Source: a virus
Length of the DNA stretch: 64,000 nucleotides
Virus record (IMG/VR): IMGVR_UViG_3300035670_000089
Location: 1-64,000 of that record
Direction: 5' to 3' (one strand)
In this document: positions 1-64,000 of the stretch, one piece after another
How the letters are laid out: each line of letters starts with the position of its first letter
How positions within the stretch are numbered: position 1 is the stretch's first letter
Notes under the pieces: model-generated
The model's input: only the letters and a program-made list of their open reading frames with translations
Told to the model about the DNA's origin: nothing
Database searches by the model: none
Position numbers and translations under genes: made by a program

Positions 1-693
1 GCCACACAAGGTTGTAAATTTCAAGATTGGACAAGATTAAAAAGCTCCAACGATTACCTATACGCTTTAGCCGACATTACAGGTATCCCCGTCTTTGAAC
101 TTATTCACACCAAGAGAGGAAACTCTGGAAGCTGGGGCCATCCCCTTGTTGCAATAGAAGTAGCAAGATGGATAAGCGCTAAATTTGGAGTGTGGTGTAA
201 TATCCATATCGGCAACCTTGTGCAGAGTTCAGAGATCCCCGTAATAAAAGATTTCCTCAAACAGGATCCCGTAATGAAGAATCCCGTAATGAAGAATCCC
301 GTAATGGAGAATCCCGTAATGAAGAATCCCGTAATGGAGAATCCCGTAATGGAGAATCAATCTCAGGAAACTCTATTGCCCCACCCCCGTAGAAAGAAAG
401 CTATAGAAGAGATTGAGGTATCCCCTCAAATGATTAGAGCTTGGGTGGTTTTATTGGACGCATCCGAATGGCTCACGAGTAAAGAAGTAGCTCTTAAAGC
501 CGGTATAGCGCCGCGGACAGCGAGTATGTACACAAAATACTTTACAGACTTAGGTCTGTTGGAACGGCTACAAGTTTTTCCCGCTTTCCGCTTCAAGATG
601 TACAACGATGCATATAGTCGCAATACACCCGCATACTCAAGATTAGAAGAAGTAAGAACAATTTTATCAAATAAGTTTAGTATTACTAAATAA
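1..693 (+). CDS. KilA-N domain protein with C-terminal winged-helix-like region (5' partial)
   Basis: The reading frame is open from base 1, so the start lies outside the window. The first ~75 visible residues fit the end of a KilA-N DNA-binding domain: GSWGHPLVAIEVARWIS is the typical 'W-HP-LA...A-W-S' signature. Then comes a run of six (D/N)PVM(K/E) pentapeptides encoded by 15-bp repeats, acting as a linker, and a C-terminal segment (MIRAWVVLLDASEWLTSKEV onward) that reads like a helix-turn-helix or winged helix: SKEVALKAGIAPRTASMYTK. KilA-N proteins are common phage regulators or anti-repressors, so a regulatory role in the lytic program is likely but not shown. The gene is followed by a long G/T-rich noncoding stretch and a tRNA. 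Confidence 0.8.
   Translation, partial: ATQGCKFQDWTRLKSSNDYLYALADITGIPVFELIHTKRGNSGSWGHPLVAIEVARWISAKFGVWCNIHIGNLVQSSEIPVIKDFLKQDPVMKNPVMKNPVMENPVMKNPVMENPVMENQSQETLLPHPRRKKAIEEIEVSPQMIRAWVVLLDASEWLTSKEVALKAGIAPRTASMYTKYFTDLGLLERLQVFPAFRFKMYNDAYSRNTPAYSRLEEVRTILSNKFSITK
265..354 (+). repeat. Six in-frame 15-bp tandem repeats in the KilA-N gene
   Basis: Six consecutive copies of a 15-bp unit (first copy GATCCCGTAATGAAG, the others AATCCCGTAATGRAG) encode (D/N)PVM(K/E). A degenerate copy with one extra base lies just upstream at about 233-249. The unit length keeps the frame, so copy-number change would alter only linker length. Confidence 0.9.
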
Positions 694-969
694 ATATTTA
701 AGCCTGGTGTTGTACGGTTTGGGATTGCGGTAGGGTTAGTTTTGGTTTGGCTGGTTTCGGTTTAGTTGGGAGAGGTACAGCCAAATATTGTATGGTCTGG
801 GATTAGGGTGTGGTTGGTCGCGGTTAGGCCCAGTATGGGTGGTGTAGCCTGGTGAGGTCTGGAATTATGGTTTGGTGCCGTATTGTTTTGTATAGTAGGG
901 TTTAGTGCGGTCTGGAATTATGGTTTGGTACTGTACTGTTTTGTGTAGTAAGGTTTAGTGCGGAATTGT
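694..969. other. G/T-rich noncoding tract before the tRNA
   Basis: No gene is visible here. The plus strand is strongly enriched in G and T (roughly three quarters of bases by eye), with many variants of GGTTTGG, GGGATT and GGTTTAGTG and repeated runs of two or three G. It ends in two near-identical 53-bp units directly before the tRNA. The composition is unlike the flanking genes. It could hold structured RNA, G-quadruplexes or replication iterons; none of these is shown. Confidence 0.6.
856..961. repeat. Two tandem 53-bp direct repeats
   Basis: Copies at 856-908 and 909-961 both begin GGTCTGGAATTATGGTTTGG and both end GGTTTAGTGC, with only a few substitutions between them (for example GTGCCGTATTG versus GTACTGTACTG). 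A third truncated start (GGAATTGTG) follows and runs into the tRNA. Confidence 0.85.
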
Positions 970-1043
970 GGGTGTGTAGCTCAGATGGATAGAGCAGTCT
1001 CCTTCTAAGAGATCGGTCGGGGGTTCAAGTCCCTCCACACCTG
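970..1043 (+). tRNA. tRNA-Arg (anticodon UCU)
   Basis: A full cloverleaf can be folded: acceptor GGGTGTG with CACACCT (one G-U pair at the end), D-stem GCTC/GAGC, anticodon stem GTCTC/GAGAT with loop CTTCTAA (anticodon TCT), variable region CGGTC, T-stem GGGGG/CCCTC with loop TTCAAGT, and discriminator G. The CCA end is not encoded. It reads AGA codons, which are very frequent in most genes of this window, so it probably supplements the host tRNA pool. Confidence 0.93.
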
Positions 1044-1128
1044 TTATCCTCGATAGGGGATAAAGATGCCCTACTAAACAAAGGGTAAAAAAAGAAGTCA
1101 ATAACGCTTAAACAGTTTGGAGACAACG

Positions 1129-1740
1129 ATGCACCCAATTATTGAGAAGTGCAAGAATAACGAAGAGATCACTTGGGGTGAATATGTAGAAGGCGCATCC
1201 AAGACCTTAAGTGATGTATGGCACGGAGATAAGTACCCAGTCAACTTAGCCTTGGCAGTAATGAACCAATTCATCACCGCCGGGATTATGTTGGACCAAC
1301 TCAAGAAGGCTCTCTATTACGGGAAGAATATTGAGGAGGTAGCCAATCTACATCAGGACTACATCAACGAAGTCTTGAAGTTGCCCCCCAACTCCTCTAT
1401 CACCTCTAGTGAGGATCAGTGGGAGTTAAACGAAGAAGGAAGAATTACACTACACGCAATCTTAGGGATTGCCACTGAGAGTGTAGAAATGGTAGAAGCA
1501 ATCGAGAAAAGCATTTCCAATAATGTAGAAATCGATACTGTAAATCTATCCGAAGAGTTAGGGGATTTAGCTTGGTATATCGCCGCGTTGTTCTATTTAG
1601 AACTATCCGGCTTTAATGAACCAAACCTAATCCTACGCAAGAATCTCCTGAAACTACATAAACGTTTCGGAGATAAATTTACCTTTGAGAAAGCGCTCAA
1701 TAGAGACCTAGTTGAAGAGCGTAAAATTCTTGAAGCGTAA
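1129..1740 (+). CDS. MazG-like NTP pyrophosphohydrolase
   Basis: This 203-residue protein carries the all-alpha NTP-pyrophosphatase signature in its second half: ATESVEMVEAIEK (about residues 116-128, acidic pair E117/E120) and SEELGDLAWYIAAL (141-154, E142, E143, D146), which bind Mg2+ in MazG and related enzymes. The family hydrolyses nucleoside triphosphates to monophosphates, and phage versions are thought to influence (p)ppGpp or dNTP pools. The N-terminal half has no recognised match. I chose ATG at 1129 because GGAG at 1119-1122 sits six bases upstream; an in-frame TTG at 1117 would overlap that site. It follows the tRNA and precedes the rIIB-like gene. Confidence 0.8.
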   Translation: MHPIIEKCKNNEEITWGEYVEGASKTLSDVWHGDKYPVNLALAVMNQFITAGIMLDQLKKALYYGKNIEEVANLHQDYINEVLKLPPNSSITSSEDQWELNEEGRITLHAILGIATESVEMVEAIEKSISNNVEIDTVNLSEELGDLAWYIAALFYLELSGFNEPNLILRKNLLKLHKRFGDKFTFEKALNRDLVEERKILEA

Positions 1741-1758
1741 ATAACCAAACCTTATAAT
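1730..1758 (+). promoter_or_regulatory. Sigma70-type promoter for the rIIB-like gene
   Basis: TTGAAG at 1730-1735 and a perfect TATAAT at 1753-1758 are separated by 17 bp. The predicted transcript would start near 1765, about 50 bases before the ATG at 1815. The -35 box overlaps the end of the MazG-like gene. Confidence 0.75.
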
Positions 1759-1814
1759 AGATATAGGTGAGGTTTGTGCCCAAAGTAAAGACAAAACCTA
1801 AGGAGAAGTTATCA

Positions 1815-2681
1815 ATGACTACCCTCTGCGATGAAGTAAAGTATGTCATCAACGAAGACAATATTGTATTTTATTACAATAAAGAAATGCGGATTGTAAA
1901 TAAAGAAGATTTATATGTTTACAATTCATTAAGAGAAAGCTTAGTTGCAAATAACAACGAGTCGTTGCGTTATGTTGTGGACACTCGGACGGCCATTAAA
2001 GACAGCATTATCAACAAGGCCGAACTCTTCGGACTCGATAAGCGGATCCGGAAGTTAGACAAGGAGGGACTTCCGTTGGACCCTCTACTTAACTTTGTAG
2101 ATCGTTTACCGGAGAATATGTTGTACGACAATAAGCTCCTGGCGTTAGTGGGAACTACAGAGTTGCCCTTAACGTGGACGGGGGATATTGTGGCATATCA
2201 ACGAGCATCTTGGATTCCCTACGATCGTCGTCAACCACTTGAGAGTTGGGTAAGTGAGTTTAAACCGTACCATCGGGTAAGTTCCGGCTCAAACTCACTT
2301 TTAGTAGTAGGTGGGTTTAATTGGACACAACGGCAATGTGCGGATACCGGGTTAACCTTTGAAGTAATCGTACAGCCCGAGGATATTGTAAATTCTTACT
2401 ACTCTACTCACCAAAAGTCGACAGACTACGGAATGTGGTGTGTAAAAGAAGTGACGCAGTTATCTATCTTAGGGAAGATTGTACAGAACAGTGCGAAGGC
2501 TACTACCGGAGTAGTAGAGTTTGTTAACTCATGTAGTGAGTTAGGAGACCAAATGGTAGTGCGGCTGCCCTATAATATGAGTACTGCCTCAAGAATGGTT
2601 AGCGCTATGTTTAGCGTCCCTGAAGGAGCTAAATATAATAAGATGGCTGTCACCTCCGTGCCCGTCAGCGTAAGCTGTTAA
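1815..2681 (+). CDS. rIIB-like protein
   Basis: This 288-residue protein resembles the rIIB-like proteins of large phages in its order of motifs: a segment 'LLNFVDRLPEN...LLALVGTTELPLT' followed by 'TGDIVAYQRASW', then a C-terminal block CADTGLTFEVIVQPEDIV ending in a 'WCVKEV' strand. In T4, rIIA and rIIB are membrane-associated proteins involved in lysis timing and exclusion. Here the next gene is an rIIA-like GHKL ATPase, which supports the pairing. I chose ATG at 1815 because AAGGAG lies about ten bases upstream and a good promoter ends at 1758; an upstream GTG at 1767 would leave no leader. A strong terminator follows the stop. The assignment rests on motif order, not on high identity. 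Confidence 0.55.
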   Translation: MTTLCDEVKYVINEDNIVFYYNKEMRIVNKEDLYVYNSLRESLVANNNESLRYVVDTRTAIKDSIINKAELFGLDKRIRKLDKEGLPLDPLLNFVDRLPENMLYDNKLLALVGTTELPLTWTGDIVAYQRASWIPYDRRQPLESWVSEFKPYHRVSSGSNSLLVVGGFNWTQRQCADTGLTFEVIVQPEDIVNSYYSTHQKSTDYGMWCVKEVTQLSILGKIVQNSAKATTGVVEFVNSCSELGDQMVVRLPYNMSTASRMVSAMFSVPEGAKYNKMAVTSVPVSVSC

Positions 2682-2701
2682 ATTGTACTCTAATAACGAC
2701 T

Positions 2702-2729
2702 AAGACCCCCACTCCGGGGGTCTTATTTG
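2702..2729 (+). terminator. Rho-independent terminator after the rIIB-like gene
   Basis: AAGACCCCC (2702-2710) pairs perfectly over 9 bp with GGGGGTCTT (2716-2724), loop ACTCC, followed by ATTTG. Confidence 0.9.
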
Positions 2730-2764
2730 TATGTATACACATCTAACCACCCCAGAATTAGAAT

Positions 2765-4867
2765 ATGAAGCTACAGGATATCAATAGAGATGTACTGAAC
2801 AACTTAGATAATTCAGTAAGTTTTTCCTTATCGCAGAAAGAGGAAGACCAAGCTTTAGTGATGGATTTACTTCTGTCGAAGATGTATGCCACGCCAACTC
2901 TTTCAGCATGTAGAGAACTAATCTGCAACGCTATAGACGCGAACATCGAAGCGGGGAATGCAAACGAACCTGTCCGGGTAGAACATACACGAGGGATATT
3001 AAGCATTACCGATAGAGGACCGGGTCTATCGGAAGACCGCATCGTTAATGTCTACACCAAGTTTGGGAGTAGCACTAAACGGGAGGACAATACTGCTATC
3101 GGAGGATTCGGTATTGGAGCTAAGTCTGTCTTCTGTATTAGTGATACCCTTACGTTAATAACAACCTGCGACGGGTACACGTACAACTATATATTGTGGT
3201 TAGACGAGAAGAAGATCCCGAGGATTAGTTTAGTTGGTAAGGAGAAGACAAATAGTCCTACGGGAACTACAATACAGATTCCTATCCGAACGAATAGAGT
3301 AAACGATTGTATGATCTTAGCCCAAACCTTAGCGGCTTGGTCTAAAACCCCCATAGTGGTGATAGAGAATGAAGTTCCTTTAGAGCCGCGGCAGGACGCT
3401 GAGTATATTAGACTCGACGACCGCACTCTATTTAAGAACGGCACGGCTAGTCGGGATATACAGTACAAAGTACTAATTGGCGGTGTATTGTATCCATATA
3501 CCCAGTTAGGCACTAAAGCGGATAGATACTTTGATTTACGTCTTCCAAGTAATAGTCAAAGAATGTATTTCCAGACTACGGAATACAGTTGGGGTTGGTC
3601 TAAACGAAATGAACTCATCTTGGAATTCGATATTGGGGAGTTAACGCTTAGCGCTTCTAGAGAGTATATCCTTCAAAACGAACAAAACCTCGCGCTCATT
3701 CAGAAGAGACTCACAAACTGTTGCGCTAAATTAGAGAACATCCAGAACAGGTTAAATAGCTACCCCACTTGGAAAGAATACGTTGAGAACGAAGACTTTC
3801 ACCAAGGAGTACTCCATAGCCTTAACGCGAGGCGTATTATTAGTCCGGGTACCAGAGTTATAGATGTAGGGGAGACCTTAGACGAATTTGCCTGTATTCA
3901 GGATGTAGCAGTCTTCAAGGACGGCAAACAAATTCAACACATCGACCTTACACAGATTACGTTTATACAACTACTGCGGTCTAACCTGTATGTAGTAAGG
4001 CCTAAGGATGAGTTAGTCGTTAAGGACGAGCACCAGAATAACTACATGGTGATAACGGTCCGCACTTTCCAGAATAAATTTTGTGAGACCTACCACGACG
4101 CTATCAACTACCCTCTACCTTACCTCGAGAGACAGGAGAAACTAAGAATAGCTAAAGCTACCGCAGTATCTCACGACGGTATCGAAGGATTAGCTAAGTC
4201 TGGAAAATTACGGTATGTAGACTCAAAATTACTTAAAGACGCAAAGACTACCCTCTCCGTTGCAAAAGTAACCAGAGAATGTAATTTGGATAAGTTATGT
4301 GTATACGCCTACTCAGATAGTTTGAGTAGTAGTTATACATATCCTTGTAATTTCTTACTGGAGACTTTAGAGGCATTTAAGCTCGAGCAGTTATATATAC
4401 TCCCTCCAGATACCAAAGAGCCTAAGAACTTCCGTTTACTGACGCCGTTCCTAGAAGACTATATAAAAGGAATACAGGAGGAACTTGGAGATTGGTTCGG
4501 TTTTATATGCGCGCTCCTAAATAGAGTAACCTGTACAGGATTCCGAAAAGAGTTACCTGACTTGTTAAGTCTTGCCGAAGATTTAAATAACCAAGGCGCG
4601 GTGAACGCCTTAAAGTTATTCACTACCGAGTTAAGTAAATTACGGGCAATAAAGGTATGGAGATGGAATATCCTCTCAGAGGTGGACAGAAAAACCCAAG
4701 GCGATTACCGTTCGACGAATGCCCCCGATTGGATATGTAATTTTGGGATACCTTTACCCGAAGACGATGAGGTAAGAGCAAACTACCACAGTGTAGTCAA
4801 AGCAGCGCCTTCCTATTCTCCATTTTGGAGAAAAGTAATATTGCGGGCGTACAGAGGAGAGATGTAA
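2765..4867 (+). CDS. rIIA-like GHKL-family ATPase
   Basis: This 700-residue protein has a clear GHKL (gyrase/Hsp90/histidine kinase/MutL) nucleotide-binding fold at its N-terminus: the N-box ACRELICNAIDA (residues 48-59, with E51, N55, D59), the G1 box DRGPGLS (83-89) and the G2 box GGFGIGAKSVF (113-123). The rest is unassigned. T4 rIIA is a GHKL protein of similar size, and the rIIB-like gene sits immediately upstream, so rIIA-like is the best call; a MORC- or MutL-like role is the alternative. There is no obvious Shine-Dalgarno sequence before ATG 2765. The next gene, 64 bases downstream, begins the ubiquitin-like module, so a functional link to that module is possible but unproven. Confidence 0.75.
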   Translation: MKLQDINRDVLNNLDNSVSFSLSQKEEDQALVMDLLLSKMYATPTLSACRELICNAIDANIEAGNANEPVRVEHTRGILSITDRGPGLSEDRIVNVYTKFGSSTKREDNTAIGGFGIGAKSVFCISDTLTLITTCDGYTYNYILWLDEKKIPRISLVGKEKTNSPTGTTIQIPIRTNRVNDCMILAQTLAAWSKTPIVVIENEVPLEPRQDAEYIRLDDRTLFKNGTASRDIQYKVLIGGVLYPYTQLGTKADRYFDLRLPSNSQRMYFQTTEYSWGWSKRNELILEFDIGELTLSASREYILQNEQNLALIQKRLTNCCAKLENIQNRLNSYPTWKEYVENEDFHQGVLHSLNARRIISPGTRVIDVGETLDEFACIQDVAVFKDGKQIQHIDLTQITFIQLLRSNLYVVRPKDELVVKDEHQNNYMVITVRTFQNKFCETYHDAINYPLPYLERQEKLRIAKATAVSHDGIEGLAKSGKLRYVDSKLLKDAKTTLSVAKVTRECNLDKLCVYAYSDSLSSSYTYPCNFLLETLEAFKLEQLYILPPDTKEPKNFRLLTPFLEDYIKGIQEELGDWFGFICALLNRVTCTGFRKELPDLLSLAEDLNNQGAVNALKLFTTELSKLRAIKVWRWNILSEVDRKTQGDYRSTNAPDWICNFGIPLPEDDEVRANYHSVVKAAPSYSPFWRKVILRAYRGEM

Positions 4868-4931
4868 CAACCGCAAGACTAAGAGAAATTTTATTCCCTA
4901 AGGGGATGTTGTAAACATTGGAGACAATAAA

Positions 4932-5240
4932 ATGACCGACGTAAATGTATCAGAACTGTTCGACAATTACGAAGAAGACTTTACCGACGAGGTATTGGAA
5001 GAAACGTTCGACGCGTCCAAGCAGGTTATTATCCGTTACGGAACGGAAGAGTTTGCGGCTACCGTCAAGACCGGGCAGACTCTAATCGATATTGTTCGGG
5101 AGCGTAGCGGGGAAATCGGCGTGAGTGATATTCACCGTCTTAACTTCAAAGTTGAGACTGTCTATGTCACTCCGGATTACACCCCCAAACCCGGGGAAGT
5201 AATCACCGCCTCCGCCAACTCCGACAGTAAAGGGTACTAA
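4932..5240 (+). CDS. Candidate ubiquitin-like (beta-grasp) modifier protein
   Basis: This 102-residue acidic protein has a pattern expected of a beta-grasp fold after a ~25-residue tail: strand QVIIRYG (32-38), strand EEFAATV, helix TLIDIVRERSGEIG, a later strand VETVYVTP, and KPGEVITASA near the end. It ends ...SDSKGY, with a penultimate glycine, comparable to the GTKG end of PRTRC protein C. The gene lies directly before E2-like, JAMM and ThiF-like genes, which is the best argument for its role as the conjugated modifier. RBS GGAG lies just before ATG 4932. Its arginine codons are CGT/CGG with no AGA, unlike its neighbours, and a strong terminator follows, both suggesting high expression. 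By sequence alone the family match is weak. Confidence 0.6.
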   Translation: MTDVNVSELFDNYEEDFTDEVLEETFDASKQVIIRYGTEEFAATVKTGQTLIDIVRERSGEIGVSDIHRLNFKVETVYVTPDYTPKPGEVITASANSDSKGY

Positions 5241-5252
5241 ACTCTAATCTAC

Positions 5253-5280
5253 AAGGCTCCTCCACAGGAGCCTTTTTATT
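5253..5280 (+). terminator. Rho-independent terminator between the modifier and the E2-like gene
   Basis: AAGGCTCCT (5253-5261) pairs perfectly with AGGAGCCTT (5266-5274), loop CCAC, with TTTTT running out of the stem. It should reduce transcription into the E2-like gene, so the small modifier would be made in excess over the enzymes. Confidence 0.9.
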
Positions 5281-5298
5281 TTTGAAGGAACCTGCAAA

Positions 5299-6801
5299 AT
5301 GTATAGATTCTTTTTTCCAAAGAATGCAACACATAAAGCTTTAATTCTAGAGAGTAGAAACATCGAAACTTCATGCGACGATCTCAAGAAGTTTGAGCTT
5401 CGGATTCTTGTCGATACTGCCCCTTTAGAACAGGAGGTATATTTAGACGAGGAGATTTTAGAGGAAGAAGCCGAGAATCTCTGTCAGAACTGCTCTATGT
5501 GGAATTACGGGCCAACCCACACCAAAATCCAGCAGGACTTAGTCGAACAACTTAAAGACCCCGAGAGGTTTGACAAGATTGTGAGTACCTGTAATTGGTT
5601 AGACGTGGAGGATATTAACAAATATCGTAACGACTTAAAATCATTTGTACAGCTCTTAGACTGGAGACATGGTGTTGTCCAGGATAAGATAAAAAGGTAT
5701 TACGAAAAGAATACCGATAAATGCGCGGGTAAAAGTAAGATGCACTCCTTGTTCGGCGGCGGGGCACCTATCCTAGAAAAGCCTTGTCGAGCAGGAAACG
5801 AACTTGCGTATACGTTAAAGATTAACGTACCCAGTCTTACTTGGGAACAACATATTACTTTCTTCCTCGATAACTTCTATTTAGGGCAGGACTCTAGAGA
5901 GTTTAGTATATTCGAGAATGGGGTAGGGCAACTGTTAGAGTACTTTAAGAATAATTGGCACTGCTATGAATTCTATCCGTATAGACTACCAAATGTATAC
6001 GAGTACGGAAAGATCTGTTGGGGAGATATTTCTACTCCTGCTGATTTAAGAGAAGCACAAAATGAATTCTACAGCGCCGCCTTCAATAAAGACCTGGCGC
6101 CCACACAGAATCGAGAAGGAAGCGACGATTATCCGTATAAGACAACTTACGAGCACCTTAAATACTACCGCGGAGGGGATGACATTCCCAGTACAGAGAA
6201 CTTAAGTATTTACACAAACGACGTAGTGAATATCCCTGTACCTAAAGAAGCCTTAGGGATATTGATATTTGAGAACGGTAAGTACCGCGCGAATCTTTAC
6301 AGTACAACGGAGACATCTGTCGGGTATAACACTAAAATAAAAATCGTTGCCCGATTTACTCTAGCCTTCATAACCACGTATGATCGCAGTACGAATATCG
6401 TTGACATAGTTGTACCGTTCCAGCACGGCTGTTTCCATACCTATAAGGATATTGAGATGCCGCCGACGTATAGCGTAAATGCCGAAAAGGTAAAATGTCT
6501 ACTGAAGGAGTACCGGGAGTACGCTAAATGTTGCGATAATTACACCACAGAACTAGAAGATCCTCAAGAAGAGCTAAAAGATCTAATCGAGTATGTCACT
6601 CAACATCATCTATTACAAGAGGACTTGTCTCAACTGCGCGAGGCATTACTGGAAGAGTTAAAAGAAATTCCAGACTGCGTAAGAGTAAGAGAGATAGTCA
6701 CCATAATAGAGGTTGCTATCCAAGACTCCCTTTATAAACGATTGGGAGAGTTATACAAAGGTAAATATTACGAGGTACCACAACATGCTTTCATTGTCTA
6801 A
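5299..6801 (+). CDS. E2-like protein (PRTRC protein B / Prok-E2-like core) with large extensions
   Basis: The centre of this 500-residue protein contains PNVYEYGKICWGDISTP (231-247) followed by an aromatic NEFYSAAFNKDL (255-266). This matches the hallmark of the prokaryotic E2-like family of PRTRC protein B, whose consensus as I remember it runs 'P-x-N-V-x-x-x-G-x-V-C-x-G ... aFF-S-F'. C240 is the predicted thioester cysteine. The ~220 residues before it and ~230 after it, including an acidic helical C-terminus, are unassigned and make the protein longer than typical E2-like proteins. GAAGGA precedes ATG 5299. The stop overlaps the start of the JAMM gene by 17 bases, implying translational coupling. 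The motif is convincing; E2 activity is inference. Confidence 0.7.
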   Translation: MYRFFFPKNATHKALILESRNIETSCDDLKKFELRILVDTAPLEQEVYLDEEILEEEAENLCQNCSMWNYGPTHTKIQQDLVEQLKDPERFDKIVSTCNWLDVEDINKYRNDLKSFVQLLDWRHGVVQDKIKRYYEKNTDKCAGKSKMHSLFGGGAPILEKPCRAGNELAYTLKINVPSLTWEQHITFFLDNFYLGQDSREFSIFENGVGQLLEYFKNNWHCYEFYPYRLPNVYEYGKICWGDISTPADLREAQNEFYSAAFNKDLAPTQNREGSDDYPYKTTYEHLKYYRGGDDIPSTENLSIYTNDVVNIPVPKEALGILIFENGKYRANLYSTTETSVGYNTKIKIVARFTLAFITTYDRSTNIVDIVVPFQHGCFHTYKDIEMPPTYSVNAEKVKCLLKEYREYAKCCDNYTTELEDPQEELKDLIEYVTQHHLLQEDLSQLREALLEELKEIPDCVRVREIVTIIEVAIQDSLYKRLGELYKGKYYEVPQHAFIV

Positions 6802-7945
6802 TGCGCCCCAAACTCAAGAACGAGTATCATTCCTCCGTACAAAGGACGGATGTTATAAACTAAACCGGAGTCCGTATTGGGGAACTTACTACACCAAGAT
6901 TAATGACCCTAAAGGAGTAGATACCCCGAAGGACATCAATTGTCTACAACTCAAAGATAACTTTGAGAAGCTACCCTTTGATCTTCTAGGAGGAATTGTA
7001 ACCTTCTTCCGAGAGTATATGACAAAACAAAACGGTCGATATATCGAAGGAGCAACCGAGGTATCGGTCTGTCTACTTCGCTCTGAAACCGACCCGTCTC
7101 AATGGAAGGTAGTTGTACCTCTGCAAGAAGTAACGGCGGTGACTGTAGACGCACGCACTGAATATAGTTGCGATCTGTTTACCGGAGAAGAATATACTGT
7201 ATTCCCTCCTGAAGGTTGGCTCCATGCAGGCAGCCTCCACAGCCACCAACAAATGGATGCCTTTTGGAGCAGTCGGGATGACCAGGGAGAGTTAGAGGTA
7301 CCGGGGATGCATTGTACGGTAGGTTCTATTACCGACCATTCTTTCTCTATTTGCAGTTCTATCGTTCTAAATAAGAACCGCTATATATACGACCCGCGGC
7401 ATTTGTTAGAGATTCCGCCGAACAGTGTAGCTCCCTCGCCTACCTCGCCTAAGTCAATTTATAGCGCAACCCGGACTAAAGGAATCACTATCAACTTTAG
7501 CGAGAAGGTAGAAATCTCTGATGTCTGTCATAACTACGTCAATTTACCAAAAGTGTCCGCTACCTATTCTCACTACCGTAAGCCCAACGTTAAAATTGGT
7601 CTAGCCAATACTTCATACGAGTATGACGATTGGTACTACGGAAGTAGTTACAGTGGGCTCGGCGGAGCGTTCGGGGACGTTGGCTGGTATAACAGTTTTG
7701 AAGAGAAGGAAGAACTCGAGAAACAAGTAAAGCCGTGGTTAGAGAAAGTTGGCAACTTAGTGGAACCCGAGTACCCGGTTAATGTATCGATTAAGGAAGC
7801 TCTAGTGGAGTTAAACGAAGCCTTAGAGAAGTTGTGCCTGGTAGAAGGCGGGCACCAACTAATCGCGGCTTGTATTGGAAAGCATCTAGACTTCCCAACC
7901 AATTTGGAAGAAGCCGAGAAGATTGTTGAGTACCTGCTTGACTAA
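6785..7945 (+). CDS. JAB/MPN (JAMM) metalloisopeptidase, PRTRC protein A-like
   Basis: This 386-residue protein has a complete JAMM zinc motif: SLHSHQQMDAFWSSRDDQGE around residues 150-169 gives H152-x-H154-x7-S162-x2-D165. The expected upstream glutamate is probably E89 or E92 in YIEGATEVSV. The following MHCTVGSITDHSFS also resembles the strand after the motif in PRTRC protein A. Such enzymes cleave isopeptide or peptide bonds after ubiquitin-like tails, so it could trim the final Tyr of the modifier or remove it from targets. I chose ATG 6785 (GAGG just upstream), overlapping the E2-like gene; an in-frame TTG at 6713 would lie deep inside that gene. The C-terminal ~150 residues end in an acidic helical region and are unassigned. 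Confidence 0.82.
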   Translation: MLSLSNAPQTQERVSFLRTKDGCYKLNRSPYWGTYYTKINDPKGVDTPKDINCLQLKDNFEKLPFDLLGGIVTFFREYMTKQNGRYIEGATEVSVCLLRSETDPSQWKVVVPLQEVTAVTVDARTEYSCDLFTGEEYTVFPPEGWLHAGSLHSHQQMDAFWSSRDDQGELEVPGMHCTVGSITDHSFSICSSIVLNKNRYIYDPRHLLEIPPNSVAPSPTSPKSIYSATRTKGITINFSEKVEISDVCHNYVNLPKVSATYSHYRKPNVKIGLANTSYEYDDWYYGSSYSGLGGAFGDVGWYNSFEEKEELEKQVKPWLEKVGNLVEPEYPVNVSIKEALVELNEALEKLCLVEGGHQLIAACIGKHLDFPTNLEEAEKIVEYLLD

Positions 7946-7952
7946 AGACAGT

Positions 7953-7972
7953 GGGGGTTTTATCCCCCTTTT
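7953..7972 (+). terminator. Weak terminator-like hairpin after the JAMM gene
   Basis: GGGGG (7953-7957) pairs with CCCCC (7964-7968) around the loop TTTTAT, followed by TTTT. The stem is short, so termination may be partial. Confidence 0.6.
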
Positions 7973-7992
7973 AACCCATTCGCAGTTTTACT

Positions 7993-8715
7993 ATGAAATT
8001 TAGCACTTGCCATATCATTGGAGCCGGGGGTACCGGAACCATCTTGATGGAACCTCTTATCCGGATGTTATCGTACCATCCAAATGGAACAAGGAAGTTC
8101 TATGTATACGACAAAGACCATTACGAACCGAAGAATAACGTAAGACAACTCTTCGACCCGCAGTACTGCGGTATGAATAAAGCGTTAGCCGCCGAGGAAC
8201 GATATAAGAGTATCTGCGATATCACCGGCATCCCTGAATACGTTAAGCGGCGGGAGTTTGGGGGGATGATTAGTAATGTCTACGATAGTTATAACGACGG
8301 GGCGGTTCTCATTATTCTAGCCGTCGACAACGAACGCACACGACATGAAGTCATTAAAGACTTGGATGAATTGAATCCACGTATCGACTTCGCGTGTGTC
8401 CTCCCCGGGAATGAATATAACACCGCCTCCTGTGTCTGGTATAACCGCGTAAAAGGGATGCTCAAACCTATCCACCCGTTTGAAGTCGTTACTAACTTTG
8501 CTGTCCCGACCGATCAACACCCAGGCAGTTGTGGATACGAGGCGGTCTCATCACCCCAGTTGATTAATGCGAACTTCGCTTCTGCCTTAATTACCTGTGA
8601 AGTGGTCTACGCCTTACTCGAGGATAAGAATCTTCCCTTCCGGGTTAACTACAGCAGTACTGAACTGAATATGTATACGGAAGGACGATTCCTCCCTGTC
8701 CAAGCCCTGATTTAA
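7993..8715 (+). CDS. ThiF/E1-like activating protein (PRTRC ThiF-like)
   Basis: This 240-residue protein has the Rossmann ATP-binding loop of E1/ThiF/MoeB enzymes (IIGAGGTGT, residues 8-16), an acidic residue after the next strand (VYDKD, D40), the arginine-finger-like NNVRQLF (48-54) and the conserved lysine in MNKALAA (K64). D112 in LAVDNERTR fits the E1 motif after strand 6. These enzymes adenylate the C-terminal glycine of ubiquitin-like proteins. C180 in GSCGYEA is a possible thioester site. Short length and the NVRQLF motif match the PRTRC ThiF family, and it closes the four-gene module 48 bases after the JAMM gene. There is no zinc-binding CxxC pair as in MoeB. Confidence 0.85.
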   Translation: MKFSTCHIIGAGGTGTILMEPLIRMLSYHPNGTRKFYVYDKDHYEPKNNVRQLFDPQYCGMNKALAAEERYKSICDITGIPEYVKRREFGGMISNVYDSYNDGAVLIILAVDNERTRHEVIKDLDELNPRIDFACVLPGNEYNTASCVWYNRVKGMLKPIHPFEVVTNFAVPTDQHPGSCGYEAVSSPQLINANFASALITCEVVYALLEDKNLPFRVNYSSTELNMYTEGRFLPVQALI

Positions 8716-8717
8716 CT

Positions 8718-8750
8718 GATACTCTGGACTATAGTTTAGTCCAGAGTATC
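8718..8750 (+). promoter_or_regulatory. Perfect 14-bp hairpin after the E1-like gene
   Basis: GATACTCTGGACTA (8718-8731) pairs exactly with TAGTCCAGAGTATC (8737-8750) around the loop TAGTT. There is no T-run on either side, so it is not a standard terminator; it could be an mRNA end-stabilising hairpin or an operator. Confidence 0.75.
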
Positions 8751-8817
8751 AAACCAGCGTGGACTCCTAAATATATAGGTAGACTGTCTATATAAAAATA
8801 GGGAGATAACTAAAACA

Positions 8818-9123
8818 ATGAACGTCTTCAAAGGTTTTATACAATACATAGTGTTATGCTCTTATGATTACTTTGAAGGAAACAGAGAATGTTATCTAGT
8901 GTTGTACCGTAAATTAGAGTTAATCGACTTGACTCTATTGTTACCCTATACATTGTTTATGGTCCTAATGGATATACTAACCGGGGCCTACGGTTTAAGT
9001 TGGAAGACCGCAAGGAGATTTAAAACGATTGAAGAAGCGGTAAGCTATCTAATATACTTGCAGAGTCTACCTCAAGAAGACCAACTATCCTTCCTTTCTC
9101 TCCTAGAAAGAAAAATTATCTAA
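8818..9123 (+). CDS. Small hypothetical protein with a hydrophobic segment
   Basis: I do not recognise this 101-residue protein. A hydrophobic stretch, LIDLTLLLPYTLFMVLMDIL (about residues 35-54), could be one membrane helix or a buried helix. The C-terminal half is helical and charged. It starts at ATG 8818 behind AGGGAGATAACT, which has a plausible Shine-Dalgarno at slightly long spacing. The upstream 100 bases are A/T-rich with TATATAA-like sequence and the hairpin at 8718-8750, so the gene may start its own transcript. Confidence 0.65.
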   Translation: MNVFKGFIQYIVLCSYDYFEGNRECYLVLYRKLELIDLTLLLPYTLFMVLMDILTGAYGLSWKTARRFKTIEEAVSYLIYLQSLPQEDQLSFLSLLERKII

Positions 9124-9151
9124 TTACCTGTAAATACGTACAAAGTGAATT

Positions 9152-9385
9152 ATGGAAGTAAATGTAGAGAAGTTCCGAGAATTGAAGCAGAAGGTTAAGA
9201 GTGACGAGGTGAGTATGAAGTTGATGTATATACTCTCCCTCGAGAATGAAGTAAGCGATAAGGTAATAGAGTTCGCTACGAGACTCGAGAGGATAACTGA
9301 TGTGTATATACACCCCACCGGTAAAGTAGGGATTAATGGGATTGTAAACGGGCTACACAGATACAAAGAGTTTAAGAGCGTTTGA
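9152..9385 (+). CDS. Small hypothetical protein
   Basis: This 77-residue protein is charged, largely helical over residues 1-50 (EKFRELKQKVKSDEV, SLENEVSDKVIEFATRLER), then has a short beta-like end (VYIHPTGKVGING). I see no known motif. No clear ribosome-binding site precedes ATG 9152. Codon use resembles its neighbours and it fits tightly between two likely genes, which supports it being real. Confidence 0.55.
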   Translation: MEVNVEKFRELKQKVKSDEVSMKLMYILSLENEVSDKVIEFATRLERITDVYIHPTGKVGINGIVNGLHRYKEFKSV

Positions 9386-9441
9386 GGCGCCAGAGAATAA
9401 ACTCAAAGCCGCAACCACTTTAAAAAACAAAGGGTAAATAC

Positions 9442-9735
9442 ATGATAACAAGCTATGTATACATAATTACCGACGGTGAATACTACAAGATCGGTAGGTC
9501 CTGTAACCCCCGTAGACGCCTAAAACAACTCCAAACCGCCTCTGTTAAAACTCTACGCTTTTACCGTATATACGTAGTAGATAAGAGAATGTGTATGAAG
9601 TTAGAGCGGAGGTTACACGCGATGTTATGGTTTGCTAAGGCGCGAGTAATGAGTGAGTGGTTTAACCTCCAGAAGGAGCACTTAGATTTTATAGACGATT
9701 GGATGAAGCAGCACACCGTTGCAGAGAGTTGCTGA
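9442..9735 (+). CDS. GIY-YIG-superfamily protein of T5orf172/MUG113 type
   Basis: This 97-residue protein begins with YVYIITDGEYYKIGRSCNPR and continues RRRLKQLQTAS, the pattern 'YV-Y-I...YKIG-s--p-RR--Q-----' of T5orf172/MUG113 proteins, which are diverged GIY-YIG nuclease domains. A later LERRLHAML ... SEWFNL matches the conserved 'E--LH--F------EWF-L' end. Many phages carry such genes; some resemble free-standing homing nucleases, but function is mostly unknown. AGGGTAAATAC precedes the ATG. The coding end overlaps the 15-bp palindrome at 9731-9745. Confidence 0.75.
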   Translation: MITSYVYIITDGEYYKIGRSCNPRRRLKQLQTASVKTLRFYRIYVVDKRMCMKLERRLHAMLWFAKARVMSEWFNLQKEHLDFIDDWMKQHTVAESC

Positions 9736-9745
9736 AGACTTCAGC
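9731..9745. promoter_or_regulatory. 15-bp palindrome GCTGAAGACTTCAGC, copy 1
   Basis: A perfect odd-length palindrome lies between the GIY-YIG gene and the kinase-like gene. An identical copy lies at 28423-28437 before another small gene, and a 14-base match occurs inside the primase gene at 17377-17390. It may be a protein-binding site. Confidence 0.5.
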
Positions 9746-9754
9746 GAGGTAACA

Positions 9755-10339
9755 ATGGAAATTATCATTCTGAATGGGCCGCCGCGGAGTGGCAAAGACA
9801 GTATAGCTAAGTATTTAGAGCCCTACGACTTTATCAACATCAAGTTTTCGAGAGTGTTAAAAGACGCGGCGCACGCGTTATACGGTTTAAACGTAGAGTA
9901 CGACCACTTTGAGAGTGGTAAAGACTCCCCACAAGAAGAATTTTATGGGTTAACCCCACGTGAGGTCTACATCAATCTCTCGGAGTTATACTTTAAGCCG
10001 ATGCACGGGAAGAACATCTTTGCTACATTAGGCGCGAAGAGTATACAAAACCAAATCGAGAAAGGGAAGACGAGATTCGTTATCACCGATTTAGGTTTTG
10101 AGTTGGAGTTGGACGAAATGCTTAAGATCTTTGGAGCCGACAGTTTATACTTCTTCTATGTAATGCGCCCCGGTGCTTCCTTTAAGAATGACTCTCGAAC
10201 CTTTATGCCTATATACACCCTGTTCCACAACAACATCCCCTTCAGCTATATCCATAACCGAGAGGGTATAGAGGAACTAAATCTAAAAGTAAGAAAGAGT
10301 TTTGAGAAGCTAGGAATAAAACTAGAACAACCTACCTAA
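9755..10339 (+). CDS. P-loop deoxynucleoside-monophosphate kinase-like protein
   Basis: This 194-residue protein has a Walker A loop near its N-terminus (LNGPPRSGKDSIAKYL, GPPRSGKDS at 8-16), the typical 'G-P-P-x-S-G-K-D' form of phage dNMP kinases. Further points are IKFSRVLKDAAHALYGL and the strand TRFVITDLGFELEL, which resembles their Walker B region. The likely reaction is ATP-dependent phosphorylation of deoxynucleoside monophosphates, consistent with nearby thyX and the ribonucleotide reductase genes. I chose ATG 9755 because GAGG lies about five bases upstream; the in-frame TTG at 9719 lies inside the previous gene. Confidence 0.7.
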   Translation: MEIIILNGPPRSGKDSIAKYLEPYDFINIKFSRVLKDAAHALYGLNVEYDHFESGKDSPQEEFYGLTPREVYINLSELYFKPMHGKNIFATLGAKSIQNQIEKGKTRFVITDLGFELELDEMLKIFGADSLYFFYVMRPGASFKNDSRTFMPIYTLFHNNIPFSYIHNREGIEELNLKVRKSFEKLGIKLEQPT

Positions 10340-10352
10340 GGAGAACTTAGAA

Positions 10353-10526
10353 ATGAACAGACGTACGAAGAGACGGTTGAGAGAAGTAGAGGGATGGATA
10401 AGAGATTTAATGTTGGGGTGTTCCTTTAGCTTATTCTGTGTGGTAACCTGGTCTATCCTGGATTACAAAGCAGAAACGAAAAAACAACATGAACCCCTAC
10501 CTGCTCAATATATATACCAAATCTGA
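10353..10526 (+). CDS. Small single-span membrane protein
   Basis: This 57-residue gene encodes a strongly basic N-terminus (MNRRTKRRLREVEGWIRDL), one likely transmembrane helix (about residues 19-36, LMLGCSFSLFCVVTWSIL) and a polar tail. By the positive-inside rule the N-terminus should face the cytoplasm. AAGGAG lies about ten bases before the ATG. It sits in the gap between the kinase-like gene and thyX, with 12 bases to the latter. Function unknown. Confidence 0.7.
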   Translation: MNRRTKRRLREVEGWIRDLMLGCSFSLFCVVTWSILDYKAETKKQHEPLPAQYIYQI

Positions 10527-10538
10527 GGGCGCTAACGT

Positions 10539-11270
10539 ATGAAGAATAAAGTTATCCTGTTGGGGTATTACGGAGGAGACGAGCGTCATTGTCTATCGGC
10601 GTGGCAGAGCACCAATGTAGAGTTAGGTATTGAACTCCCCGCCGATATCCTAGAAAGAGTTCACCGCCTCTACGAAGAGACCGTCCTCCTAAAGAAGAAA
10701 GGCCCCGAAGAACTTCTCTGTATGTTAGCCAAACACGGACATACCTCCCCCTTCCGTAAAAGCTATCTCGATTTTCAAATAACGGCTGATATAGCCTCAC
10801 ACATTCATAGTATTAAACATAAGGTGGGTGTAGAAATCAACAGCGAGTCGGCCCGCTACAAAGAGTTGGTAGATAAGTACTATATCCCTTGTGATTGGTT
10901 AGACTTGAAGGTCAACAATGAGAGTCTATACGAAGCTGGGTTAGCGCAGTACAAAGACTTAACTTGGGCGGAAGTATTAATGGAGCACAGTGAACACGGA
11001 AATAAGTTGTACCACGAGTGCGCTAAACAGACCACAGAGATATTGGGGCGTAAGAGAGCGAAAGAGAGTTCGAGGTATTTCTTAGGGTATAACAAGCAAC
11101 TTGATTACGACATGCAGATGTCCTTCCAAGCCTTTATACATTTCCTACAACTTAGAGGGAATCCCGCCGCCCAAATTGAAATAAAAGCTATCGCGTATAG
11201 AATGCTCCAACTTGTACGTGATATTCCGGGCAATCCTTTCGAGTACAGCTTAAAAGCCTTTGGGTATTAA
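10539..11270 (+). CDS. thyX: Flavin-dependent thymidylate synthase ThyX
   Basis: This 243-residue protein makes dTMP from dUMP using FAD and NADPH. The ThyX features visible are HGHTSPFRKSYLDFQI (residues 66-81, the 'H-SPFEH--ftf' segment) and the signature region KHKVGVEINSESARY (93-107), corresponding to RHRxxSxNxxSxRY, although the first part is diverged (KHKVGVE instead of RHR-x-S). The C-terminal NPAAQIEIKAIAYRML matches the 'aQ-EIr--a' helix. Length is normal for the family. It is spaced 12 bases from the small membrane protein gene with a weak GAGGG site, and belongs with the dNMP-kinase-like gene in a dTTP-supply cluster. Confidence 0.9.
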   Translation: MKNKVILLGYYGGDERHCLSAWQSTNVELGIELPADILERVHRLYEETVLLKKKGPEELLCMLAKHGHTSPFRKSYLDFQITADIASHIHSIKHKVGVEINSESARYKELVDKYYIPCDWLDLKVNNESLYEAGLAQYKDLTWAEVLMEHSEHGNKLYHECAKQTTEILGRKRAKESSRYFLGYNKQLDYDMQMSFQAFIHFLQLRGNPAAQIEIKAIAYRMLQLVRDIPGNPFEYSLKAFGY

Positions 11271-11272
11271 TT

Positions 11273-11419
11273 ATGAAAGCACTGTGGAAAAAAGAGATGG
11301 ACAAGATGCTAAAGAAATATTGCGAGAAGGAAGGACTAGACCCCAGAACCTTGGAGCCTATCCCAAGTCTTAAGAGTGACCGTAATAACCCCGTCGAGAT
11401 GAGTAACTCGAGAAACTAA
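11273..11419 (+). CDS. Short ORF after thyX, overlapped by the recombinase gene
   Basis: The ATG at 11273 starts two bases after the thyX stop and gives 48 residues (MKALWKKEMDKMLKKYCEKE...). Residues 1-20 form a charged amphipathic helix. The last 84 bases run antisense to the 3' end of the serine recombinase gene, so the protein may have been cut short when the recombinase arrived, or the frame may not be used. No family is recognised. Confidence 0.4.
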   Translation: MKALWKKEMDKMLKKYCEKEGLDPRTLEPIPSLKSDRNNPVEMSNSRN

Positions 11420-12814
11420 TGCATCAAAGATAAGTTTAAGTCCAGATACATCTGTCTCTTCCCAAAATCCCGGTTGTGTGATAATGCGTTGTAGTTTAGA
11501 TAGATCGTATTTATATTCAAAAGTCTCTTCAAGCAGTTTACTTTTTAGAATAGTAAGCTGCTTTCTTTTCAACTCAATAATATCCACCAAGTCGGGGTCT
11601 TGTAGGGATTCTAGTTTATGTATACGAGTACAGAGTTCTACATATTCTGAAGACTCTTGAAGTATGGACTCACTATCTGAAACATCTTTTTGAGTCCAAA
11701 CTAAAGATAACTCTTCCGCCCGATCCATGATAGCCTCAATAGTCTTCTGGACATAGTCCTCCAAATGATAACCATGGCTACCTCTCTGGGAACATTCTGG
11801 TAATCCTAATCGGGAATAAAAGCGGGTATCGCAGTATAAATAAGTATAACGGAGTTTATTGCGTCTATTGATGCTAGTGCAACAGCGCATCTTCGTACCA
11901 CACTCTCCGCAGAAAATTAAACCAGATAGAGGATTAAGGATAGGGCGGTGTTTAGATGTATCGCCGCGGAATTTTGATCCTATAGATAAATAGTATTTAA
12001 TCTCGGACCATTCCTCCATTGATAATAAGGCTGGAGGATTATAATCCGAGGCCTGCCTTTTGTCCTTATCCTTCCAAAAATATATCAATTCTCCTCTCAA
12101 AATAGGTATGTTTAACCAATACTTAAACCCTACCGCTGTAAGCGGGAATACCTCGCCCTTCTTCGGGCGCCCTTGAATCTTAACATTGTACTTAGAGACC
12201 ATTGTACTTAATGTTTTTCGGAGAGACCAGTTATCCAAATAAAGCTCTATAAGCTCTCTAGCGACTTGAGCTTTGGTCTTATTAGTATCAAGAAAGAGAG
12301 AGTCGTCTAGGATAACTTTACCTTCAGGATTTAAACGATATCCAAAGGGAGTGGCGCAGCTTTTGTTATGAGCGCGGCGATATTTCATTCCTTGGATAGA
12401 ATTATATTTATTCATCTTTTGGGTAAGACTGGCCGCGGCGGCCATTACAGTATTGGTAAATTCTCCGTAAGGGGTATCAATATCTATACGCCCTTTATCT
12501 AATAAAACTACTTCTACTCCTAACTTCTGTAACTCTTCCGCTGCGTGTTCCCAATCCAGGACATTACGAGTAAATCTATCAAAACAAGGAACCACCAATA
12601 CATTTGATGTTCCAGTGCGTAACCGCTCCATTACAATCTGGTAACCGGCTCTTTTAGAAGTAGCCCCGGACTCAATATCCCAAAAGATATTTTCCTCGGA
12701 CACTCCATACTTACGGAGTTGTTGTATATATCTCTCTAGGGCATGTCCTTCTGTAAACTGTCTCTGAGTTGATACTCTACAATACCCTATTAATCTCTTG
12801 TCCTCCTTACCCAT
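11336..12814 (-). CDS. Large serine recombinase (resolvase/integrase family)
   Basis: This 492-residue protein has the serine-recombinase catalytic domain at its N-terminus: YCRVSTQRQ with nucleophile S15, DIESGATSKRAGYQ (46-59) and FDRFTRN (78-84). A recombinase DNA-binding domain follows (PFGYRLNPEGKV from about 156), then a zinc ribbon (FCGECGTKMR with C302/C305; YCDTR C328; C341) and a charged, possibly coiled-coil tail. This layout and size fit large serine recombinases that integrate phages or excise DNA elements. It is opposite in direction to the genes on both sides. A 48-bp imperfect inverted repeat lies 50 bp upstream of its start. Whether it is the phage integrase or a passenger element cannot be decided here. 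Confidence 0.9.
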   Translation of the reverse strand: MGKEDKRLIGYCRVSTQRQFTEGHALERYIQQLRKYGVSEENIFWDIESGATSKRAGYQIVMERLRTGTSNVLVVPCFDRFTRNVLDWEHAAEELQKLGVEVVLLDKGRIDIDTPYGEFTNTVMAAAASLTQKMNKYNSIQGMKYRRAHNKSCATPFGYRLNPEGKVILDDSLFLDTNKTKAQVARELIELYLDNWSLRKTLSTMVSKYNVKIQGRPKKGEVFPLTAVGFKYWLNIPILRGELIYFWKDKDKRQASDYNPPALLSMEEWSEIKYYLSIGSKFRGDTSKHRPILNPLSGLIFCGECGTKMRCCTSINRRNKLRYTYLYCDTRFYSRLGLPECSQRGSHGYHLEDYVQKTIEAIMDRAEELSLVWTQKDVSDSESILQESSEYVELCTRIHKLESLQDPDLVDIIELKRKQLTILKSKLLEETFEYKYDLSKLQRIITQPGFWEETDVSGLKLIFDALVSRVTHLDGVITVTLKTWDRLQGSGV

Positions 12815-12864
12815 ACACTCTGGTCTCTCCCCTCCTTCTTACAACTCCCCTATATTACTGCGTC

Positions 12865-12912
12865 TTCTGTTTAAAAGCAAAACTCCCTGGGGTTTCTTTA
12901 CTTTAAACAGAA
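12865..12912. other. Candidate serine-recombinase attachment/crossover site (imperfect inverted repeat)
   Basis: TTCTGTTTAAA (12865-12875) is mirrored exactly by TTTAAACAGAA (12902-12912). Comparing the two 24-base half-sites gives about 17 matches, with a TG dinucleotide at the centre (12888-12889). The ~48-bp size, symmetry and place next to the recombinase 5' end fit an attP-type site. It could instead be an operator for the recombinase promoter. Confidence 0.4.
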
Positions 12913-12975
12913 CAAGAGGATAAAAGTAGTTCAAAAATAGAGGGATAGTAGAAATAGGTATAGAAGGGTAAATGT

Positions 12976-13380
12976 ATGGCGACACCGGAGTTAGTTAACG
13001 GAGTACTCAATCTAGTACAATATGAAACCCCACCCTTAATTAGGTGGCCTATCGTAATGGGGGACACGTTTATCCGGAGTATTGGGGTAAGTGAGAGAGG
13101 GTTTGACTATACCGGTTCGACCGCTATACTCACGCTACGGGATGCAAAGAATGGCTTAGGTACTGTTCTATTCCAAGATGTCACTATACCTATGTACGAT
13201 ATAGTCGTGCCCGCTACTCCTGAGGAAACAGGCTCAGCTTCTTTTACATTGAATGTGCCTATCAGTATAACCTCGACACTATTGGACAAGAAGAATATAT
13301 ATGGAATCTGCCGTATCCTTAAACCGACTTCTACTATAGAGACTCTCTTCTTAATCGATCTTACTGTTATAAAGGGGTAA
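12976..13380 (+). CDS. Putative phage appendage/baseplate structural protein
   Basis: This 134-residue protein looks beta-rich: GDTFIRSIGVSERGFDYTGS followed by TAILTLRDAKNGLGTVLFQD. The pattern 'rGDTf...dytG-tailtlRd' is seen in N-terminal domains of phage upper-baseplate or receptor-binding proteins (BppU-like), but the similarity is loose. It starts a three-gene run of small structural-looking proteins (12976-14467). GGGTAA lies before the ATG. Probably part of a host-recognition appendage. Confidence 0.5.
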   Translation: MATPELVNGVLNLVQYETPPLIRWPIVMGDTFIRSIGVSERGFDYTGSTAILTLRDAKNGLGTVLFQDVTIPMYDIVVPATPEETGSASFTLNVPISITSTLLDKKNIYGICRILKPTSTIETLFLIDLTVIKG

Positions 13381-13385
13381 GTAAT

Positions 13386-13940
13386 ATGACCTGCATTAAT
13401 GTAACGAATTACCCCACCCCTATAGGGATTACAAAGAATGAAGATTCTATACTAGTCGGAAAGAACGAAACGGCTCTACTGGTGAGTAGGACTATCGTCC
13501 CGGCAATATATCTAAGTACCGATAAGACGCCGATAAATATACATATCGACGGAGATTGTCGCTATATGGCATTAATGCCAATGCCAGACTTTTCTTTTTA
13601 TATAGCGGGAGAAAGTATTGCGGCGTTCAGTGTAGTATATCAAGGAAATGATGAACTTATATATAGAGTAGATCTAGACATAGAGGAACAATTACTGCTG
13701 AATATAAAAGGAGTACTGGTTAACTCGGTTAATAATGGAGATAGAGGTCAAGTGCAACTAAACGGAGAGCTATACAATGGCTCATGGAATTGGGCACCCG
13801 AACTCCCCGTATATCTAACGTCTATAGGGGACTTAACCCAGGACATACCAGAAGAGTGGGTATACATGGAAATAGGGAGAGCTTTAAGTGAAACAACAAT
13901 ATTGCTTGATCTAGAAGAACCGATTGTTATCGTACCTTAG
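13386..13940 (+). CDS. Putative phage structural protein with a C-terminal virion-type domain
   Basis: This 184-residue protein is beta-rich. Its C-terminal third (LPVYLTSIGDLTQDIPEEW then YMEIGRALSETTILLDLEEP and a final PIVIV) has the layout of small domains at the ends of phage tail and fibre proteins, where a line 'v--iG-als-t-i-l---ePI-i' is common. The next gene ends in a similar way (DDPIYIV), so the two may be related subunits. It starts five bases after the previous gene. Exact role unknown. Confidence 0.5.
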   Translation: MTCINVTNYPTPIGITKNEDSILVGKNETALLVSRTIVPAIYLSTDKTPINIHIDGDCRYMALMPMPDFSFYIAGESIAAFSVVYQGNDELIYRVDLDIEEQLLLNIKGVLVNSVNNGDRGQVQLNGELYNGSWNWAPELPVYLTSIGDLTQDIPEEWVYMEIGRALSETTILLDLEEPIVIVP

Positions 13941-13951
13941 GGGTAAAAACC

Positions 13952-14467
13952 ATGTCTGCTCTAAAATTTCTCACTAAAGTAAACGGCTTAACGAAGCTGA
14001 TTTCTGCTATCACCTCCTCTGCAGGTGTTGGCGATGCCAACAAAGTTCTCGCCACCAACTCCACCGGTAAGATTGATCCTTCTTTCTTACCCCCGGGTGT
14101 TGAACTCGCTGTAGAAAGTATTGTCACCTCTGAAGACCTCACCGCCGGTGACTTCGTTAACATCTACGACAACGGCGGTACCCGCACTATTCGTCTTGCC
14201 GATGCCTCCACCGATAAACCTGCGCACGGTTTCGTCCTTGCCGGTTTTCTAAATGGGGCTACCGCCAGCGTCTATACCCGCGGTACCAACAACCAACTCA
14301 CCGGTCTAACTGTTGGCACTAGATATTTCCTATCTGCCACTGCTCCCGGGGAAGTATCTACCACTGCACCCGCTGAAACCAGCGGCTACATCCATCAAGT
14401 GGTCGGTCCAGCCATTAATGACACCACCGTACAATTCGAGTACGATGATCCTATCTACATCGTGTAG
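13952..14467 (+). CDS. Putative tail-fibre/decoration protein
   Basis: This 171-residue protein contains GDANKVLATNSTGKIDPSFL (about residues 27-46), a phrase common in phage fibre and collar proteins that link repeated trimeric domains, and ends with GTRYFLSATAPGEV ... YIHQVVGPAINDTTVQF ... PIYIV, a beta-rich C-terminal module like that of the previous gene. It is clearly richer in GC than its neighbours and uses mainly CGC/CGT for arginine and ACC/GCC codons, which may reflect high expression or recent transfer. It converges on a terminator shared with the minus-strand fibre genes. Confidence 0.55.
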   Translation: MSALKFLTKVNGLTKLISAITSSAGVGDANKVLATNSTGKIDPSFLPPGVELAVESIVTSEDLTAGDFVNIYDNGGTRTIRLADASTDKPAHGFVLAGFLNGATASVYTRGTNNQLTGLTVGTRYFLSATAPGEVSTTAPAETSGYIHQVVGPAINDTTVQFEYDDPIYIV

Positions 14468-14494
14468 ACCACGAGTAGGTCATAATGACGGAAC

Positions 14495-14524
14495 AAGGGG
14501 AGATTGACATACTCCCCTTATTTA
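14495..14524 (+). terminator. Terminator between convergent fibre gene sets
   Basis: AAGGGGAG (14495-14502) pairs with CTCCCCTT (14512-14519), loop ATTGACATA, followed by ATTTAT. It lies between the plus-strand stop at 14467 and the minus-strand stop at 14522. The minus-strand side lacks a T-run, so it serves mainly the plus-strand genes. Confidence 0.75.
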
Positions 14525-15058
14525 TGTATATACGTCCAAGCACTCGCTGTAGGTGGGTGCCTCAGAGAGACCTAAAGTTTGCCACCGAGGCGTCGGTGAG
14601 AGTTCAATAGCATAAAGTTGTAGGGTAGTCGGTTCAAATACCCCATCGCTACCAAGACAGACGAGGAAATAATAGAGAGCGGTAAAGACCTTCCGCCGGA
14701 ACATATAGGTAACCAAGTCCTGCATGGACTGAGAGGTCAAACTGTAGGAAATAAGTTCTATCAACAGCAGCGTAGAGAACTGAGAGATTTGAGCCAAGTT
14801 GTACCCCATCACCTCAAGGGCTGTGCCCTGGTGTAATTTTAGGTTGAATTGGGAATACCACACCTGAAAGTCCACGTACTGAAAGTACTTGTGTCTATCC
14901 AGCGGGGACATGTAGGAAATAATAGCATCGAGAGTAGGGGAAGGAACACTCTCGTACCACATCGCTACTGCCGTCCAGTCCTGTGCGGAGATAAATTGGG
15001 ATAGAGTTGGGTGGGAAGCAAGGCTTTCCATTACCGCAATGTCGTTACTCGTAATCAT
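14522..15058 (-). CDS. Hypothetical protein coupled to the adhesion-like structural gene
   Basis: This 178-residue protein is mostly helical with hydrophobic stretches (FSTLLLIELISYSLTSQ, FTALYYFLVCLGSDG) and has no motif I recognise. Its ATG at 15058 overlaps the stop of the upstream gene as TAATG, and GGGAG lies nine bases before, so translation is coupled; an in-frame TTG at 15073 is less likely. Being placed after a structural gene, it could be a fibre chaperone or another appendage part, but this is only context. Confidence 0.6.
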   Translation of the reverse strand: MITSNDIAVMESLASHPTLSQFISAQDWTAVAMWYESVPSPTLDAIISYMSPLDRHKYFQYVDFQVWYSQFNLKLHQGTALEVMGYNLAQISQFSTLLLIELISYSLTSQSMQDLVTYMFRRKVFTALYYFLVCLGSDGVFEPTTLQLYAIELSPTPRWQTLGLSEAPTYSECLDVYT

Positions 15059-16329
15059 TAGATTTGCTCCCAAAACTGTATAGTTGTAGCTTCTACTACA
15101 ATATTTGAACCATCACACTCGACCACTAAAGCCCACACATCCGGAGTGCCGTCAAAAGACGACCCAAGAAAGTCTAAACTAGAGCCTTGAAAGGATGTCG
15201 TAGTCCCATAGTTGTTAGCTTTAGAACCTACACCGACCCATACGGAATTACTATCTGTATTGGTTATATCTATGGTATTAGGAACACCAAAGTCATATTG
15301 GATAGCTGAGTCAGAAAGAGATGTCCAAGTGGGTGTATAAGAGGAAGAGAAAGTAGGAAGACGAACTAACTTGATATAGTAGTTGGTATTCGTGCTAACC
15401 CACACCTCCATGTTCTTAACAATAACGCGAGAAGTTAAAGAAGACGGGTTTAGGCGAAACAGTATTAAAACTCTATTATTGAAGGAAGTAGATGTATTAT
15501 AAGGCGTATTAAGCGGGCGGGCTATCGAATAAGTATAACCTAATGCATCGAGACCCCCTTCCGATATAAGAGTACCGCAGATAGCGTCTAGATTCGCGGA
15601 GGTTCCTCCAGCCAAGGTTCTCTGTATTTCATAAGAGATGAAAAGGTTAGCAGTCCGCATATACACATCACTCCGAATGTTCGGGTGCTGGAATACATGG
15701 GCTACTACAGGAACTTGATTATAAACAAACCCAACCGCTACATCCCCTACTCCTAACCACTCCAACGTGATAAACCCAATGTGACACTTTGTAGGGTCAA
15801 AGTTATATCCCGTACTGGTGCCATCAAATTTATCCTTATTCCAATTCGCCTGCGTAACCCGAGAGGTCTCAACAACAGACCCCCCAACCGACGACCGAAT
15901 AACCCAAGACAGCGTAGTGCCGTTTTGCTCTAGGAAGATACCGTCGCTATCATCGAAGTATCCCGCGCGCTTAGTAACATTAGTCTGTCCCTCCCCTAAA
16001 TTAAAAGTAAAGAAGCATAGTAAAGATTTACCGGGTTGATAGAGACCGGCGATACTACTTCTAAGTCTCCGTAGTCCTACCGTCGTTCCTACGGTTAAAG
16101 TAGTCTCTGCTCTGGCTAAAGAATAAGTAGAGGAAGTCCCACTACCGCTTACTTCTCCCTCAGTTATTGTCTTATTACGTAGAGGGCCACTCTGGTTTAT
16201 TACCACTTGAGCTTTAGGTTCGGACACTCTAAGCCTGGAGAACATATCCACCAAGTTAGGCGGAAAGTTAAAGTCTATACTGTCTATCGCTACTTGATAG
16301 CCGCCGGCTAGGGTTACTATTCTACTCAT
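15058..16329 (-). CDS. Phage structural protein of the 'QPGKS...WLGVG' family
   Basis: This 423-residue protein matches a widespread phage virion family of unknown exact role. Landmarks in order are MFSRLRVSEP (29-38), GSGTSSTYSLA, YQPGKSLLCFFTFNLG, RAGYFDDSDGIFLE, TQANWNKDKFDGT, FITLEWLGVGDVAVGFVYNQ and DVYMRTANLFISYEI. The same series recurs in many marine and freshwater phages, often beside tail-fibre genes. The C-terminal half is beta-rich and could be a receptor-binding region. There is no obvious Shine-Dalgarno before ATG 16329; the upstream 273 bases are divergent with the primase gene and contain short repeats. Confidence 0.75.
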   Translation of the reverse strand: MSRIVTLAGGYQVAIDSIDFNFPPNLVDMFSRLRVSEPKAQVVINQSGPLRNKTITEGEVSGSGTSSTYSLARAETTLTVGTTVGLRRLRSSIAGLYQPGKSLLCFFTFNLGEGQTNVTKRAGYFDDSDGIFLEQNGTTLSWVIRSSVGGSVVETSRVTQANWNKDKFDGTSTGYNFDPTKCHIGFITLEWLGVGDVAVGFVYNQVPVVAHVFQHPNIRSDVYMRTANLFISYEIQRTLAGGTSANLDAICGTLISEGGLDALGYTYSIARPLNTPYNTSTSFNNRVLILFRLNPSSLTSRVIVKNMEVWVSTNTNYYIKLVRLPTFSSSYTPTWTSLSDSAIQYDFGVPNTIDITNTDSNSVWVGVGSKANNYGTTTSFQGSSLDFLGSSFDGTPDVWALVVECDGSNIVVEATTIQFWEQI

Positions 16330-16331
16330 TG

Positions 16332-16382
16332 GTATTAAACGTTCGTATTAAACTTTACTAATATTTACTAATTAGTATTAAC
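16332..16382. repeat. Cluster of short direct repeats in the divergent intergenic region
   Basis: GTATTAAAC occurs at 16332-16340 and 16345-16353, TTTACTAA at 16354-16361 and 16364-16371, and GTATTAAC at 16375-16382. The region from 16330 to 16602 otherwise holds no gene and lies between divergently transcribed structural and replication genes. The repeats may be operator sites. Confidence 0.6.
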
Positions 16383-16602
16383 TATCCGCTAAACCCAGTC
16401 TATAACGAAAAATATTACTTAACGGTTCTATCCTCGCTGACTCCCCCTCTTCGTGCATAATAATCAAAACACCCTAATTTTCTTTTAAAGCCGCGCGCTC
16501 CTTTAACTCAATATAGTCTAAAACAAAGGCTAAAGAAAGCGAAAAGTAGATAGAGAAGGCGTGAGTAGTTTGTAAATTTATATAGATAAAGGGGGACCAA
16601 TA

Positions 16603-17829
16603 ATGTATACAGATATAAAAGACAAAGTAGGGATAAAAGAGGCAGCGGAGAAGTACCGTATAAAGATAGAGACCCATGGAAATAGTCCCTGTCCGTTCTG
16701 CCAGGGGAAGTCCTCCCTAAGCGTTAAGAACAACAAGCACTTCAGATGCTTCCGTTGCGACGCTAGCGGGTCGGTAATAGACCTATTGATTCTAAGCGGT
16801 ATTTGTAAAACAGCGGCTCAAGCCGTATACCTACTTCGACAAGACTTCCATCTAGACTTCCATAATCCCTCCTCCACTCGAAGTAAACTACTCCGCAGAG
16901 TCTTCGATATATACTGCGAAGCTATGTCCTCCGATAAAGAGGGGACGGTAAAAGATTACTTAAGCAGTAGAGGTTGGCTTAACATAGATAAGGTCGGACT
17001 CTGCACCGGCAATAATGTCCTGCAATCCGCCGGAATAGATAAAGAAGAACTCGAAGCTAATGACCTCATAAGCTATATCGACGATAGCGGTAAGTACATA
17101 GAGTACTATGACAATCATATAGTATTTCCGGTCTATGACCGTATGGGTAATATCAAACACTTTAGTGCCAGAGCCCTCGACAACCGTAAGGTAAGATGGA
17201 AATCCACTAAAGGAGACCCCGCGATCACGAATTACTTCTATAACGCGAAAGACTTATACGAACCTAACTCGAAGTATATTGTGCTCTGCGAAGGGGTATC
17301 AGATTGTTTATCCCTAAAGCAGTTGAATATACCCACGATAGGACAGTTCGGTATCAACGTAGAACTTGGGTACTTCGCTGAAGACTTCAGTAAGTTTGAG
17401 TATATTGTGGCGGTATTCGACCGGGATAAATATGCTTTGGGGGATGTAAGAGGAGGGGAGTATATCTCCTGGACTCAGATGATGCCCCGCCTTATCAACC
17501 TTATGAGTCTTACCAATACTCCTATCTACTACCTTATGGCTCCAGATATTCCCGGTATTAAAGACATCAACGATTGGTTAGTCCAAATAGACTATGACCT
17601 AGATGAGTATCTAGAGTATGGTATTAAGAACTCTAAGCCGCTACCGAGTTTGGCGTATAAGATGTACAAGCAGAAGATAGAGAAGCACGGGGAGATTTGG
17701 AAGAGTTTGTCGGTAATGCCCGACCCAACTACCTCAGCTAGACTACAGAAGCTTATATTCGACCAGTATGGAGACTGGCGTAACTATATGACGAAGCTCT
17801 TCAGTAATGACCACAACCAATCTCGATGA
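16603..17829 (+). CDS. DNA primase (zinc-finger and Toprim domains)
   Basis: This 408-residue DnaG-type primase would synthesise RNA primers for phage replication. A zinc-binding domain lies at the N-terminus (SPCPFCQGK with C30/C33; HFRCFRCDASGSVIDLL with C49/C52), followed by the primase core and a Toprim domain with YIVLCEGVSDCLS (E230) and AVFDRDKYALGD (D273/D275). It is shorter than bacterial DnaG and lacks the helicase-interaction region, which is normal in phages. AAAGGGGGACC lies before the ATG. The stop overlaps the next start by four bases (ATGA). Confidence 0.9.
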   Translation: MYTDIKDKVGIKEAAEKYRIKIETHGNSPCPFCQGKSSLSVKNNKHFRCFRCDASGSVIDLLILSGICKTAAQAVYLLRQDFHLDFHNPSSTRSKLLRRVFDIYCEAMSSDKEGTVKDYLSSRGWLNIDKVGLCTGNNVLQSAGIDKEELEANDLISYIDDSGKYIEYYDNHIVFPVYDRMGNIKHFSARALDNRKVRWKSTKGDPAITNYFYNAKDLYEPNSKYIVLCEGVSDCLSLKQLNIPTIGQFGINVELGYFAEDFSKFEYIVAVFDRDKYALGDVRGGEYISWTQMMPRLINLMSLTNTPIYYLMAPDIPGIKDINDWLVQIDYDLDEYLEYGIKNSKPLPSLAYKMYKQKIEKHGEIWKSLSVMPDPTTSARLQKLIFDQYGDWRNYMTKLFSNDHNQSR

Positions 17830-18665
17830 TACCTAACTTCTATATATACGCAGACCCAGACCTCGCAGCGTTACCCTATGGGGTAACAATGATCTGTCTA
17901 AGAAGAGAGTTAAAAGAGGACGAGAAGAAAAGGTACACCGAAGCAACAAAGAATAAAGAATGGGAAAAGATTGAGGAATACTTAGAGAAGTTGGAGGAGG
18001 ACGAGGATATTGTATATCAGCACGAAACGATAGACGTAGCTGAGATTAATGTCCGCGGTCTAGACTCCGTATTAAAACGAAGAGTCGAAATCTATATTCC
18101 TCAATTTATCCTTAAGACTAGAATTAAGCCTGTATGTGTATACCGTAACTCTAAATGCCCGGTGTCTCTCCATTACAAGATGGAGATGGTGGGGAGTAGC
18201 TCTTGTGTAGAGTTAAGGATAGCGCGGGATATTAGTGTGGTAAAGAGAAGATGGTTAATCCTAAACCACTGGCATAAAAGTTATCCGCAGTATAACTGGA
18301 ACGAAAACCTAGGACTCCCCACCCTCCAACAATCCCTAACGTGTCTCCAATACGGCATAAATTATAAGTACCACTACTGGGAGTACCTAAAGACAATACC
18401 TAAAGTGTGGTTACATGTACTAAAGAAATACGATATGGATTTCTACTTCGGTAGGAACTACCTTAACGACCCGCCGGAGTGGTGGGTCAAGATATTCGAC
18501 TGTCCTTTCGATGCTTACCTATCTGAGAAGGATAAACAACTACTCAGAACCTTAGTGAAGGGAGAATATAAAGGGAGTGATTTCAAATTCTTCCTGGAAC
18601 GATATCCCTCTATACAGAACCCTAAATACATAACCGCCAATGAATGGGATTGGTTAATACCTTAG
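17826..18665 (+). CDS. Hypothetical protein coupled to primase
   Basis: I do not recognise this 279-residue protein. It has a charged helical segment at about residues 30-65 (EDEKKRYTEATKNKEWEKIE), a central region with two cysteines (VCVYRNSKCPVSL) and a C-terminal half rich in Tyr and Trp (HYWEYLKTIPKVWLHVLKKY, PPEWWVKIFDCPFDAYL). ATGA overlap with the primase gene suggests translational coupling and a replication-related role. No membrane segment or nucleotide-binding motif is visible. Confidence 0.7.
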   Translation: MIPNFYIYADPDLAALPYGVTMICLRRELKEDEKKRYTEATKNKEWEKIEEYLEKLEEDEDIVYQHETIDVAEINVRGLDSVLKRRVEIYIPQFILKTRIKPVCVYRNSKCPVSLHYKMEMVGSSSCVELRIARDISVVKRRWLILNHWHKSYPQYNWNENLGLPTLQQSLTCLQYGINYKYHYWEYLKTIPKVWLHVLKKYDMDFYFGRNYLNDPPEWWVKIFDCPFDAYLSEKDKQLLRTLVKGEYKGSDFKFFLERYPSIQNPKYITANEWDWLIP

Positions 18666-18684
18666 AACTAACTAGATAAATTTT

Positions 18685-19104
18685 ATGACGCACGACTACC
18701 AGATGAACTTTTATAAATTAATAAGGATGCAACCGAAGGGATTAACGTTGAAGAAGAAGTTAGTAAGGATAGATAGGTTGTCCTGTAGGGAAGCATTACA
18801 AAAAGCGCATACAGAGTTAAATCCAACCCTAACTTGGTTTTATGCATTAGGGTCAGTCTTATTGTTTTATTACCATAAACTCTGGGGGGCGGATATAAAA
18901 GACAATGGAGAGATACAAGAATTGTACGCGCAATTAATCGAGCTATGCTGTTACGAGCAGAGAGTAGATATTAGAGGCGCGGTACAAACACCGCGGGAGA
19001 CTTTAGATAAGATTCAAGAATACACTACACTAAGATATAGACTTACCAAATTGTTAGAAGAGGTAGGAGGTAGCTTAAGTGATATTAGCGATAGACCCCG
19101 GTAA
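18685..19104 (+). CDS. Hypothetical protein in the replication operon
   Basis: This 139-residue protein is basic at the start (MQPKGLTLKKKLVRIDRLSC) and mainly helical afterwards, with one hydrophobic patch (TWFYALGSVLLFYYHKLW). No domain is recognised. Its last 26 bases overlap the start of the RuvC-like gene, so the two are probably translated together. It has no clear ribosome-binding site. Confidence 0.65.
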   Translation: MTHDYQMNFYKLIRMQPKGLTLKKKLVRIDRLSCREALQKAHTELNPTLTWFYALGSVLLFYYHKLWGADIKDNGEIQELYAQLIELCCYEQRVDIRGAVQTPRETLDKIQEYTTLRYRLTKLLEEVGGSLSDISDRPR

Positions 19105-19564
19105 TGAGATATCTGGTTTTGTATACTGCGACGAGTTTAATATTATCGAGGCTGGGAATATAAAGAATGAAGAACTACTCCAGTTAATGTTAAACGTAGA
19201 CTTCCAACACCTTGTCGTTGAAAGAATTAGCTCCTATGGGATGACTGTTGGACAAACGGTCTTCGATACCTGTATATGGATAGGGAGATTTATACAACAA
19301 GCTGAGGCGCATAAGAAATGTGCAACTCACTTGATACCAAGAATCCCTATCAAGGTACATCACTGTAAGACTGCTAAAGCTAAGGATAGCAATGTAATAC
19401 AAGCGTTAAAGGATAGATTTGGACCTAAAGGTACAAAGAAACAACCGGGCGCAACATATAAATTATCGAGTCATAGTTGGCAAGCCTACGCCATAGCTGT
19501 ATACTTCTTAGACACCCTTAAAGAACGAGAAATACTTTATAATAGTAAAGAAGCTATAAACTAA
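19079..19564 (+). CDS. RuvC-like Holliday-junction resolvase
   Basis: This 161-residue protein has an RNase H-like fold pattern: first strand MILAIDPGNEISGFVY with catalytic D6, second acidic site HLVVERISSYGMTVG (E near residue 43), and a C-terminal SSHSWQAYAIAVYFL in the position of the last acidic helix. In many RuvC proteins that helix carries 'DA-A-A'; here the aspartates appear replaced by SHSWQA. The likely role is cutting branched DNA during replication and packaging. It uses a GTG start at 19079 with GGAGG about nine bases before. Confidence 0.7.
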   Translation: MILAIDPGNEISGFVYCDEFNIIEAGNIKNEELLQLMLNVDFQHLVVERISSYGMTVGQTVFDTCIWIGRFIQQAEAHKKCATHLIPRIPIKVHHCKTAKAKDSNVIQALKDRFGPKGTKKQPGATYKLSSHSWQAYAIAVYFLDTLKEREILYNSKEAIN

Positions 19565-19571
19565 ACTAAAA

Positions 19572-20792
19572 ATGTCTAACCTAGAAACTCCGCAAGAAAC
19601 CGAAAAGAAAGTAAGCTATACAAAGTTAAGTACTTACTTGGACTGTCCTGAGTTATATCGTCTCCGATACATAAAGAAAGAGAAAGGGGAGGGTATGACG
19701 TTGCAGGAGCCGTTAATCAAGGGAGTGTTGGCGCACTTATGTATAGAGAATTACTTGCGGGGTTTAGATAAAGACGATGCTATCGATTTATCGTTACGGA
19801 CGTGGTTATTGAGTGCATGTAACCTAGAGGGTTCAGACACAGATAAATATGAAAAAGAGTGTGGTGCGCGGGGGCAGAAAGAGAACAAGCAGGTAAGTAT
19901 CTACGACCCCATCGATTTAGATAATCTATTCGATGACAATGTAAGCTCTGCGAGTAACATTATCAATATAGACGAGTTGTACGAGTATGGAACAGTATGC
20001 GGGCGGTTGCTCCAGAGGTGTTCTGAATCGTACAACAAGGTGGATAAGATACGGAATAAAGATGGTAGTGTACCGAAGAATCCGTTGGAGTATAGTCCTA
20101 CGGAGTTCAAAGCGGAGTACGAAGCGAAGCAACTGCACTTAAAGAAATTAGAGATAGATACGAGAGCCGCGAAGCAGAACCGGGCGTTTACGCGGATGTC
20201 GTTAGCGAACATCGTAGCGGAGGCGATCTCCTTCGTATATATATTCGAGGTGCCGGACATAGTTAAGAGTGTGGAGAAGATCGAGCACAAGTTAAACGAG
20301 ACGAAGGTGTGGTTCGGTGAGAAGAAGGATATATATTGGAACGGAGTAATCGATACCGAGTATTTAACGCATGAGGGTTCTACGATAATCAACGACCATA
20401 AGAGTGAGAAGTATAAGAGGAGAGGGGAGGACGTAGCGTTCGACCTGCAGTTAAACTCTTATGCCGCGGTGCGTTGTGAACAGGAGAACAAACTAGCGGA
20501 CTATATCTCCATCACCCATTTAGGTTCCGGGTCTTTACTAGTCGCCAAGACTGACGTAGAGGTACTTAATGAGTGTATGGATTACCTGGAGTCTATACAA
20601 AAGGATATAGACCGGGACATAGAGACGAAGGGTGTGGATAACAGTTGGAGTAAGAAGTGGCCCTCTAAGTATGGGTCTCCCTGTTTGCGGCGGAAGTTCG
20701 ATGCCATAGACCAAGTCTGTCCGTATATCCGAAAGTGCTGGCCGCTCTACAGCGAGGCTTTAGGTAGTGAGTTAGATGAGTTTCTACTTTAG
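19572..20792 (+). CDS. RecB/Cas4-like PD-(D/E)XK nuclease with putative Fe-S cluster
   Basis: This 406-residue protein starts with YTKLSTYLDCPELYRLRYIK and 'GVLAHLCIENYL', the entry motif of RecB/Cas4-type nucleases, and has GVIDTEYLTHEGSTIINDHK then SEKYKR (catalytic D...D-x-K) followed by DVAFDLQLNSYAAV (motif QL--Y). Four cysteines (C25 with C371, C383 and C389) match the split Fe-S cluster of AddB/Cas4/Dna2 enzymes. Such enzymes resect or process DNA ends, and in phages act in recombination. It starts seven bases after the RuvC-like gene and ends the cluster before a strong terminator. Confidence 0.88.
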   Translation: MSNLETPQETEKKVSYTKLSTYLDCPELYRLRYIKKEKGEGMTLQEPLIKGVLAHLCIENYLRGLDKDDAIDLSLRTWLLSACNLEGSDTDKYEKECGARGQKENKQVSIYDPIDLDNLFDDNVSSASNIINIDELYEYGTVCGRLLQRCSESYNKVDKIRNKDGSVPKNPLEYSPTEFKAEYEAKQLHLKKLEIDTRAAKQNRAFTRMSLANIVAEAISFVYIFEVPDIVKSVEKIEHKLNETKVWFGEKKDIYWNGVIDTEYLTHEGSTIINDHKSEKYKRRGEDVAFDLQLNSYAAVRCEQENKLADYISITHLGSGSLLVAKTDVEVLNECMDYLESIQKDIDRDIETKGVDNSWSKKWPSKYGSPCLRRKFDAIDQVCPYIRKCWPLYSEALGSELDEFLL

Positions 20793-20844
20793 AGACAGTG
20801 TGGTAAAGTAAGCTAGATATGTCTCTTGATAATGGTTTTCTTTT

Positions 20845-20872
20845 CGTGGGTAGCCCTTACCCACGATTTTTT
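20845..20872 (+). terminator. Rho-independent terminator after the nuclease gene
   Basis: CGTGGGTA (20845-20852) pairs with TACCCACG (20858-20865), loop GCCCT, followed by ATTTTTT. Confidence 0.92.
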
Positions 20873-20910
20873 ATGCCAAAGTATAAAGATAGGTGTTAAG
20901 GGTGTAGACA

Positions 20911-21630
20911 ATGAAACAACCTAATAGAGAAAAGAAAACGAAGGCGGACATAACGGCGTACATGAGGGACCGATTAGGTATTTCAGTAGAGCAAGCCGGG
21001 CGGTATATGCAGGCATTAGCGGAGTACATCACGATAAGCCTGAGTCAGGATAATGAAGTGTTGTTGGCGAAACTGGGGAAGTTAATCGTCAAGAGGGGTC
21101 AACGCAATACGATTAAGTTCCGTCCGTCGCCTACATTGGTGGACTATATCGCCGCTACTCAAAGGAATAATTTCGAGATGGCGATCCTGGACTATATACA
21201 GGAAGAGAGCAATAACGAGAAGACCAAACAACATAAGATTAATCAACGCCTGGTTACCTGGAAGCGGATTAATACTACGTTCGACCGCTATCCAATGACG
21301 CGGTACAATCTCCTCCCATATCATCTACTGGCGTATTTACAGAGAGACTTCCCGTATAAGAGGGATTGGAAGCATCCCTTATCCGGGGAAGTACATCCAT
21401 GGGAACAGATTAAGGAAAAAATATTAATTTATCGGAACATGGACATAAATGGGTATATGGTTCTCTATACAATGTGGATCTGCATAGACGACCGTAAAGC
21501 TCGGTTAGCGCGGTGGGATATAAGCAATGAGACCTTAACCTACCAACTACAGAAGGCTTTAGATGCGATACTATTTATGCTCTGCTTCCCGGAGTTAGAA
21601 CCCGAGAATATCAAATCATTGTACGGTTAA
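20911..21630 (+). CDS. HU/IHF-like domain protein with extra C-terminal region
   Basis: Residues ~10-80 of this 239-residue protein resemble the HU/IHF core: KTKADITAYMRDRLGISVEQ (helices), AGRYMQALAEYITISL, then VLLAKLGKLIVKRGQRNTI, where HU has 'v-l-gfGtF-v--R--R'. The long DNA-clamping arm of true HU appears to be shortened. The C-terminal ~150 residues (DRYPMTRYNLLPYHLLAYLQ onward) are unassigned. A nucleoid-like DNA-binding role is plausible. It begins a new unit after a terminator. Confidence 0.5.
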   Translation: MKQPNREKKTKADITAYMRDRLGISVEQAGRYMQALAEYITISLSQDNEVLLAKLGKLIVKRGQRNTIKFRPSPTLVDYIAATQRNNFEMAILDYIQEESNNEKTKQHKINQRLVTWKRINTTFDRYPMTRYNLLPYHLLAYLQRDFPYKRDWKHPLSGEVHPWEQIKEKILIYRNMDINGYMVLYTMWICIDDRKARLARWDISNETLTYQLQKALDAILFMLCFPELEPENIKSLYG

Positions 21631-21679
21631 GATACAAAAGAGCCGTCATCCCCGTTGTATTAAAGAGGAGTCTCTTAAG

Positions 21680-22447
21680 ATGTATAGTCCAGATGAGAAT
21701 GTCAAAGCTGAGGAGAAGGCCCTGCAGGCTCTCGCCTTTATAGAACAGATAGAGAATTGGATAAAAGATTATGAAATCTTCCGTAAAGGACTACCCGTAG
21801 AGTACCGCGGGGAGGCGGAGATATATGAAGCCCGTATTAAAGGCATCTATGAACTTGTCGGGGGAGGAGACGAAGGCGCGGCTTCTGTAATCGAAAACGC
21901 GAAGAAACTTTCTGAGTTGGCTCCCTCTAAGATACAACGGATGGGTATCGCCAAACAATTAATTAAACTCCGCGAAGAACAACGGTTCAATATAAAAGAA
22001 CTAGCTACAAGATTTGGTATTTCAACAAGTACAGTATCAGCGTTCTTCAAGGCGTATGATGAAGCGAAGCCGCAAGAGAAGAAGAGGTTAGCGAAGAATT
22101 CTATATATAACATCCAAGAGAATATGGAGAACCTACACGCTCATCTATTAAGAGCGATGGCCAGGTTTGAGTTAGACGGAGAGGTTAACGCTAAGAATAT
22201 GAGTGAGTACCGACAACTACTACAACTAGCGAATAAACAACTCCAGGAGTTTAATAACGCTAAGAAGTTTGAACGTCTCGCTTTAACTATAGAAGAAATC
22301 CTATTAAGATATTGCCCTAAGGAATTTTGGAATGTAATTATCGAGGAGTTTCAGAACTTGGGATTATCCGGGTTCTTAGATTCAAGTGGGGCAAAGTCTA
22401 TAGAGGAGGTTAAGAGAGTTAAGACTATAGAAGCTAACCCCAAGTAG
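21680..22447 (+). CDS. Helix-turn-helix protein, possible small terminase subunit or regulator
   Basis: This 255-residue protein is strongly helical. Its centre holds a clear helix-turn-helix (LIKLREEQRFNIKELATRFG followed by ISTSTVSAFFKAYDEA, about residues 94-130). Before it lies a glutamate-rich helical region and after it a long helical stretch. The combination of HTH plus helical oligomerisation region fits small terminase subunits as well as transcription factors. The large terminase lies far away on the other strand, so neither is supported by position. RBS GAGGAG lies before the ATG. Confidence 0.5.
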   Translation: MYSPDENVKAEEKALQALAFIEQIENWIKDYEIFRKGLPVEYRGEAEIYEARIKGIYELVGGGDEGAASVIENAKKLSELAPSKIQRMGIAKQLIKLREEQRFNIKELATRFGISTSTVSAFFKAYDEAKPQEKKRLAKNSIYNIQENMENLHAHLLRAMARFELDGEVNAKNMSEYRQLLQLANKQLQEFNNAKKFERLALTIEEILLRYCPKEFWNVIIEEFQNLGLSGFLDSSGAKSIEEVKRVKTIEANPK

Positions 22448-22524
22448 AAAAAATCAGTCTATCTTGAAAACACGGTGAGTTACTCTCACCCCTCCGAGTA
22501 CATAAACATTAAGCATTGTAATAT

Positions 22525-23502
22525 ATGAGTATCATCGACGAAAGACAGGCCTATAAGCCCTTTGAGTACGAGATAGCGCATCAATTCTGGGAGTTGCAGC
22601 AGCAAGACCATTGGTTGCACTTTGAGGTATTAACTATGCCTCAGTCCGTAGACGATTGGAATTATAAACTTACGGAAGAGGAGAAGAAGATTATAGCCGG
22701 AGTACTCTTAGGATTTACGCAGACAGAAGTCTATGTCGGGATGTATTGGGGGTCTAAAGTTACGAAATGGTTCCCCAAACCAGAGATTAGAGAAATGGCG
22801 TTGTGTTTCTCTAGTACTGAGACTATTCACCAAGTCGCCTATAACTATTTGTCCGACACATTAGGGTTAGAAGAACACGATGCATTCCTCCAAGAACCCA
22901 CCGCCGCCGCTAAACTAAATAACTTTATCCATCGTAATGAACAATCCCTTTACGATATTGCTCTCTCACTAGCTGTATACAGTGGTCTAGTCGAGGGAGT
23001 TTCTTTATACTCTTCTTTCGCAATCCTACTCTCCTTCTCTAAGAGGAATCTTTTAAAAGGGGTAGGGGAGATTATTACATGGTCGGTGCGGGATGAGCGG
23101 TTGCATTCCACGGCCGGCTGTTGGTTATACCGACAATTAGTGGAAGAGCATCCCTATCTACTAGAGACGGATTTAGAAGCGAAGATTGTAGAGGCGGCTA
23201 AGATAACCCTACAGTTAGAGTTTGACTTTATCGATATGGTCTTCGGACAGTATTCGATGGAGGGTATCAATGCGATGCAAGTCAAAGAGTTTATGAAGCA
23301 CCGCGTAAACAAACAACTCAAGGATCTAAATATAGGCCCTATCTACAGCATTGACGAGAAGCTACAAAGAGAAGTATCAGATTGGTTTTACCTTATGACG
23401 GAGAGTGAGAACCATACAGACTTCTTTGCGGCAAGAGTGACTAACTACACCAAAGGTTCTTTTGACCCTAATAAAGTAGACTGGGACGCCGCTTTCTCTT
23501 AA
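22525..23502 (+). CDS. nrdB: Class I ribonucleotide reductase, small subunit
   Basis: This 325-residue protein carries the di-iron site and radical tyrosine of NrdB. Ligands by alignment to the E. coli pattern are E68 (QTEVYVG), E99 and H102 (STETIHQ), E157 (LVEGVSL), and E191/H194 (VRDERLHS). Y106, four residues after H102 as in E. coli Y122, is the probable radical site. It works with the large subunit encoded 63 bases downstream to make deoxynucleotides. No Shine-Dalgarno sequence is obvious before ATG 22525. Confidence 0.95.
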   Translation: MSIIDERQAYKPFEYEIAHQFWELQQQDHWLHFEVLTMPQSVDDWNYKLTEEEKKIIAGVLLGFTQTEVYVGMYWGSKVTKWFPKPEIREMALCFSSTETIHQVAYNYLSDTLGLEEHDAFLQEPTAAAKLNNFIHRNEQSLYDIALSLAVYSGLVEGVSLYSSFAILLSFSKRNLLKGVGEIITWSVRDERLHSTAGCWLYRQLVEEHPYLLETDLEAKIVEAAKITLQLEFDFIDMVFGQYSMEGINAMQVKEFMKHRVNKQLKDLNIGPIYSIDEKLQREVSDWFYLMTESENHTDFFAARVTNYTKGSFDPNKVDWDAAFS

Positions 23503-23565
23503 TCCCGTAAAGAAACAATCACAACATACATAACCTTAAACCCGACATCTATAGAGGAATATACC

Positions 23566-26412
23566 ATGTTTATCGGCCCGAACTTTCTATCGGAGTCTAT
23601 CTCAACCTCCCAAAAATCCATACCCAACGTAGCTCAAGATTACGATTTCCTCCCCGACAATCCCGAGTGGTTAACCCCCGACGCGCTATTCACTCTGCAA
23701 AACGGGTATCTACATGAGGGGGAAACCACAAAAGAGATGTACATGCGAGTCTCTAAAGCCTCGGCGCATCGTCTCCACAAACCGGAATTAGCCGACGTCT
23801 TCTTCTCTCTATTCTGGTTAGGTTGGCTTGGCGGCGCTACTCCTGTCTTAGCCAACATGGGTAATGAACGAGGACTCCCTATCTCTTGTTACTCTCTCGA
23901 AGTAGAAGACTCCCTCTCGGGTATATTTGACAGTGTTGGAGAACTCGCACATCTTTCCTCCAAAGGAGGAGGAGTAGGAATCTACGCCGGCAATATTCGA
24001 GGTAGAGGCTCCTATATCCAAGGAGGAGGGAGATCCCACGGCGTTGTACCTTGGTGTAAAAACTTCGATAGCGCCACCGCTTCGGTTAGTCAATCCAATG
24101 TCCGACGCGGCGCTAGTGCAGTATACCTCCCCTTCTCCCACAGCGACATTCGAGAATTCCTTCGTATCCGTCGACCACAAGGAGATGAAAATCTACGGTG
24201 TATGAATATACATCACGCCGTTTGTCTAACCGACGAAGACATGGAACGGATAGTAGCCCGCGAACCCGAAGCGTTTGAGTTGTGGAAAGAAATCCTCCGC
24301 ACCCGCGTTGAAACCGGCGAACCCTTCCTCTTCTTTACCGACAACGTTAACCGTAACTCCCCTCCCGGTTATATCAAACATGGCTTAACGGTTAAGACTA
24401 GTAACATCTGTCTGTTGGGAGAAGAGTTAGTTACCACATCAGAAGGACCTAAAGCAATAAAAGAGCTAGTAGGTAAGACTGTAACCATCTGGGATGGAGA
24501 GAAGTGGGTAGAGAATAGCTCCTTTGGGTATAAGGGACACGCAAACCAACTGGTGGAGGTGACGTTCCGAGACGGGAGTAAAACCAGAACTACCTTAAAC
24601 CACCGTTTTCCAACGGAAGCTTTCGGCTTTGTAGAAGCTAAAGACCTTAAGCACGGTATGACTGTAGAGACTCACACGATTCAATATAGCGGAAACGTTG
24701 AGTTAGAAGCAGCGTACCTTAAAGGCTTTTTAACCGCCGACGGGACTAGTCACAATGACAAACCTATTCTATGGTTGTACGACACTAAGTACATGTGTCA
24801 GGAAAGAATTCTATCCGCCGTTAACTCTTTGCCAGCCGACTTGTCCTACAACGAGGGTTGTATAACAGAAGCCGGCGTCAGGGCTGCTGGAGACAATCGA
24901 GTAAATGTCTTAGGACTAACCGCGCGGAAAAATAATCTTCTGCCTTGGTGTAAAGAGTACAAGAAGGAACTACCTAAAGAATACTTAGACTGGACTCTAA
25001 ACAGTAAAGCAGAATTTCTAGCTGGAGTCTTTGACGGAGATGGCACCGTGGTAAATAACAGTTACGCTCGTTGTTACCAACTAGCTAGTGTCCATAAAGG
25101 CTTTCTAGAGCAAGTGCAGTTACTCCTAAAGAGCATCGGCGTACAAAGTACTTTAAACTGTATGCGGGAAGCGGGTAAAACAAACTTCAACGATGGGTAC
25201 GGAGACTATCCTACGTTGGCTTGCTATCGCCTTACGGTATCTAACAGCAGTGCGTATAAGTTAGCGGACATCTGTCACTTCTCAAGACTCGTTAAACTAG
25301 AACGTCCTACAAAACGAGGTGCGTATAAGACTAAACCTACGCACGGGGTTGTTAAGAGTGTAGAGATTATAGACGTAGAGCCCGTTGCTACCTACTGCAC
25401 CGAAGTCCCTAGTACTCACAAATTCGCTCTAACCGACGGAAGAATGACAGGCAACTGTACCGAGGTCACTGGATATACAGATGTAGAGCACACCTTTGTG
25501 TGTTGTCTATCGAGTATGAATCTAACGAAGTGGTGGGAATGGAAGGATACAAAGGCGGTCTATTACGCCACATGGTTCTTAGAAGGAGTCATGATGGAGT
25601 TCATAGCAAAAGCGGAAGATCGTAAGGGATTTGCTAGCGCTGTACGATTCGCTAAGAAGTCTCACATGTTAGGACTAGGCGTGTTGGGTTACCACAGTCT
25701 ACTCCAGAAAGAGAGACTACCTTTTGAGTCCTACGGGGCAAGATTACTAAACCGCGCGATCTTTAAACACCTCGCTAAAGAAACCCACGAAGCCTCAAAA
25801 GACATGGCTAAAGAGTACGGCGAACCTGAATGGTGTAAAGGTACGGGAGTACGCAATACTCATACTACAGCATTAGCCCCAACGGTATCCAACTCTTTGG
25901 TATGTGGACACGTATCCGCCGGGATTGAACCTTGGGCAGCGAACTGTTTCGAGAAGAGAGGCGCTAAGGGTGTAGTGTTATTCTACAATCCTATCTGTCG
26001 GGACATCCTAGCCTCCTATGGACAAGACACAGCGGAAGTATGGGATAGTATCTGTAAAGAGAAAGGTTCCGTACAGCACTTGGATTTCCTTAGTGAGGAA
26101 GATAAAGAGATTCTCTTAACCGCGCGGGAGATTTGTCAAATGGAGATTGTAGAGCAAGCTGCCGAGAGACAAAAATTGATGGATAGCTACTCCCAAGGTC
26201 AAGCGCAAAGCGTGAATCTATTCTTCTCTAAAGACGTAGACCCCACTTACTACGCTAAAGTGCATTATCGTGCCTGGTCATTAGGATTAAAAACTTTATA
26301 CTACTGTCGTAACGAACAATCCTCCAATGTACACTCCTCAGAAAAGCTACTTAAAAAGATGAAACGAGTCGTAAATAACGAGCCAGCGGAATGTACAGCC
26401 TGCCACGGTTAA
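23566..26412 (+). CDS. nrdA: Class I ribonucleotide reductase, large subunit, intein-containing
   Basis: The 948-residue precursor contains a 349-residue intein (residues 282-630); the spliced product would have 599 residues. Extein landmarks are PISCYSLEV (C108, first redox cysteine), SKGGGVGIYAGNIRG, the thiyl-radical site reformed by splicing (TSNI joined to CTEV), FVCCLSSMNL (second redox cysteine region) and a C-terminal CTACHG that should reduce the active-site disulfide. No N-terminal ATP-cone is present, so the usual dATP overall-activity control is absent, as in many phage enzymes. Activity depends on protein splicing because the intein precedes the catalytic cysteine. GAGGA lies before ATG 23566. 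Confidence 0.95.
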   Translation: MFIGPNFLSESISTSQKSIPNVAQDYDFLPDNPEWLTPDALFTLQNGYLHEGETTKEMYMRVSKASAHRLHKPELADVFFSLFWLGWLGGATPVLANMGNERGLPISCYSLEVEDSLSGIFDSVGELAHLSSKGGGVGIYAGNIRGRGSYIQGGGRSHGVVPWCKNFDSATASVSQSNVRRGASAVYLPFSHSDIREFLRIRRPQGDENLRCMNIHHAVCLTDEDMERIVAREPEAFELWKEILRTRVETGEPFLFFTDNVNRNSPPGYIKHGLTVKTSNICLLGEELVTTSEGPKAIKELVGKTVTIWDGEKWVENSSFGYKGHANQLVEVTFRDGSKTRTTLNHRFPTEAFGFVEAKDLKHGMTVETHTIQYSGNVELEAAYLKGFLTADGTSHNDKPILWLYDTKYMCQERILSAVNSLPADLSYNEGCITEAGVRAAGDNRVNVLGLTARKNNLLPWCKEYKKELPKEYLDWTLNSKAEFLAGVFDGDGTVVNNSYARCYQLASVHKGFLEQVQLLLKSIGVQSTLNCMREAGKTNFNDGYGDYPTLACYRLTVSNSSAYKLADICHFSRLVKLERPTKRGAYKTKPTHGVVKSVEIIDVEPVATYCTEVPSTHKFALTDGRMTGNCTEVTGYTDVEHTFVCCLSSMNLTKWWEWKDTKAVYYATWFLEGVMMEFIAKAEDRKGFASAVRFAKKSHMLGLGVLGYHSLLQKERLPFESYGARLLNRAIFKHLAKETHEASKDMAKEYGEPEWCKGTGVRNTHTTALAPTVSNSLVCGHVSAGIEPWAANCFEKRGAKGVVLFYNPICRDILASYGQDTAEVWDSICKEKGSVQHLDFLSEEDKEILLTAREICQMEIVEQAAERQKLMDSYSQGQAQSVNLFFSKDVDPTYYAKVHYRAWSLGLKTLYYCRNEQSSNVHSSEKLLKKMKRVVNNEPAECTACHG
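24409..25455 (+). mobile_element. NrdA intein with LAGLIDADG homing endonuclease
   Basis: The element begins with Cys (CLLGEELVTTSEG), contains the splicing block TTLNHRF (61-67, H65) and ends ...GRMTGN followed by Cys in the host protein. The penultimate residue is Gly where His is usual. Two dodecapeptide-type motifs, LKGFLTADG (104-112) and LAGVFDGDG (204-212), mark a LAGLIDADG homing endonuclease. Insertion is directly before the radical cysteine of the reductase. Confidence 0.92.
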
Positions 26413-26434
26413 ATTTATAGTTATTCGTAATCCA

Positions 26435-26465
26435 GGACTATACCCCACTTGGTATAGTCCTTACT
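26435..26465 (+). terminator. Hairpin after nrdA, terminator-like
   Basis: GGACTATACC (26435-26444) pairs perfectly with GGTATAGTCC (26451-26460), loop CCACTT, followed only by TTACT. The poor T-run makes termination uncertain. The arm shares GGACTATA with the hairpin at 8718-8750. Confidence 0.55.
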
Positions 26466-26483
26466 CATACCCCTAGTATTCTT

Positions 26484-27062
26484 ATGAAGAAACCAATAAT
26501 AAAGATCTGTAAGTATGAAGAACTGGTTAGCAGGAAGTACAGCGACGACGAAGCTGTTATAATAATTTCCAGTTCTCTAAGTGAAGTCGAGGAAGTAAAG
26601 GGTATAGCCGAGCTTATCCTTCTACTTCTTTTTTCTGAAGAAGAAAATTATCTTTTGAGTACCAAAGGGGAAGAGATAGAAGAAGAGGAGGATATAGAAG
26701 AGAAGACGAGTATCGGTAGTCAATGCAGTCTAGAAGAGATAGAAGGCGTTGTTGACTTCGCTAACGCCATAGATGACTACCGAATTATCTTTATCTCCGA
26801 CCCGGGTGACCTCTCCCGCTCTTGGAATATCGCTCTAGGTCTAAACTACCTGTATACACATAACATTCGAGAAGCGTTGTCCTTAACTGTAAGGGAGCGC
26901 CCGGAGGTAAGACCCACGAAGATATGGCCCGCTATGTTATTCGATGAATTCTTCAAACTAAACAACCGTCTTGTACAAGAAGTAGATGACTATTTCGTTA
27001 CGGGTATGGTAATAGACTCTAAAGGAAATGTCATTCACAGTAAATGGTTTGATTTAGACTAG
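26484..27062 (+). CDS. Hypothetical acidic protein, possibly a degenerate phosphatase-like fold
   Basis: This 192-residue protein has a highly acidic middle (KGEEIEEEEDIEEK, about residues 60-73). The later strand-loop-helix YRIIFISDPGDLSRSWNIAL resembles the active-site loop of tyrosine or dual-specificity phosphatases ('HC--G--RS---A'), but the catalytic cysteine is missing (SDPGDLSRS), so enzymatic activity is doubtful. The first strand, DDEAVIIISSSLSE, would also fit such a fold. The resemblance is speculative. It sits between nrdA and the PhoH gene. Confidence 0.5.
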   Translation: MKKPIIKICKYEELVSRKYSDDEAVIIISSSLSEVEEVKGIAELILLLLFSEEENYLLSTKGEEIEEEEDIEEKTSIGSQCSLEEIEGVVDFANAIDDYRIIFISDPGDLSRSWNIALGLNYLYTHNIREALSLTVRERPEVRPTKIWPAMLFDEFFKLNNRLVQEVDDYFVTGMVIDSKGNVIHSKWFDLD

Positions 27063-27090
27063 GTTTAGAAAACCCTAAATTGCAAATACC

Positions 27091-28410
27091 ATGATTAAAA
27101 GATTCGTTCTGGACACAAACGTATTGCTAAACGATGTGGAAGCGATGTATAGATTTAGGGAACATGAGGTACATATACCCTACATCGTGTTAGAAGAGAT
27201 AGAGTCAAAGAAGAACGAACCTGGTGTAATTGGAGCTAATAGTAGAGAGTTCAGTAGAGTACTCTTAAAGTTACTGGAGGGTAGTGCAGACAGACCGGCG
27301 GACAGCACTGGGGATATAATCATCGGTGAAGATTATGCGCCGCCGTTAGTCGACCCCAAGTTACGAGTATCTAAAGGCGACGACCGGATTTTAAACTACT
27401 GTCTTGGTATCATAGACCTCAACCCTATATTGATAACAAAGGATCGTTATCTCCGGATAAAAGCTAAAATATTTGGTGTCCAGACCGAGGACTATCTCTA
27501 CGATAAAGTTAGAGAGGTATACACCGGGCACATTGAGTTACACACGGAAAGTGGAATAATCAACGAACTCCACCGCAACGGTTTTATAGATGTTGAGGAT
27601 AAATTACATCCCAACACCTGTGTAACCCTGGTGGATGAGATTAACCCTAACCACACCGCTCTCTGTATTTATCAAACGGGTAGTCTTAAAAAACTTACTA
27701 ACCCCGACAATAAGGTATACGGGATATACCCGCTAAACGCAGAACAGAAGTTTGCATTAGAGTTATTGTTAAACCCTGAGATCCATCTGGTATCGATTAC
27801 GGGTTCTACTGGGAGTGGAAAGAGTTTAATCTCTGTCGCCGCGGCATTACAACAGGTAGAGTCCAAAGGGTATCACCAACTCTTAATCACGCGGGCGGAA
27901 GTAGCCGTCGGAGAGAAACAAGGCTTTCTACCCGGGGGTATACAAGAGAAGACCGACCCGTGGTTAGAAGGGCTATACGGGTGTATAAACCAACTGTGCA
28001 AGCACAAGCCTGGGGATAAAAATGACTTCAAACCCCACGAGATGTTTGTCGGGAGAGGTATCGTTAAGCCAGCCCCTATTCAATATGTACGAGGTGTAAC
28101 CTGGGATAACAGTATAATTGTTATCGACGAGGCGCAGAACTTACATATCAATGAATTAAAGACTCTTATAACGAGAGCGGGTAAAGGAACTCCTCCCTCG
28201 AAAGTAATTCTTTTAGGGGACGTTAAGCAGATAGACCTTAAGATTAAATACTTGGATCAAGAGAACAACGGTCTATCCCAATGTATAGAGCGCTTTAAAG
28301 GTTGGAGACGGTACGGACATATAACTTTAACGAAGACCGTGCGCTCCGAGTTGGCGGAAGAAGCTGAGAAACGTCTCCACATTTCCCCATCGATGAACTT
28401 ACTACCTTAG
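27091..28410 (+). CDS. phoH: PIN-PhoH family ATPase
   Basis: This 439-residue protein joins an N-terminal PIN nuclease-like domain (FVLDTNVLLNDVEAM; YIVLEEIESKK; SKGDDRILNYCL; LITKDRYLRIKA, about residues 1-135) to a PhoH ATPase domain. Walker A is TGSTGSGKSLISVAAALQ (about 239-256), Walker B is IIVIDEAQNLHINELKTLIT, and KVILLGDVKQID supplies the sensor. The family (PhoH2-like) couples RNA unwinding or binding to RNA cleavage in bacteria; its phage role is unclear. There is no obvious ribosome-binding site. Confidence 0.88.
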   Translation: MIKRFVLDTNVLLNDVEAMYRFREHEVHIPYIVLEEIESKKNEPGVIGANSREFSRVLLKLLEGSADRPADSTGDIIIGEDYAPPLVDPKLRVSKGDDRILNYCLGIIDLNPILITKDRYLRIKAKIFGVQTEDYLYDKVREVYTGHIELHTESGIINELHRNGFIDVEDKLHPNTCVTLVDEINPNHTALCIYQTGSLKKLTNPDNKVYGIYPLNAEQKFALELLLNPEIHLVSITGSTGSGKSLISVAAALQQVESKGYHQLLITRAEVAVGEKQGFLPGGIQEKTDPWLEGLYGCINQLCKHKPGDKNDFKPHEMFVGRGIVKPAPIQYVRGVTWDNSIIVIDEAQNLHINELKTLITRAGKGTPPSKVILLGDVKQIDLKIKYLDQENNGLSQCIERFKGWRRYGHITLTKTVRSELAEEAEKRLHISPSMNLLP

Positions 28411-28422
28411 ACCCCTAGAGTC

Positions 28423-28437
28423 GCTGAAGACTTCAGC
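28423..28437. promoter_or_regulatory. 15-bp palindrome GCTGAAGACTTCAGC, copy 2
   Basis: It is identical to 9731-9745, including the preceding GAGT(T/C). It lies between the PhoH gene and a small gene starting at 28461. Confidence 0.5.
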
Positions 28438-28460
28438 AACTGAGTAATGGAGACATAATC

Positions 28461-28661
28461 ATGAACGAATCTTACTATAAACCTTACGTATTTATATACG
28501 GGGCTAGATATTATTTAGTAAAGGTAAAGAAAGAGAGCGGTAGATTCTATCTGATCTTGTCCTTCGACAAGGACAAAGGGATGGAACTACCCTACGAAAA
28601 GTACAAGAAGACTATGGCGATTATTAAAAGAGCGCCAGAGGATTGTTTACAGTTTATTTAG
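28461..28661 (+). CDS. Small hypothetical protein
   Basis: This 66-residue protein looks like a compact beta-rich domain (YVFIYGARYYLVKVKKESG; RFYLILSFDKDKGMELP) with a helical end (YEKYKKTMAIIKRAPEDCL). A good Shine-Dalgarno-type GGAG lies before the ATG, in the same GGAGACA context as the MazG-like and modifier genes. Its end overlaps the end of the convergent minus-strand gene by 15 bases. Function unknown. Confidence 0.6.
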   Translation: MNESYYKPYVFIYGARYYLVKVKKESGRFYLILSFDKDKGMELPYEKYKKTMAIIKRAPEDCLQFI

Positions 28662-28985
28662 TTTATCTGCATTAACGATAAACGAGTAAGTAGACACTAC
28701 ATTAGTGAGTAGAGCTTGAACCTGTTCAGGGGATAGTTCTACTGCCGGGTCTACTTGAGTAATTACTTCTTTAATTAGGTCAGAGGCTTCTTCTTCTACT
28801 TGTGCCGCTGTATAATCTCGAAGCCACTTAAGCACAAGGTTATCGGTATCGATACGCTCCAGGATATAGGGAGTATATTTTTTGTATGCCAAGCCACTTA
28901 GATATACAACCAAAGGCTCCAGGGCGCCCTTCATGAAAAAGAGTCGGGCAGTAAAGGATAATAAGGAAATCAGGAGAGTAACCAT
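28647..28985 (-). CDS. Small membrane protein, holin-like candidate
   Basis: This 112-residue protein starts with a hydrophobic segment (MVTLLISLLSFTARLFFM, residues 1-18), has a moderately hydrophobic second stretch (LEPLVVYLSGLAYKKY) and an acidic helical tail (QVEEEASDLIKEVITQVDPA). It lies at the end of the minus-strand virion region, near a thermonuclease and another small membrane protein, so a lysis role such as holin or spanin-like is possible. No ribosome-binding site is evident. This is a weak functional call. Confidence 0.5.
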   Translation of the reverse strand: MVTLLISLLSFTARLFFMKGALEPLVVYLSGLAYKKYTPYILERIDTDNLVLKWLRDYTAAQVEEEASDLIKEVITQVDPAVELSPEQVQALLTNVVSTYSFIVNADKLNKL

Positions 28986-29223
28986 AGATATACCGCAGTA
29001 TATATAAAATAGCCCGTAATCTCACACCATTCACATTAAGACTTTCATCCTAAGATAAATTACGGTACAAGTAGGAAACCACAAAAACTACTTTACTTAA
29101 TTTAAGGATCTCTTATGCCAAGGTACTTAACGAGTAATTATCCATGACGTGGTTCCCCTTCTGGATAACTTAAACGAGAGTTAATGGCGAACCCCCCGAC
29201 CTCATACCTACTTCCAGCTTAAT
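28986..29223. other. Intergenic region without recognised genes
   Basis: Apart from peptides of about ten codons I see no gene on either strand. The sequence is A/T-rich. I looked for a tRNA around 29155-29210 and could not fold one. Confidence 0.5.
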
Positions 29224-29343
29224 TCAAAATTTATCCTTACCTCTCGGCTCAAACGTATCCAAGTAAGCTAATACGAAAATAGTATAGAGAACAGGCGTAG
29301 AGATAAAGAAAACTAGAAATAATCCAACACTAAGTTCGACCAT
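29224..29343 (-). CDS. Very small membrane peptide
   Basis: A 39-residue reading frame starts at ATG 29343: MVELSVGLFLVFFISTPVLY then TIFVLAYLDTFEPRGKDKF. Residues 5-27 form one strongly hydrophobic helix, followed by a charged tail. Small phage membrane peptides of this type act in lysis or superinfection control, but no homology is seen and the ribosome-binding site is poor. Confidence 0.4.
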   Translation of the reverse strand: MVELSVGLFLVFFISTPVLYTIFVLAYLDTFEPRGKDKF

Positions 29344-29381
29344 GGACTTAACCCAAAATTAGACTCATTCCTAACCTACTA

Positions 29382-29387
29382 TATAAT
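29382..29387 (+). promoter_or_regulatory. Possible -10 box for the thermonuclease gene
   Basis: A perfect TATAAT lies 37 bases before ATG 29424. At 17-bp spacing the -35 position reads TTAGAC, a poor match, so the promoter is uncertain. Confidence 0.3.
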
Positions 29388-29423
29388 AGGTAGTACAAAG
29401 GTCTAACTTAGTGGTTTGATAAC

Positions 29424-29921
29424 ATGTCAGTAAATGCACTAGTTCTGTTAAGTACAATATCTCTTACTTTAGGAGTCGCCATGCCGATAAAAACAGAAGC
29501 GTTAGTGACGAGGGTAATAGATGGAGACACCATAGTGGTTAACTACGAAAAACAAAACAAAAAAACGAATGAGTTAAAGGTTAGGTTAGCCTGCATAGAC
29601 GCGGCGGAAATAAAACAACCGAAAGGGCTAGAGGCCAAAAAATATTTAGAACAAAGAGTATTGAAAAAGAAAATAAAATTACATATTTACGACTCAGATA
29701 TATACGGCAGAGCCATCGCAAAAGTCTATATAGGTGGAAAGTTAGTTAACCTAGACTTAGTACAGGCAGGATACGCCTGGGTATACGAGTCGTATCTAGA
29801 ACCCTGCAAAAAGGAGAAGGAAGCGTTAAGAAAAGGGCAGGCGGATGCACAAAAGAAAAAGTTAGGGATATGGAGTGCTAGAAAAGCTATAGCACCGTGG
29901 ATATGGCGACGGAAGCATTAG
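29424..29921 (+). CDS. Thermonuclease (SNase-like), possibly exported
   Basis: This 165-residue protein contains the staphylococcal-nuclease fold: ALVTRVIDGDTIVVNY (the 'V-DGDT--v' strand), LKVRLACIDAAEIKQPKG (R...D...E catalytic area), YDSDIYGRAIAKVYIGGK (second arginine) and LVQAGYAWVY. It hydrolyses DNA or RNA with Ca2+. The first ~20 residues are hydrophobic (NALVLLSTISLTLGVAM) and could be a signal peptide, although there is no basic n-region. If exported it could degrade competing or host DNA outside the cytoplasm. Its stop overlaps the 3' end of the giant gene by four bases on the other strand. Confidence 0.85.
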   Translation: MSVNALVLLSTISLTLGVAMPIKTEALVTRVIDGDTIVVNYEKQNKKTNELKVRLACIDAAEIKQPKGLEAKKYLEQRVLKKKIKLHIYDSDIYGRAIAKVYIGGKLVNLDLVQAGYAWVYESYLEPCKKEKEALRKGQADAQKKKLGIWSARKAIAPWIWRRKH

Positions 29922-32900
29922 AACTCTTGGGGTTGGAAACGACCCCATTGGTCTTTATTGTGGGAAGTTGAAGCATCCGCAGAAGACATCGAGGTTTCCA
30001 TAACTCCCATCTCCCACATAATAGGAGCAAAACCTCCCTGAGCCTTTTGGTAAAGCGCCGCCGCTTCATCATCCACTCTATTTATACGAATACTCGTCTG
30101 TTCAACTCCGCTCTCATCCTTATCTGTAATAACATCCGCGGTTCTCTTATACTCGGTTTGGACATAAGGAATATTGTTCGGGTCAGCCGAAGGATAGTTA
30201 GAAGCATTACCCGCATCAGACGGCGGCGGCACCGTTAATTTACCCTTAGGTCCTTTAGACTCCTCCACCCGCTTTTGGATATTCTTCTTAACCTTATCCA
30301 CAAACTGTTGCGCGTTTAGAATAACCTTTACATACTCCGCGGGTAACTTCGCCTCCGTCACAATAATACGGATACGTCTCTCAATCTCAGTTTTGACCTT
30401 CTCAGCCTCTCTCTGTATATCTATACCCTCATAGTCCTTAGGCTTGACTTCATACCCACTCTTCTCCTTACTACCCCATAAAACATCAGTTAATACACCT
30501 ACTAGTTCATTAACAATAGGAGATCTAGAACGAGAAGTAGTACCGCTCTGCCATAAAGGAGGTTTAGTATATGTAGGAGATTTTTCCTTCCGTTCTTTTA
30601 CGGGGTTACCTTCTCCCCATAGAGGAGTGCGGTTATTAACGTTACGCGGGGTATTGGTATCCCGGTCCCTCCATAAAGGCTCAACAGGTTTATTGACATT
30701 ATTAGGTTTCTCCTTAGAGGAGGAGCCAGGCGTATGAATACCCCATTGAGTCGTTGAAGGATTATCTCTATCCGTTTCGAGAATAGAGAAATCTTCAACG
30801 CGGGGTTTAGGTCCATCAGAAGGCTCAATAGCATTAGGTACACCCCTAACTGGATCATCCGGCCCTGTATGAATCCAACCATCAGGAGTTTGACCCGTGT
30901 ACCCCCCTGGGGACTTCCAATCTGCAGGAGCTTTACCGGTATACCCCCCAGGGGACTTCCACCCCTCAGGAGGTTTACCTGTATATCCTCCGGGGGATTT
31001 CCAATCTGCAGGAGGCTTACCTGTATATCCTCCGGGGGATTTCCAATCCGCGGGGGGTTTACCTGTGTACCCCCCAGGCGATTTCCAATCCGCGGGGGGT
31101 TTACCTGTCCATCCACCCTCTTTATTGGGAGGTCTACTCCCTGCTTGTCCCCATACGGGTCCACTCTTCTGTTCGGGACGACTACCTGCTTGTCCCCATA
31201 CGGGTCCTTGAGGTGGACCACTTCCTATTTCAGGTCTATGTCCAGGTTGACCCCATACCGGTGTCTTAATTTTGTATCTAGGGTCTAGTTGTACCGGTAG
31301 TTTAGTGTTGTATACAGAGTTAGGATCAGGTATAGCGGTAGAGTCTGTATAGATATCTTGAGGATCCCACTGCGCTACGATACGAGGTTTAGGGGTGGAC
31401 ATGACCGCAGACAACTCTTGAGAGTTAGGCACCATTTGTACCGGCATATCCGATACCCCTGCAGAGGCCATAAGATATTCACCCCTCTCTTCGGCTTTTA
31501 ATTTACTCTTTTGATTACGTTTAGGTTTCTCTTGTAAGATCTGTACTTCAAGTTTAGTAATCTTATTCTTCTTAATGAACTCATCTACAAGTTTAGTATG
31601 AGCTTTCTCTATAACACCTATACAACCAGCGGTACCGGCACCTCTACCTTCATCAGTATGTATACCTAAAGCAGACCGTTGAGTATTACCTTTAAAGAGG
31701 ATAGGGATAAATATACCCATCACAACGGGGTCAGTGGACATAAAGGATTGCCCAACAATATAATTACCGTCGGGTAAAGGAGCAAGTTTACCGGCGACAT
31801 GACGTTGCTTTGTGGTATCTGTTTGAGTACCTACCACTCCACTAACTGCCGGTACAGATCCCACGAGTTTATCTCCTTCCCACATCTCCAAGGCTAAAGG
31901 ATAAAAACCCGCGTATTTACCTTCACGAATTTGGTCCCCAGTACGCACTAATCGTAGGAAGCCCGTTTGGTTTTTAGGAGGTACTTTATTCTGAAAAGCT
32001 TTAGGTCTGACTAAACCTTCCCCTATCTCTCGGAACAGTATCTCGCCCTGCATTAAGAGATTTTCATAACTACTCCGGTTTAAAAGTGCATCGAAGTCTA
32101 CAGGACTAACCCGACGGTGCTTCCTCTTCGTACTCTCATCTCTTTGTCTTTTTTGTTGTCTATCGCGTGCATAAGCATCTCTGCCCTGTGTATAGATAAG
32201 ATTCTCAAGTTTATTGGAGGCGAGGAGAGTTTCGCCGTTGTAGACCGCTTCAGGAATTTCAGTAGTCGAAGTGACCTTACGTACGACATTGTCTTTCCTA
32301 GATTTATTTCGGTCAAAAGTTCGTTTAGCTTTACCCAATTCTCTCTCAACTTCTTGAGGCGAAAATTCAGCACCTAAAGCAGGTGGAGGAAAGAATATAT
32401 CTAACCCAGGAATATTTTCCGCAATCCGTCTTAAGACGCCGCGGTCGGAAGACTCTCGTACTCGAGGTTCTTGACCTTTAAAGAGTTTATGAACAACGTC
32501 GTAGTCGTACTCCCGGAACAATCTAAATACCGCGAATGTAAATTTACGCTCATCCTCAGTTAAACCATAATTCTCGGGCTTACCCCCAACTGTCTTAGAC
32601 GCATGAGTACCCATAGCGGAAGCGGACACTTCGTCTAAGAAACGTTCAAACACATACCGACTCGATTCCGCCGAGAAGTCCATCAATGCTTTAGTCTTAA
32701 GGTGATCCTTAACGCGGATGTCCGCCAACATCTCTATAAATTTAGTGGCTTCCGGTATACTCTCCTTACCGTACATACCTTGAACAGAACTAAGCGTGGA
32801 CAAGATAGCACTACTCACCGCGTTCTGTCTCTCTGGATCAGTGAGAACATCCATCAAAGTCTTGACGTTATATTCTTTTGCTACTGCTTCAGCGTATTTA

Positions 32901-35900
32901 CGAGGGTCTTGGATTTTAGTGAGTTTCTTACTACGTTGGTAGTTCTGGGCGTGTGTATACTCATGCACCACCGTATTGATGGTCTCCGGGATGTCAGCAG
33001 TATGGTTCACTCTCGGATTGATAACAATTTCGTTGTAGTAAGAACTGTAAGTCCCTGCACTATTAATTAGCTCATATTTAAGCTCTAGACCCGGAGTGTT
33101 ATAAAGTTTGTTAAGTCTCTTCTCCAACTTGTCCAAAGACTTACTGCTTACACCCTCTCGAGAGAATACAAGCTCTTCTAAAGCAGCCCCCGTCACCTGT
33201 CGTAAGAAGGGAATAGGAACCTGTTTTTGTTTTTTCGTTTTAGGGGTTCTAGCATCCGCTATAAGAATCGGCATCCCCATATCGGATACACCGGCAGACG
33301 CTACGAGTACTCCTCCATCAGTTTGAGCGCGGGCTAACGCTTTCGGTTCAGGACTGGGCGCATTAACGTACTTGTTATCTCTTTTTTCTTCTGGAAGTGT
33401 AGACTGTTTTGAAGAGGTATTTTTCTCTAGGTCTACAATAATAACAGGAACCTTATTATCCTTTATAAATTTGTAGACCTTATCCCGATTGGCTCTCTCC
33501 ACAATGCCAATACAACCTTCGGTGCCAGGTTTACCGTCATCCCAATGAATACCCAACGCACTTCTACTAGTAGGGAAATTAGGAGTGATCGGTAAAAATA
33601 ATCCACCTACATCCTTTTCATTACTACGGAAAGGAGTTCTAGCTAGGGTGTAGGAGCCATCGGGAAGAGGACGATGACTCCCAGCGACATCACGATTTCC
33701 TCTCTGATGCTCTGGACGCCCACTAACTGCGTCTACAGCACCTACCAACTTACCATTCTTCCACATCTGAAGAGAGTAAATAGGAGACCCATGTTGCGTC
33801 TTTCTATTGGTGGGTACTAAAGTCACCAAACTTGGGAACAACTTCGTGTCTAAGTCCAACCTCTGGTCGTATCGTCTTGTCTGCGTTTGAGATGTCTGTC
33901 GTGAATTTGTTCTCTGCTGCTGCTTAGGTTGTTGAGGTTTAGATCGTTGTTGCTTCTGTTTCTTAGATTGAGGGGTACTTAAAACGCGGTAAGACATATT
34001 TCTTATCTCACCCTGTTCGATAGGAGCTATCTTCTCAAAAGCCCCTGCAGATAAGTCAAACATTCTACGCGGAGTAAGCGGACCGTTATCGTTAACCCGT
34101 ACGACAACACTCTTTCCGTTATCGTCATTACGGATTTCTATCATCGTTCCGTAGGGGAACATCGGACGACCGTTTACCAATTTAGCCGCAACAGTCATAG
34201 CGGTGGGATCCATCTTCTCACCTGTGGCTGTGCCTTTACCAGCGAAGCCGTCTCCTCTACCGTAGTAGCTTGCTCTCTTATCAGTCTTTATCCAAGCAGG
34301 GCCGGAAGACTTCTGCTGTTTAGGTTGACTTTGAGGCGGTGTACTCTTACCCGGGGGTGAAGGAATTGGGGTTACTGGAATGTTAGGAGCAAAAGCTTCT
34401 TTAGGTCTACTCTGTTGAGACGCTGGAGCGGCATCTTGGAATCTATAGGTTCCAGGTTGCATACCAGCACCATGGAAAAATTCGTATACCGCTTCCCCTT
34501 TTGCGTTATATCCAATAATTTGTTGTCCCGAACGACCTTGTTTACCTACAGTGAAATATCCTCCGGGAATAACCGGAATAATGTAGTTAACGTTGGCACC
34601 CCCATCTGTACTGGATGTTTTAGCCTTACCGGTATACCTAGCTTTACCTTTAATAGGGACATAAAAGTCCATCGCAAAACGAGAACTATGTCCCCTATGT
34701 GCAACCTGCGCCGCGCGTATTTTCCTTAATTTCTCTTTAAAACTATCGGTAGAGCGGTAGACCACACCTCCTACAGCCCTATTAGAAAATTCTATTCTTC
34801 TCCCTTCCGCTTCATAACCTCGGGCAACCGCGTCCATTAACGCGACTCTCTGTTCATCAGACACCCCACCATAAATCTTAAAGTCAATATGATAAGGGTC
34901 ACCTCCGCCCCCGTGTATAGTCTTCATTGGAGTTTTATACGCGGAGCCATTACTTACTAAACCACCAACTGCTCCTCTAGAAGTACTGACCGAAGTCTGT
35001 TCCGCCATACGCTGAGATTGAGAACCACCTTTAGCAGTGTTCTTAGGAGCAGGGGGCGGAGTTTGAGGTTGTTTAACCTCTACGTTGGGCTTACCTCCTA
35101 GAAGAACAAAACCCACGTAAGGTCTAGAGTCGGTGTGAGCACCATTAATAATAGTCTCGAAGTGAAGGTGCGGTCCGGTAGAACCACCCGTAGATCCAAC
35201 TTGACCTATAGCAGAGCCTGCCTTCAAGGTAGACCCTACTTTTAAGAAAGCTTGGCCTCGCATATGCATGACTCTAAACTTCATGCCATTACCCGCATCT
35301 AATTCAGCCCAATACCCAGCGCCGCCCTCTTGATACCCTACTTTAGTGACAACCGTATCTTTCGTGAAGGAGATAAACATCCCATCGACGCCTTTCCCGC
35401 CAACTGAAGCAACATCTACCCCGCGGTGCATCTTCCGCTTACCGGATATAGGATGAACCCGCATCCCATACCCCGAATTAATATCTGAAGCTTTAACCTG
35501 GGTAGCTCCTTTTACTTGTACTCCGTCGGGAGAAGCTTCACTCCACATACCCCCTTTATCAAACACAAAATTCCCGCCACTCTCGGCATACCGCTGTCGA
35601 GTCGCGATTAAAGCCTCGATAGACTTCTCATAGGAGGTACTATGTCTATTTCCTCCAACACTGTCGTAAGCGCCCCGTCCGGATTTACCGTATTCAATCG
35701 AGGCCCACTCTAAAGCTAAAGCTTTCTGTGCCGCAACGATATCATCACTCTGTCCCGTTATATACTTCCAGATAGCGGGGCGTTTCCATTGGAGTAAAGA
35801 TACCGCCAACCGCATTTGAGTGTCTTCATTAAACGGAGTATTCGGGTCTATACCCGTATTCTTAACCGCCCCGGCTAAAGTAGACGGAATAAATTGATAC

Positions 35901-38900
35901 CGCCCTACCGCGAATACTTTTCCTTTACTCTGCGCCTCCATTATCTCCGCTAAAGTGGTCTCTTGTACCCTCTTACCGAAGACAGACTCCCAACTACTAT
36001 TCATAGAGTCTCCGGCTTTGCCTCGGTTAAAGGAACCCCAGTCTCCCTCTCCCGCCGAAATCATATTCAAGATGTCTGCAAACGTACCCCGGACATCCCC
36101 TTGGATAAGACCCATGAAGTCATTACCTGCTCGGAAAGCCGCTTGCATTCCGCCCGCAATCCGATCCGCTACCCCCTTAAAGAGTTTGGTCTTCGCTTCG
36201 TAAATAAATCTACTTGCTCCTGTTACCGCTTTCCACGCTAATCCGAAGAAGTCGAGAATACTCCGCCACGGCCCTTTCTCTCCTTTCAGTTTGTCCTCAT
36301 ATAACTTATACTCCTCCGCAAATGTAGACTTCTGCTTCTTCGCGTCTTGAGCCGCTTTATTTACCTTCTCTTTATCCTTACTACTCTTCTCCTCCTTCTC
36401 CAACTTGTTGACCTTACTAGGAAGTTTTACCTTAGTCTCTTTCTGTAATGAGGTCTCTTTAGACAACACCCCAGATAATAATTGCAGCGCGGGGTCGTTC
36501 GCCGGAGTATAAATAGTCTTATCCCCCAGCGCACCAGAAGTAACTCCGCTTCCTACTCCACTAACTCCTCCACCCACCGAACTAAGAGTTCTACCGCGTT
36601 GGGTCTGTACCCGTAGTCCAGACTGTTCTACAACCTTACGAGAAGTAAACGAGTTTCTCTTTTCAGCTTCAGTACTACGAAGGACAGCCAGAGAACCTAC
36701 ATACATCGCGGTGCCCACACCGAAACCCATCGAGAGCATTTGCTTCTGCTCTTCCCAGTCTTTCTGTTCCTCCGCCGTCCGTTTCCTCTTTAACCACCAC
36801 TTCTCATACGCCTTACCCCCAACATCCAAGGCTTGATTAGTAAGACTATAGATTCCATAAGCCATCAAAGCCACACTACCTAAAGTCCCTAAGGTAGCTA
36901 TAGCCGCGGCGCTTGAAGCGGCCATAGCGCCTAACCCCGCCATGGCAGCCCCAAAGGCTAAGCCTCCGAGAATACTCATACCAAAGTTCGTCGCTGTTTC
37001 TCCTGCGGACTTCCCACTTAATATATCGTCCGCTAACTGTAAACCGGTACCGAGAAGAGCCATAGCGCCGCCTTTACCTTTAAGGCCAAACTTCCCGGTG
37101 TCAGTCTTACCTACTCCAAACGTCCCTTCGACAATACCGCGCATACTAAACTCAGCGCGTAGTCCTTGCCCAAATCGTCCGAAGAATCCAGCTTGGCCTC
37201 CAACACCTACATTCCCAAACCGCGTATCCAGCTTGGAACCCCAAGTCTCTAACTTACCGCTACCTTCCCATACTCCTCTCCCTAAATTACTAGCAACCGT
37301 CTTTACTCCACTAACAGCTTTATCCGCCGCGCCTTTAGTCTTATCGATAATGGTGTCTAAGATAAGACCCTGGATATCTATACCCTGCGCGGTACCTCTA
37401 CGAACGTTACTCCACCGCTCTCTACGCCCCGCTGCTTTAGATTGTTTTTGTACCCGTACAAATCCCCCCGGAGCTTTCTTTCTTTGTGGGGGTTTAAAGC
37501 CCATTTCTACTTGTACGTCGAAGCCCGCGGCTTTCATCATGCGGTTATATGCAGCTTCAAAACCTTTATCCGGAGCTTCATGTGTATGAAGTCCTTTACC
37601 CACACTATTAACAGGGAACTCTTCATAAACCTCAGCCGCCGCGTTATACGCGCTAAGTTCATCTATAAAGCCGCCTGTAAGTTTACGGAACAGCCGGTCA
37701 TCTTCAATACTTAATTGCCCAGTCTCGGCTCTCTCCGCTAATTTATTTATTTGGGAGACTACATCCTGATTAGGTCTAGTGTAATTAGTTCCCTCTACCG
37801 TTTGTACGCCTAGAACCCCAACCGCATAGTGGTGGGAAGAAGATAGAGCGCCTCTATATACGTATTGCCGGCGCTGTTTACTCTCTAGACTTACTTCAAT
37901 AAAATCACTACGCAACTTATTTGTAAGAAGCGTCTCTTTTAGAAAACTTACATACTCTTTAGCGCTATCAAAGAAATCTGTTTTAGAGGTATACCTAGTG
38001 TTATACGCGTGAGCCTGTTCATGCACAAGCGTGTCTAGAATATCCAACGAAGTATCACCACGCGCGAGATTAACACTAACTACATGTCTTCGTGGGTCAT
38101 AGTACCCTTTATATGTAGATTTAGGGTCGCGTACAATCTCTAAAGTTGGAGCCTTCTCATGGGGGAACATCCGCTCAATCTGTTCGTTTGCGAATCTTAT
38201 CTCCTCCTCCTGCATAAAGGAATCTCCGCGGAAAACCATATCTGGCCTTTCCTCAAAATAGAACGAGGGTCCATTCCATAACCTATCCCACAACCCAACT
38301 TTTTGTTTTCTAACCCCGGCATTGCTTAAATCTACTCTTTGAGTGGCGGCCTCCCCTTTCAAGTTTTGAATATCGTTAGATTTTTGTAACGCGTTTAGCC
38401 TCTCATTGATATAATCCGCTTGAGCTAACTCTCTCGCAACTTTAGCTTCAACTTCTCCTGTGTTAGGCACTAAATCTGTATTTAAGGTCTCGTTGGCGCT
38501 CTGTCTTAATTTAGCCTCACGTTCTCTCAGAGAATCAAAACCATCTTCCCAAAGAAGGTCGTCATCTACAGACTCAATAAATATTCTGGCGCTGCGGGAT
38601 GCATCAGCCCCCGCGCGTAAGTCTTGGAGCATCCCAGCTTTACCCGCATAGACTAAATTGTGGTCTATAGGGCGTAAAGATTCAGAGGGAGGTTTAGAAG
38701 TCTCTGCATCCGGCTTAGATTGCGGCGTTGGTTTAGTTGGGGGTAAGGGCGGAGGTGTTGGTGTTGGTTTAGTTGGAGGTAGAGGTGGAGGTGTTGGTTT
38801 AGATGATTCCACCGTGGGTTTAGATACGGGTCCGGGACTCTCGGCTGTCGGTGTAGTCGGAGTTGGGGACTTACCGGAGCGTAAGTCTTCAAGTTCTTTA

Positions 38901-41900
38901 TGTTTTGCCGCAAGCTCCGCTTCCTTACGCGCAATCTCCTCTTCCCGATCTTTAAATTTATCGTGAGAACTCTTCTGCTTCTCTCTATATTTCGCCTCAA
39001 TCATCTCCTCTTCAGATAATGCCGGAGTAGGAGGAGTAGGAGGAGTAGGAGGAGTAAGAGGAGTCGGAGGTTTAGATTCTAATTCTGCTCGTTTGCGAGC
39101 GGCTTCGGCTTCAACGGCTTCTCTCTGTTGTTGCGTCTCATTTTGAAGCTGTCTCTTCTTAGCTTTAGCTTCATCTTCTATTTGTTTTAGCTCTGGAGGA
39201 ATAATCTGCTCCTTCGCCGCTATAACCGCCGCGCGTTCAGCTACTATACCTAAACGCTCGTTCTTGCTTAAAGTTCGCCCCGTCCTCTTGTCTTTAGACA
39301 ACCTTAAAGTTAAGTCTTGCTCTATAAGAGTAAGTTGCTCGTAACTATATTGCCCACTTGTATACTTATCTATTTGGTCCGAACGGTATTGTAATACCGC
39401 CGGCGCAAATGACGGTTTAGACGACGTAGTCTGAGGTTTAGGGGTAGGCTTCGGAGTAGGTTTAGGAGTAGGTTTAGGAGTAGGGGCAGGGGTAGGTTTA
39501 GGGGTAGGTTTAGGGGTAGGTTTAGGGGGTTCCCCCAAAATCGTTTTAGCGGTTTCTACTCGTTCTTCCGCCGCTTCCTCGTTTAACTTTTGGGTATTCT
39601 CTGCAGAAGTCTCCGGGGGTTGTGGTTTAGGTGTGGGTTTAGGTGTAGGTTTAGCTGGCTCTACCGGTTCCGCTGTTTCAACCGGGGTCTTCGTTTCTTC
39701 AGGAGATTGAGGTGTAGCGCCCATCTCTTCCTTAATATTTGTCTTAGCTTTCTCCTGAGTTTGCTTTAGGTCTCTCTCTAACTTCCTATTCCAGAGCGAC
39801 CGCCCTAACTTATACGCACCGTAAAGTCCACCCGCCAGAAGAGCGTGTCCCCCAATGGTGGCGTATAACTCATCATGATTCTTCTCTTTATTAAATAAGT
39901 AAGCTTCCTGCGAGATAACAGAACCTAAATAGTTACCGATATACCCGCCGATAATACCGCCGACTATCGCTCCCGGAAATCCTCCAAGTAATCCTCCAAT
40001 GACCGCCCCCACACCCGCGCCCACAAGCGCACCGGTTAAACCACCTTTACTAGCGGAGTCAGCGTATTTGACGTACTCCGCCTGCGAAGTGATATTAGCG
40101 CGCTGTAATCGCTGCCAATATCTCTGTCCTTGACCAAACCCACCAGATACTTCAGACGCAAAGGAACCAATTATGTTTAGCGCGGTACCTATACGGGGTA
40201 CCACACTTAACCCTGTAAATATCCCCGTGACGTTACGTTTGTTGATGTCTACAATTTCTTGGCGGGGACTGGTTTTGTAATGTCGAAGGTTTTCCGCGGC
40301 TTGAGAATTACTGTGCAGAGTAAATGGAGCGGCTACAACCGCAATCGCGGCGTCAAAAGCTCTACTCGTTACAATTCTGAATATCTGTCCGCTTAAGGAA
40401 CGCCCCGCTACTTCTTTAGTAGCTTCCCTACTCGCCGCTCGGTACAGTTCCTTCTGGAACATTCTATTCCGTGCTGCCTTTGAAAAAGCTTGTCTACCCC
40501 CACCGCGCGCCATTCTCTCTGCGGTAAGTCTCGCGGCTTCTCTATACACCCGCGCCTGAGTACTTCGTACCGAGGATTTTACGCCCTCTTCGACTAAATC
40601 GTCTCCAGCGCTAGCTACACCTCTATAAAGAGAAGAGTACCGAGTACCTTTTAAACGGGAGGGACTAACTCTTGAAGCGTAAAGCCTGGGTAGTCTTGAT
40701 GTTTTTGCCGACGCCGGACTAAACCTTAAAGAATCTCCCTTTAAGAAAGGAGACCGCATAAATAAGTCTCTGGTCTTATTCACTTCGTTAAGATATCTCC
40801 AACCAGAGACCGCCCCGGTAGTTACACCGTAACCTATACCCGCGACAGCTAACCCGAAGACTCCAAACTCCACAACGTCTCTAGTTGTAACTTGGGACTC
40901 ATCCGCCGTTCCTTCATCCGCATAGGCTGAGGGGGGCATCAGCATATCCCCTATACCCGGTAAAGCAGATATAGTTTTACCTATTAAAGACCGACGTCGG
41001 GTACCCCGCTCGGAATACATTCTATCCCCCAACCAATTCCCTACGAATTCCCCAACACTATTTTGGAGAATCATCGTTGTGGAGATCTGTTTAGCCCAAC
41101 TAAGGTTTATCTTACCTCGGGTGACTCCACTGAGAATCAGACTACCTAGGTTTACAGATGCACCTATAGCGGCGCCCGCTACATCTCTACTCGCGGCTCT
41201 ATATTCTTGAATATCACTATAGCCGCCCAGACTATTAAGTCTCCACATAGAAAAAGACATTAGAGCGGTGTCTACCCCTGTGGACATCAATGCATTTATA
41301 GTTCCTCTACCTAAACTCCTAAGAGGTCTAAAAGCAGAACTGTCATACGCTTTCTTAGCCGCCATTGGTAGCGACTCGGATAAGAAGGTTGTAAGTCCAT
41401 TCCTAAAAGGTTGACTCCCGAATAAGAATTCGTGTACCCCTCCCCATATTTTATGGAATAGAGATTGTTGTGGCCGAGGGGGTAACGGTGTAGTCGGGGA
41501 GGTTGGTGGAATATTAGGCGCAGAACCTCTTCTAAATGTAAAGTTCGCAAGAGAACTTACAAGACCGCCGATTCCTTTACTAATACCCTTCAGTATTGGT
41601 AAGCCCACAGTCCGGAGTCCAAAAGGATCGAATAAGTCTTCCACTTCACGGAAGATAATATTGTTCTGCCGAACCGGAACATAATTCGGATTAAGGATAT
41701 TCCGAGCGTCTTGTACAATTCCCCTAAAGGAGAATTTAAAACCATACCGTATAGCGTCGGTGGCTCCATAAGCTCCTCCACCGATAAACTGCCACTTTCT
41801 TCTTTCGTCTCTATACTCTTCAGTGGTTTGGTCTTCGTCTTTATGTAGGAAATTATATAAGAATCCTGTTAAGAAATACCCTTTCAGAAAACCCGTACCC

Positions 41901-44900
41901 GCACCCAACGCCATACGAGAGGACGCTCTACCAATACGAACACGCTCCGGGGCTAAGTCTTTAAATGTGCGCCCAGCCTCTCTGGCCTTAGCAGCCTCTC
42001 GGGCATAGTTCATCATTCTTCTTTCATACCCGCGGCGAATACCGCCCTTGATGCCCATATACGTCACCGATGTAGCACCCGAAACCCCCAAGGATAATTT
42101 TGTATAATCCTCGTCGGACATACCGGTGGCGGACGTAACTAAAGACCTCCCGTACTGCATTAAGCCAAAGGTAGCCCCTCCGACTAATGCTCCTTTGCCT
42201 AAATATTCAAATACAAAAGGAAGAGCAGATCTGCCTATCCCTTTATATTTCAGCATGTCATTTAACTGAGCATTATTTATATTGACCAACTCTTCCGCAG
42301 TCAATCCACTAAGTTCCTCAAACTTCTTAATGTTTTGGTTAGCGAAATAAGTGTCTACTACATCTAACCCAGACTTAATCTGTCTGGTTAACGGACCCAT
42401 AAACGAATTGGCAAAACTAGCCGCCCCAGACATTCCCCAAATAAAGGGGTCAATCTGTCGATACTTACGTCTCTCCCTATCCGATAGAGAGTTACTAAAT
42501 ATAGCGGTGAGAACCCCGTAAGTAATCAGTCCGGTTAGGGCTCCCCGGGATACTCTATTATTCCCAATGCCCGACAGCACTCCTTTAAAGGCATCTCCAA
42601 TTCTTTCGCCGGTGGATACAATAGCCCCACCCATTCGCATAATGCCAGAGGTGTCTATAGATGCCCCTTTAAAGGGGGCAGTAATATTACCGTATATAGT
42701 GGACGCTGTGTCTCTAAGAACATTAGGAGTCTCTCGAATAGCGTAAGCCGTGTTATCCGCCACCTTCGCTAGAGTATAGGATGTAGAACCTACACTCTCC
42801 TGCGGTATTTTATTAGTTACATACGAACCAACCACCGCCGTCCCTATAGAGCCAAACGGAGTTTCGTTTATACGTTGTCGGTAGGGTCTACCATGCAACA
42901 TATCTCCTAATTGATTCCGTCTCAATGCGGCTAAGGTTAACAGTTGAGACATATACGGCTTAGGTCCAAAAGGAGCTAAGACCCGGAATGCATATCCTTT
43001 TGTATCGAAATAACGCTGGTAGGTTGTGTATTCGCCAAAGCCATTAATCCTCCCCTGTAGGAATGGATTAACTAGTTCATCGTCGAGGCCCGCTTGTGTA
43101 GAAGCTGCGCGGGCATAACGTTCTCTATTCTTCTCGGCGATATAATCGCTGATGTCTCTCTCATTCGTCTCCCAAGGTACGGGACCTTGGAAGGTTATCA
43201 ACCCTTTACTATACTTCGTGTCTCTATTCCACCAAGCTTCGCTGGTCTCAGGAAGTACAGCGTTCGTTATATAGGCAAGAGGAGTCCCCTCAAACTTACG
43301 GTACAAAGAGGTAATAGTAGGGTCTAGCGCTCTAGCAGGTAATCCTAAGACTTGCAACGTCTCATTCAACACCGGGACTCCGACTAAAGTATTAATAATC
43401 GGAGCCAGGACACGGTTGGCGAGAGGTTTAAATATATGTCGGTCTAAATGCCGAACGCCCTTAGTAATACTATCTGTGATTCTTCCTTCATTAAACTTCT
43501 GGTCAAGGAAATAACCACCGAGGATAGCCCCCGTTGCTACCCAACCAGCAGGGGTAAACATACTCTTCGCGGCGAAGGAGAGTAATGTCATACCTATACC
43601 GGTCTCAATTATCATATTCGCCGCGGCTTCCGACGCCCTCATTCTCTCCATCGGAGATTTCTCCGACGCGGCCTGAGTAACCATACTGTAGACTGGGTAG
43701 AACGTAGCGACCTCCATCGCTTTACCCAGGAGTCCAAAGGCTCCGGTAGCGGCTTCTCGAAGACTACCGAGATACCCTACTCTAGCGACTCTATCTGTAG
43801 TACTCATACTAAATAGAGAAGCATTCCGATTATTTAAAAGCCGCCGTGCAATTTCCCGTTGTTCCCTCGGGGATATTTTCTTACGGGGAAGACGTTGAGG
43901 TACATGAGACGCCCCCTCGTCTTGTATCGCGGAATTTAGGATAGCATCCTGTATATCCAGAATCCGCTCTGCAATATTCTGAATAATGTTGTACTTATTC
44001 TGCGGCGTAACATGCGTGGAGTTTATCTCGTCAGTAATAAGAGAGCTAAGTTTCCCAAACTTATCCTCAATAAGATCGTCCACTGCTGCATCTATACCTG
44101 TAGCAGACGAACTGTCAATAAAGAATTCTAGGAGGCGTTTCGTAGAACCGTCGTTAACGTCGATAGAAGCATCCAGGAGTATATCTCGTAGCTCCCGCTT
44201 AATCCTACCGGTGAGGTCTTCAACCTCTTTTCCAATATCGACTCCCGGTTTTTTCTTACTCTCGACGAGAGTATCTATCTGTTTTACAAACTCACTCTCT
44301 CTATCAGGGAGGTCCTCGACATAAGAGGACAACCTACTGTTTAAATCTACAAACTGATCTTGTATCTTACGAGCGTTTTGAGTACTAACCGTTAAAGTTT
44401 CGCTACCTAACCGCAATCTACGCGCACCTTTAGTTTGGCGTTGCCGACCCTGAACTTGGAAGTTATCCCCAGAACTTACAATAGTAAAGTTAGAGTTTTG
44501 TATACTCGCAATCCGTTCAGCGACTTTCTCCTCCATACCTCGAATCGTTCCACCTTCCCCAAAAGCGGCAAACGCGGACACCGTTGTCATCAATGAGAAT
44601 GTCGTCGCGGCGGTAACCGCAGTAAATGTCAAAGCGGTGGTCAAGGTCATAATTACCGTAGACCCTACAAAAGGCACCGTCTTCTGTTCTACTTCCCCCT
44701 TAGAGTTTGTCGAACTATACTCCCTCAGTTTGGGGAAGTAAGCCATCTTTAAGGGCTCAATGAAATAACTGAAGATATTTCCCCGTTGGGCTTGTTTACG
44801 AGATTCCATAAGACCTGCGAAGTCCATCGTAGGTTTCTCAAAACTCCCTGTGGTTAAGAACCTTCCCCCCACATTAAAGGTGTTAAGAAATAAATCCAGT

Positions 44901-47900
44901 ACTCCAGGTTGTTGAGATTCCGCGCCGGGTACATATTGAAATATTCCATCCAGGTCGTACTTAGTCCAATCCACACTCTTCAGACCTTCGACGAGAACAT
45001 CCCCCACCTTAAGGTTTTCGATACGCCCCGAGCGCGCCATCTCTAAGAAGTAGTCTATAAACAGTTCAGAACCCCGCTGTCTAGCGGCATGTTGGGCGTA
45101 GAATTCTCTAACCTCTGCCGCCATGGCTAATTCTCTACTAGAGCCACCTAAAGCTTGGACTTCGCTAGCGGTAGTTTTACCGTATAAACGAGATGGAGTT
45201 TTCTTAGGAGTAGCTCCTCGAATCTTTGCCACCGCTTTATCGGAGTATTCTCCTTTAGTAGAGAGGATAGCAGAAAGGACTTTAGCGTCATCAGCGGAGA
45301 TGGACTCCATGTTCATGTATACCTTGGACTGGGATATATCCGCCCCCGGAGATTGAGCCTGTAGATACGCACGCCAGGTCTCAGTTCCTTCCGACATACC
45401 CCAAGCACCGAAGATATTCGCAAAAGGATTAGGGTTGTCTTTATACATCCCCGTCATCTTCCGAATATCGCCGAACAACCCCAAGGTAAATAAATTAAGA
45501 AGATTAGGGATAAAGTTCTCTTTATTCGCGGGTGCGAATGGACTAGAGTACCCTAGAGCTCTTCTAGCCGCACTCATTCGTTTGAAGTCTGAAGAACTTT
45601 CAGTACCACTAAAGACTTTAAGAGGTCCCTCAAAGAATCCTCTTACGAATCTATTCCCTTCTCCTTCTGCTCTACTGTCGGAGAACATGGTGTTATAAAC
45701 GAGTCCGGCTAGACCAACTAGAGCCCCAGCTCTCACTATAGACATCCCTGCCAAACGCATTCTTATAGCGTTAGAGCGGACTAGTTTAGGTTCCGCATAT
45801 CTCAAAACATCGTCTACCTGTTGGAATAACTCCTTACCTTTCCCGGGTAGTATTTTACCGGCTTCAACTTCATTAAAAGTCCCGCGGGCATATCTATTTA
45901 CCAACTCAGGCCATTTCTCCGCATCTAAGTCTCTGAGTACTGAGTCTCCATGTGCCGCCTTCGCCAGTAGATTTAGAGCTTCATCCTGATAAGTAGCGTA
46001 CATTTGACGCTGTGTCCCTCTTAAACTAAAGGGACTTATTCCGTATGAAGGGGGTGTATCTACAAAAGATTTAGCGGAATCAAAGACCCGGCCTGAGTAA
46101 AGAGCAGTAGAGATAACGGTAGTCAAACCTACCGCCGCACCGATTCTATACTCATTCGCTTGACGTAAAGCCTCGTAGGGATTCGCCGTAGAGCCGACAT
46201 TACTCAACCCCGCCGCTTCGTAATAAGAACCTAAAGAACTGTATTCTGAACCTTTACCGACAGCCCCAAACCCTATAGCCGCTGCGAGTAGTAGTGGAGT
46301 CATTTTGCGGAAACTAGGTCCTAAGAACCGAGCGTCCTTAACGTCGTAGAATCGAGTTGATGTCCCAATAGAGCGCATCAATAGATTCGGCATAACAGTT
46401 TGAGGAACTTGAGACCACCGCGCTAGTTTCTCGTACTGCTCAACTCCTAATTGGAGGTAACCTAGTGCGCTTCTTGCGCCTTCTAGTTCCTTCTTAACCG
46501 AAGGAATACTACTTAAATGTGCCCAAGCACCACTTTGCTGTACACCCTGCCATATATTCCCGGCTACTCCGGCTGCTCCAACAAAGACTAGAGAACGAGT
46601 GAAGTACGAGTCTTTATCAAAGACCGGGGTAAAACTATCAAATAGATTACCTTGTAGATATGACTCTCTAGACTCGCGGGCTAACTCCTTAGTATCTCTA
46701 GTATCCTCTATACCCCCGGGATAGAGTCTCTGATACCGTTTCTCCGCCACCTGTTCCGCTCGAGTAGTTACAGAATTAATTCGTAAAGATAGAGGATAAC
46801 TAGGAATAGAACCCATCCCTAAAATAGGTAGGAACTGGAAGCCGGCGCTGAAAGCGTATTTATTCCCCTGAGGGTCTGTTTTACTCACCAGGGTTATTTG
46901 AAAGATTGGGTTAGGTTGTTGATGGGCCCAGGTATACCCAACACGTTCTTTACCTTTATCCGCCTGTAACGCCCGGTCCGCCAACAGCCCTAACAGCGCA
47001 ATATTAGCTAAACCACTCTTAGGTATATAACGAGTATTGAGAATATCTTGGTCTTCAACGTCTTCCCCCGTACGCTCTTTAGCTAATTTTTTATATTTAT
47101 CCACAGTGCGGCGGATAGAAGAGGACATAGTGGTGGAGAATACAATATCCTCATCGGTCTTCAATCCTCCGTCATCCCCGTAGTCTTTCTTGAACACATT
47201 AGCAAGAGCCGCGGCGGTATTAAAACCACCTTGAAGGACAAACAAGGAAGCAATAGCTCCCACGGTGGCCATACCAAAGCTAAAGCGAGTAACATTGCGC
47301 CCCTTCGTAAAGCGAGTGTTTATACTCTCTAACTGCTGCACTACAGCTTTATTCGATTCATCATTAAATAACTTCTTAAACTCAGCGTCACTACGAGCAA
47401 AGGTAGATAGCCTGTCGTCTATCCGTAAAGAATAGAACATCTTACCCGAGGCTACACCAGCACCTAACACTGTGGGTACTTTTAGCCAATCTGGGACTAC
47501 CCCGGTGTACTGCACTTGCGAAAAATCAGCACTGCCGTCTTTAACGGTGTCCTTCGCATTTATACCGTATAGCATTTGGGATATCAAATCTTGACCCCGG
47601 TTCTGCATTAGGTATTTATCTAACACACGGTCTACCGCTAATACAGCACCCACGGAAGCTAAAGCTTTTCTTCCGATAGCCGCGGCATGTACTGATTTGA
47701 TGGTGTTACTAAGACCCTTATGTCGATAAGCGGAGAGTTGTTGGTGTCTTGAGAATAGATCGTCGTACTCAGTCAATACCTGCTGTATTCTATTCAAAGC
47801 AGGACTACTCGCGGTATCGTCGGCTAGTTGAGATAATAGATCACTATTACTCATTATCGCGGCGATAGCCGGTTCTTGATGTCTTAACTGTTTCCCTAAG

Positions 47901-50900
47901 TGGAGTATTTCGCCAGACTCTTTGAGGGTTTTAACTAAACCGTGCTCGTACATCCGGCGGGCGGTCAACGTTATATTCGACGATAACTCGATTAGTCCTT
48001 GGAAACCCGGGCCCAACGCCCCCTTTAAGGAGAGTACCTGATTGGGTAGAGGACCTTGATTCGCTTCCACTAAGTCCGGTGTCCACGTTCCCGTAATCCC
48101 TCTAGCTTTTCTTACTCCCGGAAGATAATATATAGGATTGAACGCGATATATCTCGAGATATCATCCAAGTGCCGCGCGATATCCTCTAAACGTTGTTTC
48201 CCGAAGTTCATGGGTTCAATAGAGGAGAAGGTCTCCGACTTATACCTGATATATATAGGTTGAGACAAGACTTCTCGGAGGCCTTTTACAGAGTTCTCAA
48301 AACTAAGTTGGGTCTCTACATCCCCTACAATCGATATAGACCGTAAGATCGGTTCAATAACATTCTCAAAGTTACTGTCGTCGAGTAGACGTAGTCTATT
48401 TACTACGTTTAAAGAACCGTATTGATTCGGAGCGGGGTCTCTATATAAACCAGACTCTAAGTCCATAACCCCGTCAGTAACCCCAAAGGTCTGTTTTTTA
48501 ATGCGGTGGACTTCTTCTGCTATCTCCGTCGTCGCAACATCTAACTCTCCTTTCTTGACGGCATAGTTCCCTATACGATCTATTTCCCTCCGGAAAGTCT
48601 CCACACCCTCATCGGCGGGGTCTCCAGATTCCATTAAATTCTTTACAAACTGCAACGCAGTTTTATTATCCGAGGCATCGATAAACTCCTTAACTGCCCC
48701 GGCATCATTCATCTTACCGAGGATGGAGTATTCGAGCATAGCGTCAATTACGTTAGACCCGATTAAACCCTTGGCCGTAAATTTATCTGCAACAGCATTA
48801 AGAGAGTAGAACAAATCGCGGTGTTGCATCGGGAGTTGTCTTGCTCTAGCCCAACCAAAGAAACCCTTGTTAGTGGACGAGGACATAACTCTCTCCATAC
48901 CGGCAGTCTCTAACTCCGCTTTAAAGATTGAGAGAGAGTGACTAAATCCAAAGTAGAAGAGTAAGGCGTTAGTAGTAGCACTAGCCGTAGAGTAGGAGGA
49001 CGATATGAGAGTCTCGAAGAATCCCCTCTTCTCTTTACTCTCGTATTGAGATTTATGTAATCCTTGAGGGTCGTCCTCCAAAGCTTTACCTTTTTCCGCA
49101 GCGTAAAGCTGCTTCATCGTGTAATACCCTGTCAAATAATCTAAGGTACGCCCAAAGAGAGTTAGACCTGTACCCACCAAGCCGCGGTCTTTCTCGTAAG
49201 CCTCGGGGAATTTCTCGTTTATAAGTGCGCCCCATCCTCGTAGAGTACCCGGGCTAAGTTGTCTATCTAGAGAAGCATAAAGGGCATAGCGGAATTTATC
49301 CCCAGGCTCAGTGACATCATCTTTAGTTTTACCGGTAAGGCTATATATATAATCTTGGTATGGAGTGGGGCGTTCTCCTTTAAACATCGAGAAGAACCTA
49401 TCGTCTATAGATGTAGGAAGATAAATCGTCCCGGTGGTCTCTCTTGATATTGTGTCCCCCATATCGGATTTATCGGTATACTTAGGCCTAAATAATGTGG
49501 AGAACAGTCCTCTATCATACGCAGTGGTTTTTGAGGATAGTTGTCGCCCAGAGAACAGTGGGAAGTTCCTCTCGTTAAGTTCCTTATTCTTAGTATTTAA
49601 ATCAGGGTCAGGAGTATCCGTAGGCAATAAGGTCTTAGTTATACCTTGCGCTTGCCACCTCTCAATTTCTTTAATACCAGCTTTCGAGATATTAGGGTCG
49701 CGTATAACCACCCCAATCTCGGTCACAAAGTTATTACTACTTTTACTGAAGTTGTGGGAAGTGATATAGGACCAGACATCGCTAAATATAGATTTAGCGT
49801 GAAGCATGACGTTAGCCTGCTCATCGGTTAACCTCACTTCTATCTTCGGACTTGAGTTCACCAAAGACATTAGTAAGTCCGATTGTATCTCTGGACTAGT
49901 AGCGGCGGTTTTCCCCGCTGGATTATTAGACACAATTACTATCTTATTTATATCCGGGTCTTTACTCTTAGCAACCACCTCTTTAAATAACTCTTTATCG
50001 GTAGCCGCGAATAGAGTCATATATAAGTTACCTTTGGCAGACTGCACTAGCTCTTTATGTCTCTGCTGCGATTCTCCACCTTTACCGCCAATAATTACAT
50101 TAGGAAGATTCGGCGGAGTCTCCTTAGGGTCTTGAGCCGATTTGTTTATATACTGTATAGCCTGCTTTATCTGCTTAACGACTGCATTATCTTCTATAAC
50201 AGCGGAGAAGTTCAACTGTTTCGTCGTATTACTTTTTGTTTCCTGGGCTTCACCTAAGTTAGCAGTGGATATTAAGGCGACTTCATCAGAACGAGAGGTA
50301 GCCGCCGCTTTAGCGTGTCCGTGAGTATTGTCACCCTGAGTTCTACTCTCATAAGTTTTTCCCGCGTATACACCCCTTATATTAGACCGTTCGGTTATCC
50401 TACCGCTAAGCATCCGACCTAAAGTAGGGGTATCCATAATTGCTAAAGACGCCGCAGTGGCAGCAGCGGCTCCCGCTAGTAGACCCGCTGCCCGAGCTAC
50501 TCTATTTTTACCTAAGTTATACCCAACTACAGCACCGCCTGCAGCCGCTAAAACAGTAGGGACATAATTATCATTAAGGGGAGTAACATCCGAGTAGACG
50601 TTGAGTTTACCTTTTAGGCCGTAGTCCTCTATATTAGCGCCCAAACTAACCGACATAAAGTTGCCGCTCTTTATATTTTCGGGAGAAGGGTCTTCAGCCA
50701 AGGAGTTTAATCTACGGTAAAGTCTATCCTCAAGACGTCGACTCTGCGTCGACATACTATAGTACGAACCGATTAAGCGGTCTTTCTTGTTATGCACTTT
50801 ATCTAAGAAAGAAGAATAACCCTCTTCAGTCTTAGAACCAGAATAGAGAGTTACCTCCGACAATCCGGAGTAGGTAATACCTTCTTCAGTTCTGTTTACC

Positions 50901-50917
50901 TTGGTGCCCAAAACCAT
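29918..50917 (-). CDS. Giant 6,999-residue virion protein with multiple wall-active domains
   Basis: One uninterrupted frame encodes a modular protein. Visible parts in order: phospholipase D-like motif HAKSIFSD (H373/K375/D380) with SHNFSKS; thousands of residues with glycine-zipper hydrophobic segments such as GGIIGGYIGNYLGS (near 3640); Pro-rich TPKP repeats (near 3800-3830); zincin HEQAH (4299-4303); lysozyme-like domain AGEGDWGSFN (E4957) to about 5080; M23 peptidase (H5164/D5168, HLHFE with H5250/H5252); RlpA-like barrel (about 5545-5640); L,D-transpeptidase-like domain (C5802); second zincin HEYTH (5985-5989); second L,D-transpeptidase-like domain (C6432); 14-residue repeats. AGGGG precedes ATG 50917. 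A tape-measure or injected protein that opens and remodels the cell wall is the best inference. Confidence 0.85.
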   Translation of the reverse strand: MVLGTKVNRTEEGITYSGLSEVTLYSGSKTEEGYSSFLDKVHNKKDRLIGSYYSMSTQSRRLEDRLYRRLNSLAEDPSPENIKSGNFMSVSLGANIEDYGLKGKLNVYSDVTPLNDNYVPTVLAAAGGAVVGYNLGKNRVARAAGLLAGAAAATAASLAIMDTPTLGRMLSGRITERSNIRGVYAGKTYESRTQGDNTHGHAKAAATSRSDEVALISTANLGEAQETKSNTTKQLNFSAVIEDNAVVKQIKQAIQYINKSAQDPKETPPNLPNVIIGGKGGESQQRHKELVQSAKGNLYMTLFAATDKELFKEVVAKSKDPDINKIVIVSNNPAGKTAATSPEIQSDLLMSLVNSSPKIEVRLTDEQANVMLHAKSIFSDVWSYITSHNFSKSSNNFVTEIGVVIRDPNISKAGIKEIERWQAQGITKTLLPTDTPDPDLNTKNKELNERNFPLFSGRQLSSKTTAYDRGLFSTLFRPKYTDKSDMGDTISRETTGTIYLPTSIDDRFFSMFKGERPTPYQDYIYSLTGKTKDDVTEPGDKFRYALYASLDRQLSPGTLRGWGALINEKFPEAYEKDRGLVGTGLTLFGRTLDYLTGYYTMKQLYAAEKGKALEDDPQGLHKSQYESKEKRGFFETLISSSYSTASATTNALLFYFGFSHSLSIFKAELETAGMERVMSSSTNKGFFGWARARQLPMQHRDLFYSLNAVADKFTAKGLIGSNVIDAMLEYSILGKMNDAGAVKEFIDASDNKTALQFVKNLMESGDPADEGVETFRREIDRIGNYAVKKGELDVATTEIAEEVHRIKKQTFGVTDGVMDLESGLYRDPAPNQYGSLNVVNRLRLLDDSNFENVIEPILRSISIVGDVETQLSFENSVKGLREVLSQPIYIRYKSETFSSIEPMNFGKQRLEDIARHLDDISRYIAFNPIYYLPGVRKARGITGTWTPDLVEANQGPLPNQVLSLKGALGPGFQGLIELSSNITLTARRMYEHGLVKTLKESGEILHLGKQLRHQEPAIAAIMSNSDLLSQLADDTASSPALNRIQQVLTEYDDLFSRHQQLSAYRHKGLSNTIKSVHAAAIGRKALASVGAVLAVDRVLDKYLMQNRGQDLISQMLYGINAKDTVKDGSADFSQVQYTGVVPDWLKVPTVLGAGVASGKMFYSLRIDDRLSTFARSDAEFKKLFNDESNKAVVQQLESINTRFTKGRNVTRFSFGMATVGAIASLFVLQGGFNTAAALANVFKKDYGDDGGLKTDEDIVFSTTMSSSIRRTVDKYKKLAKERTGEDVEDQDILNTRYIPKSGLANIALLGLLADRALQADKGKERVGYTWAHQQPNPIFQITLVSKTDPQGNKYAFSAGFQFLPILGMGSIPSYPLSLRINSVTTRAEQVAEKRYQRLYPGGIEDTRDTKELARESRESYLQGNLFDSFTPVFDKDSYFTRSLVFVGAAGVAGNIWQGVQQSGAWAHLSSIPSVKKELEGARSALGYLQLGVEQYEKLARWSQVPQTVMPNLLMRSIGTSTRFYDVKDARFLGPSFRKMTPLLLAAAIGFGAVGKGSEYSSLGSYYEAAGLSNVGSTANPYEALRQANEYRIGAAVGLTTVISTALYSGRVFDSAKSFVDTPPSYGISPFSLRGTQRQMYATYQDEALNLLAKAAHGDSVLRDLDAEKWPELVNRYARGTFNEVEAGKILPGKGKELFQQVDDVLRYAEPKLVRSNAIRMRLAGMSIVRAGALVGLAGLVYNTMFSDSRAEGEGNRFVRGFFEGPLKVFSGTESSSDFKRMSAARRALGYSSPFAPANKENFIPNLLNLFTLGLFGDIRKMTGMYKDNPNPFANIFGAWGMSEGTETWRAYLQAQSPGADISQSKVYMNMESISADDAKVLSAILSTKGEYSDKAVAKIRGATPKKTPSRLYGKTTASEVQALGGSSRELAMAAEVREFYAQHAARQRGSELFIDYFLEMARSGRIENLKVGDVLVEGLKSVDWTKYDLDGIFQYVPGAESQQPGVLDLFLNTFNVGGRFLTTGSFEKPTMDFAGLMESRKQAQRGNIFSYFIEPLKMAYFPKLREYSSTNSKGEVEQKTVPFVGSTVIMTLTTALTFTAVTAATTFSLMTTVSAFAAFGEGGTIRGMEEKVAERIASIQNSNFTIVSSGDNFQVQGRQRQTKGARRLRLGSETLTVSTQNARKIQDQFVDLNSRLSSYVEDLPDRESEFVKQIDTLVESKKKPGVDIGKEVEDLTGRIKRELRDILLDASIDVNDGSTKRLLEFFIDSSSATGIDAAVDDLIEDKFGKLSSLITDEINSTHVTPQNKYNIIQNIAERILDIQDAILNSAIQDEGASHVPQRLPRKKISPREQREIARRLLNNRNASLFSMSTTDRVARVGYLGSLREAATGAFGLLGKAMEVATFYPVYSMVTQAASEKSPMERMRASEAAANMIIETGIGMTLLSFAAKSMFTPAGWVATGAILGGYFLDQKFNEGRITDSITKGVRHLDRHIFKPLANRVLAPIINTLVGVPVLNETLQVLGLPARALDPTITSLYRKFEGTPLAYITNAVLPETSEAWWNRDTKYSKGLITFQGPVPWETNERDISDYIAEKNRERYARAASTQAGLDDELVNPFLQGRINGFGEYTTYQRYFDTKGYAFRVLAPFGPKPYMSQLLTLAALRRNQLGDMLHGRPYRQRINETPFGSIGTAVVGSYVTNKIPQESVGSTSYTLAKVADNTAYAIRETPNVLRDTASTIYGNITAPFKGASIDTSGIMRMGGAIVSTGERIGDAFKGVLSGIGNNRVSRGALTGLITYGVLTAIFSNSLSDRERRKYRQIDPFIWGMSGAASFANSFMGPLTRQIKSGLDVVDTYFANQNIKKFEELSGLTAEELVNINNAQLNDMLKYKGIGRSALPFVFEYLGKGALVGGATFGLMQYGRSLVTSATGMSDEDYTKLSLGVSGATSVTYMGIKGGIRRGYERRMMNYAREAAKAREAGRTFKDLAPERVRIGRASSRMALGAGTGFLKGYFLTGFLYNFLHKDEDQTTEEYRDERRKWQFIGGGAYGATDAIRYGFKFSFRGIVQDARNILNPNYVPVRQNNIIFREVEDLFDPFGLRTVGLPILKGISKGIGGLVSSLANFTFRRGSAPNIPPTSPTTPLPPRPQQSLFHKIWGGVHEFLFGSQPFRNGLTTFLSESLPMAAKKAYDSSAFRPLRSLGRGTINALMSTGVDTALMSFSMWRLNSLGGYSDIQEYRAASRDVAGAAIGASVNLGSLILSGVTRGKINLSWAKQISTTMILQNSVGEFVGNWLGDRMYSERGTRRRSLIGKTISALPGIGDMLMPPSAYADEGTADESQVTTRDVVEFGVFGLAVAGIGYGVTTGAVSGWRYLNEVNKTRDLFMRSPFLKGDSLRFSPASAKTSRLPRLYASRVSPSRLKGTRYSSLYRGVASAGDDLVEEGVKSSVRSTQARVYREAARLTAERMARGGGRQAFSKAARNRMFQKELYRAASREATKEVAGRSLSGQIFRIVTSRAFDAAIAVVAAPFTLHSNSQAAENLRHYKTSPRQEIVDINKRNVTGIFTGLSVVPRIGTALNIIGSFASEVSGGFGQGQRYWQRLQRANITSQAEYVKYADSASKGGLTGALVGAGVGAVIGGLLGGFPGAIVGGIIGGYIGNYLGSVISQEAYLFNKEKNHDELYATIGGHALLAGGLYGAYKLGRSLWNRKLERDLKQTQEKAKTNIKEEMGATPQSPEETKTPVETAEPVEPAKPTPKPTPKPQPPETSAENTQKLNEEAAEERVETAKTILGEPPKPTPKPTPKPTPAPTPKPTPKPTPKPTPKPQTTSSKPSFAPAVLQYRSDQIDKYTSGQYSYEQLTLIEQDLTLRLSKDKRTGRTLSKNERLGIVAERAAVIAAKEQIIPPELKQIEDEAKAKKRQLQNETQQQREAVEAEAARKRAELESKPPTPLTPPTPPTPPTPALSEEEMIEAKYREKQKSSHDKFKDREEEIARKEAELAAKHKELEDLRSGKSPTPTTPTAESPGPVSKPTVESSKPTPPPLPPTKPTPTPPPLPPTKPTPQSKPDAETSKPPSESLRPIDHNLVYAGKAGMLQDLRAGADASRSARIFIESVDDDLLWEDGFDSLREREAKLRQSANETLNTDLVPNTGEVEAKVARELAQADYINERLNALQKSNDIQNLKGEAATQRVDLSNAGVRKQKVGLWDRLWNGPSFYFEERPDMVFRGDSFMQEEEIRFANEQIERMFPHEKAPTLEIVRDPKSTYKGYYDPRRHVVSVNLARGDTSLDILDTLVHEQAHAYNTRYTSKTDFFDSAKEYVSFLKETLLTNKLRSDFIEVSLESKQRRQYVYRGALSSSHHYAVGVLGVQTVEGTNYTRPNQDVVSQINKLAERAETGQLSIEDDRLFRKLTGGFIDELSAYNAAAEVYEEFPVNSVGKGLHTHEAPDKGFEAAYNRMMKAAGFDVQVEMGFKPPQRKKAPGGFVRVQKQSKAAGRRERWSNVRRGTAQGIDIQGLILDTIIDKTKGAADKAVSGVKTVASNLGRGVWEGSGKLETWGSKLDTRFGNVGVGGQAGFFGRFGQGLRAEFSMRGIVEGTFGVGKTDTGKFGLKGKGGAMALLGTGLQLADDILSGKSAGETATNFGMSILGGLAFGAAMAGLGAMAASSAAAIATLGTLGSVALMAYGIYSLTNQALDVGGKAYEKWWLKRKRTAEEQKDWEEQKQMLSMGFGVGTAMYVGSLAVLRSTEAEKRNSFTSRKVVEQSGLRVQTQRGRTLSSVGGGVSGVGSGVTSGALGDKTIYTPANDPALQLLSGVLSKETSLQKETKVKLPSKVNKLEKEEKSSKDKEKVNKAAQDAKKQKSTFAEEYKLYEDKLKGEKGPWRSILDFFGLAWKAVTGASRFIYEAKTKLFKGVADRIAGGMQAAFRAGNDFMGLIQGDVRGTFADILNMISAGEGDWGSFNRGKAGDSMNSSWESVFGKRVQETTLAEIMEAQSKGKVFAVGRYQFIPSTLAGAVKNTGIDPNTPFNEDTQMRLAVSLLQWKRPAIWKYITGQSDDIVAAQKALALEWASIEYGKSGRGAYDSVGGNRHSTSYEKSIEALIATRQRYAESGGNFVFDKGGMWSEASPDGVQVKGATQVKASDINSGYGMRVHPISGKRKMHRGVDVASVGGKGVDGMFISFTKDTVVTKVGYQEGGAGYWAELDAGNGMKFRVMHMRGQAFLKVGSTLKAGSAIGQVGSTGGSTGPHLHFETIINGAHTDSRPYVGFVLLGGKPNVEVKQPQTPPPAPKNTAKGGSQSQRMAEQTSVSTSRGAVGGLVSNGSAYKTPMKTIHGGGGDPYHIDFKIYGGVSDEQRVALMDAVARGYEAEGRRIEFSNRAVGGVVYRSTDSFKEKLRKIRAAQVAHRGHSSRFAMDFYVPIKGKARYTGKAKTSSTDGGANVNYIIPVIPGGYFTVGKQGRSGQQIIGYNAKGEAVYEFFHGAGMQPGTYRFQDAAPASQQSRPKEAFAPNIPVTPIPSPPGKSTPPQSQPKQQKSSGPAWIKTDKRASYYGRGDGFAGKGTATGEKMDPTAMTVAAKLVNGRPMFPYGTMIEIRNDDNGKSVVVRVNDNGPLTPRRMFDLSAGAFEKIAPIEQGEIRNMSYRVLSTPQSKKQKQQRSKPQQPKQQQRTNSRQTSQTQTRRYDQRLDLDTKLFPSLVTLVPTNRKTQHGSPIYSLQMWKNGKLVGAVDAVSGRPEHQRGNRDVAGSHRPLPDGSYTLARTPFRSNEKDVGGLFLPITPNFPTSRSALGIHWDDGKPGTEGCIGIVERANRDKVYKFIKDNKVPVIIVDLEKNTSSKQSTLPEEKRDNKYVNAPSPEPKALARAQTDGGVLVASAGVSDMGMPILIADARTPKTKKQKQVPIPFLRQVTGAALEELVFSREGVSSKSLDKLEKRLNKLYNTPGLELKYELINSAGTYSSYYNEIVINPRVNHTADIPETINTVVHEYTHAQNYQRSKKLTKIQDPRKYAEAVAKEYNVKTLMDVLTDPERQNAVSSAILSTLSSVQGMYGKESIPEATKFIEMLADIRVKDHLKTKALMDFSAESSRYVFERFLDEVSASAMGTHASKTVGGKPENYGLTEDERKFTFAVFRLFREYDYDVVHKLFKGQEPRVRESSDRGVLRRIAENIPGLDIFFPPPALGAEFSPQEVERELGKAKRTFDRNKSRKDNVVRKVTSTTEIPEAVYNGETLLASNKLENLIYTQGRDAYARDRQQKRQRDESTKRKHRRVSPVDFDALLNRSSYENLLMQGEILFREIGEGLVRPKAFQNKVPPKNQTGFLRLVRTGDQIREGKYAGFYPLALEMWEGDKLVGSVPAVSGVVGTQTDTTKQRHVAGKLAPLPDGNYIVGQSFMSTDPVVMGIFIPILFKGNTQRSALGIHTDEGRGAGTAGCIGVIEKAHTKLVDEFIKKNKITKLEVQILQEKPKRNQKSKLKAEERGEYLMASAGVSDMPVQMVPNSQELSAVMSTPKPRIVAQWDPQDIYTDSTAIPDPNSVYNTKLPVQLDPRYKIKTPVWGQPGHRPEIGSGPPQGPVWGQAGSRPEQKSGPVWGQAGSRPPNKEGGWTGKPPADWKSPGGYTGKPPADWKSPGGYTGKPPADWKSPGGYTGKPPEGWKSPGGYTGKAPADWKSPGGYTGQTPDGWIHTGPDDPVRGVPNAIEPSDGPKPRVEDFSILETDRDNPSTTQWGIHTPGSSSKEKPNNVNKPVEPLWRDRDTNTPRNVNNRTPLWGEGNPVKERKEKSPTYTKPPLWQSGTTSRSRSPIVNELVGVLTDVLWGSKEKSGYEVKPKDYEGIDIQREAEKVKTEIERRIRIIVTEAKLPAEYVKVILNAQQFVDKVKKNIQKRVEESKGPKGKLTVPPPSDAGNASNYPSADPNNIPYVQTEYKRTADVITDKDESGVEQTSIRINRVDDEAAALYQKAQGGFAPIMWEMGVMETSMSSADASTSHNKDQWGRFQPQEF
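30866..31117 (-). repeat. Six 42-bp repeats encoding GGYTGKPPADWKSP
   Basis: Six tandem 14-residue units near the C-terminus of the giant protein read GG(Y/W)TG(K/Q)(P/A/T)P(A/E/D)(D/G)WKSP, the last one diverged. They are preceded by three units of the PVWGQAGSRP type. They form a low-complexity Trp/Gly/Pro tail. Confidence 0.88.
39432..39529 (-). repeat. Proline-rich TPKP repeats in the giant gene
   Basis: A 12-base unit close to GGTTTAGGGGTA on the plus strand repeats about eight times and encodes runs of TPKP. Similar Pro-rich segments lie nearby (about 38740-38800, 39030-39060 and 39620-39660). They probably form an extended linker before the wall-active domains. Confidence 0.75.
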
Positions 50918-50931
50918 ATACTGTCACCCCT

Positions 50932-51558
50932 CTAATACCGGATACGAGTTACGCCCTCTAAGTTATCTAACTTATACTCCACCAAACGGTCTAAGGTTGC
51001 GGCGGGTTGATAATTCACACTTATCGTTGTCCCTACCGCGGGGGTACTGAGCCACGTTACTCTATTCCACTCCGAGATAAAATCACTGGCGGGCGAGACA
51101 TTATTTACCTGCCATACAAATATCGGGAGCGTTAAATACTGCTGCTCCTCTTCCACTACAAACGTATAGTTAAGAATCTTAGGGATAGGGGGGACTAACC
51201 AATGTTGGGTATCAATAGGGATCTGACTCCCTTGGCGGAAGTACTCCACAATATACCTCCCCTTCGGATAGTATAAATCCGAGGGTACTAACTGATAACG
51301 GAAGACTCCGTTCTCCGGTAATTTAATGGTGACCGAGTCCGAGAGGTGTTGTTGTAGACCCCGTTGACTGCTCCGCGGCGGCGTAATCCGCATAAAGTAC
51401 TTTGGTTTATACTGCCCTCTTCTCTTATGATTTACATCCTGCTCTTCTGAATCCCTTAAAGCACTACGAAAATCAATGGCTACCGGCGTATACTTCTGCA
51501 TTAAAGTATTCGCGCCTAAAGTATAACCAGAATAAAAGGGGTCTAAGTAATAAGTCAT
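50932..51558 (-). CDS. Putative virion structural protein
   Basis: This 208-residue protein appears beta-rich over its second half (YTFVVEEEQQYLTLPIFVWQ; VGTTISVNYQPAA). No known domain is recognised. It lies between terL and the giant gene, with only 14 bases before the latter, so it may be co-translated with it and act as a partner, for example a tail-tube initiator or tail-completion protein. The ribosome-binding site is weak. Confidence 0.6.
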   Translation of the reverse strand: MTYYLDPFYSGYTLGANTLMQKYTPVAIDFRSALRDSEEQDVNHKRRGQYKPKYFMRITPPRSSQRGLQQHLSDSVTIKLPENGVFRYQLVPSDLYYPKGRYIVEYFRQGSQIPIDTQHWLVPPIPKILNYTFVVEEEQQYLTLPIFVWQVNNVSPASDFISEWNRVTWLSTPAVGTTISVNYQPAATLDRLVEYKLDNLEGVTRIRY

Positions 51559-51610
51559 CGCCGGAAATAGGAGTATAAAACCTCTATCTCCAGCTTACTC
51601 TCGCGCTCCT

Positions 51611-54559
51611 TCAATATTGGTCAAAGGGATGCACCGCTACTCCCATATCTGAGTTCCCCCAACCGGATTTAGAGTAATTCGTGCGGACACTCCTTACAAA
51701 TTCTTTCCTATCTACAGAGAACCCCTCAACAACACTATCCTTATCGTCTCTAAGACTCTTCTTCCCTTTCTTAAAGGTTAAGGATTGCCCTGATGTAACC
51801 GAACTGGACTTCGCAAGTTCATTCCCTATTAACTGCCAAGTCACCGCGGCTATGCAGTCTGCGATATCCTTACTGTTATGGACGAAAACTCCCGCGCTAA
51901 GGGCAAAATTATCCCATTCATCAACTTCTAAATCGTAAACAGGTACGGCAGTCTCCAATATTACGGGTATAACAGCCCGTACCTTATGGTTATTTCCCTT
52001 TCCTCTATATCTAAAATCTTCCCAACCTTTGTACCCTTGTGAAGCTACACAACGAATTACTGCGTCTTTAGTGCATTTCAAAGTATTGCATACGTCCATA
52101 AGCCGCTTATTACGGTTTTCAAAGGCTTGTACCACTTCCTCAAATGTCACAACACTACGTTGGTTGTCATCCTTAAGGCTATAGGCGTCCCCAGCAGTAA
52201 ATTTGAGATGAAAATATTCTTTCTCGAAACTCTCCCAGGAATCAAATCCGCAATCTCTTAAAAGACGTATCACCAAATTCCTCGATAAATCTAAATAAGT
52301 CGCGGCCTGATGCGCATTAGAGCACCCTACCTTAAGAGCCTCGTATAAAACCGACGTGTCCACATCTCTTCTAAAAAGACCTGTTTTCCTCGCTCTCTCT
52401 AAATACCACTCGGAAGAGCGGCTTCGCATAGACTCAGATCTTTTTCTTCTTGTAGATTCTTTTTTATTAAAAGCAATAGTGCCCTCGGAAAGTTTATGTC
52501 TATACGTAGGATCTTTTTTGTGAGCCTCAGCCGTATGGTAAGAAGTGTGTTGCGATCTTGGTATGACTTCTAAATTCTCCGGGCGGTTATCCGTCTTAAC
52601 GTGATTTTTGTGGTGGACTATCTCACTATCTTCTAGTTCAGGATAACCAAGAGCCATACGATGAGTCCAAATAAACTCTCCGATACTTTTGACTTTTTCG
52701 TAACCTCCGCCTATAGGCCAGGATAAATGTAAAGGCATAAGTCTAGTAACCCCTGGAATAATATCCGCCGCCTTTATATAACTACCGGTTCTGGTCATGA
52801 AAGGATGATCCGGAGTACACCGAATAACTGCCCCATTATCCAAAACAACATCTACTAACTCTTTAACTTCTTTAGTCTTACGCCCTCTAGCCAGACCCGG
52901 GACAACCGTCCCATCAGGTTTACAACTATAAACCCACACTTCTTTACCTTCTAACTCAGCTATAGTAGGGCGAGTACCATCTAATAAAGGAATCCGTGTA
53001 TCCCCCGTGAAACAACCTCCGGGCCTATGGTCGATTTTCACATTCCGGATTAACTCTAAGTTTAGTAGTTCATCCTTTAGTAGATTCGTCCAAGGGGAGT
53101 TCTTCGGTAGATATAATCTATCCTCGTGGAGGAGTTTACGTACAGCGTCATACATCGCCAACTGTTTATTGTTCGCGAAATGTATAGTCTCCGTAGGTAT
53201 CCCGCTGGACTTCAACCGCTGCAAAGTCTCCGCAGATTCCTTTTGGTCCGCGGTTACCTTCGATAAGGGCTGTCTAGCATGTATCTGATAAATACACTGT
53301 TGGACGTTCACAATAGATACCGTAGCGCCATCCACAGGTATCCACGCCATAATCCCATCTATAATGACGCAGTCCTTACCGTCGATATTCTCTAAATGTC
53401 CGTAGGCTAAAGCATATGCGTCCCTGGTGATAGCGGGGTCCAAGTGCATAACCGTATACCCGCGATATACCGGTAAATCTTCTACATTAAGCCGGATTAA
53501 TCGGTCTTCTTGTACTGGTAGTTCCGTTACTCTAAGGAGAGACATCTTACGGAATGCTCTCTTAACCTCTCTCTCTTCTAAGAAGGCGTTCTCGTTTGCC
53601 TGGCGGATTCCTTCGTATAACAACTCCGCTTTCTTGCGGTTAGATATATACATAGAATCCACAACTGGATTATTGCGACTTGCATGGATTGGGTTTACCA
53701 TCCAAGACTTCAAGCGGAAGCCAATCCAACCTGAACTCTGAGTAGAATCCTCGTACAGTTTTACAAGGGCGTCCCCTTCACACCTGGCGGAGGAGATAAT
53801 AACCCGTTTAGCATCACTCGCAAAAGGTAAGCCCCCCGCGCCTAAATCATCCCAAAGGTTCAGGGCGTTAGATTCTCCATTCTTATCGTCGAACATCGCC
53901 CCTTCATCCAAAATAATCAGGATAGGACTACCCCCTACCTGAGTCTCAGACTTAGAGTTACCGGAGTATATATACAACAGCTTCTCGTCATACCGTATCA
54001 TCTTTTCCTGGGCGTCTATTTTACCGGCATCGATAAGCCGCCTCAAGAAGAAGACATTCTGCATCATCGCCTTCGCTTGACCGTAAATAGTCTTACTAGC
54101 TTGTTCAGCAGAAGGAGCAACGCAGATAATCGAGATTAGAGTCGAAGACGCGATTCCATAATTCAACTGTGGAGAATCCATCCGCGCCAAGAGTTCAAAC
54201 TCATAATTAATGATAAGAGACCCCATTAGGGATTTTCCACTACGCCGCCCCGCCTCTAAAACTAAGTTCTGTCTCTTTATTGGACCGTAATCAAAATCGT
54301 AGGTAGTCCTATCCAGGGTCTTCCAGTACTCCAAGATAGAATATTCCTGGTCTGTGAGTTCTACACCGTAGTAGGTCTTTAAGATAAGACGTTGCTGCGG
54401 AGTAAGCTCAATACCCAACGTCTCCTTGTCGACACCCCCGTTGTCGTACCAGTCGATAATGTCGGAGTACTCTACTCCACTGGCGAACTTAGACTCTAAA
54501 TTAGAGACAAACCCGCCAAAGAAATCGCTTACATCAAAAGCCCCTTTAGATATACTCAT
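51611..54559 (-). CDS. terL: Terminase large subunit, intein-containing
   Basis: The 982-residue precursor carries a 380-residue intein; the spliced packaging motor has 602 residues. The ATPase half shows Walker A (VLEAGRRSGKSLMGS, 100-114), Walker B (LIILDEGAMFDD, 214-225) and a coupling segment VIISSARCEG. The RNase H-like nuclease starts at YTVMHLDPAITRDAYALAY (D374) and ends with SKDIADCIAAV, whose acidic residues complete the metal site. The intein splits exactly before that last motif, so cleavage of concatemers requires splicing. It packages DNA into the capsid at the portal vertex. Confidence 0.93.
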   Translation of the reverse strand: MSISKGAFDVSDFFGGFVSNLESKFASGVEYSDIIDWYDNGGVDKETLGIELTPQQRLILKTYYGVELTDQEYSILEYWKTLDRTTYDFDYGPIKRQNLVLEAGRRSGKSLMGSLIINYEFELLARMDSPQLNYGIASSTLISIICVAPSAEQASKTIYGQAKAMMQNVFFLRRLIDAGKIDAQEKMIRYDEKLLYIYSGNSKSETQVGGSPILIILDEGAMFDDKNGESNALNLWDDLGAGGLPFASDAKRVIISSARCEGDALVKLYEDSTQSSGWIGFRLKSWMVNPIHASRNNPVVDSMYISNRKKAELLYEGIRQANENAFLEEREVKRAFRKMSLLRVTELPVQEDRLIRLNVEDLPVYRGYTVMHLDPAITRDAYALAYGHLENIDGKDCVIIDGIMAWIPVDGATVSIVNVQQCIYQIHARQPLSKVTADQKESAETLQRLKSSGIPTETIHFANNKQLAMYDAVRKLLHEDRLYLPKNSPWTNLLKDELLNLELIRNVKIDHRPGGCFTGDTRIPLLDGTRPTIAELEGKEVWVYSCKPDGTVVPGLARGRKTKEVKELVDVVLDNGAVIRCTPDHPFMTRTGSYIKAADIIPGVTRLMPLHLSWPIGGGYEKVKSIGEFIWTHRMALGYPELEDSEIVHHKNHVKTDNRPENLEVIPRSQHTSYHTAEAHKKDPTYRHKLSEGTIAFNKKESTRRKRSESMRSRSSEWYLERARKTGLFRRDVDTSVLYEALKVGCSNAHQAATYLDLSRNLVIRLLRDCGFDSWESFEKEYFHLKFTAGDAYSLKDDNQRSVVTFEEVVQAFENRNKRLMDVCNTLKCTKDAVIRCVASQGYKGWEDFRYRGKGNNHKVRAVIPVILETAVPVYDLEVDEWDNFALSAGVFVHNSKDIADCIAAVTWQLIGNELAKSSSVTSGQSLTFKKGKKSLRDDKDSVVEGFSVDRKEFVRSVRTNYSKSGWGNSDMGVAVHPFDQY
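51875..53014 (-). mobile_element. Terminase intein with HNH homing endonuclease
   Basis: It begins CFTGDTRIPLLDG, contains block B CTPDHPF (T67, H70), and ends VFVHN before a serine in the host protein. The endonuclease is HNH type (EIVHHKNHVKTDNRPENLEV and RSQHTSYH). It is followed by two NUMOD-like helix-turn-helix repeats, each ending in (S/G)W(E)(S/D)F. Inserted at the SKDIAD nuclease motif of TerL. Confidence 0.92.
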
Positions 54560-54563
54560 CTAC

Positions 54564-55430
54564 TTAAACCAATTTATTGAAGAGTAAGGTCAGATGAAGA
54601 ATGGTCTGAGTAGGCACCGCCGCCGCTAATTCCAACGCCACAAAAGAACCCTTCGGTATCGGCTTCACAGGTTTATCCACCGGGTATACCCCAACCTCTT
54701 CCATTAATACATTTGTGGGGATAATGCTGATATGTTTACGAAGACCTTCAGTGAATACCGTATTGGGTAGATATTCTGTCCAAGTACTCGTATCCAGAAA
54801 GTCATGCCCATCCTCATCTTCGTTGTAATAAATTATTCTCCCTGTAATATCTTCAGTATACTCATTGTAAGAGTACACATCAACTAACCAGAAAGGTAAG
54901 TGTGTAAAAGGGAGGAGGGGGTAGAGAAGGCGGGTGGGGGATATAGAGAGATGTTCAATATGGGAAGCGGCGGCTAGGGCTCTAAGTTGTAGTTGAGATA
55001 TAAAGCCCGGGAAGCCGAAACCTTCTCTCTGTTGGAACTCTTCGTTTTGGATAGGGATACCAAAAGATATAATCTGGGAGTCCTCGGTGGTATTCACGCC
55101 GAATAGAATTTTATTATCTACATCGGCGCGGGGGGCTTTGTAGAAGAGAAGAGTATTCTCAAGAGTTTTAGAGGCAGAACGAGTAACGCGGATTTCAGAG
55201 CCGGAGATATAGTCAACCACCGCCGCGCCTTCATCGTAAAAGATTTCTTCGCCTACCTCATCGTAGATATAGACTTCGTCCCCTATACGGATATCGTAGA
55301 ATCTAAAATCCGGGATAGTCGCGCGGATATGTTCGTGATTATTATATTTAGTTAACCATTGATAGATATCATCGCCAGTATTATCGAAGACGCCCCGGGG
55401 GATATACACCTTAGGTATTACGGTGTCCAT
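54564..55430 (-). CDS. Putative baseplate/tail protein
   Basis: I do not recognise this 288-residue protein. It is beta-rich with acidic stretches (IYDEVGEEIFYDEGAAVVDY) and a hydrophobic C-terminus (ALELAAAVPTQTILHLTLL). A very good ribosome-binding site, GAGGAGAAG, lies just before ATG 55430, inside the end of the previous gene (13-base overlap). It follows baseplate genes and precedes terL, so a virion role is likely. Confidence 0.6.
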   Translation of the reverse strand: MDTVIPKVYIPRGVFDNTGDDIYQWLTKYNNHEHIRATIPDFRFYDIRIGDEVYIYDEVGEEIFYDEGAAVVDYISGSEIRVTRSASKTLENTLLFYKAPRADVDNKILFGVNTTEDSQIISFGIPIQNEEFQQREGFGFPGFISQLQLRALAAASHIEHLSISPTRLLYPLLPFTHLPFWLVDVYSYNEYTEDITGRIIYYNEDEDGHDFLDTSTWTEYLPNTVFTEGLRKHISIIPTNVLMEEVGVYPVDKPVKPIPKGSFVALELAAAVPTQTILHLTLLFNKLV

Positions 55431-58006
55431 GATTCTTCTCCTCTACTCGAGTAAGTCGTGTATGTCTTGTAAACTAGTCCCACCGGTAATGTCTCTTTCA
55501 AGAACTTATCGTATTGATGAGGTAATTTATTACCAATGTCTATATCCAGTTTAGGTAGATAATTTACTAACGGATATATCAATACCGGGCCGTCCTCTAC
55601 TAACACCCTCTCAATTGGCGTAGCTTTAAACTGCTCTATCGTATAGACTGAATACCCCTCGGGTAGAACAAAATTGTCCATACCGCCTTCTACATACGCC
55701 GGGTGCTTTATCGGGAACCCCGGCACCTCTCTCTTCACCCAGTCCCCATCTACATACTTAAACCCTATCGCATAATACTCCTCAGGAGTTAGCTCACCCG
55801 TATATACAGATAAAGTATCACTATAATTACAAACAGCATCCGGAACATAGAGGTTAATAAGAGGCGAGAAAGATGGAAATTCCGGGTATATCAGAGTAGC
55901 ATCCACGCCCAGGAAGTTATTGAGGAAATCCATAAAACTCAGCAGAGCTACATCGGGACGGGAGAAGTAACGAGATATCTTATCCCGGAGGAATCCGCCT
56001 TGGGATACTGGAATCGGACAAGCTAGAGATAACTCTGCCCATTTATATAGGTCGTCCGACATTGCAGTTGTATAAGAAACAGCAGCCTCAGACTTTAATA
56101 AACCCAGCGCCCAATCGAAGTATAGATTTGCTTCTGCGTAGAGCATACTGCCGATAACCGAATGCACGGACTCTAACGCTTCCTCTCCAAACCAACGCTT
56201 CCCATAAGGCATCATTCTCCGTAGTTCTTGTAAGGTGTAGTTAACTATCCCGTACGCCTCTATACCCTTACTGTTAAACATCTCCGCCGGTATCGGATTG
56301 TATGACGACAAGAAAGAACGTACTAAACTTAGTCTTACTAAATAATCTGTAGGAAGTTCATCCCCCTCTAGTTGACTTTTCTGTACCTCAAATATCGTTA
56401 AGGCCCACTCGGGTATATACAGCTCCTCGTCGTACAACTCTACATTAGGGTTATCTAGGGTGTAGGTAAATATCGTCTCTCCAAAGAATAACGACCCCCG
56501 CAGAGTATCCAGAATTCGATACGCCCACAAAATAATGTAGTCCGGTATATACGGGGAATCCTCAGGATGCAACACTAAAAGTTCCGCGCGGATATCCTCG
56601 TACTGTTGAAGTGTATAAATCAAGGACTCCTTGTCGGGGAAGTATAGATACCAAAGGGCTTTAGTCGCAAGAGAACTAAGTAGGGTATACAGACGTAGAG
56701 CTTCAGAGGAAGTAGAATCGTTTACGAGGAACGGGGATTCGTAAACACTAAAGGGGTCTTTATAGTTCCGATCGACGAACTCATAATACAGCGGGTGGGA
56801 TAACTCTACCGGGGACTCTAGTATCTTGGTGTGGAGTCTAGCGCATAGTCTATGCACGAAGGTATCGTAATCTATTCCAAGATATAGATGTAAGAATATA
56901 TCGGTTTGATAGGAGGCCTTATGACAAGGCGCATCGTAGGAGTATTGTCCTAAATGCTCCTTATAAGAGCACCAGCCGGAAACCGGAGATATGGAGTAAA
57001 CACAGAAGTACGCCAAAGCTTTAAGAGAGATTAGGAGTTCTTCGATGAATAATCCTCTTTTACCGTATAGAGGAAGTTCATTCAGGGGTAACCTATCCTG
57101 AAGGAAACTTATGCCGCTACAGATAGCTGTGCCTAAGAGTGCATTGGGATATATTTCCTTTAAGCCCCGGGTTGTATATATACCCCCTAGGTCTAAATAA
57201 TACTCAAACCCCCAAAGCCCTTCTGGATTAAGAGATAACTTACCCTCCTCGTTATCGAAGAGGAACCACCGTCTAAGTTTGGCTTGGCGGACAAACTCCT
57301 TAATTATGGAGAGGACAAGATATACGTCCTCGTAAGATATAGCCATGAATAATCCATACGCTATAACCTCCGGATTCGTAGTCTCCATAGAGGAGTCTAT
57401 CTGTATAGAGGGAAACCACCCACCATCGGTATGCGGAAGTCTAGCTCGAGATACAAAACTAGGAGCATCCGGAATCTCGTTTAGAACAACATCTCCAGAG
57501 GTATTTACGTCCAGGTCTACCAAGAGAGAAGCGGAGCCTAAGACCGACTGTAGTTTATATGTCTCTTTACCTTGAGGGGTAGCCTTAAGTTTATACTCAA
57601 ACGGGCGATCGAAATAGTATTCGTATTCTCGAGTGTCAGGATGAATAGGAGTATAAAATCTAGGGTCATCGGGGCGATGCTCAAAGACTATTTTATACAT
57701 CTGGTCGTTATCAACATCCTTTAATCCACTTCTCATGCGGTAGAGAGATAGCGGAACTTTTGTATATATACTCGCTGTTGACCATACTGGTACCGGACTA
57801 CTCGCCTTCATCGGCGCCAAGAAGTTCTCGTACTTTATCTCTATCGCGCGGGCATCTGTAGGGCCATCTACTACGGTAGTAACTTGGGTATAGGGTTTAC
57901 TTGTAAAGAACGCGGGGGCAGTAACCGAGAGTTTTTCTCCATCGTCTAGAGAGGATAAACTCTGGTTAGCGTGAGTAAAGAGGGGTCTTAAATATTCTGG
58001 TACCAT
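55418..58006 (-). CDS. Large tail/baseplate protein
   Basis: I cannot assign a known family to this 862-residue protein. The N-terminal ~190 residues look beta-rich (PSFVSRARLPHTDGGWFPSI), and the middle is rich in Tyr and Leu helices (YEDVYLVLSIIKEFVRQAK; LFIEELLISLKALAYFCVYS). Gene overlap (19 bases) with the baseplate J-like gene and position directly after it suggest a baseplate wedge component, as the protein after gpJ often is. No hydrolase motif is visible. ATG 58006 lacks a Shine-Dalgarno, suggesting coupled translation. Confidence 0.6.
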   Translation of the reverse strand: MVPEYLRPLFTHANQSLSSLDDGEKLSVTAPAFFTSKPYTQVTTVVDGPTDARAIEIKYENFLAPMKASSPVPVWSTASIYTKVPLSLYRMRSGLKDVDNDQMYKIVFEHRPDDPRFYTPIHPDTREYEYYFDRPFEYKLKATPQGKETYKLQSVLGSASLLVDLDVNTSGDVVLNEIPDAPSFVSRARLPHTDGGWFPSIQIDSSMETTNPEVIAYGLFMAISYEDVYLVLSIIKEFVRQAKLRRWFLFDNEEGKLSLNPEGLWGFEYYLDLGGIYTTRGLKEIYPNALLGTAICSGISFLQDRLPLNELPLYGKRGLFIEELLISLKALAYFCVYSISPVSGWCSYKEHLGQYSYDAPCHKASYQTDIFLHLYLGIDYDTFVHRLCARLHTKILESPVELSHPLYYEFVDRNYKDPFSVYESPFLVNDSTSSEALRLYTLLSSLATKALWYLYFPDKESLIYTLQQYEDIRAELLVLHPEDSPYIPDYIILWAYRILDTLRGSLFFGETIFTYTLDNPNVELYDEELYIPEWALTIFEVQKSQLEGDELPTDYLVRLSLVRSFLSSYNPIPAEMFNSKGIEAYGIVNYTLQELRRMMPYGKRWFGEEALESVHSVIGSMLYAEANLYFDWALGLLKSEAAVSYTTAMSDDLYKWAELSLACPIPVSQGGFLRDKISRYFSRPDVALLSFMDFLNNFLGVDATLIYPEFPSFSPLINLYVPDAVCNYSDTLSVYTGELTPEEYYAIGFKYVDGDWVKREVPGFPIKHPAYVEGGMDNFVLPEGYSVYTIEQFKATPIERVLVEDGPVLIYPLVNYLPKLDIDIGNKLPHQYDKFLKETLPVGLVYKTYTTYSSRGEESWTP

Positions 58007-59085
58007 GTTGAAGCCGCGGGGTAAGTAACTTTAATATCTCCGAGAACAATAACCTCATCAGAGAGAGAGACAATATCCTCGGTGGGTTCGATAATCTTCA
58101 CACTCCGCACCAAAGGAGAAATTAATCCCTCTACAGTCTGTATAGAAAAAGTATCCCCAATACCTAAACTTTTAACCGCGGCAGTAACTATTGCGTTCAC
58201 CCTCTGCGTTAAATTATTCAGGTCGGCATCTCTCCCACTATAAGGGCGCATCTCTACGTGGACATCCACCACCTTTCGCCTTGCTTGAATAATTACCGGA
58301 ATAACTCCCATAGAGATATCCGGGCGGATATACGTTAGAATTTCTTCTCTTTGTCTATCTGTATAATTCTGTTCGGAGTCTAACCAAATCTCTACAACAC
58401 CGGGAATAGATGTCCGGACATATACCCGCTCCACCAGAGGGTACTGTAGAAGTTTCGCTTCAATCGTACTTTGAGTAGAGGAAGAAGACCTAGAGAGATA
58501 TGCTATTAATCTATTCCGGTAGGATAAGTCGGGCTCGACATCTCTCCCCCCGATTAAGTCTCCATAATACCTGTCGGTATAATTACTCCCAACAATAACC
58601 TGAGTATCCGGAAAGTCTGGAGAGAATAACTTTGTACCCGCGGGTAAATTATGTTCCGCGCCGGGGTTTAAAGATACTACCGGGATTACTGTATTAAGAA
58701 AGGGGTATACTGTGACGACGCCGCTGTTTACAGTGTAGAACTCCAAGCCGTTTTCCAGATATACCAGAGAGGTCAATTGTGGAATCTGAATATTCTGCTC
58801 GAAAGACCGCATCATTACAAAACCAGTAGCAACCTGAGCGCCTTCTCGAACGAGAAAACTAGAACCTATCCGGTCTAGATACTCCCCGGTAGCCGTCAAT
58901 ATACTAGTATTAGCTTGAGACTCAATTAAACGGTAATCTTGTTGAGCTGCGATAACAGAGGAAGCGCGGGATAGAGTATACGCCAGGGAGCCTTCTATTC
59001 TATCGACAACCAGTCCGCTTCCAGATTGGATAAGAGCGGAAAAGTAATCCTGTTGTATCTCGTCTACACTTCTTGGACTTAACAT
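57988..59085 (-). CDS. Baseplate J-like protein
   Basis: This 365-residue protein has the order of elements of baseplate J / T4 gp6-like wedge proteins: an early helical region with TGEYLDRIGSSFLVREGAQ ('a-g--LD-ia---G--R--a'), the central strand pattern NLPAGTKL ... VIVGSNYTDRYYGDLIGGRD, then EPDLSYRNRLIAYLSRSS ('E-D--yR-Ri------') and a C-terminal beta region. It forms part of the baseplate wedge in contractile tails. AGGAGTAAAA lies directly before ATG 59085. Confidence 0.88.
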   Translation of the reverse strand: MLSPRSVDEIQQDYFSALIQSGSGLVVDRIEGSLAYTLSRASSVIAAQQDYRLIESQANTSILTATGEYLDRIGSSFLVREGAQVATGFVMMRSFEQNIQIPQLTSLVYLENGLEFYTVNSGVVTVYPFLNTVIPVVSLNPGAEHNLPAGTKLFSPDFPDTQVIVGSNYTDRYYGDLIGGRDVEPDLSYRNRLIAYLSRSSSSTQSTIEAKLLQYPLVERVYVRTSIPGVVEIWLDSEQNYTDRQREEILTYIRPDISMGVIPVIIQARRKVVDVHVEMRPYSGRDADLNNLTQRVNAIVTAAVKSLGIGDTFSIQTVEGLISPLVRSVKIIEPTEDIVSLSDEVIVLGDIKVTYPAASTWYQNI

Positions 59086-59093
59086 TTTTACTC

Positions 59094-59555
59094 CTAAAAG
59101 GACACATCTAACTGTTGTGTCTGTGTATCACTAAATTCTAAGCCGTTTATCTTATACTCAATCTCTAAGTCTATTCTACCGATACCGGTAGTTTCCATCG
59201 ATTTACTCAAACGCAACAAAGTAATAGTGGTTCTCTTTTCTTTATCCCCACTTACCAACGCTGTACTCTGAATCTCATCGATAAACGAGATAGGCTCCGA
59301 TAAATACTGATCTAAATCTGTTCCATACTCTCTATTAAGAACTTCAACCGAATCTCCTAAACGAACCATCCGCGCATAACCGTTCTTCGGAGTCGCAATG
59401 CGACGCGCTAAAGCTTCAGATATAGATTCTCTGTCGCGGCTGTACTCCAATCTACCCTTAGCGTCCAACTTCAGGTCATACTCAAAACCATAGTCATTGG
59501 TAGGGAACAAATCTAAGAGCATGTCCGCCCCATACTTCTCATATAAATAACTCAT
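59094..59555 (-). CDS. Small baseplate-wedge-like protein (gp25/XkdS-position)
   Basis: This 153-residue protein contains SRDRESISEALARRIATPKN ('-g---i---l--rl-TprG') and MVRLGDSVEVLNREYGTDLD, then a beta-rich end (GIGRIDLEIEYKINGLEF). The 'L--Ri-TpkGe---yp-yG' layout and position just before the J-like gene are typical of gp25/XkdS baseplate proteins. GGGAGG lies nine bases before the ATG. Family assignment is by layout and context rather than strong identity. Confidence 0.65.
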   Translation of the reverse strand: MSYLYEKYGADMLLDLFPTNDYGFEYDLKLDAKGRLEYSRDRESISEALARRIATPKNGYARMVRLGDSVEVLNREYGTDLDQYLSEPISFIDEIQSTALVSGDKEKRTTITLLRLSKSMETTGIGRIDLEIEYKINGLEFSDTQTQQLDVSF

Positions 59556-59573
59556 ACACCCGAGGCCTCCCGT

Positions 59574-60182
59574 CTACGAAAGCACTAAATAATTGGAGCT
59601 TCTACTATCACTATTCTCCCCCGTTAAAACCGAAAGCGTGTTCCCCTCCGTAATCGTCCAGGTCATCCGACCAAACCTACCTAATGGTTGCCGCGCCTTC
59701 GTATAGTTCATAACCTCCAGGTGATAAACACCTGGAGTCCATAAACCACTCCCCTCAATCTCACAGGTATGTAATTTATCTATATCATTACCCACCGCAA
59801 TAATCCTGCGGTCTGTCCCTCTCAATGTCCAACCAACCTCTCCTAACTCCTTCGTCCCCGCATTCCTACACTTAACCGATAAACTCCCAAACTCCCGGAA
59901 GATTATTCTCTTTGGAGTCGGTTCAACCCATTTATACATCTCAGCTTGAGTAACTTTCTTCTCCGTGCTTAACATGACAAACGCTAAGTTGCCGGAAGTC
60001 CGAATTACTACTCCCACTACCTCAGAATCGAACAATAAGGTTTGCCCTACATTTAACGGGTCAGTCTGTACTCTCACCGTTACTTCATTCTTTAATTGAG
60101 AGACTACCGTGTATATACCTCTGGGCCTCTCTAAAGAGTTATCGAGGATATACGCCGATGCAGGCTGATTAATATCAAACAT
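59574..60182 (-). CDS. Putative tail/baseplate protein
   Basis: This 202-residue protein looks entirely beta-rich (RGIYTVVSQLKNEVTVRVQT; NVGQTLLFDSEVVGVVIR; WTPGVYHLEVMNYT). It could be an OB-like or Ig-like domain pair of a tail hub or baseplate plug, as expected between a spike-like gene and the baseplate wedge gene. GAGGAAG lies before ATG 60182. No specific homology is recognised. Confidence 0.55.
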   Translation of the reverse strand: MFDINQPASAYILDNSLERPRGIYTVVSQLKNEVTVRVQTDPLNVGQTLLFDSEVVGVVIRTSGNLAFVMLSTEKKVTQAEMYKWVEPTPKRIIFREFGSLSVKCRNAGTKELGEVGWTLRGTDRRIIAVGNDIDKLHTCEIEGSGLWTPGVYHLEVMNYTKARQPLGRFGRMTWTITEGNTLSVLTGENSDSRSSNYLVLS

Positions 60183-60205
60183 TATTTCTTCCTCGTGTTA
60201 TGTAT

Positions 60206-61753
60206 CTACGCCGTTTCTTCATCAGGAGTAGGGTAATCGGTATCGGGTTCCGGCTCTACTGAAGATATAGAAAAGAAGGTCGGAAAGATATTTTCGGTAT
60301 CCACGCCGTAGTTTATCTGAGGTTGAGATTTAGGCACAGGAGCAGAGTTGTAATAATCCAAAGGCGTTAAGGAAGGATAAGTCTTAAACTTGAAGCCATT
60401 GCTACCTCCACTAAGAAGACCGAAGAATGCGTCCGCGCCGGGGATATTATTGAGAAGTCCCGTTGCATCTAACACAGAATTTAGGGCTCCCCCTAAATCT
60501 CCATTAAGGATATCGCTAAAACCAGGGATAACATCGTTAACCGCATCGGTTAACACTCCAGTAACGCCACCGGTCAAAGCATCTACTACTCCAGCCGCTC
60601 CGCCGCTTTGAAGAAGACTATCCAACCCATCCGATAAAACACCGCCGACCACATTACCCACAGTTCCCGTTAAGAAATCACCCCCCGCATCTTGAACAGC
60701 GCCTAAGACCATATTCGAGAAACCGGAACCAATAGCTCCGTCTACCATAAAGTTGGTAGCGTTCATGAAACTTGAGAAGTTCCCGTTCGCTAAAGCCCCT
60801 GCAGCGGAGACTATAGGTAAGTCCCCAACTATATCTCCTAACGTTCCTCCAACAACGCTCCCTAAGACATTGGAGAGAGAACCTTTAATGGAGTCGATAA
60901 AGGATGGCGCTAGATTACTAGTAACGGCATCTAGATTGACTCTTCCACCTAAAGTAGCAGACATTCCCACATAGACTACCGGAGCATCTATATAAATAGG
61001 CCCCCCACTATTCAAAGCCATTAAGGTACTGGAGCCCATAATATTGGGGCCGGTGGAGTTGACTAACAATTCCCCTCCAGTCTTTATAACTCCTCCCATA
61101 AGAGATTCAAGATGAAATCCCTTCTTAGCGTCGACGTTAAAAGTCCCGTCGGTCATATTCCCGATACCAACTTTTGCATCTAGGGATATAGATTTGTCCC
61201 TCGATGTAAACTTCACATCGTTGATAGCGCCCAACTCAAAGATTCCATATTTGGAACCCACCTTAGAGCGCAGGGATATCGGGAGCTTAGTACTCTGACC
61301 TACTTGAAGACGATAGTAATCCGCGTAGGACTCATTCTTAGAGATATGGTCTACATGGATACCCGCGCCGATAAAGTCTTGACTCTCGATATATCTATAG
61401 TTGTTCTCCCCCATCAATACATTTATATTCTGCGCGCGAGTCCAACGGTTGATAGAGCTTATTTGAGTATGGAAGGTTTGTTCATGGTTATTCTTAGCTT
61501 GATGGATAGATACGTTGGCATTGTGCGATATCTGTGGGGCGTAAACATCAAAAGCGACGCCGCAGTTAAAACGTTGAATTTTAGCTTCATCCTGTTTTTG
61601 AGCCGAACTCCTGTTAAAGGATATGTTATTCCAATGGTTGTCTAACTGCGGTATCTGCGAACCAAGTATCGTCGAGAGGGATACAGAATTAGCATCTTTA
61701 TAAAATTTAATTGGGTTAGAACCAGAACCAAAACCAAAAGGAAGAGTAGACAT
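60206..61753 (-). CDS. Spike-like baseplate protein with beta-helical and glycine-rich regions
   Basis: Residues ~160-260 of this 515-residue protein form short repeating strands (SISLDAKVGIGNMTDGTF, GGVIKTGGELLVNSTG, GGPIYIDAPVVYVGMS) that resemble the triple beta-helix of gp5/VgrG-type spikes. Then follows a long Gly/Val/Leu/Asp-rich stretch (SVVGGTLGDIVGDLPIVS and similar phrases up to ~440) of unusual low complexity. The C-terminus is proline- and acidic-rich. Its position next to baseplate genes supports a central spike or hub role. Confidence 0.55.
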   Translation of the reverse strand: MSTLPFGFGSGSNPIKFYKDANSVSLSTILGSQIPQLDNHWNNISFNRSSAQKQDEAKIQRFNCGVAFDVYAPQISHNANVSIHQAKNNHEQTFHTQISSINRWTRAQNINVLMGENNYRYIESQDFIGAGIHVDHISKNESYADYYRLQVGQSTKLPISLRSKVGSKYGIFELGAINDVKFTSRDKSISLDAKVGIGNMTDGTFNVDAKKGFHLESLMGGVIKTGGELLVNSTGPNIMGSSTLMALNSGGPIYIDAPVVYVGMSATLGGRVNLDAVTSNLAPSFIDSIKGSLSNVLGSVVGGTLGDIVGDLPIVSAAGALANGNFSSFMNATNFMVDGAIGSGFSNMVLGAVQDAGGDFLTGTVGNVVGGVLSDGLDSLLQSGGAAGVVDALTGGVTGVLTDAVNDVIPGFSDILNGDLGGALNSVLDATGLLNNIPGADAFFGLLSGGSNGFKFKTYPSLTPLDYYNSAPVPKSQPQINYGVDTENIFPTFFSISSVEPEPDTDYPTPDEETA

Positions 61754-61806
61754 AAATAAAATGATAAAAGAGCGACCTACTATAAGTATCCCTAGTATAG
61801 ATATCC

Positions 61807-62520
61807 CTAACCCACAATAGAAGAGTCATTACCGATACCGATATCCACGGCGCTAGGATCATAAGGGTTAGATAATACGGAGTCGTTAGCTGATCCCCAA
61901 AGAGGATCATTCCCTCCAAAAGGATCATCCGCGGGTGTAACCACATCGCCCCATAGTGGATCATTCTCTCCTCCATCTCCCCAGAGAGGTTCTTCCCCAG
62001 GCTCGAAGTTAGGTAAAGTATCTGTTCCGCCAGAACCGTCAGTAGTATCCTGACCGTCCCCGTCTCCATCATCCCCTCCGTTGTCGTTTAAACTCTTCGT
62101 TAAAGCCGCCACCCATCTCTCTAATACAGGAATCTCAGACTCGACATGTACATCCCTAACCTGGGATAAAAACCCGTTGACCCGACCGGTCTGTTCTTCA
62201 CGCGCACCATCAACCCGAGCTTTATTAAAATTACTGTCGTACTCAGAGTCCTTCAATATATGCCTACTTAACCCCGCCGCCGCCCATCTATCAGCTTCAG
62301 AGCCTCTTGGGACTCTGCTATAATTGAGTACGTTAATATTAAAATAATCCTCAACAAGATTATTAGAAAGTTGTTTAACCTGAGCTTGAGGGTCAGCGGG
62401 AGGAGTACCTGTCTCAGTAACTTGAGAGTTAGAATGATTAGACAAAGCCTGCAATTCCTCTCGAGAAATTGTAGACTTATCGATGTTGTCCGTAGTAGCG
62501 ACATAGGCAGAATAAGTCAA
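61807..62520 (-). CDS. Acidic structural protein with PLWG repeats
   Basis: This 237-residue protein has a helical N-terminal half (RWAAAGLSRHILKDSEYDSN; SEIPVLERWVAALTKSLND) and a disordered, Gly/Asp-rich C-terminal third containing EEPLWGDGG, NDPLWGDVV and NDPLWGSAN. Near-identical PLW(G) motifs occur in the C-terminal tail of the giant protein, which suggests that both bind the same partner. I chose TTG at 62520 as start because GGAGG lies eight bases upstream and it overlaps the previous stop (TTGA). Confidence 0.65.
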   Translation of the reverse strand: MTYSAYVATTDNIDKSTISREELQALSNHSNSQVTETGTPPADPQAQVKQLSNNLVEDYFNINVLNYSRVPRGSEADRWAAAGLSRHILKDSEYDSNFNKARVDGAREEQTGRVNGFLSQVRDVHVESEIPVLERWVAALTKSLNDNGGDDGDGDGQDTTDGSGGTDTLPNFEPGEEPLWGDGGENDPLWGDVVTPADDPFGGNDPLWGSANDSVLSNPYDPSAVDIGIGNDSSIVG

Positions 62521-63935
62521 GGTAATACCTCCAAAAGCTTAACTCCGGTGTTATTCGTCTCATAGAAGATTTCCGCAGGTTCCCCATCTTTACCCGCTGT
62601 CCGCACCACCCGGTCTCGTAAGATACTCCCCCCAGTAAAGCGAGTAACATCAAAGACAATACTATCCCCTATATAACTCCGCGCTTTCAAAACAATACTC
62701 TCACTACCCACCGTTGAGATGTTAGACAACGCTTGATACCGTAAATCACCTATCCTCGGTATCATATCCACCTTAATATCCCCAATACTCCCAAACTCTC
62801 CATTTATCACTTCTCCTAATCTCCCTGACTCTGTTTTCCCTATTACCTCACTCCCCGAACTCTCTAACCAGGGCAACAATAACCTCAACATATTATTCGC
62901 ATTCTCTTCAGCGCTGTATACATAATTCGCTATTTGTAGAGCTTTAAAGCCGTCGTAGGATAAGGCCAGGGCTTTAGCGACGTTATACTTCAACTCCGCG
63001 TATTGGGAATACTCTTTAAGAAATATCTGTAAATCTGTAAAGAGAATATTTGGAGGTAAGGTATTCAAGACCTGAGCTGCCTTTACCAAACCTTCTATAA
63101 CTAAAGCCTGGAATAACATCCTCACTCCCAACGGTTTAGCTATAGAGAGAACCCCCTTAGCCGCTTTACGAAGTGTTTCGATTCTTACTTGGTCATCTCC
63201 AAAAGCCGCGATTAATATAGTAAGAAGTTCCTCCGGATAATTACCAAATAACACCCGCAAGGAAAGAGAAGAGGCATCCTGTAGTTCAACCCCATTTCGT
63301 CTTGCGTACAGTTTAGCTGCATACCTAGAGTCTTCCGGGTCAGTAACGGACAATAAATCTCGAAAGGCGTTTAACGCCGAGTTATCAAATGAACTGTCTA
63401 GCCTCAATATATTCTTAATCCCTTGCAGTCTAGTTTGGGGACTATCCGCCGTGCGATAACCTTGAAAGTTCCAAAAGACTTCTACAAGTCGAGAGAACAT
63501 CTCTACCGGGTGCCCCTTCAGATTACTGTATAAGAAGTTAAAGGCAAAGGTTCCGAGGTGCCCGGCGTAGGTGAAATCTACATTGTCGGTATAGTCCTTC
63601 ATCAAGTAAGGCCAATACTTCTTCATCTCTAACTCCGATAACGCCTTGTCAACATGCGGCGTCAATTCGGATTGAGATGTATCTGTATACATAACACTCT
63701 GTAATGAGTGGTAAATGACTTGAGTTACAAGATAATCCCTGTAGTGAAGAACGGTCTTCGTTCTAGCTTTAGAGTAAGAATCAGAGTACTCCTTCATCAG
63801 AGTCATCAGATTAGTCTGCCCTGCCAGGATGTGAAATATATACTGGCGGTACGTTAAAAACTCCCTATGGTTTGTCCAACCATACTTAAGGAACCAAGGA
63901 GGGATAGGTAAGTGGGATAACAGTTTAGTCTGCAT
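62517..63935 (-). CDS. Putative virion protein of unknown function
   Basis: This 472-residue protein is mostly helical for ~380 residues (YSDSYSKARTKTVLHYRDYL; LFQALVIEGLVKAAQVLNTL) and ends in a small beta-rich segment (SESIVLKARSYIGDSIVFDV). No motif is recognised. It overlaps the stop of the upstream gene by 11 bases and is coupled to the PLWG protein downstream, so it belongs to the structural operon. Confidence 0.6.
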   Translation of the reverse strand: MQTKLLSHLPIPPWFLKYGWTNHREFLTYRQYIFHILAGQTNLMTLMKEYSDSYSKARTKTVLHYRDYLVTQVIYHSLQSVMYTDTSQSELTPHVDKALSELEMKKYWPYLMKDYTDNVDFTYAGHLGTFAFNFLYSNLKGHPVEMFSRLVEVFWNFQGYRTADSPQTRLQGIKNILRLDSSFDNSALNAFRDLLSVTDPEDSRYAAKLYARRNGVELQDASSLSLRVLFGNYPEELLTILIAAFGDDQVRIETLRKAAKGVLSIAKPLGVRMLFQALVIEGLVKAAQVLNTLPPNILFTDLQIFLKEYSQYAELKYNVAKALALSYDGFKALQIANYVYSAEENANNMLRLLLPWLESSGSEVIGKTESGRLGEVINGEFGSIGDIKVDMIPRIGDLRYQALSNISTVGSESIVLKARSYIGDSIVFDVTRFTGGSILRDRVVRTAGKDGEPAEIFYETNNTGVKLLEVLP

Positions 63936-64000
63936 TGGTCTTTATGTATTTTTGAGTAAAGTGAGGGTCAGCGCCCAAGGGGTAATCATCAAAAGCAATA
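63925..64000 (-). CDS. 3' end of an upstream structural gene (partial)
   Basis: The minus-strand frame entering at the right edge reads ...IAFDDYPLGADPHFTQKYIK TNAD and stops at 63925-63927. The ATG of the next gene lies inside its last codons, the same tight overlap seen between other genes of this operon, which supports it being real. Too short to identify. Confidence 0.6.
   Translation of the reverse strand, partial: IAFDDYPLGADPHFTQKYIKTNAD

Follow-up and report, generated by a model that had tools for sequence, protein, structure and literature searches.

The question raised by this locus is what a tailed phage would do with its own apparatus for ubiquitin-like (Ubl) protein conjugation. 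In bacteria, such conjugation is known mainly from antiphage weapons (CBASS, Bil) and from PRTRC, a plasmid cassette of unexplained function. The DNA analysed here, referred to as the window, is a stretch of 64,000 nucleotides, positions 1-64000 of a virus record that is 97,570 bases long and may itself be a fragment. In positions 4932-8715 of the window, on the plus strand, four ORFs follow one another, encoding a Ubl modifier, an E2-like protein, a JAMM/JAB protease, and an E1 (ThiF) protein, all of them present where an earlier, sequence-only reading of this DNA had placed them. In this gene set and order, the active-site residues are intact, the modifier has a predicted Ubl fold, and the set recurs as a unit in otherwise different phages. 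The module quite probably encodes a reversible conjugation system of the ubiquitin/SUMO type, run by the phage.

The record belongs to a tailed phage, whose terminase and tail sheath proteins are nearest to those of Microcystis phages, among them Ma-LMM01 (31% and 24% identity, respectively), and whose baseplate J protein is nearest to that of a Microcoleus phage. These similarities make a cyanobacterium the likely host. The four genes are preceded by a gene for an rIIA-like ATPase (phrog_612, E 1e-55), with MazG encoded upstream of the module and a dNMP kinase-like protein downstream.

The first gene (4932..5240, +) encodes the Ubl modifier, a protein of 102 aa made up of an acidic tail (residues 1-27), a core (residues 28-96), and a C-terminus that reads SDSKGY. 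Family searches with this protein gave no convincing match, and BLAST related it to the Ubls of two related phages (E 1e-6 and 4e-5). The proposal that it is a beta-grasp modifier has been borne out by structure prediction, since AlphaFold models the core as a beta-grasp with the order b-b-a-b-b-b (pLDDT ~85), and the best solved matches found by Foldseek are SUMO structures (E 2.9e-4, probability 1.00, TM 0.72 by target length). At its C-terminus, a conserved KG motif is followed by one residue (K-G-Y, 5229..5237, +), which would have to be removed by processing. Within the window's branch, the Ubls end in SENKGF (G002), SESKG (G006), or SEAKG (G003); KG is also found in the Ubl ends of locus L012 (VKGA) and of PRTRC_C (GTKG/GAKG), and the phage and plasmid counterparts have KG at the end or contain it. 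In G001, the closest relative, the Ubl ends in GNSKA, and the absence of a terminal glycine from this modifier (SKA) counts against the conjugation reading. Two Bacillales plasmids encode the Ubl and the JAB as one protein, Ubl first, joined at KKG or TKG, and an operon from B. velezensis, in which a JAB was not found, encodes a free Ubl whose last residues are exactly KKG. Both arrangements fit a JAB that cuts after KG.

The region between the Ubl and E2 genes holds a hairpin resembling an intrinsic terminator (5253..5283, +), which consists of AAGGCTCCTCCACAGGAGCCTT followed by a T-run. A similar hairpin with a T-run lies 3' of the Ubl gene in G001 and G006, and three of the five tested members of the window's branch exhibit it. 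As a general rule, a terminator after the Ubl was rejected, since among the matches listed it appears in only 4 of 38 loci, compared to 1.4% of random stretches.

The second gene (5299..6801, +) encodes a protein of 500 aa of the PRTRC_B/Prok-E2_D type with long extensions, which matches Prok-E2_D (PF14460) around C240 with an E-value of 6e-5, under the curated cut-off. Its E2-like cysteine motif reads PNVYEYGKICWGD, the cysteine being C240. This residue (6016..6018, +), located in NVYEYGKICWG, is the predicted catalytic cysteine and is invariant in alignments A2, A6, and A7. N232, C240, and G242 are invariant across 14 E2-like sequences, and the pattern NV-x5-ICWG is invariant among the E2s of the window's branch. 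No invariant His appears in the E2-D alignments A2, A6, and A7, and the window protein has no His within ~30 residues after C240. When the E2s of the window's clade were compared with PRTRC_B-type E2s using hhalign, they aligned around the Cys (probability 95.2, E 2.7e-8), and E2 profiles gave no match among solved structures. The E2 fold of the 500-aa protein is predicted from the Cys motif. Two observations on this protein count against the conjugation reading, namely the pLDDT of 44 of its AlphaFold model and the extent of the Cys-region alignment with known E2-D proteins, which is only ~40 columns.

The third ORF (410 aa; 6713..7945, +), whose start is more likely the ATG at 6785, overlapping the stop of the E2 gene, encodes a predicted JAB/JAMM isopeptidase (Prok-JAB, E 0.06) with ~38% identity to phage JABs over ~210 aa (E down to 2.5e-49). 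The JAMM metal site (7058..7279, +) is complete, and comprises HSH-x7-SxxD (H176, H178, S186, and D189) together with the glutamate E116, all of them invariant in alignment A3. The solved structure nearest to the JAB profile is BilC (E 0.0013), a bacterial Ubl protease. The family scores of both the E2 and the JAB lie beneath the curated cut-offs, which also counts against the conjugation reading.

The fourth gene (7993..8715, +) encodes an E1-like activating enzyme of 240 aa, with one domain of the ThiF fold (PF00899, E 6e-13) that holds the motifs GAGGTG and NNVRQLF. These motifs, like the cysteine motif of the E2 and the HxH-x7-SxxD site of the JAB, are present just as the sequence-only reading had written them. 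The nucleotide-site residues G10, G12, D40, D42, N48, Q52, K63, and D112 are invariant in alignments A1 and A12, and the same is true for C180 (8530..8532, +), which we infer to be the thioester cysteine. The active-site residues of the E1, the E2, and the JAB are all conserved without exception when aligned with relatives from plasmids and phages. Among solved structures, the E1 clade profile matched the NEDD8 E1 (UBA3), UBA5, and Cap2 better than ThiF/MoeB. Chromosomal relatives of the window E1 were not found by pattern search, a weak negative. A reading of this E1 as a plain thiamine or molybdopterin enzyme was also considered and rejected.

When established E1-E2-JAMM biochemistry is applied to these conserved active sites, the following chemistry can be proposed. 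The modifier would be trimmed by the JAB to its C-terminal glycine (...SDSKG), which the ThiF-type E1 would adenylate, loading the modifier on C180. From there it would be passed to C240 of the E2-like protein, which would join it to lysines on selected proteins. A separate E3 would probably not be needed, and the JAB would take the modifier off these targets again. The terminator-like hairpin after the modifier gene would favour a modifier more abundant than its enzymes.

The sequence-only reading had considered a phage carrying the full set unusual. This turned out not to be the case, as forms of it are carried by six contigs of the window's branch, by cultured phages, and by more than 100 other phage contigs. 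The six additional phage contigs of the branch (G001-G006, 50-258 kb; tree support of 83 to 100 SH-aLRT) hold the genes in the order Ubl-E2-JAB-E1 or Ubl-JAB-E2-E1. G001 has three further nearby genes in common with the window, and G002-G006 have no other gene in common with it in the compared stretches, indicating that the module travels as a unit.

Scans of viral contigs with the window ThiF alone or the E2 alone found nothing, and the sequences in the broad alignments A1 and A3 diverged too much to yield search patterns. A nucleotide pattern of the JAB site retrieved at least 120 viral stretches, and the counts derived from it are minimum values that favour JABs with HSHxxMxAF. Iterated HMMs detected an E1 in at least 108 of these viral loci, and among the matches listed the JAB is followed by the E1 on the same strand in 103 of 108. 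The proteins ahead of the JAB fall into several groups; in each of the four groups examined, a Cys within an E2-like motif is invariant. Among the matches listed, 76 loci have a long protein in front of the JAB, and in 46 of these a small ORF lies upstream whose last four residues include Gly, a figure that includes some chance ORFs and many recurrent NNKxGG-type proteins.

Several of the viral records used are fragments, and IMG/VR contigs can contain non-viral elements. This latter doubt is lifted for the system as a whole by the cultured phages that carry the module. These include crAss001 (gp76-79), Flavobacterium phage Fpv1, Salmonella phage Arash, in which the set is complete if an unannotated 66-aa ORF ending in GTKG is counted, and Vibrio phage D69, whose module has a triple-Ubl gene. 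Co-occurrence of the four genes in relatives has been confirmed in this way, both in G001-G006 and in the cultured Salmonella and Vibrio phages. The modules of crAss001 (gp76-gp79) and of the phage clade c41, with ~40 members, show the same Ubl-E2-JAB-E1 order as the window, but their E1s fall into the tree's other main branch, their E2 signatures differ (HSH...CTG; YGxVC plus a Cys cluster), and their modifiers end in GG or SG, some of them with tails, in contrast to the SDSKGY of the window.

In phage genomes, parts of the module are annotated as "hypothetical", "structural protein", "metalloprotease", or "thiamine biosynthesis protein", and PHROGs lists the crAss-type E1, E2, and JAB as of unknown function. 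The literature covered, which excluded most subscription papers and preprints, yielded no account of a Ubl-E2-JAB-E1 set encoded by a phage. Judging from the genomes compared, protein tagging run by phages looks common, mostly unannotated, and barely studied. Phages themselves carry complete Ubl-conjugation sets, with at least two main E1 branches, and the existence of cultured carriers (crAss001, the Flavobacterium Fpv phages, Arash, and D69) makes the targets of this tagging testable by proteomics.

As for these targets, a plausible but tentative guess is that they are phage or host proteins of replication, recombination, or nucleotide metabolism, because genes with these functions surround the module in sister loci, crAss001, and plasmids. 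Sak4/ERF annealing proteins or a primase-helicase are encoded at most 4 kb downstream in 48 of 62 sister loci (among the matches listed), while in crAss001 the module is surrounded by primase, uracil-DNA glycosylase (UDG), resolvase, exonuclease, and RNR genes. In plasmids and in one gut contig, dnaN or other pol III genes lie near the module, and the MazG and dNMP kinase-like genes of the window add to this context. Against it stand the window's own primase, which is encoded ~8 kb from the module, and the fact that genes beside phage replication modules are often there for timing reasons only.

A different function would be that of a superinfection-exclusion or virion-modifying device, which would tag structural proteins of competing phages, as Bil does, or the virion proteins of the phage itself. 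The four components are the same as in Bil, with BilC as the nearest solved JAB, and the E1 (Gp246), JAB (Gp247), and E2 (Gp248) of Arash have been detected by mass spectrometry in purified particles (PMC10585845). This detection indicates that the module is expressed and leaves room for a virion role. Nevertheless, the peptides were few (2-5 unique peptides for each protein, with 116 proteins detected overall), and, according to the authors, some enzymes may be carry-over from infected cells, where they are abundant (PMC10585845). Moreover, the defining features of Bil are absent from the window, which has a single Ubl domain, a short E1, and no CEHH motif, and the module usually sits among replication and nucleotide genes. 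A device of this kind is rather unlikely.

Clearly less probable is a counter-defence role, in which the module would hijack or disarm host immunity based on conjugation (CBASS Cap2/Cap3, Bil), for example by tagging or untagging defence proteins. The phage setting and the weak match of the window E1 to CBASS E1-E2 models (PADLOC, E 1e-6) speak for it, but such a role would not call for a full set that is self-sufficient and brings its own modifier, and nothing was seen that links the module to known anti-defence genes. The least probable explanation, by a small step, is a sulfur-carrier pathway in which the Ubl would be a ThiS/MoaD-like sulfur donor, activated by ThiF, for the thiolation of tRNA, a cofactor, or nucleotides, since, even though phage homologues are annotated as thiamine biosynthesis ThiF, the Ubl fold is common to ThiS/MoaD, and the E1 is short, this E1 comes together with a JAB isopeptidase and a Cys protein resembling E2s, its profile is closer to conjugation E1s than to ThiF, and an unsystematic reading of the loci noticed no rhodanese, ThiG, or MoaE-like neighbours.

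Returning to conjugation, a broader proposal, held somewhat more loosely than the guess about targets, is that reversible SUMO-like modification could be a widespread layer by which tailed phages regulate their own and host replication and recombination proteins. It would comprise several E2 types and two or more main E1 branches, range from the crAss-like phages of the gut to viruses resembling cyanophages, and parallel or predate the antiphage Bil and the plasmid PRTRC systems. The phage module could also help explain the PRTRC cassette of plasmids.

Among known systems, the tail Ubl of the lambda TAPI type was rejected as a counterpart, since that system has neither an E1 nor an E2 (PMC1779556). 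Type II CBASS Cap2/Cap3 and 6A-MBL have a related E1 adenylation domain and JAB, whereas in the window the E1 and E2 are separate, the set has its own modifier, and there is no cyclase or metallo-beta-lactamase. BilABCD likewise has Ubl, E2, DUB, and E1 as four adjacent genes, and its BilC is nearest to the window JAB profile. The Bil modifier has two Ubl domains, its E1 has inactive and active adenylation domains plus a helical Cys domain, and its E2 carries a CEHH motif (PMC11354881). In contrast, the 102 aa of the window modifier hold one beta-grasp core, its 240-aa E1 has neither the inactive adenylation domain nor the helical Cys domain, and its E2 is devoid of CEHH. The parallel with Bil suggested earlier therefore holds for the four-component content but not for these three features, and membership in Bil was rejected because of them.

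The PRTRC operon of plasmids reads ParB-E-C-F-B-A-ThiF, and the E2, JAB, and E1 of the window belong to the families of B, A, and ThiF, respectively. The window modifier sits in the C position and has KG at its C-terminus, and the order C...B-A-ThiF corresponds to Ubl-E2-JAB-E1 of the window, as in locus L007. The match to PRTRC proposed by the sequence-only reading stands as regards family types and order, but all three enzymes are far below the NCBIfam cut-offs (bits/cut-off of 17.1/131.45 for PRTRC_B, 17.8/101.8 for PRTRC_A, and 42.2/144.75 for PRTRC_ThiF; E-values of 0.0027, 0.0019, and 5.6e-11, respectively). ParB, not in view in the sequence-only reading, gave no TIGR03734 or PF02195 (ParB_N) match in the whole 97.6-kb record, possibly a fragment, with positive controls; the PRTRC actin-like protein D gave none in the record, and none in the control genomes likewise. 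The window also differs in having no recognised separate F or E gene, a modifier that is not recognisable as C by sequence, and long extra regions in the E2. Membership in PRTRC was rejected because of the absence of ParB and the scores of the three enzymes under the curated cut-offs.

Operon type 6d, predicted in 2006 by Iyer, Burroughs and Aravind (PMC1779556), resembles the window in its small Ubl with a C-terminal Gly, Cys-bearing E2 without the usual His, JAB, and unfused E1. It also has a separate conserved helical protein, and downstream of its E2 Cys lies a His with absolute conservation (PMC1779556). No separate helical gene lies inside the window cluster, and this protein might be fused into the extensions of the window E2. 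The window set differs in that its E2 has no downstream invariant His, one residue follows the modifier glycine, and the genes are carried by a tailed phage. In gene content, the window set fits a type 6d operon. According to these comparisons, the most fitting description of the module is that of a phage branch within the PRTRC-like half of the E1 tree, and it would work like PRTRC and Bil while being a member of neither.

In the Bacillales plasmids compared (stretches L004, L006 and L011), the ubiquitin-like (Ubl) protein is found fused to the N-terminal side of the JAB isopeptidase, the two parts meeting at KKG or TKG, and where JAB was not found, the Ubl is a free protein with a KKG end. 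Set side by side, the fused and free forms suggest where cleavage occurs. In a gut contig and plasmids (L002:885-2761, L004, L005 and L006), dnaN, which encodes the DNA polymerase III beta clamp, or another polymerase III gene is located close to the JAB-E1 pair.

Variants of the JAB and E2 genes were also observed. In Flavobacterium phage Fpv1 (L156:3653-5945), a gene on the opposite strand, labelled as an endonuclease and possibly a homing element, divides the JAB gene into two. The E2-like and JAB proteins of a phage contig (L012:3421-5032, minus strand) hold added Cys-rich regions with FYVE/RING-like spacing, which are possible E3-like parts.

The window phage itself encodes two giant ORFs, one of 6999 aa (window 29918-50917, minus strand), with stretches that, judged by eye, resemble tape-measure and cell-wall-enzyme proteins, and another of 3747 aa (L153:2395-13638). 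Its ribonucleotide reductase and terminase genes (window 23566-26412 and 51611-54559) look intein-interrupted, and the terminase insert is similar to inserts within unrelated phage genes. A 492-aa serine recombinase (window 11336-12814, minus strand) is a possible integrase, in a phage whose other kinship is with Microcystis myoviruses. Near the module, a gene with no assigned function (window 1767-2681) is shared with the closest viral contig of the module's branch (L146:1-586; 35% identity over 193 aa).

Among named phages, crAss001 encodes the full Ubl-E2-JAB-E1 set (gp79-gp76, L154:2232-6642); the first two members are labelled hypothetical, JAB is entered as a metalloprotease domain and E1 as a thiamine biosynthesis protein. 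Salmonella phage Arash holds an unannotated 66-aa Ubl ORF (L013:107-307) whose C-terminus is exactly GTKG; the GenBank CDS at 102-320 is in a different frame. In Vibrio phage D69, the Ubl gene (L003:2394-3185), followed downstream by E2, JAB and E1, consists of three tandem repeats similar to the plasmid protein PRTRC_C, each closed by GTKG, and looks like a phage-borne precursor of the polyubiquitin type.
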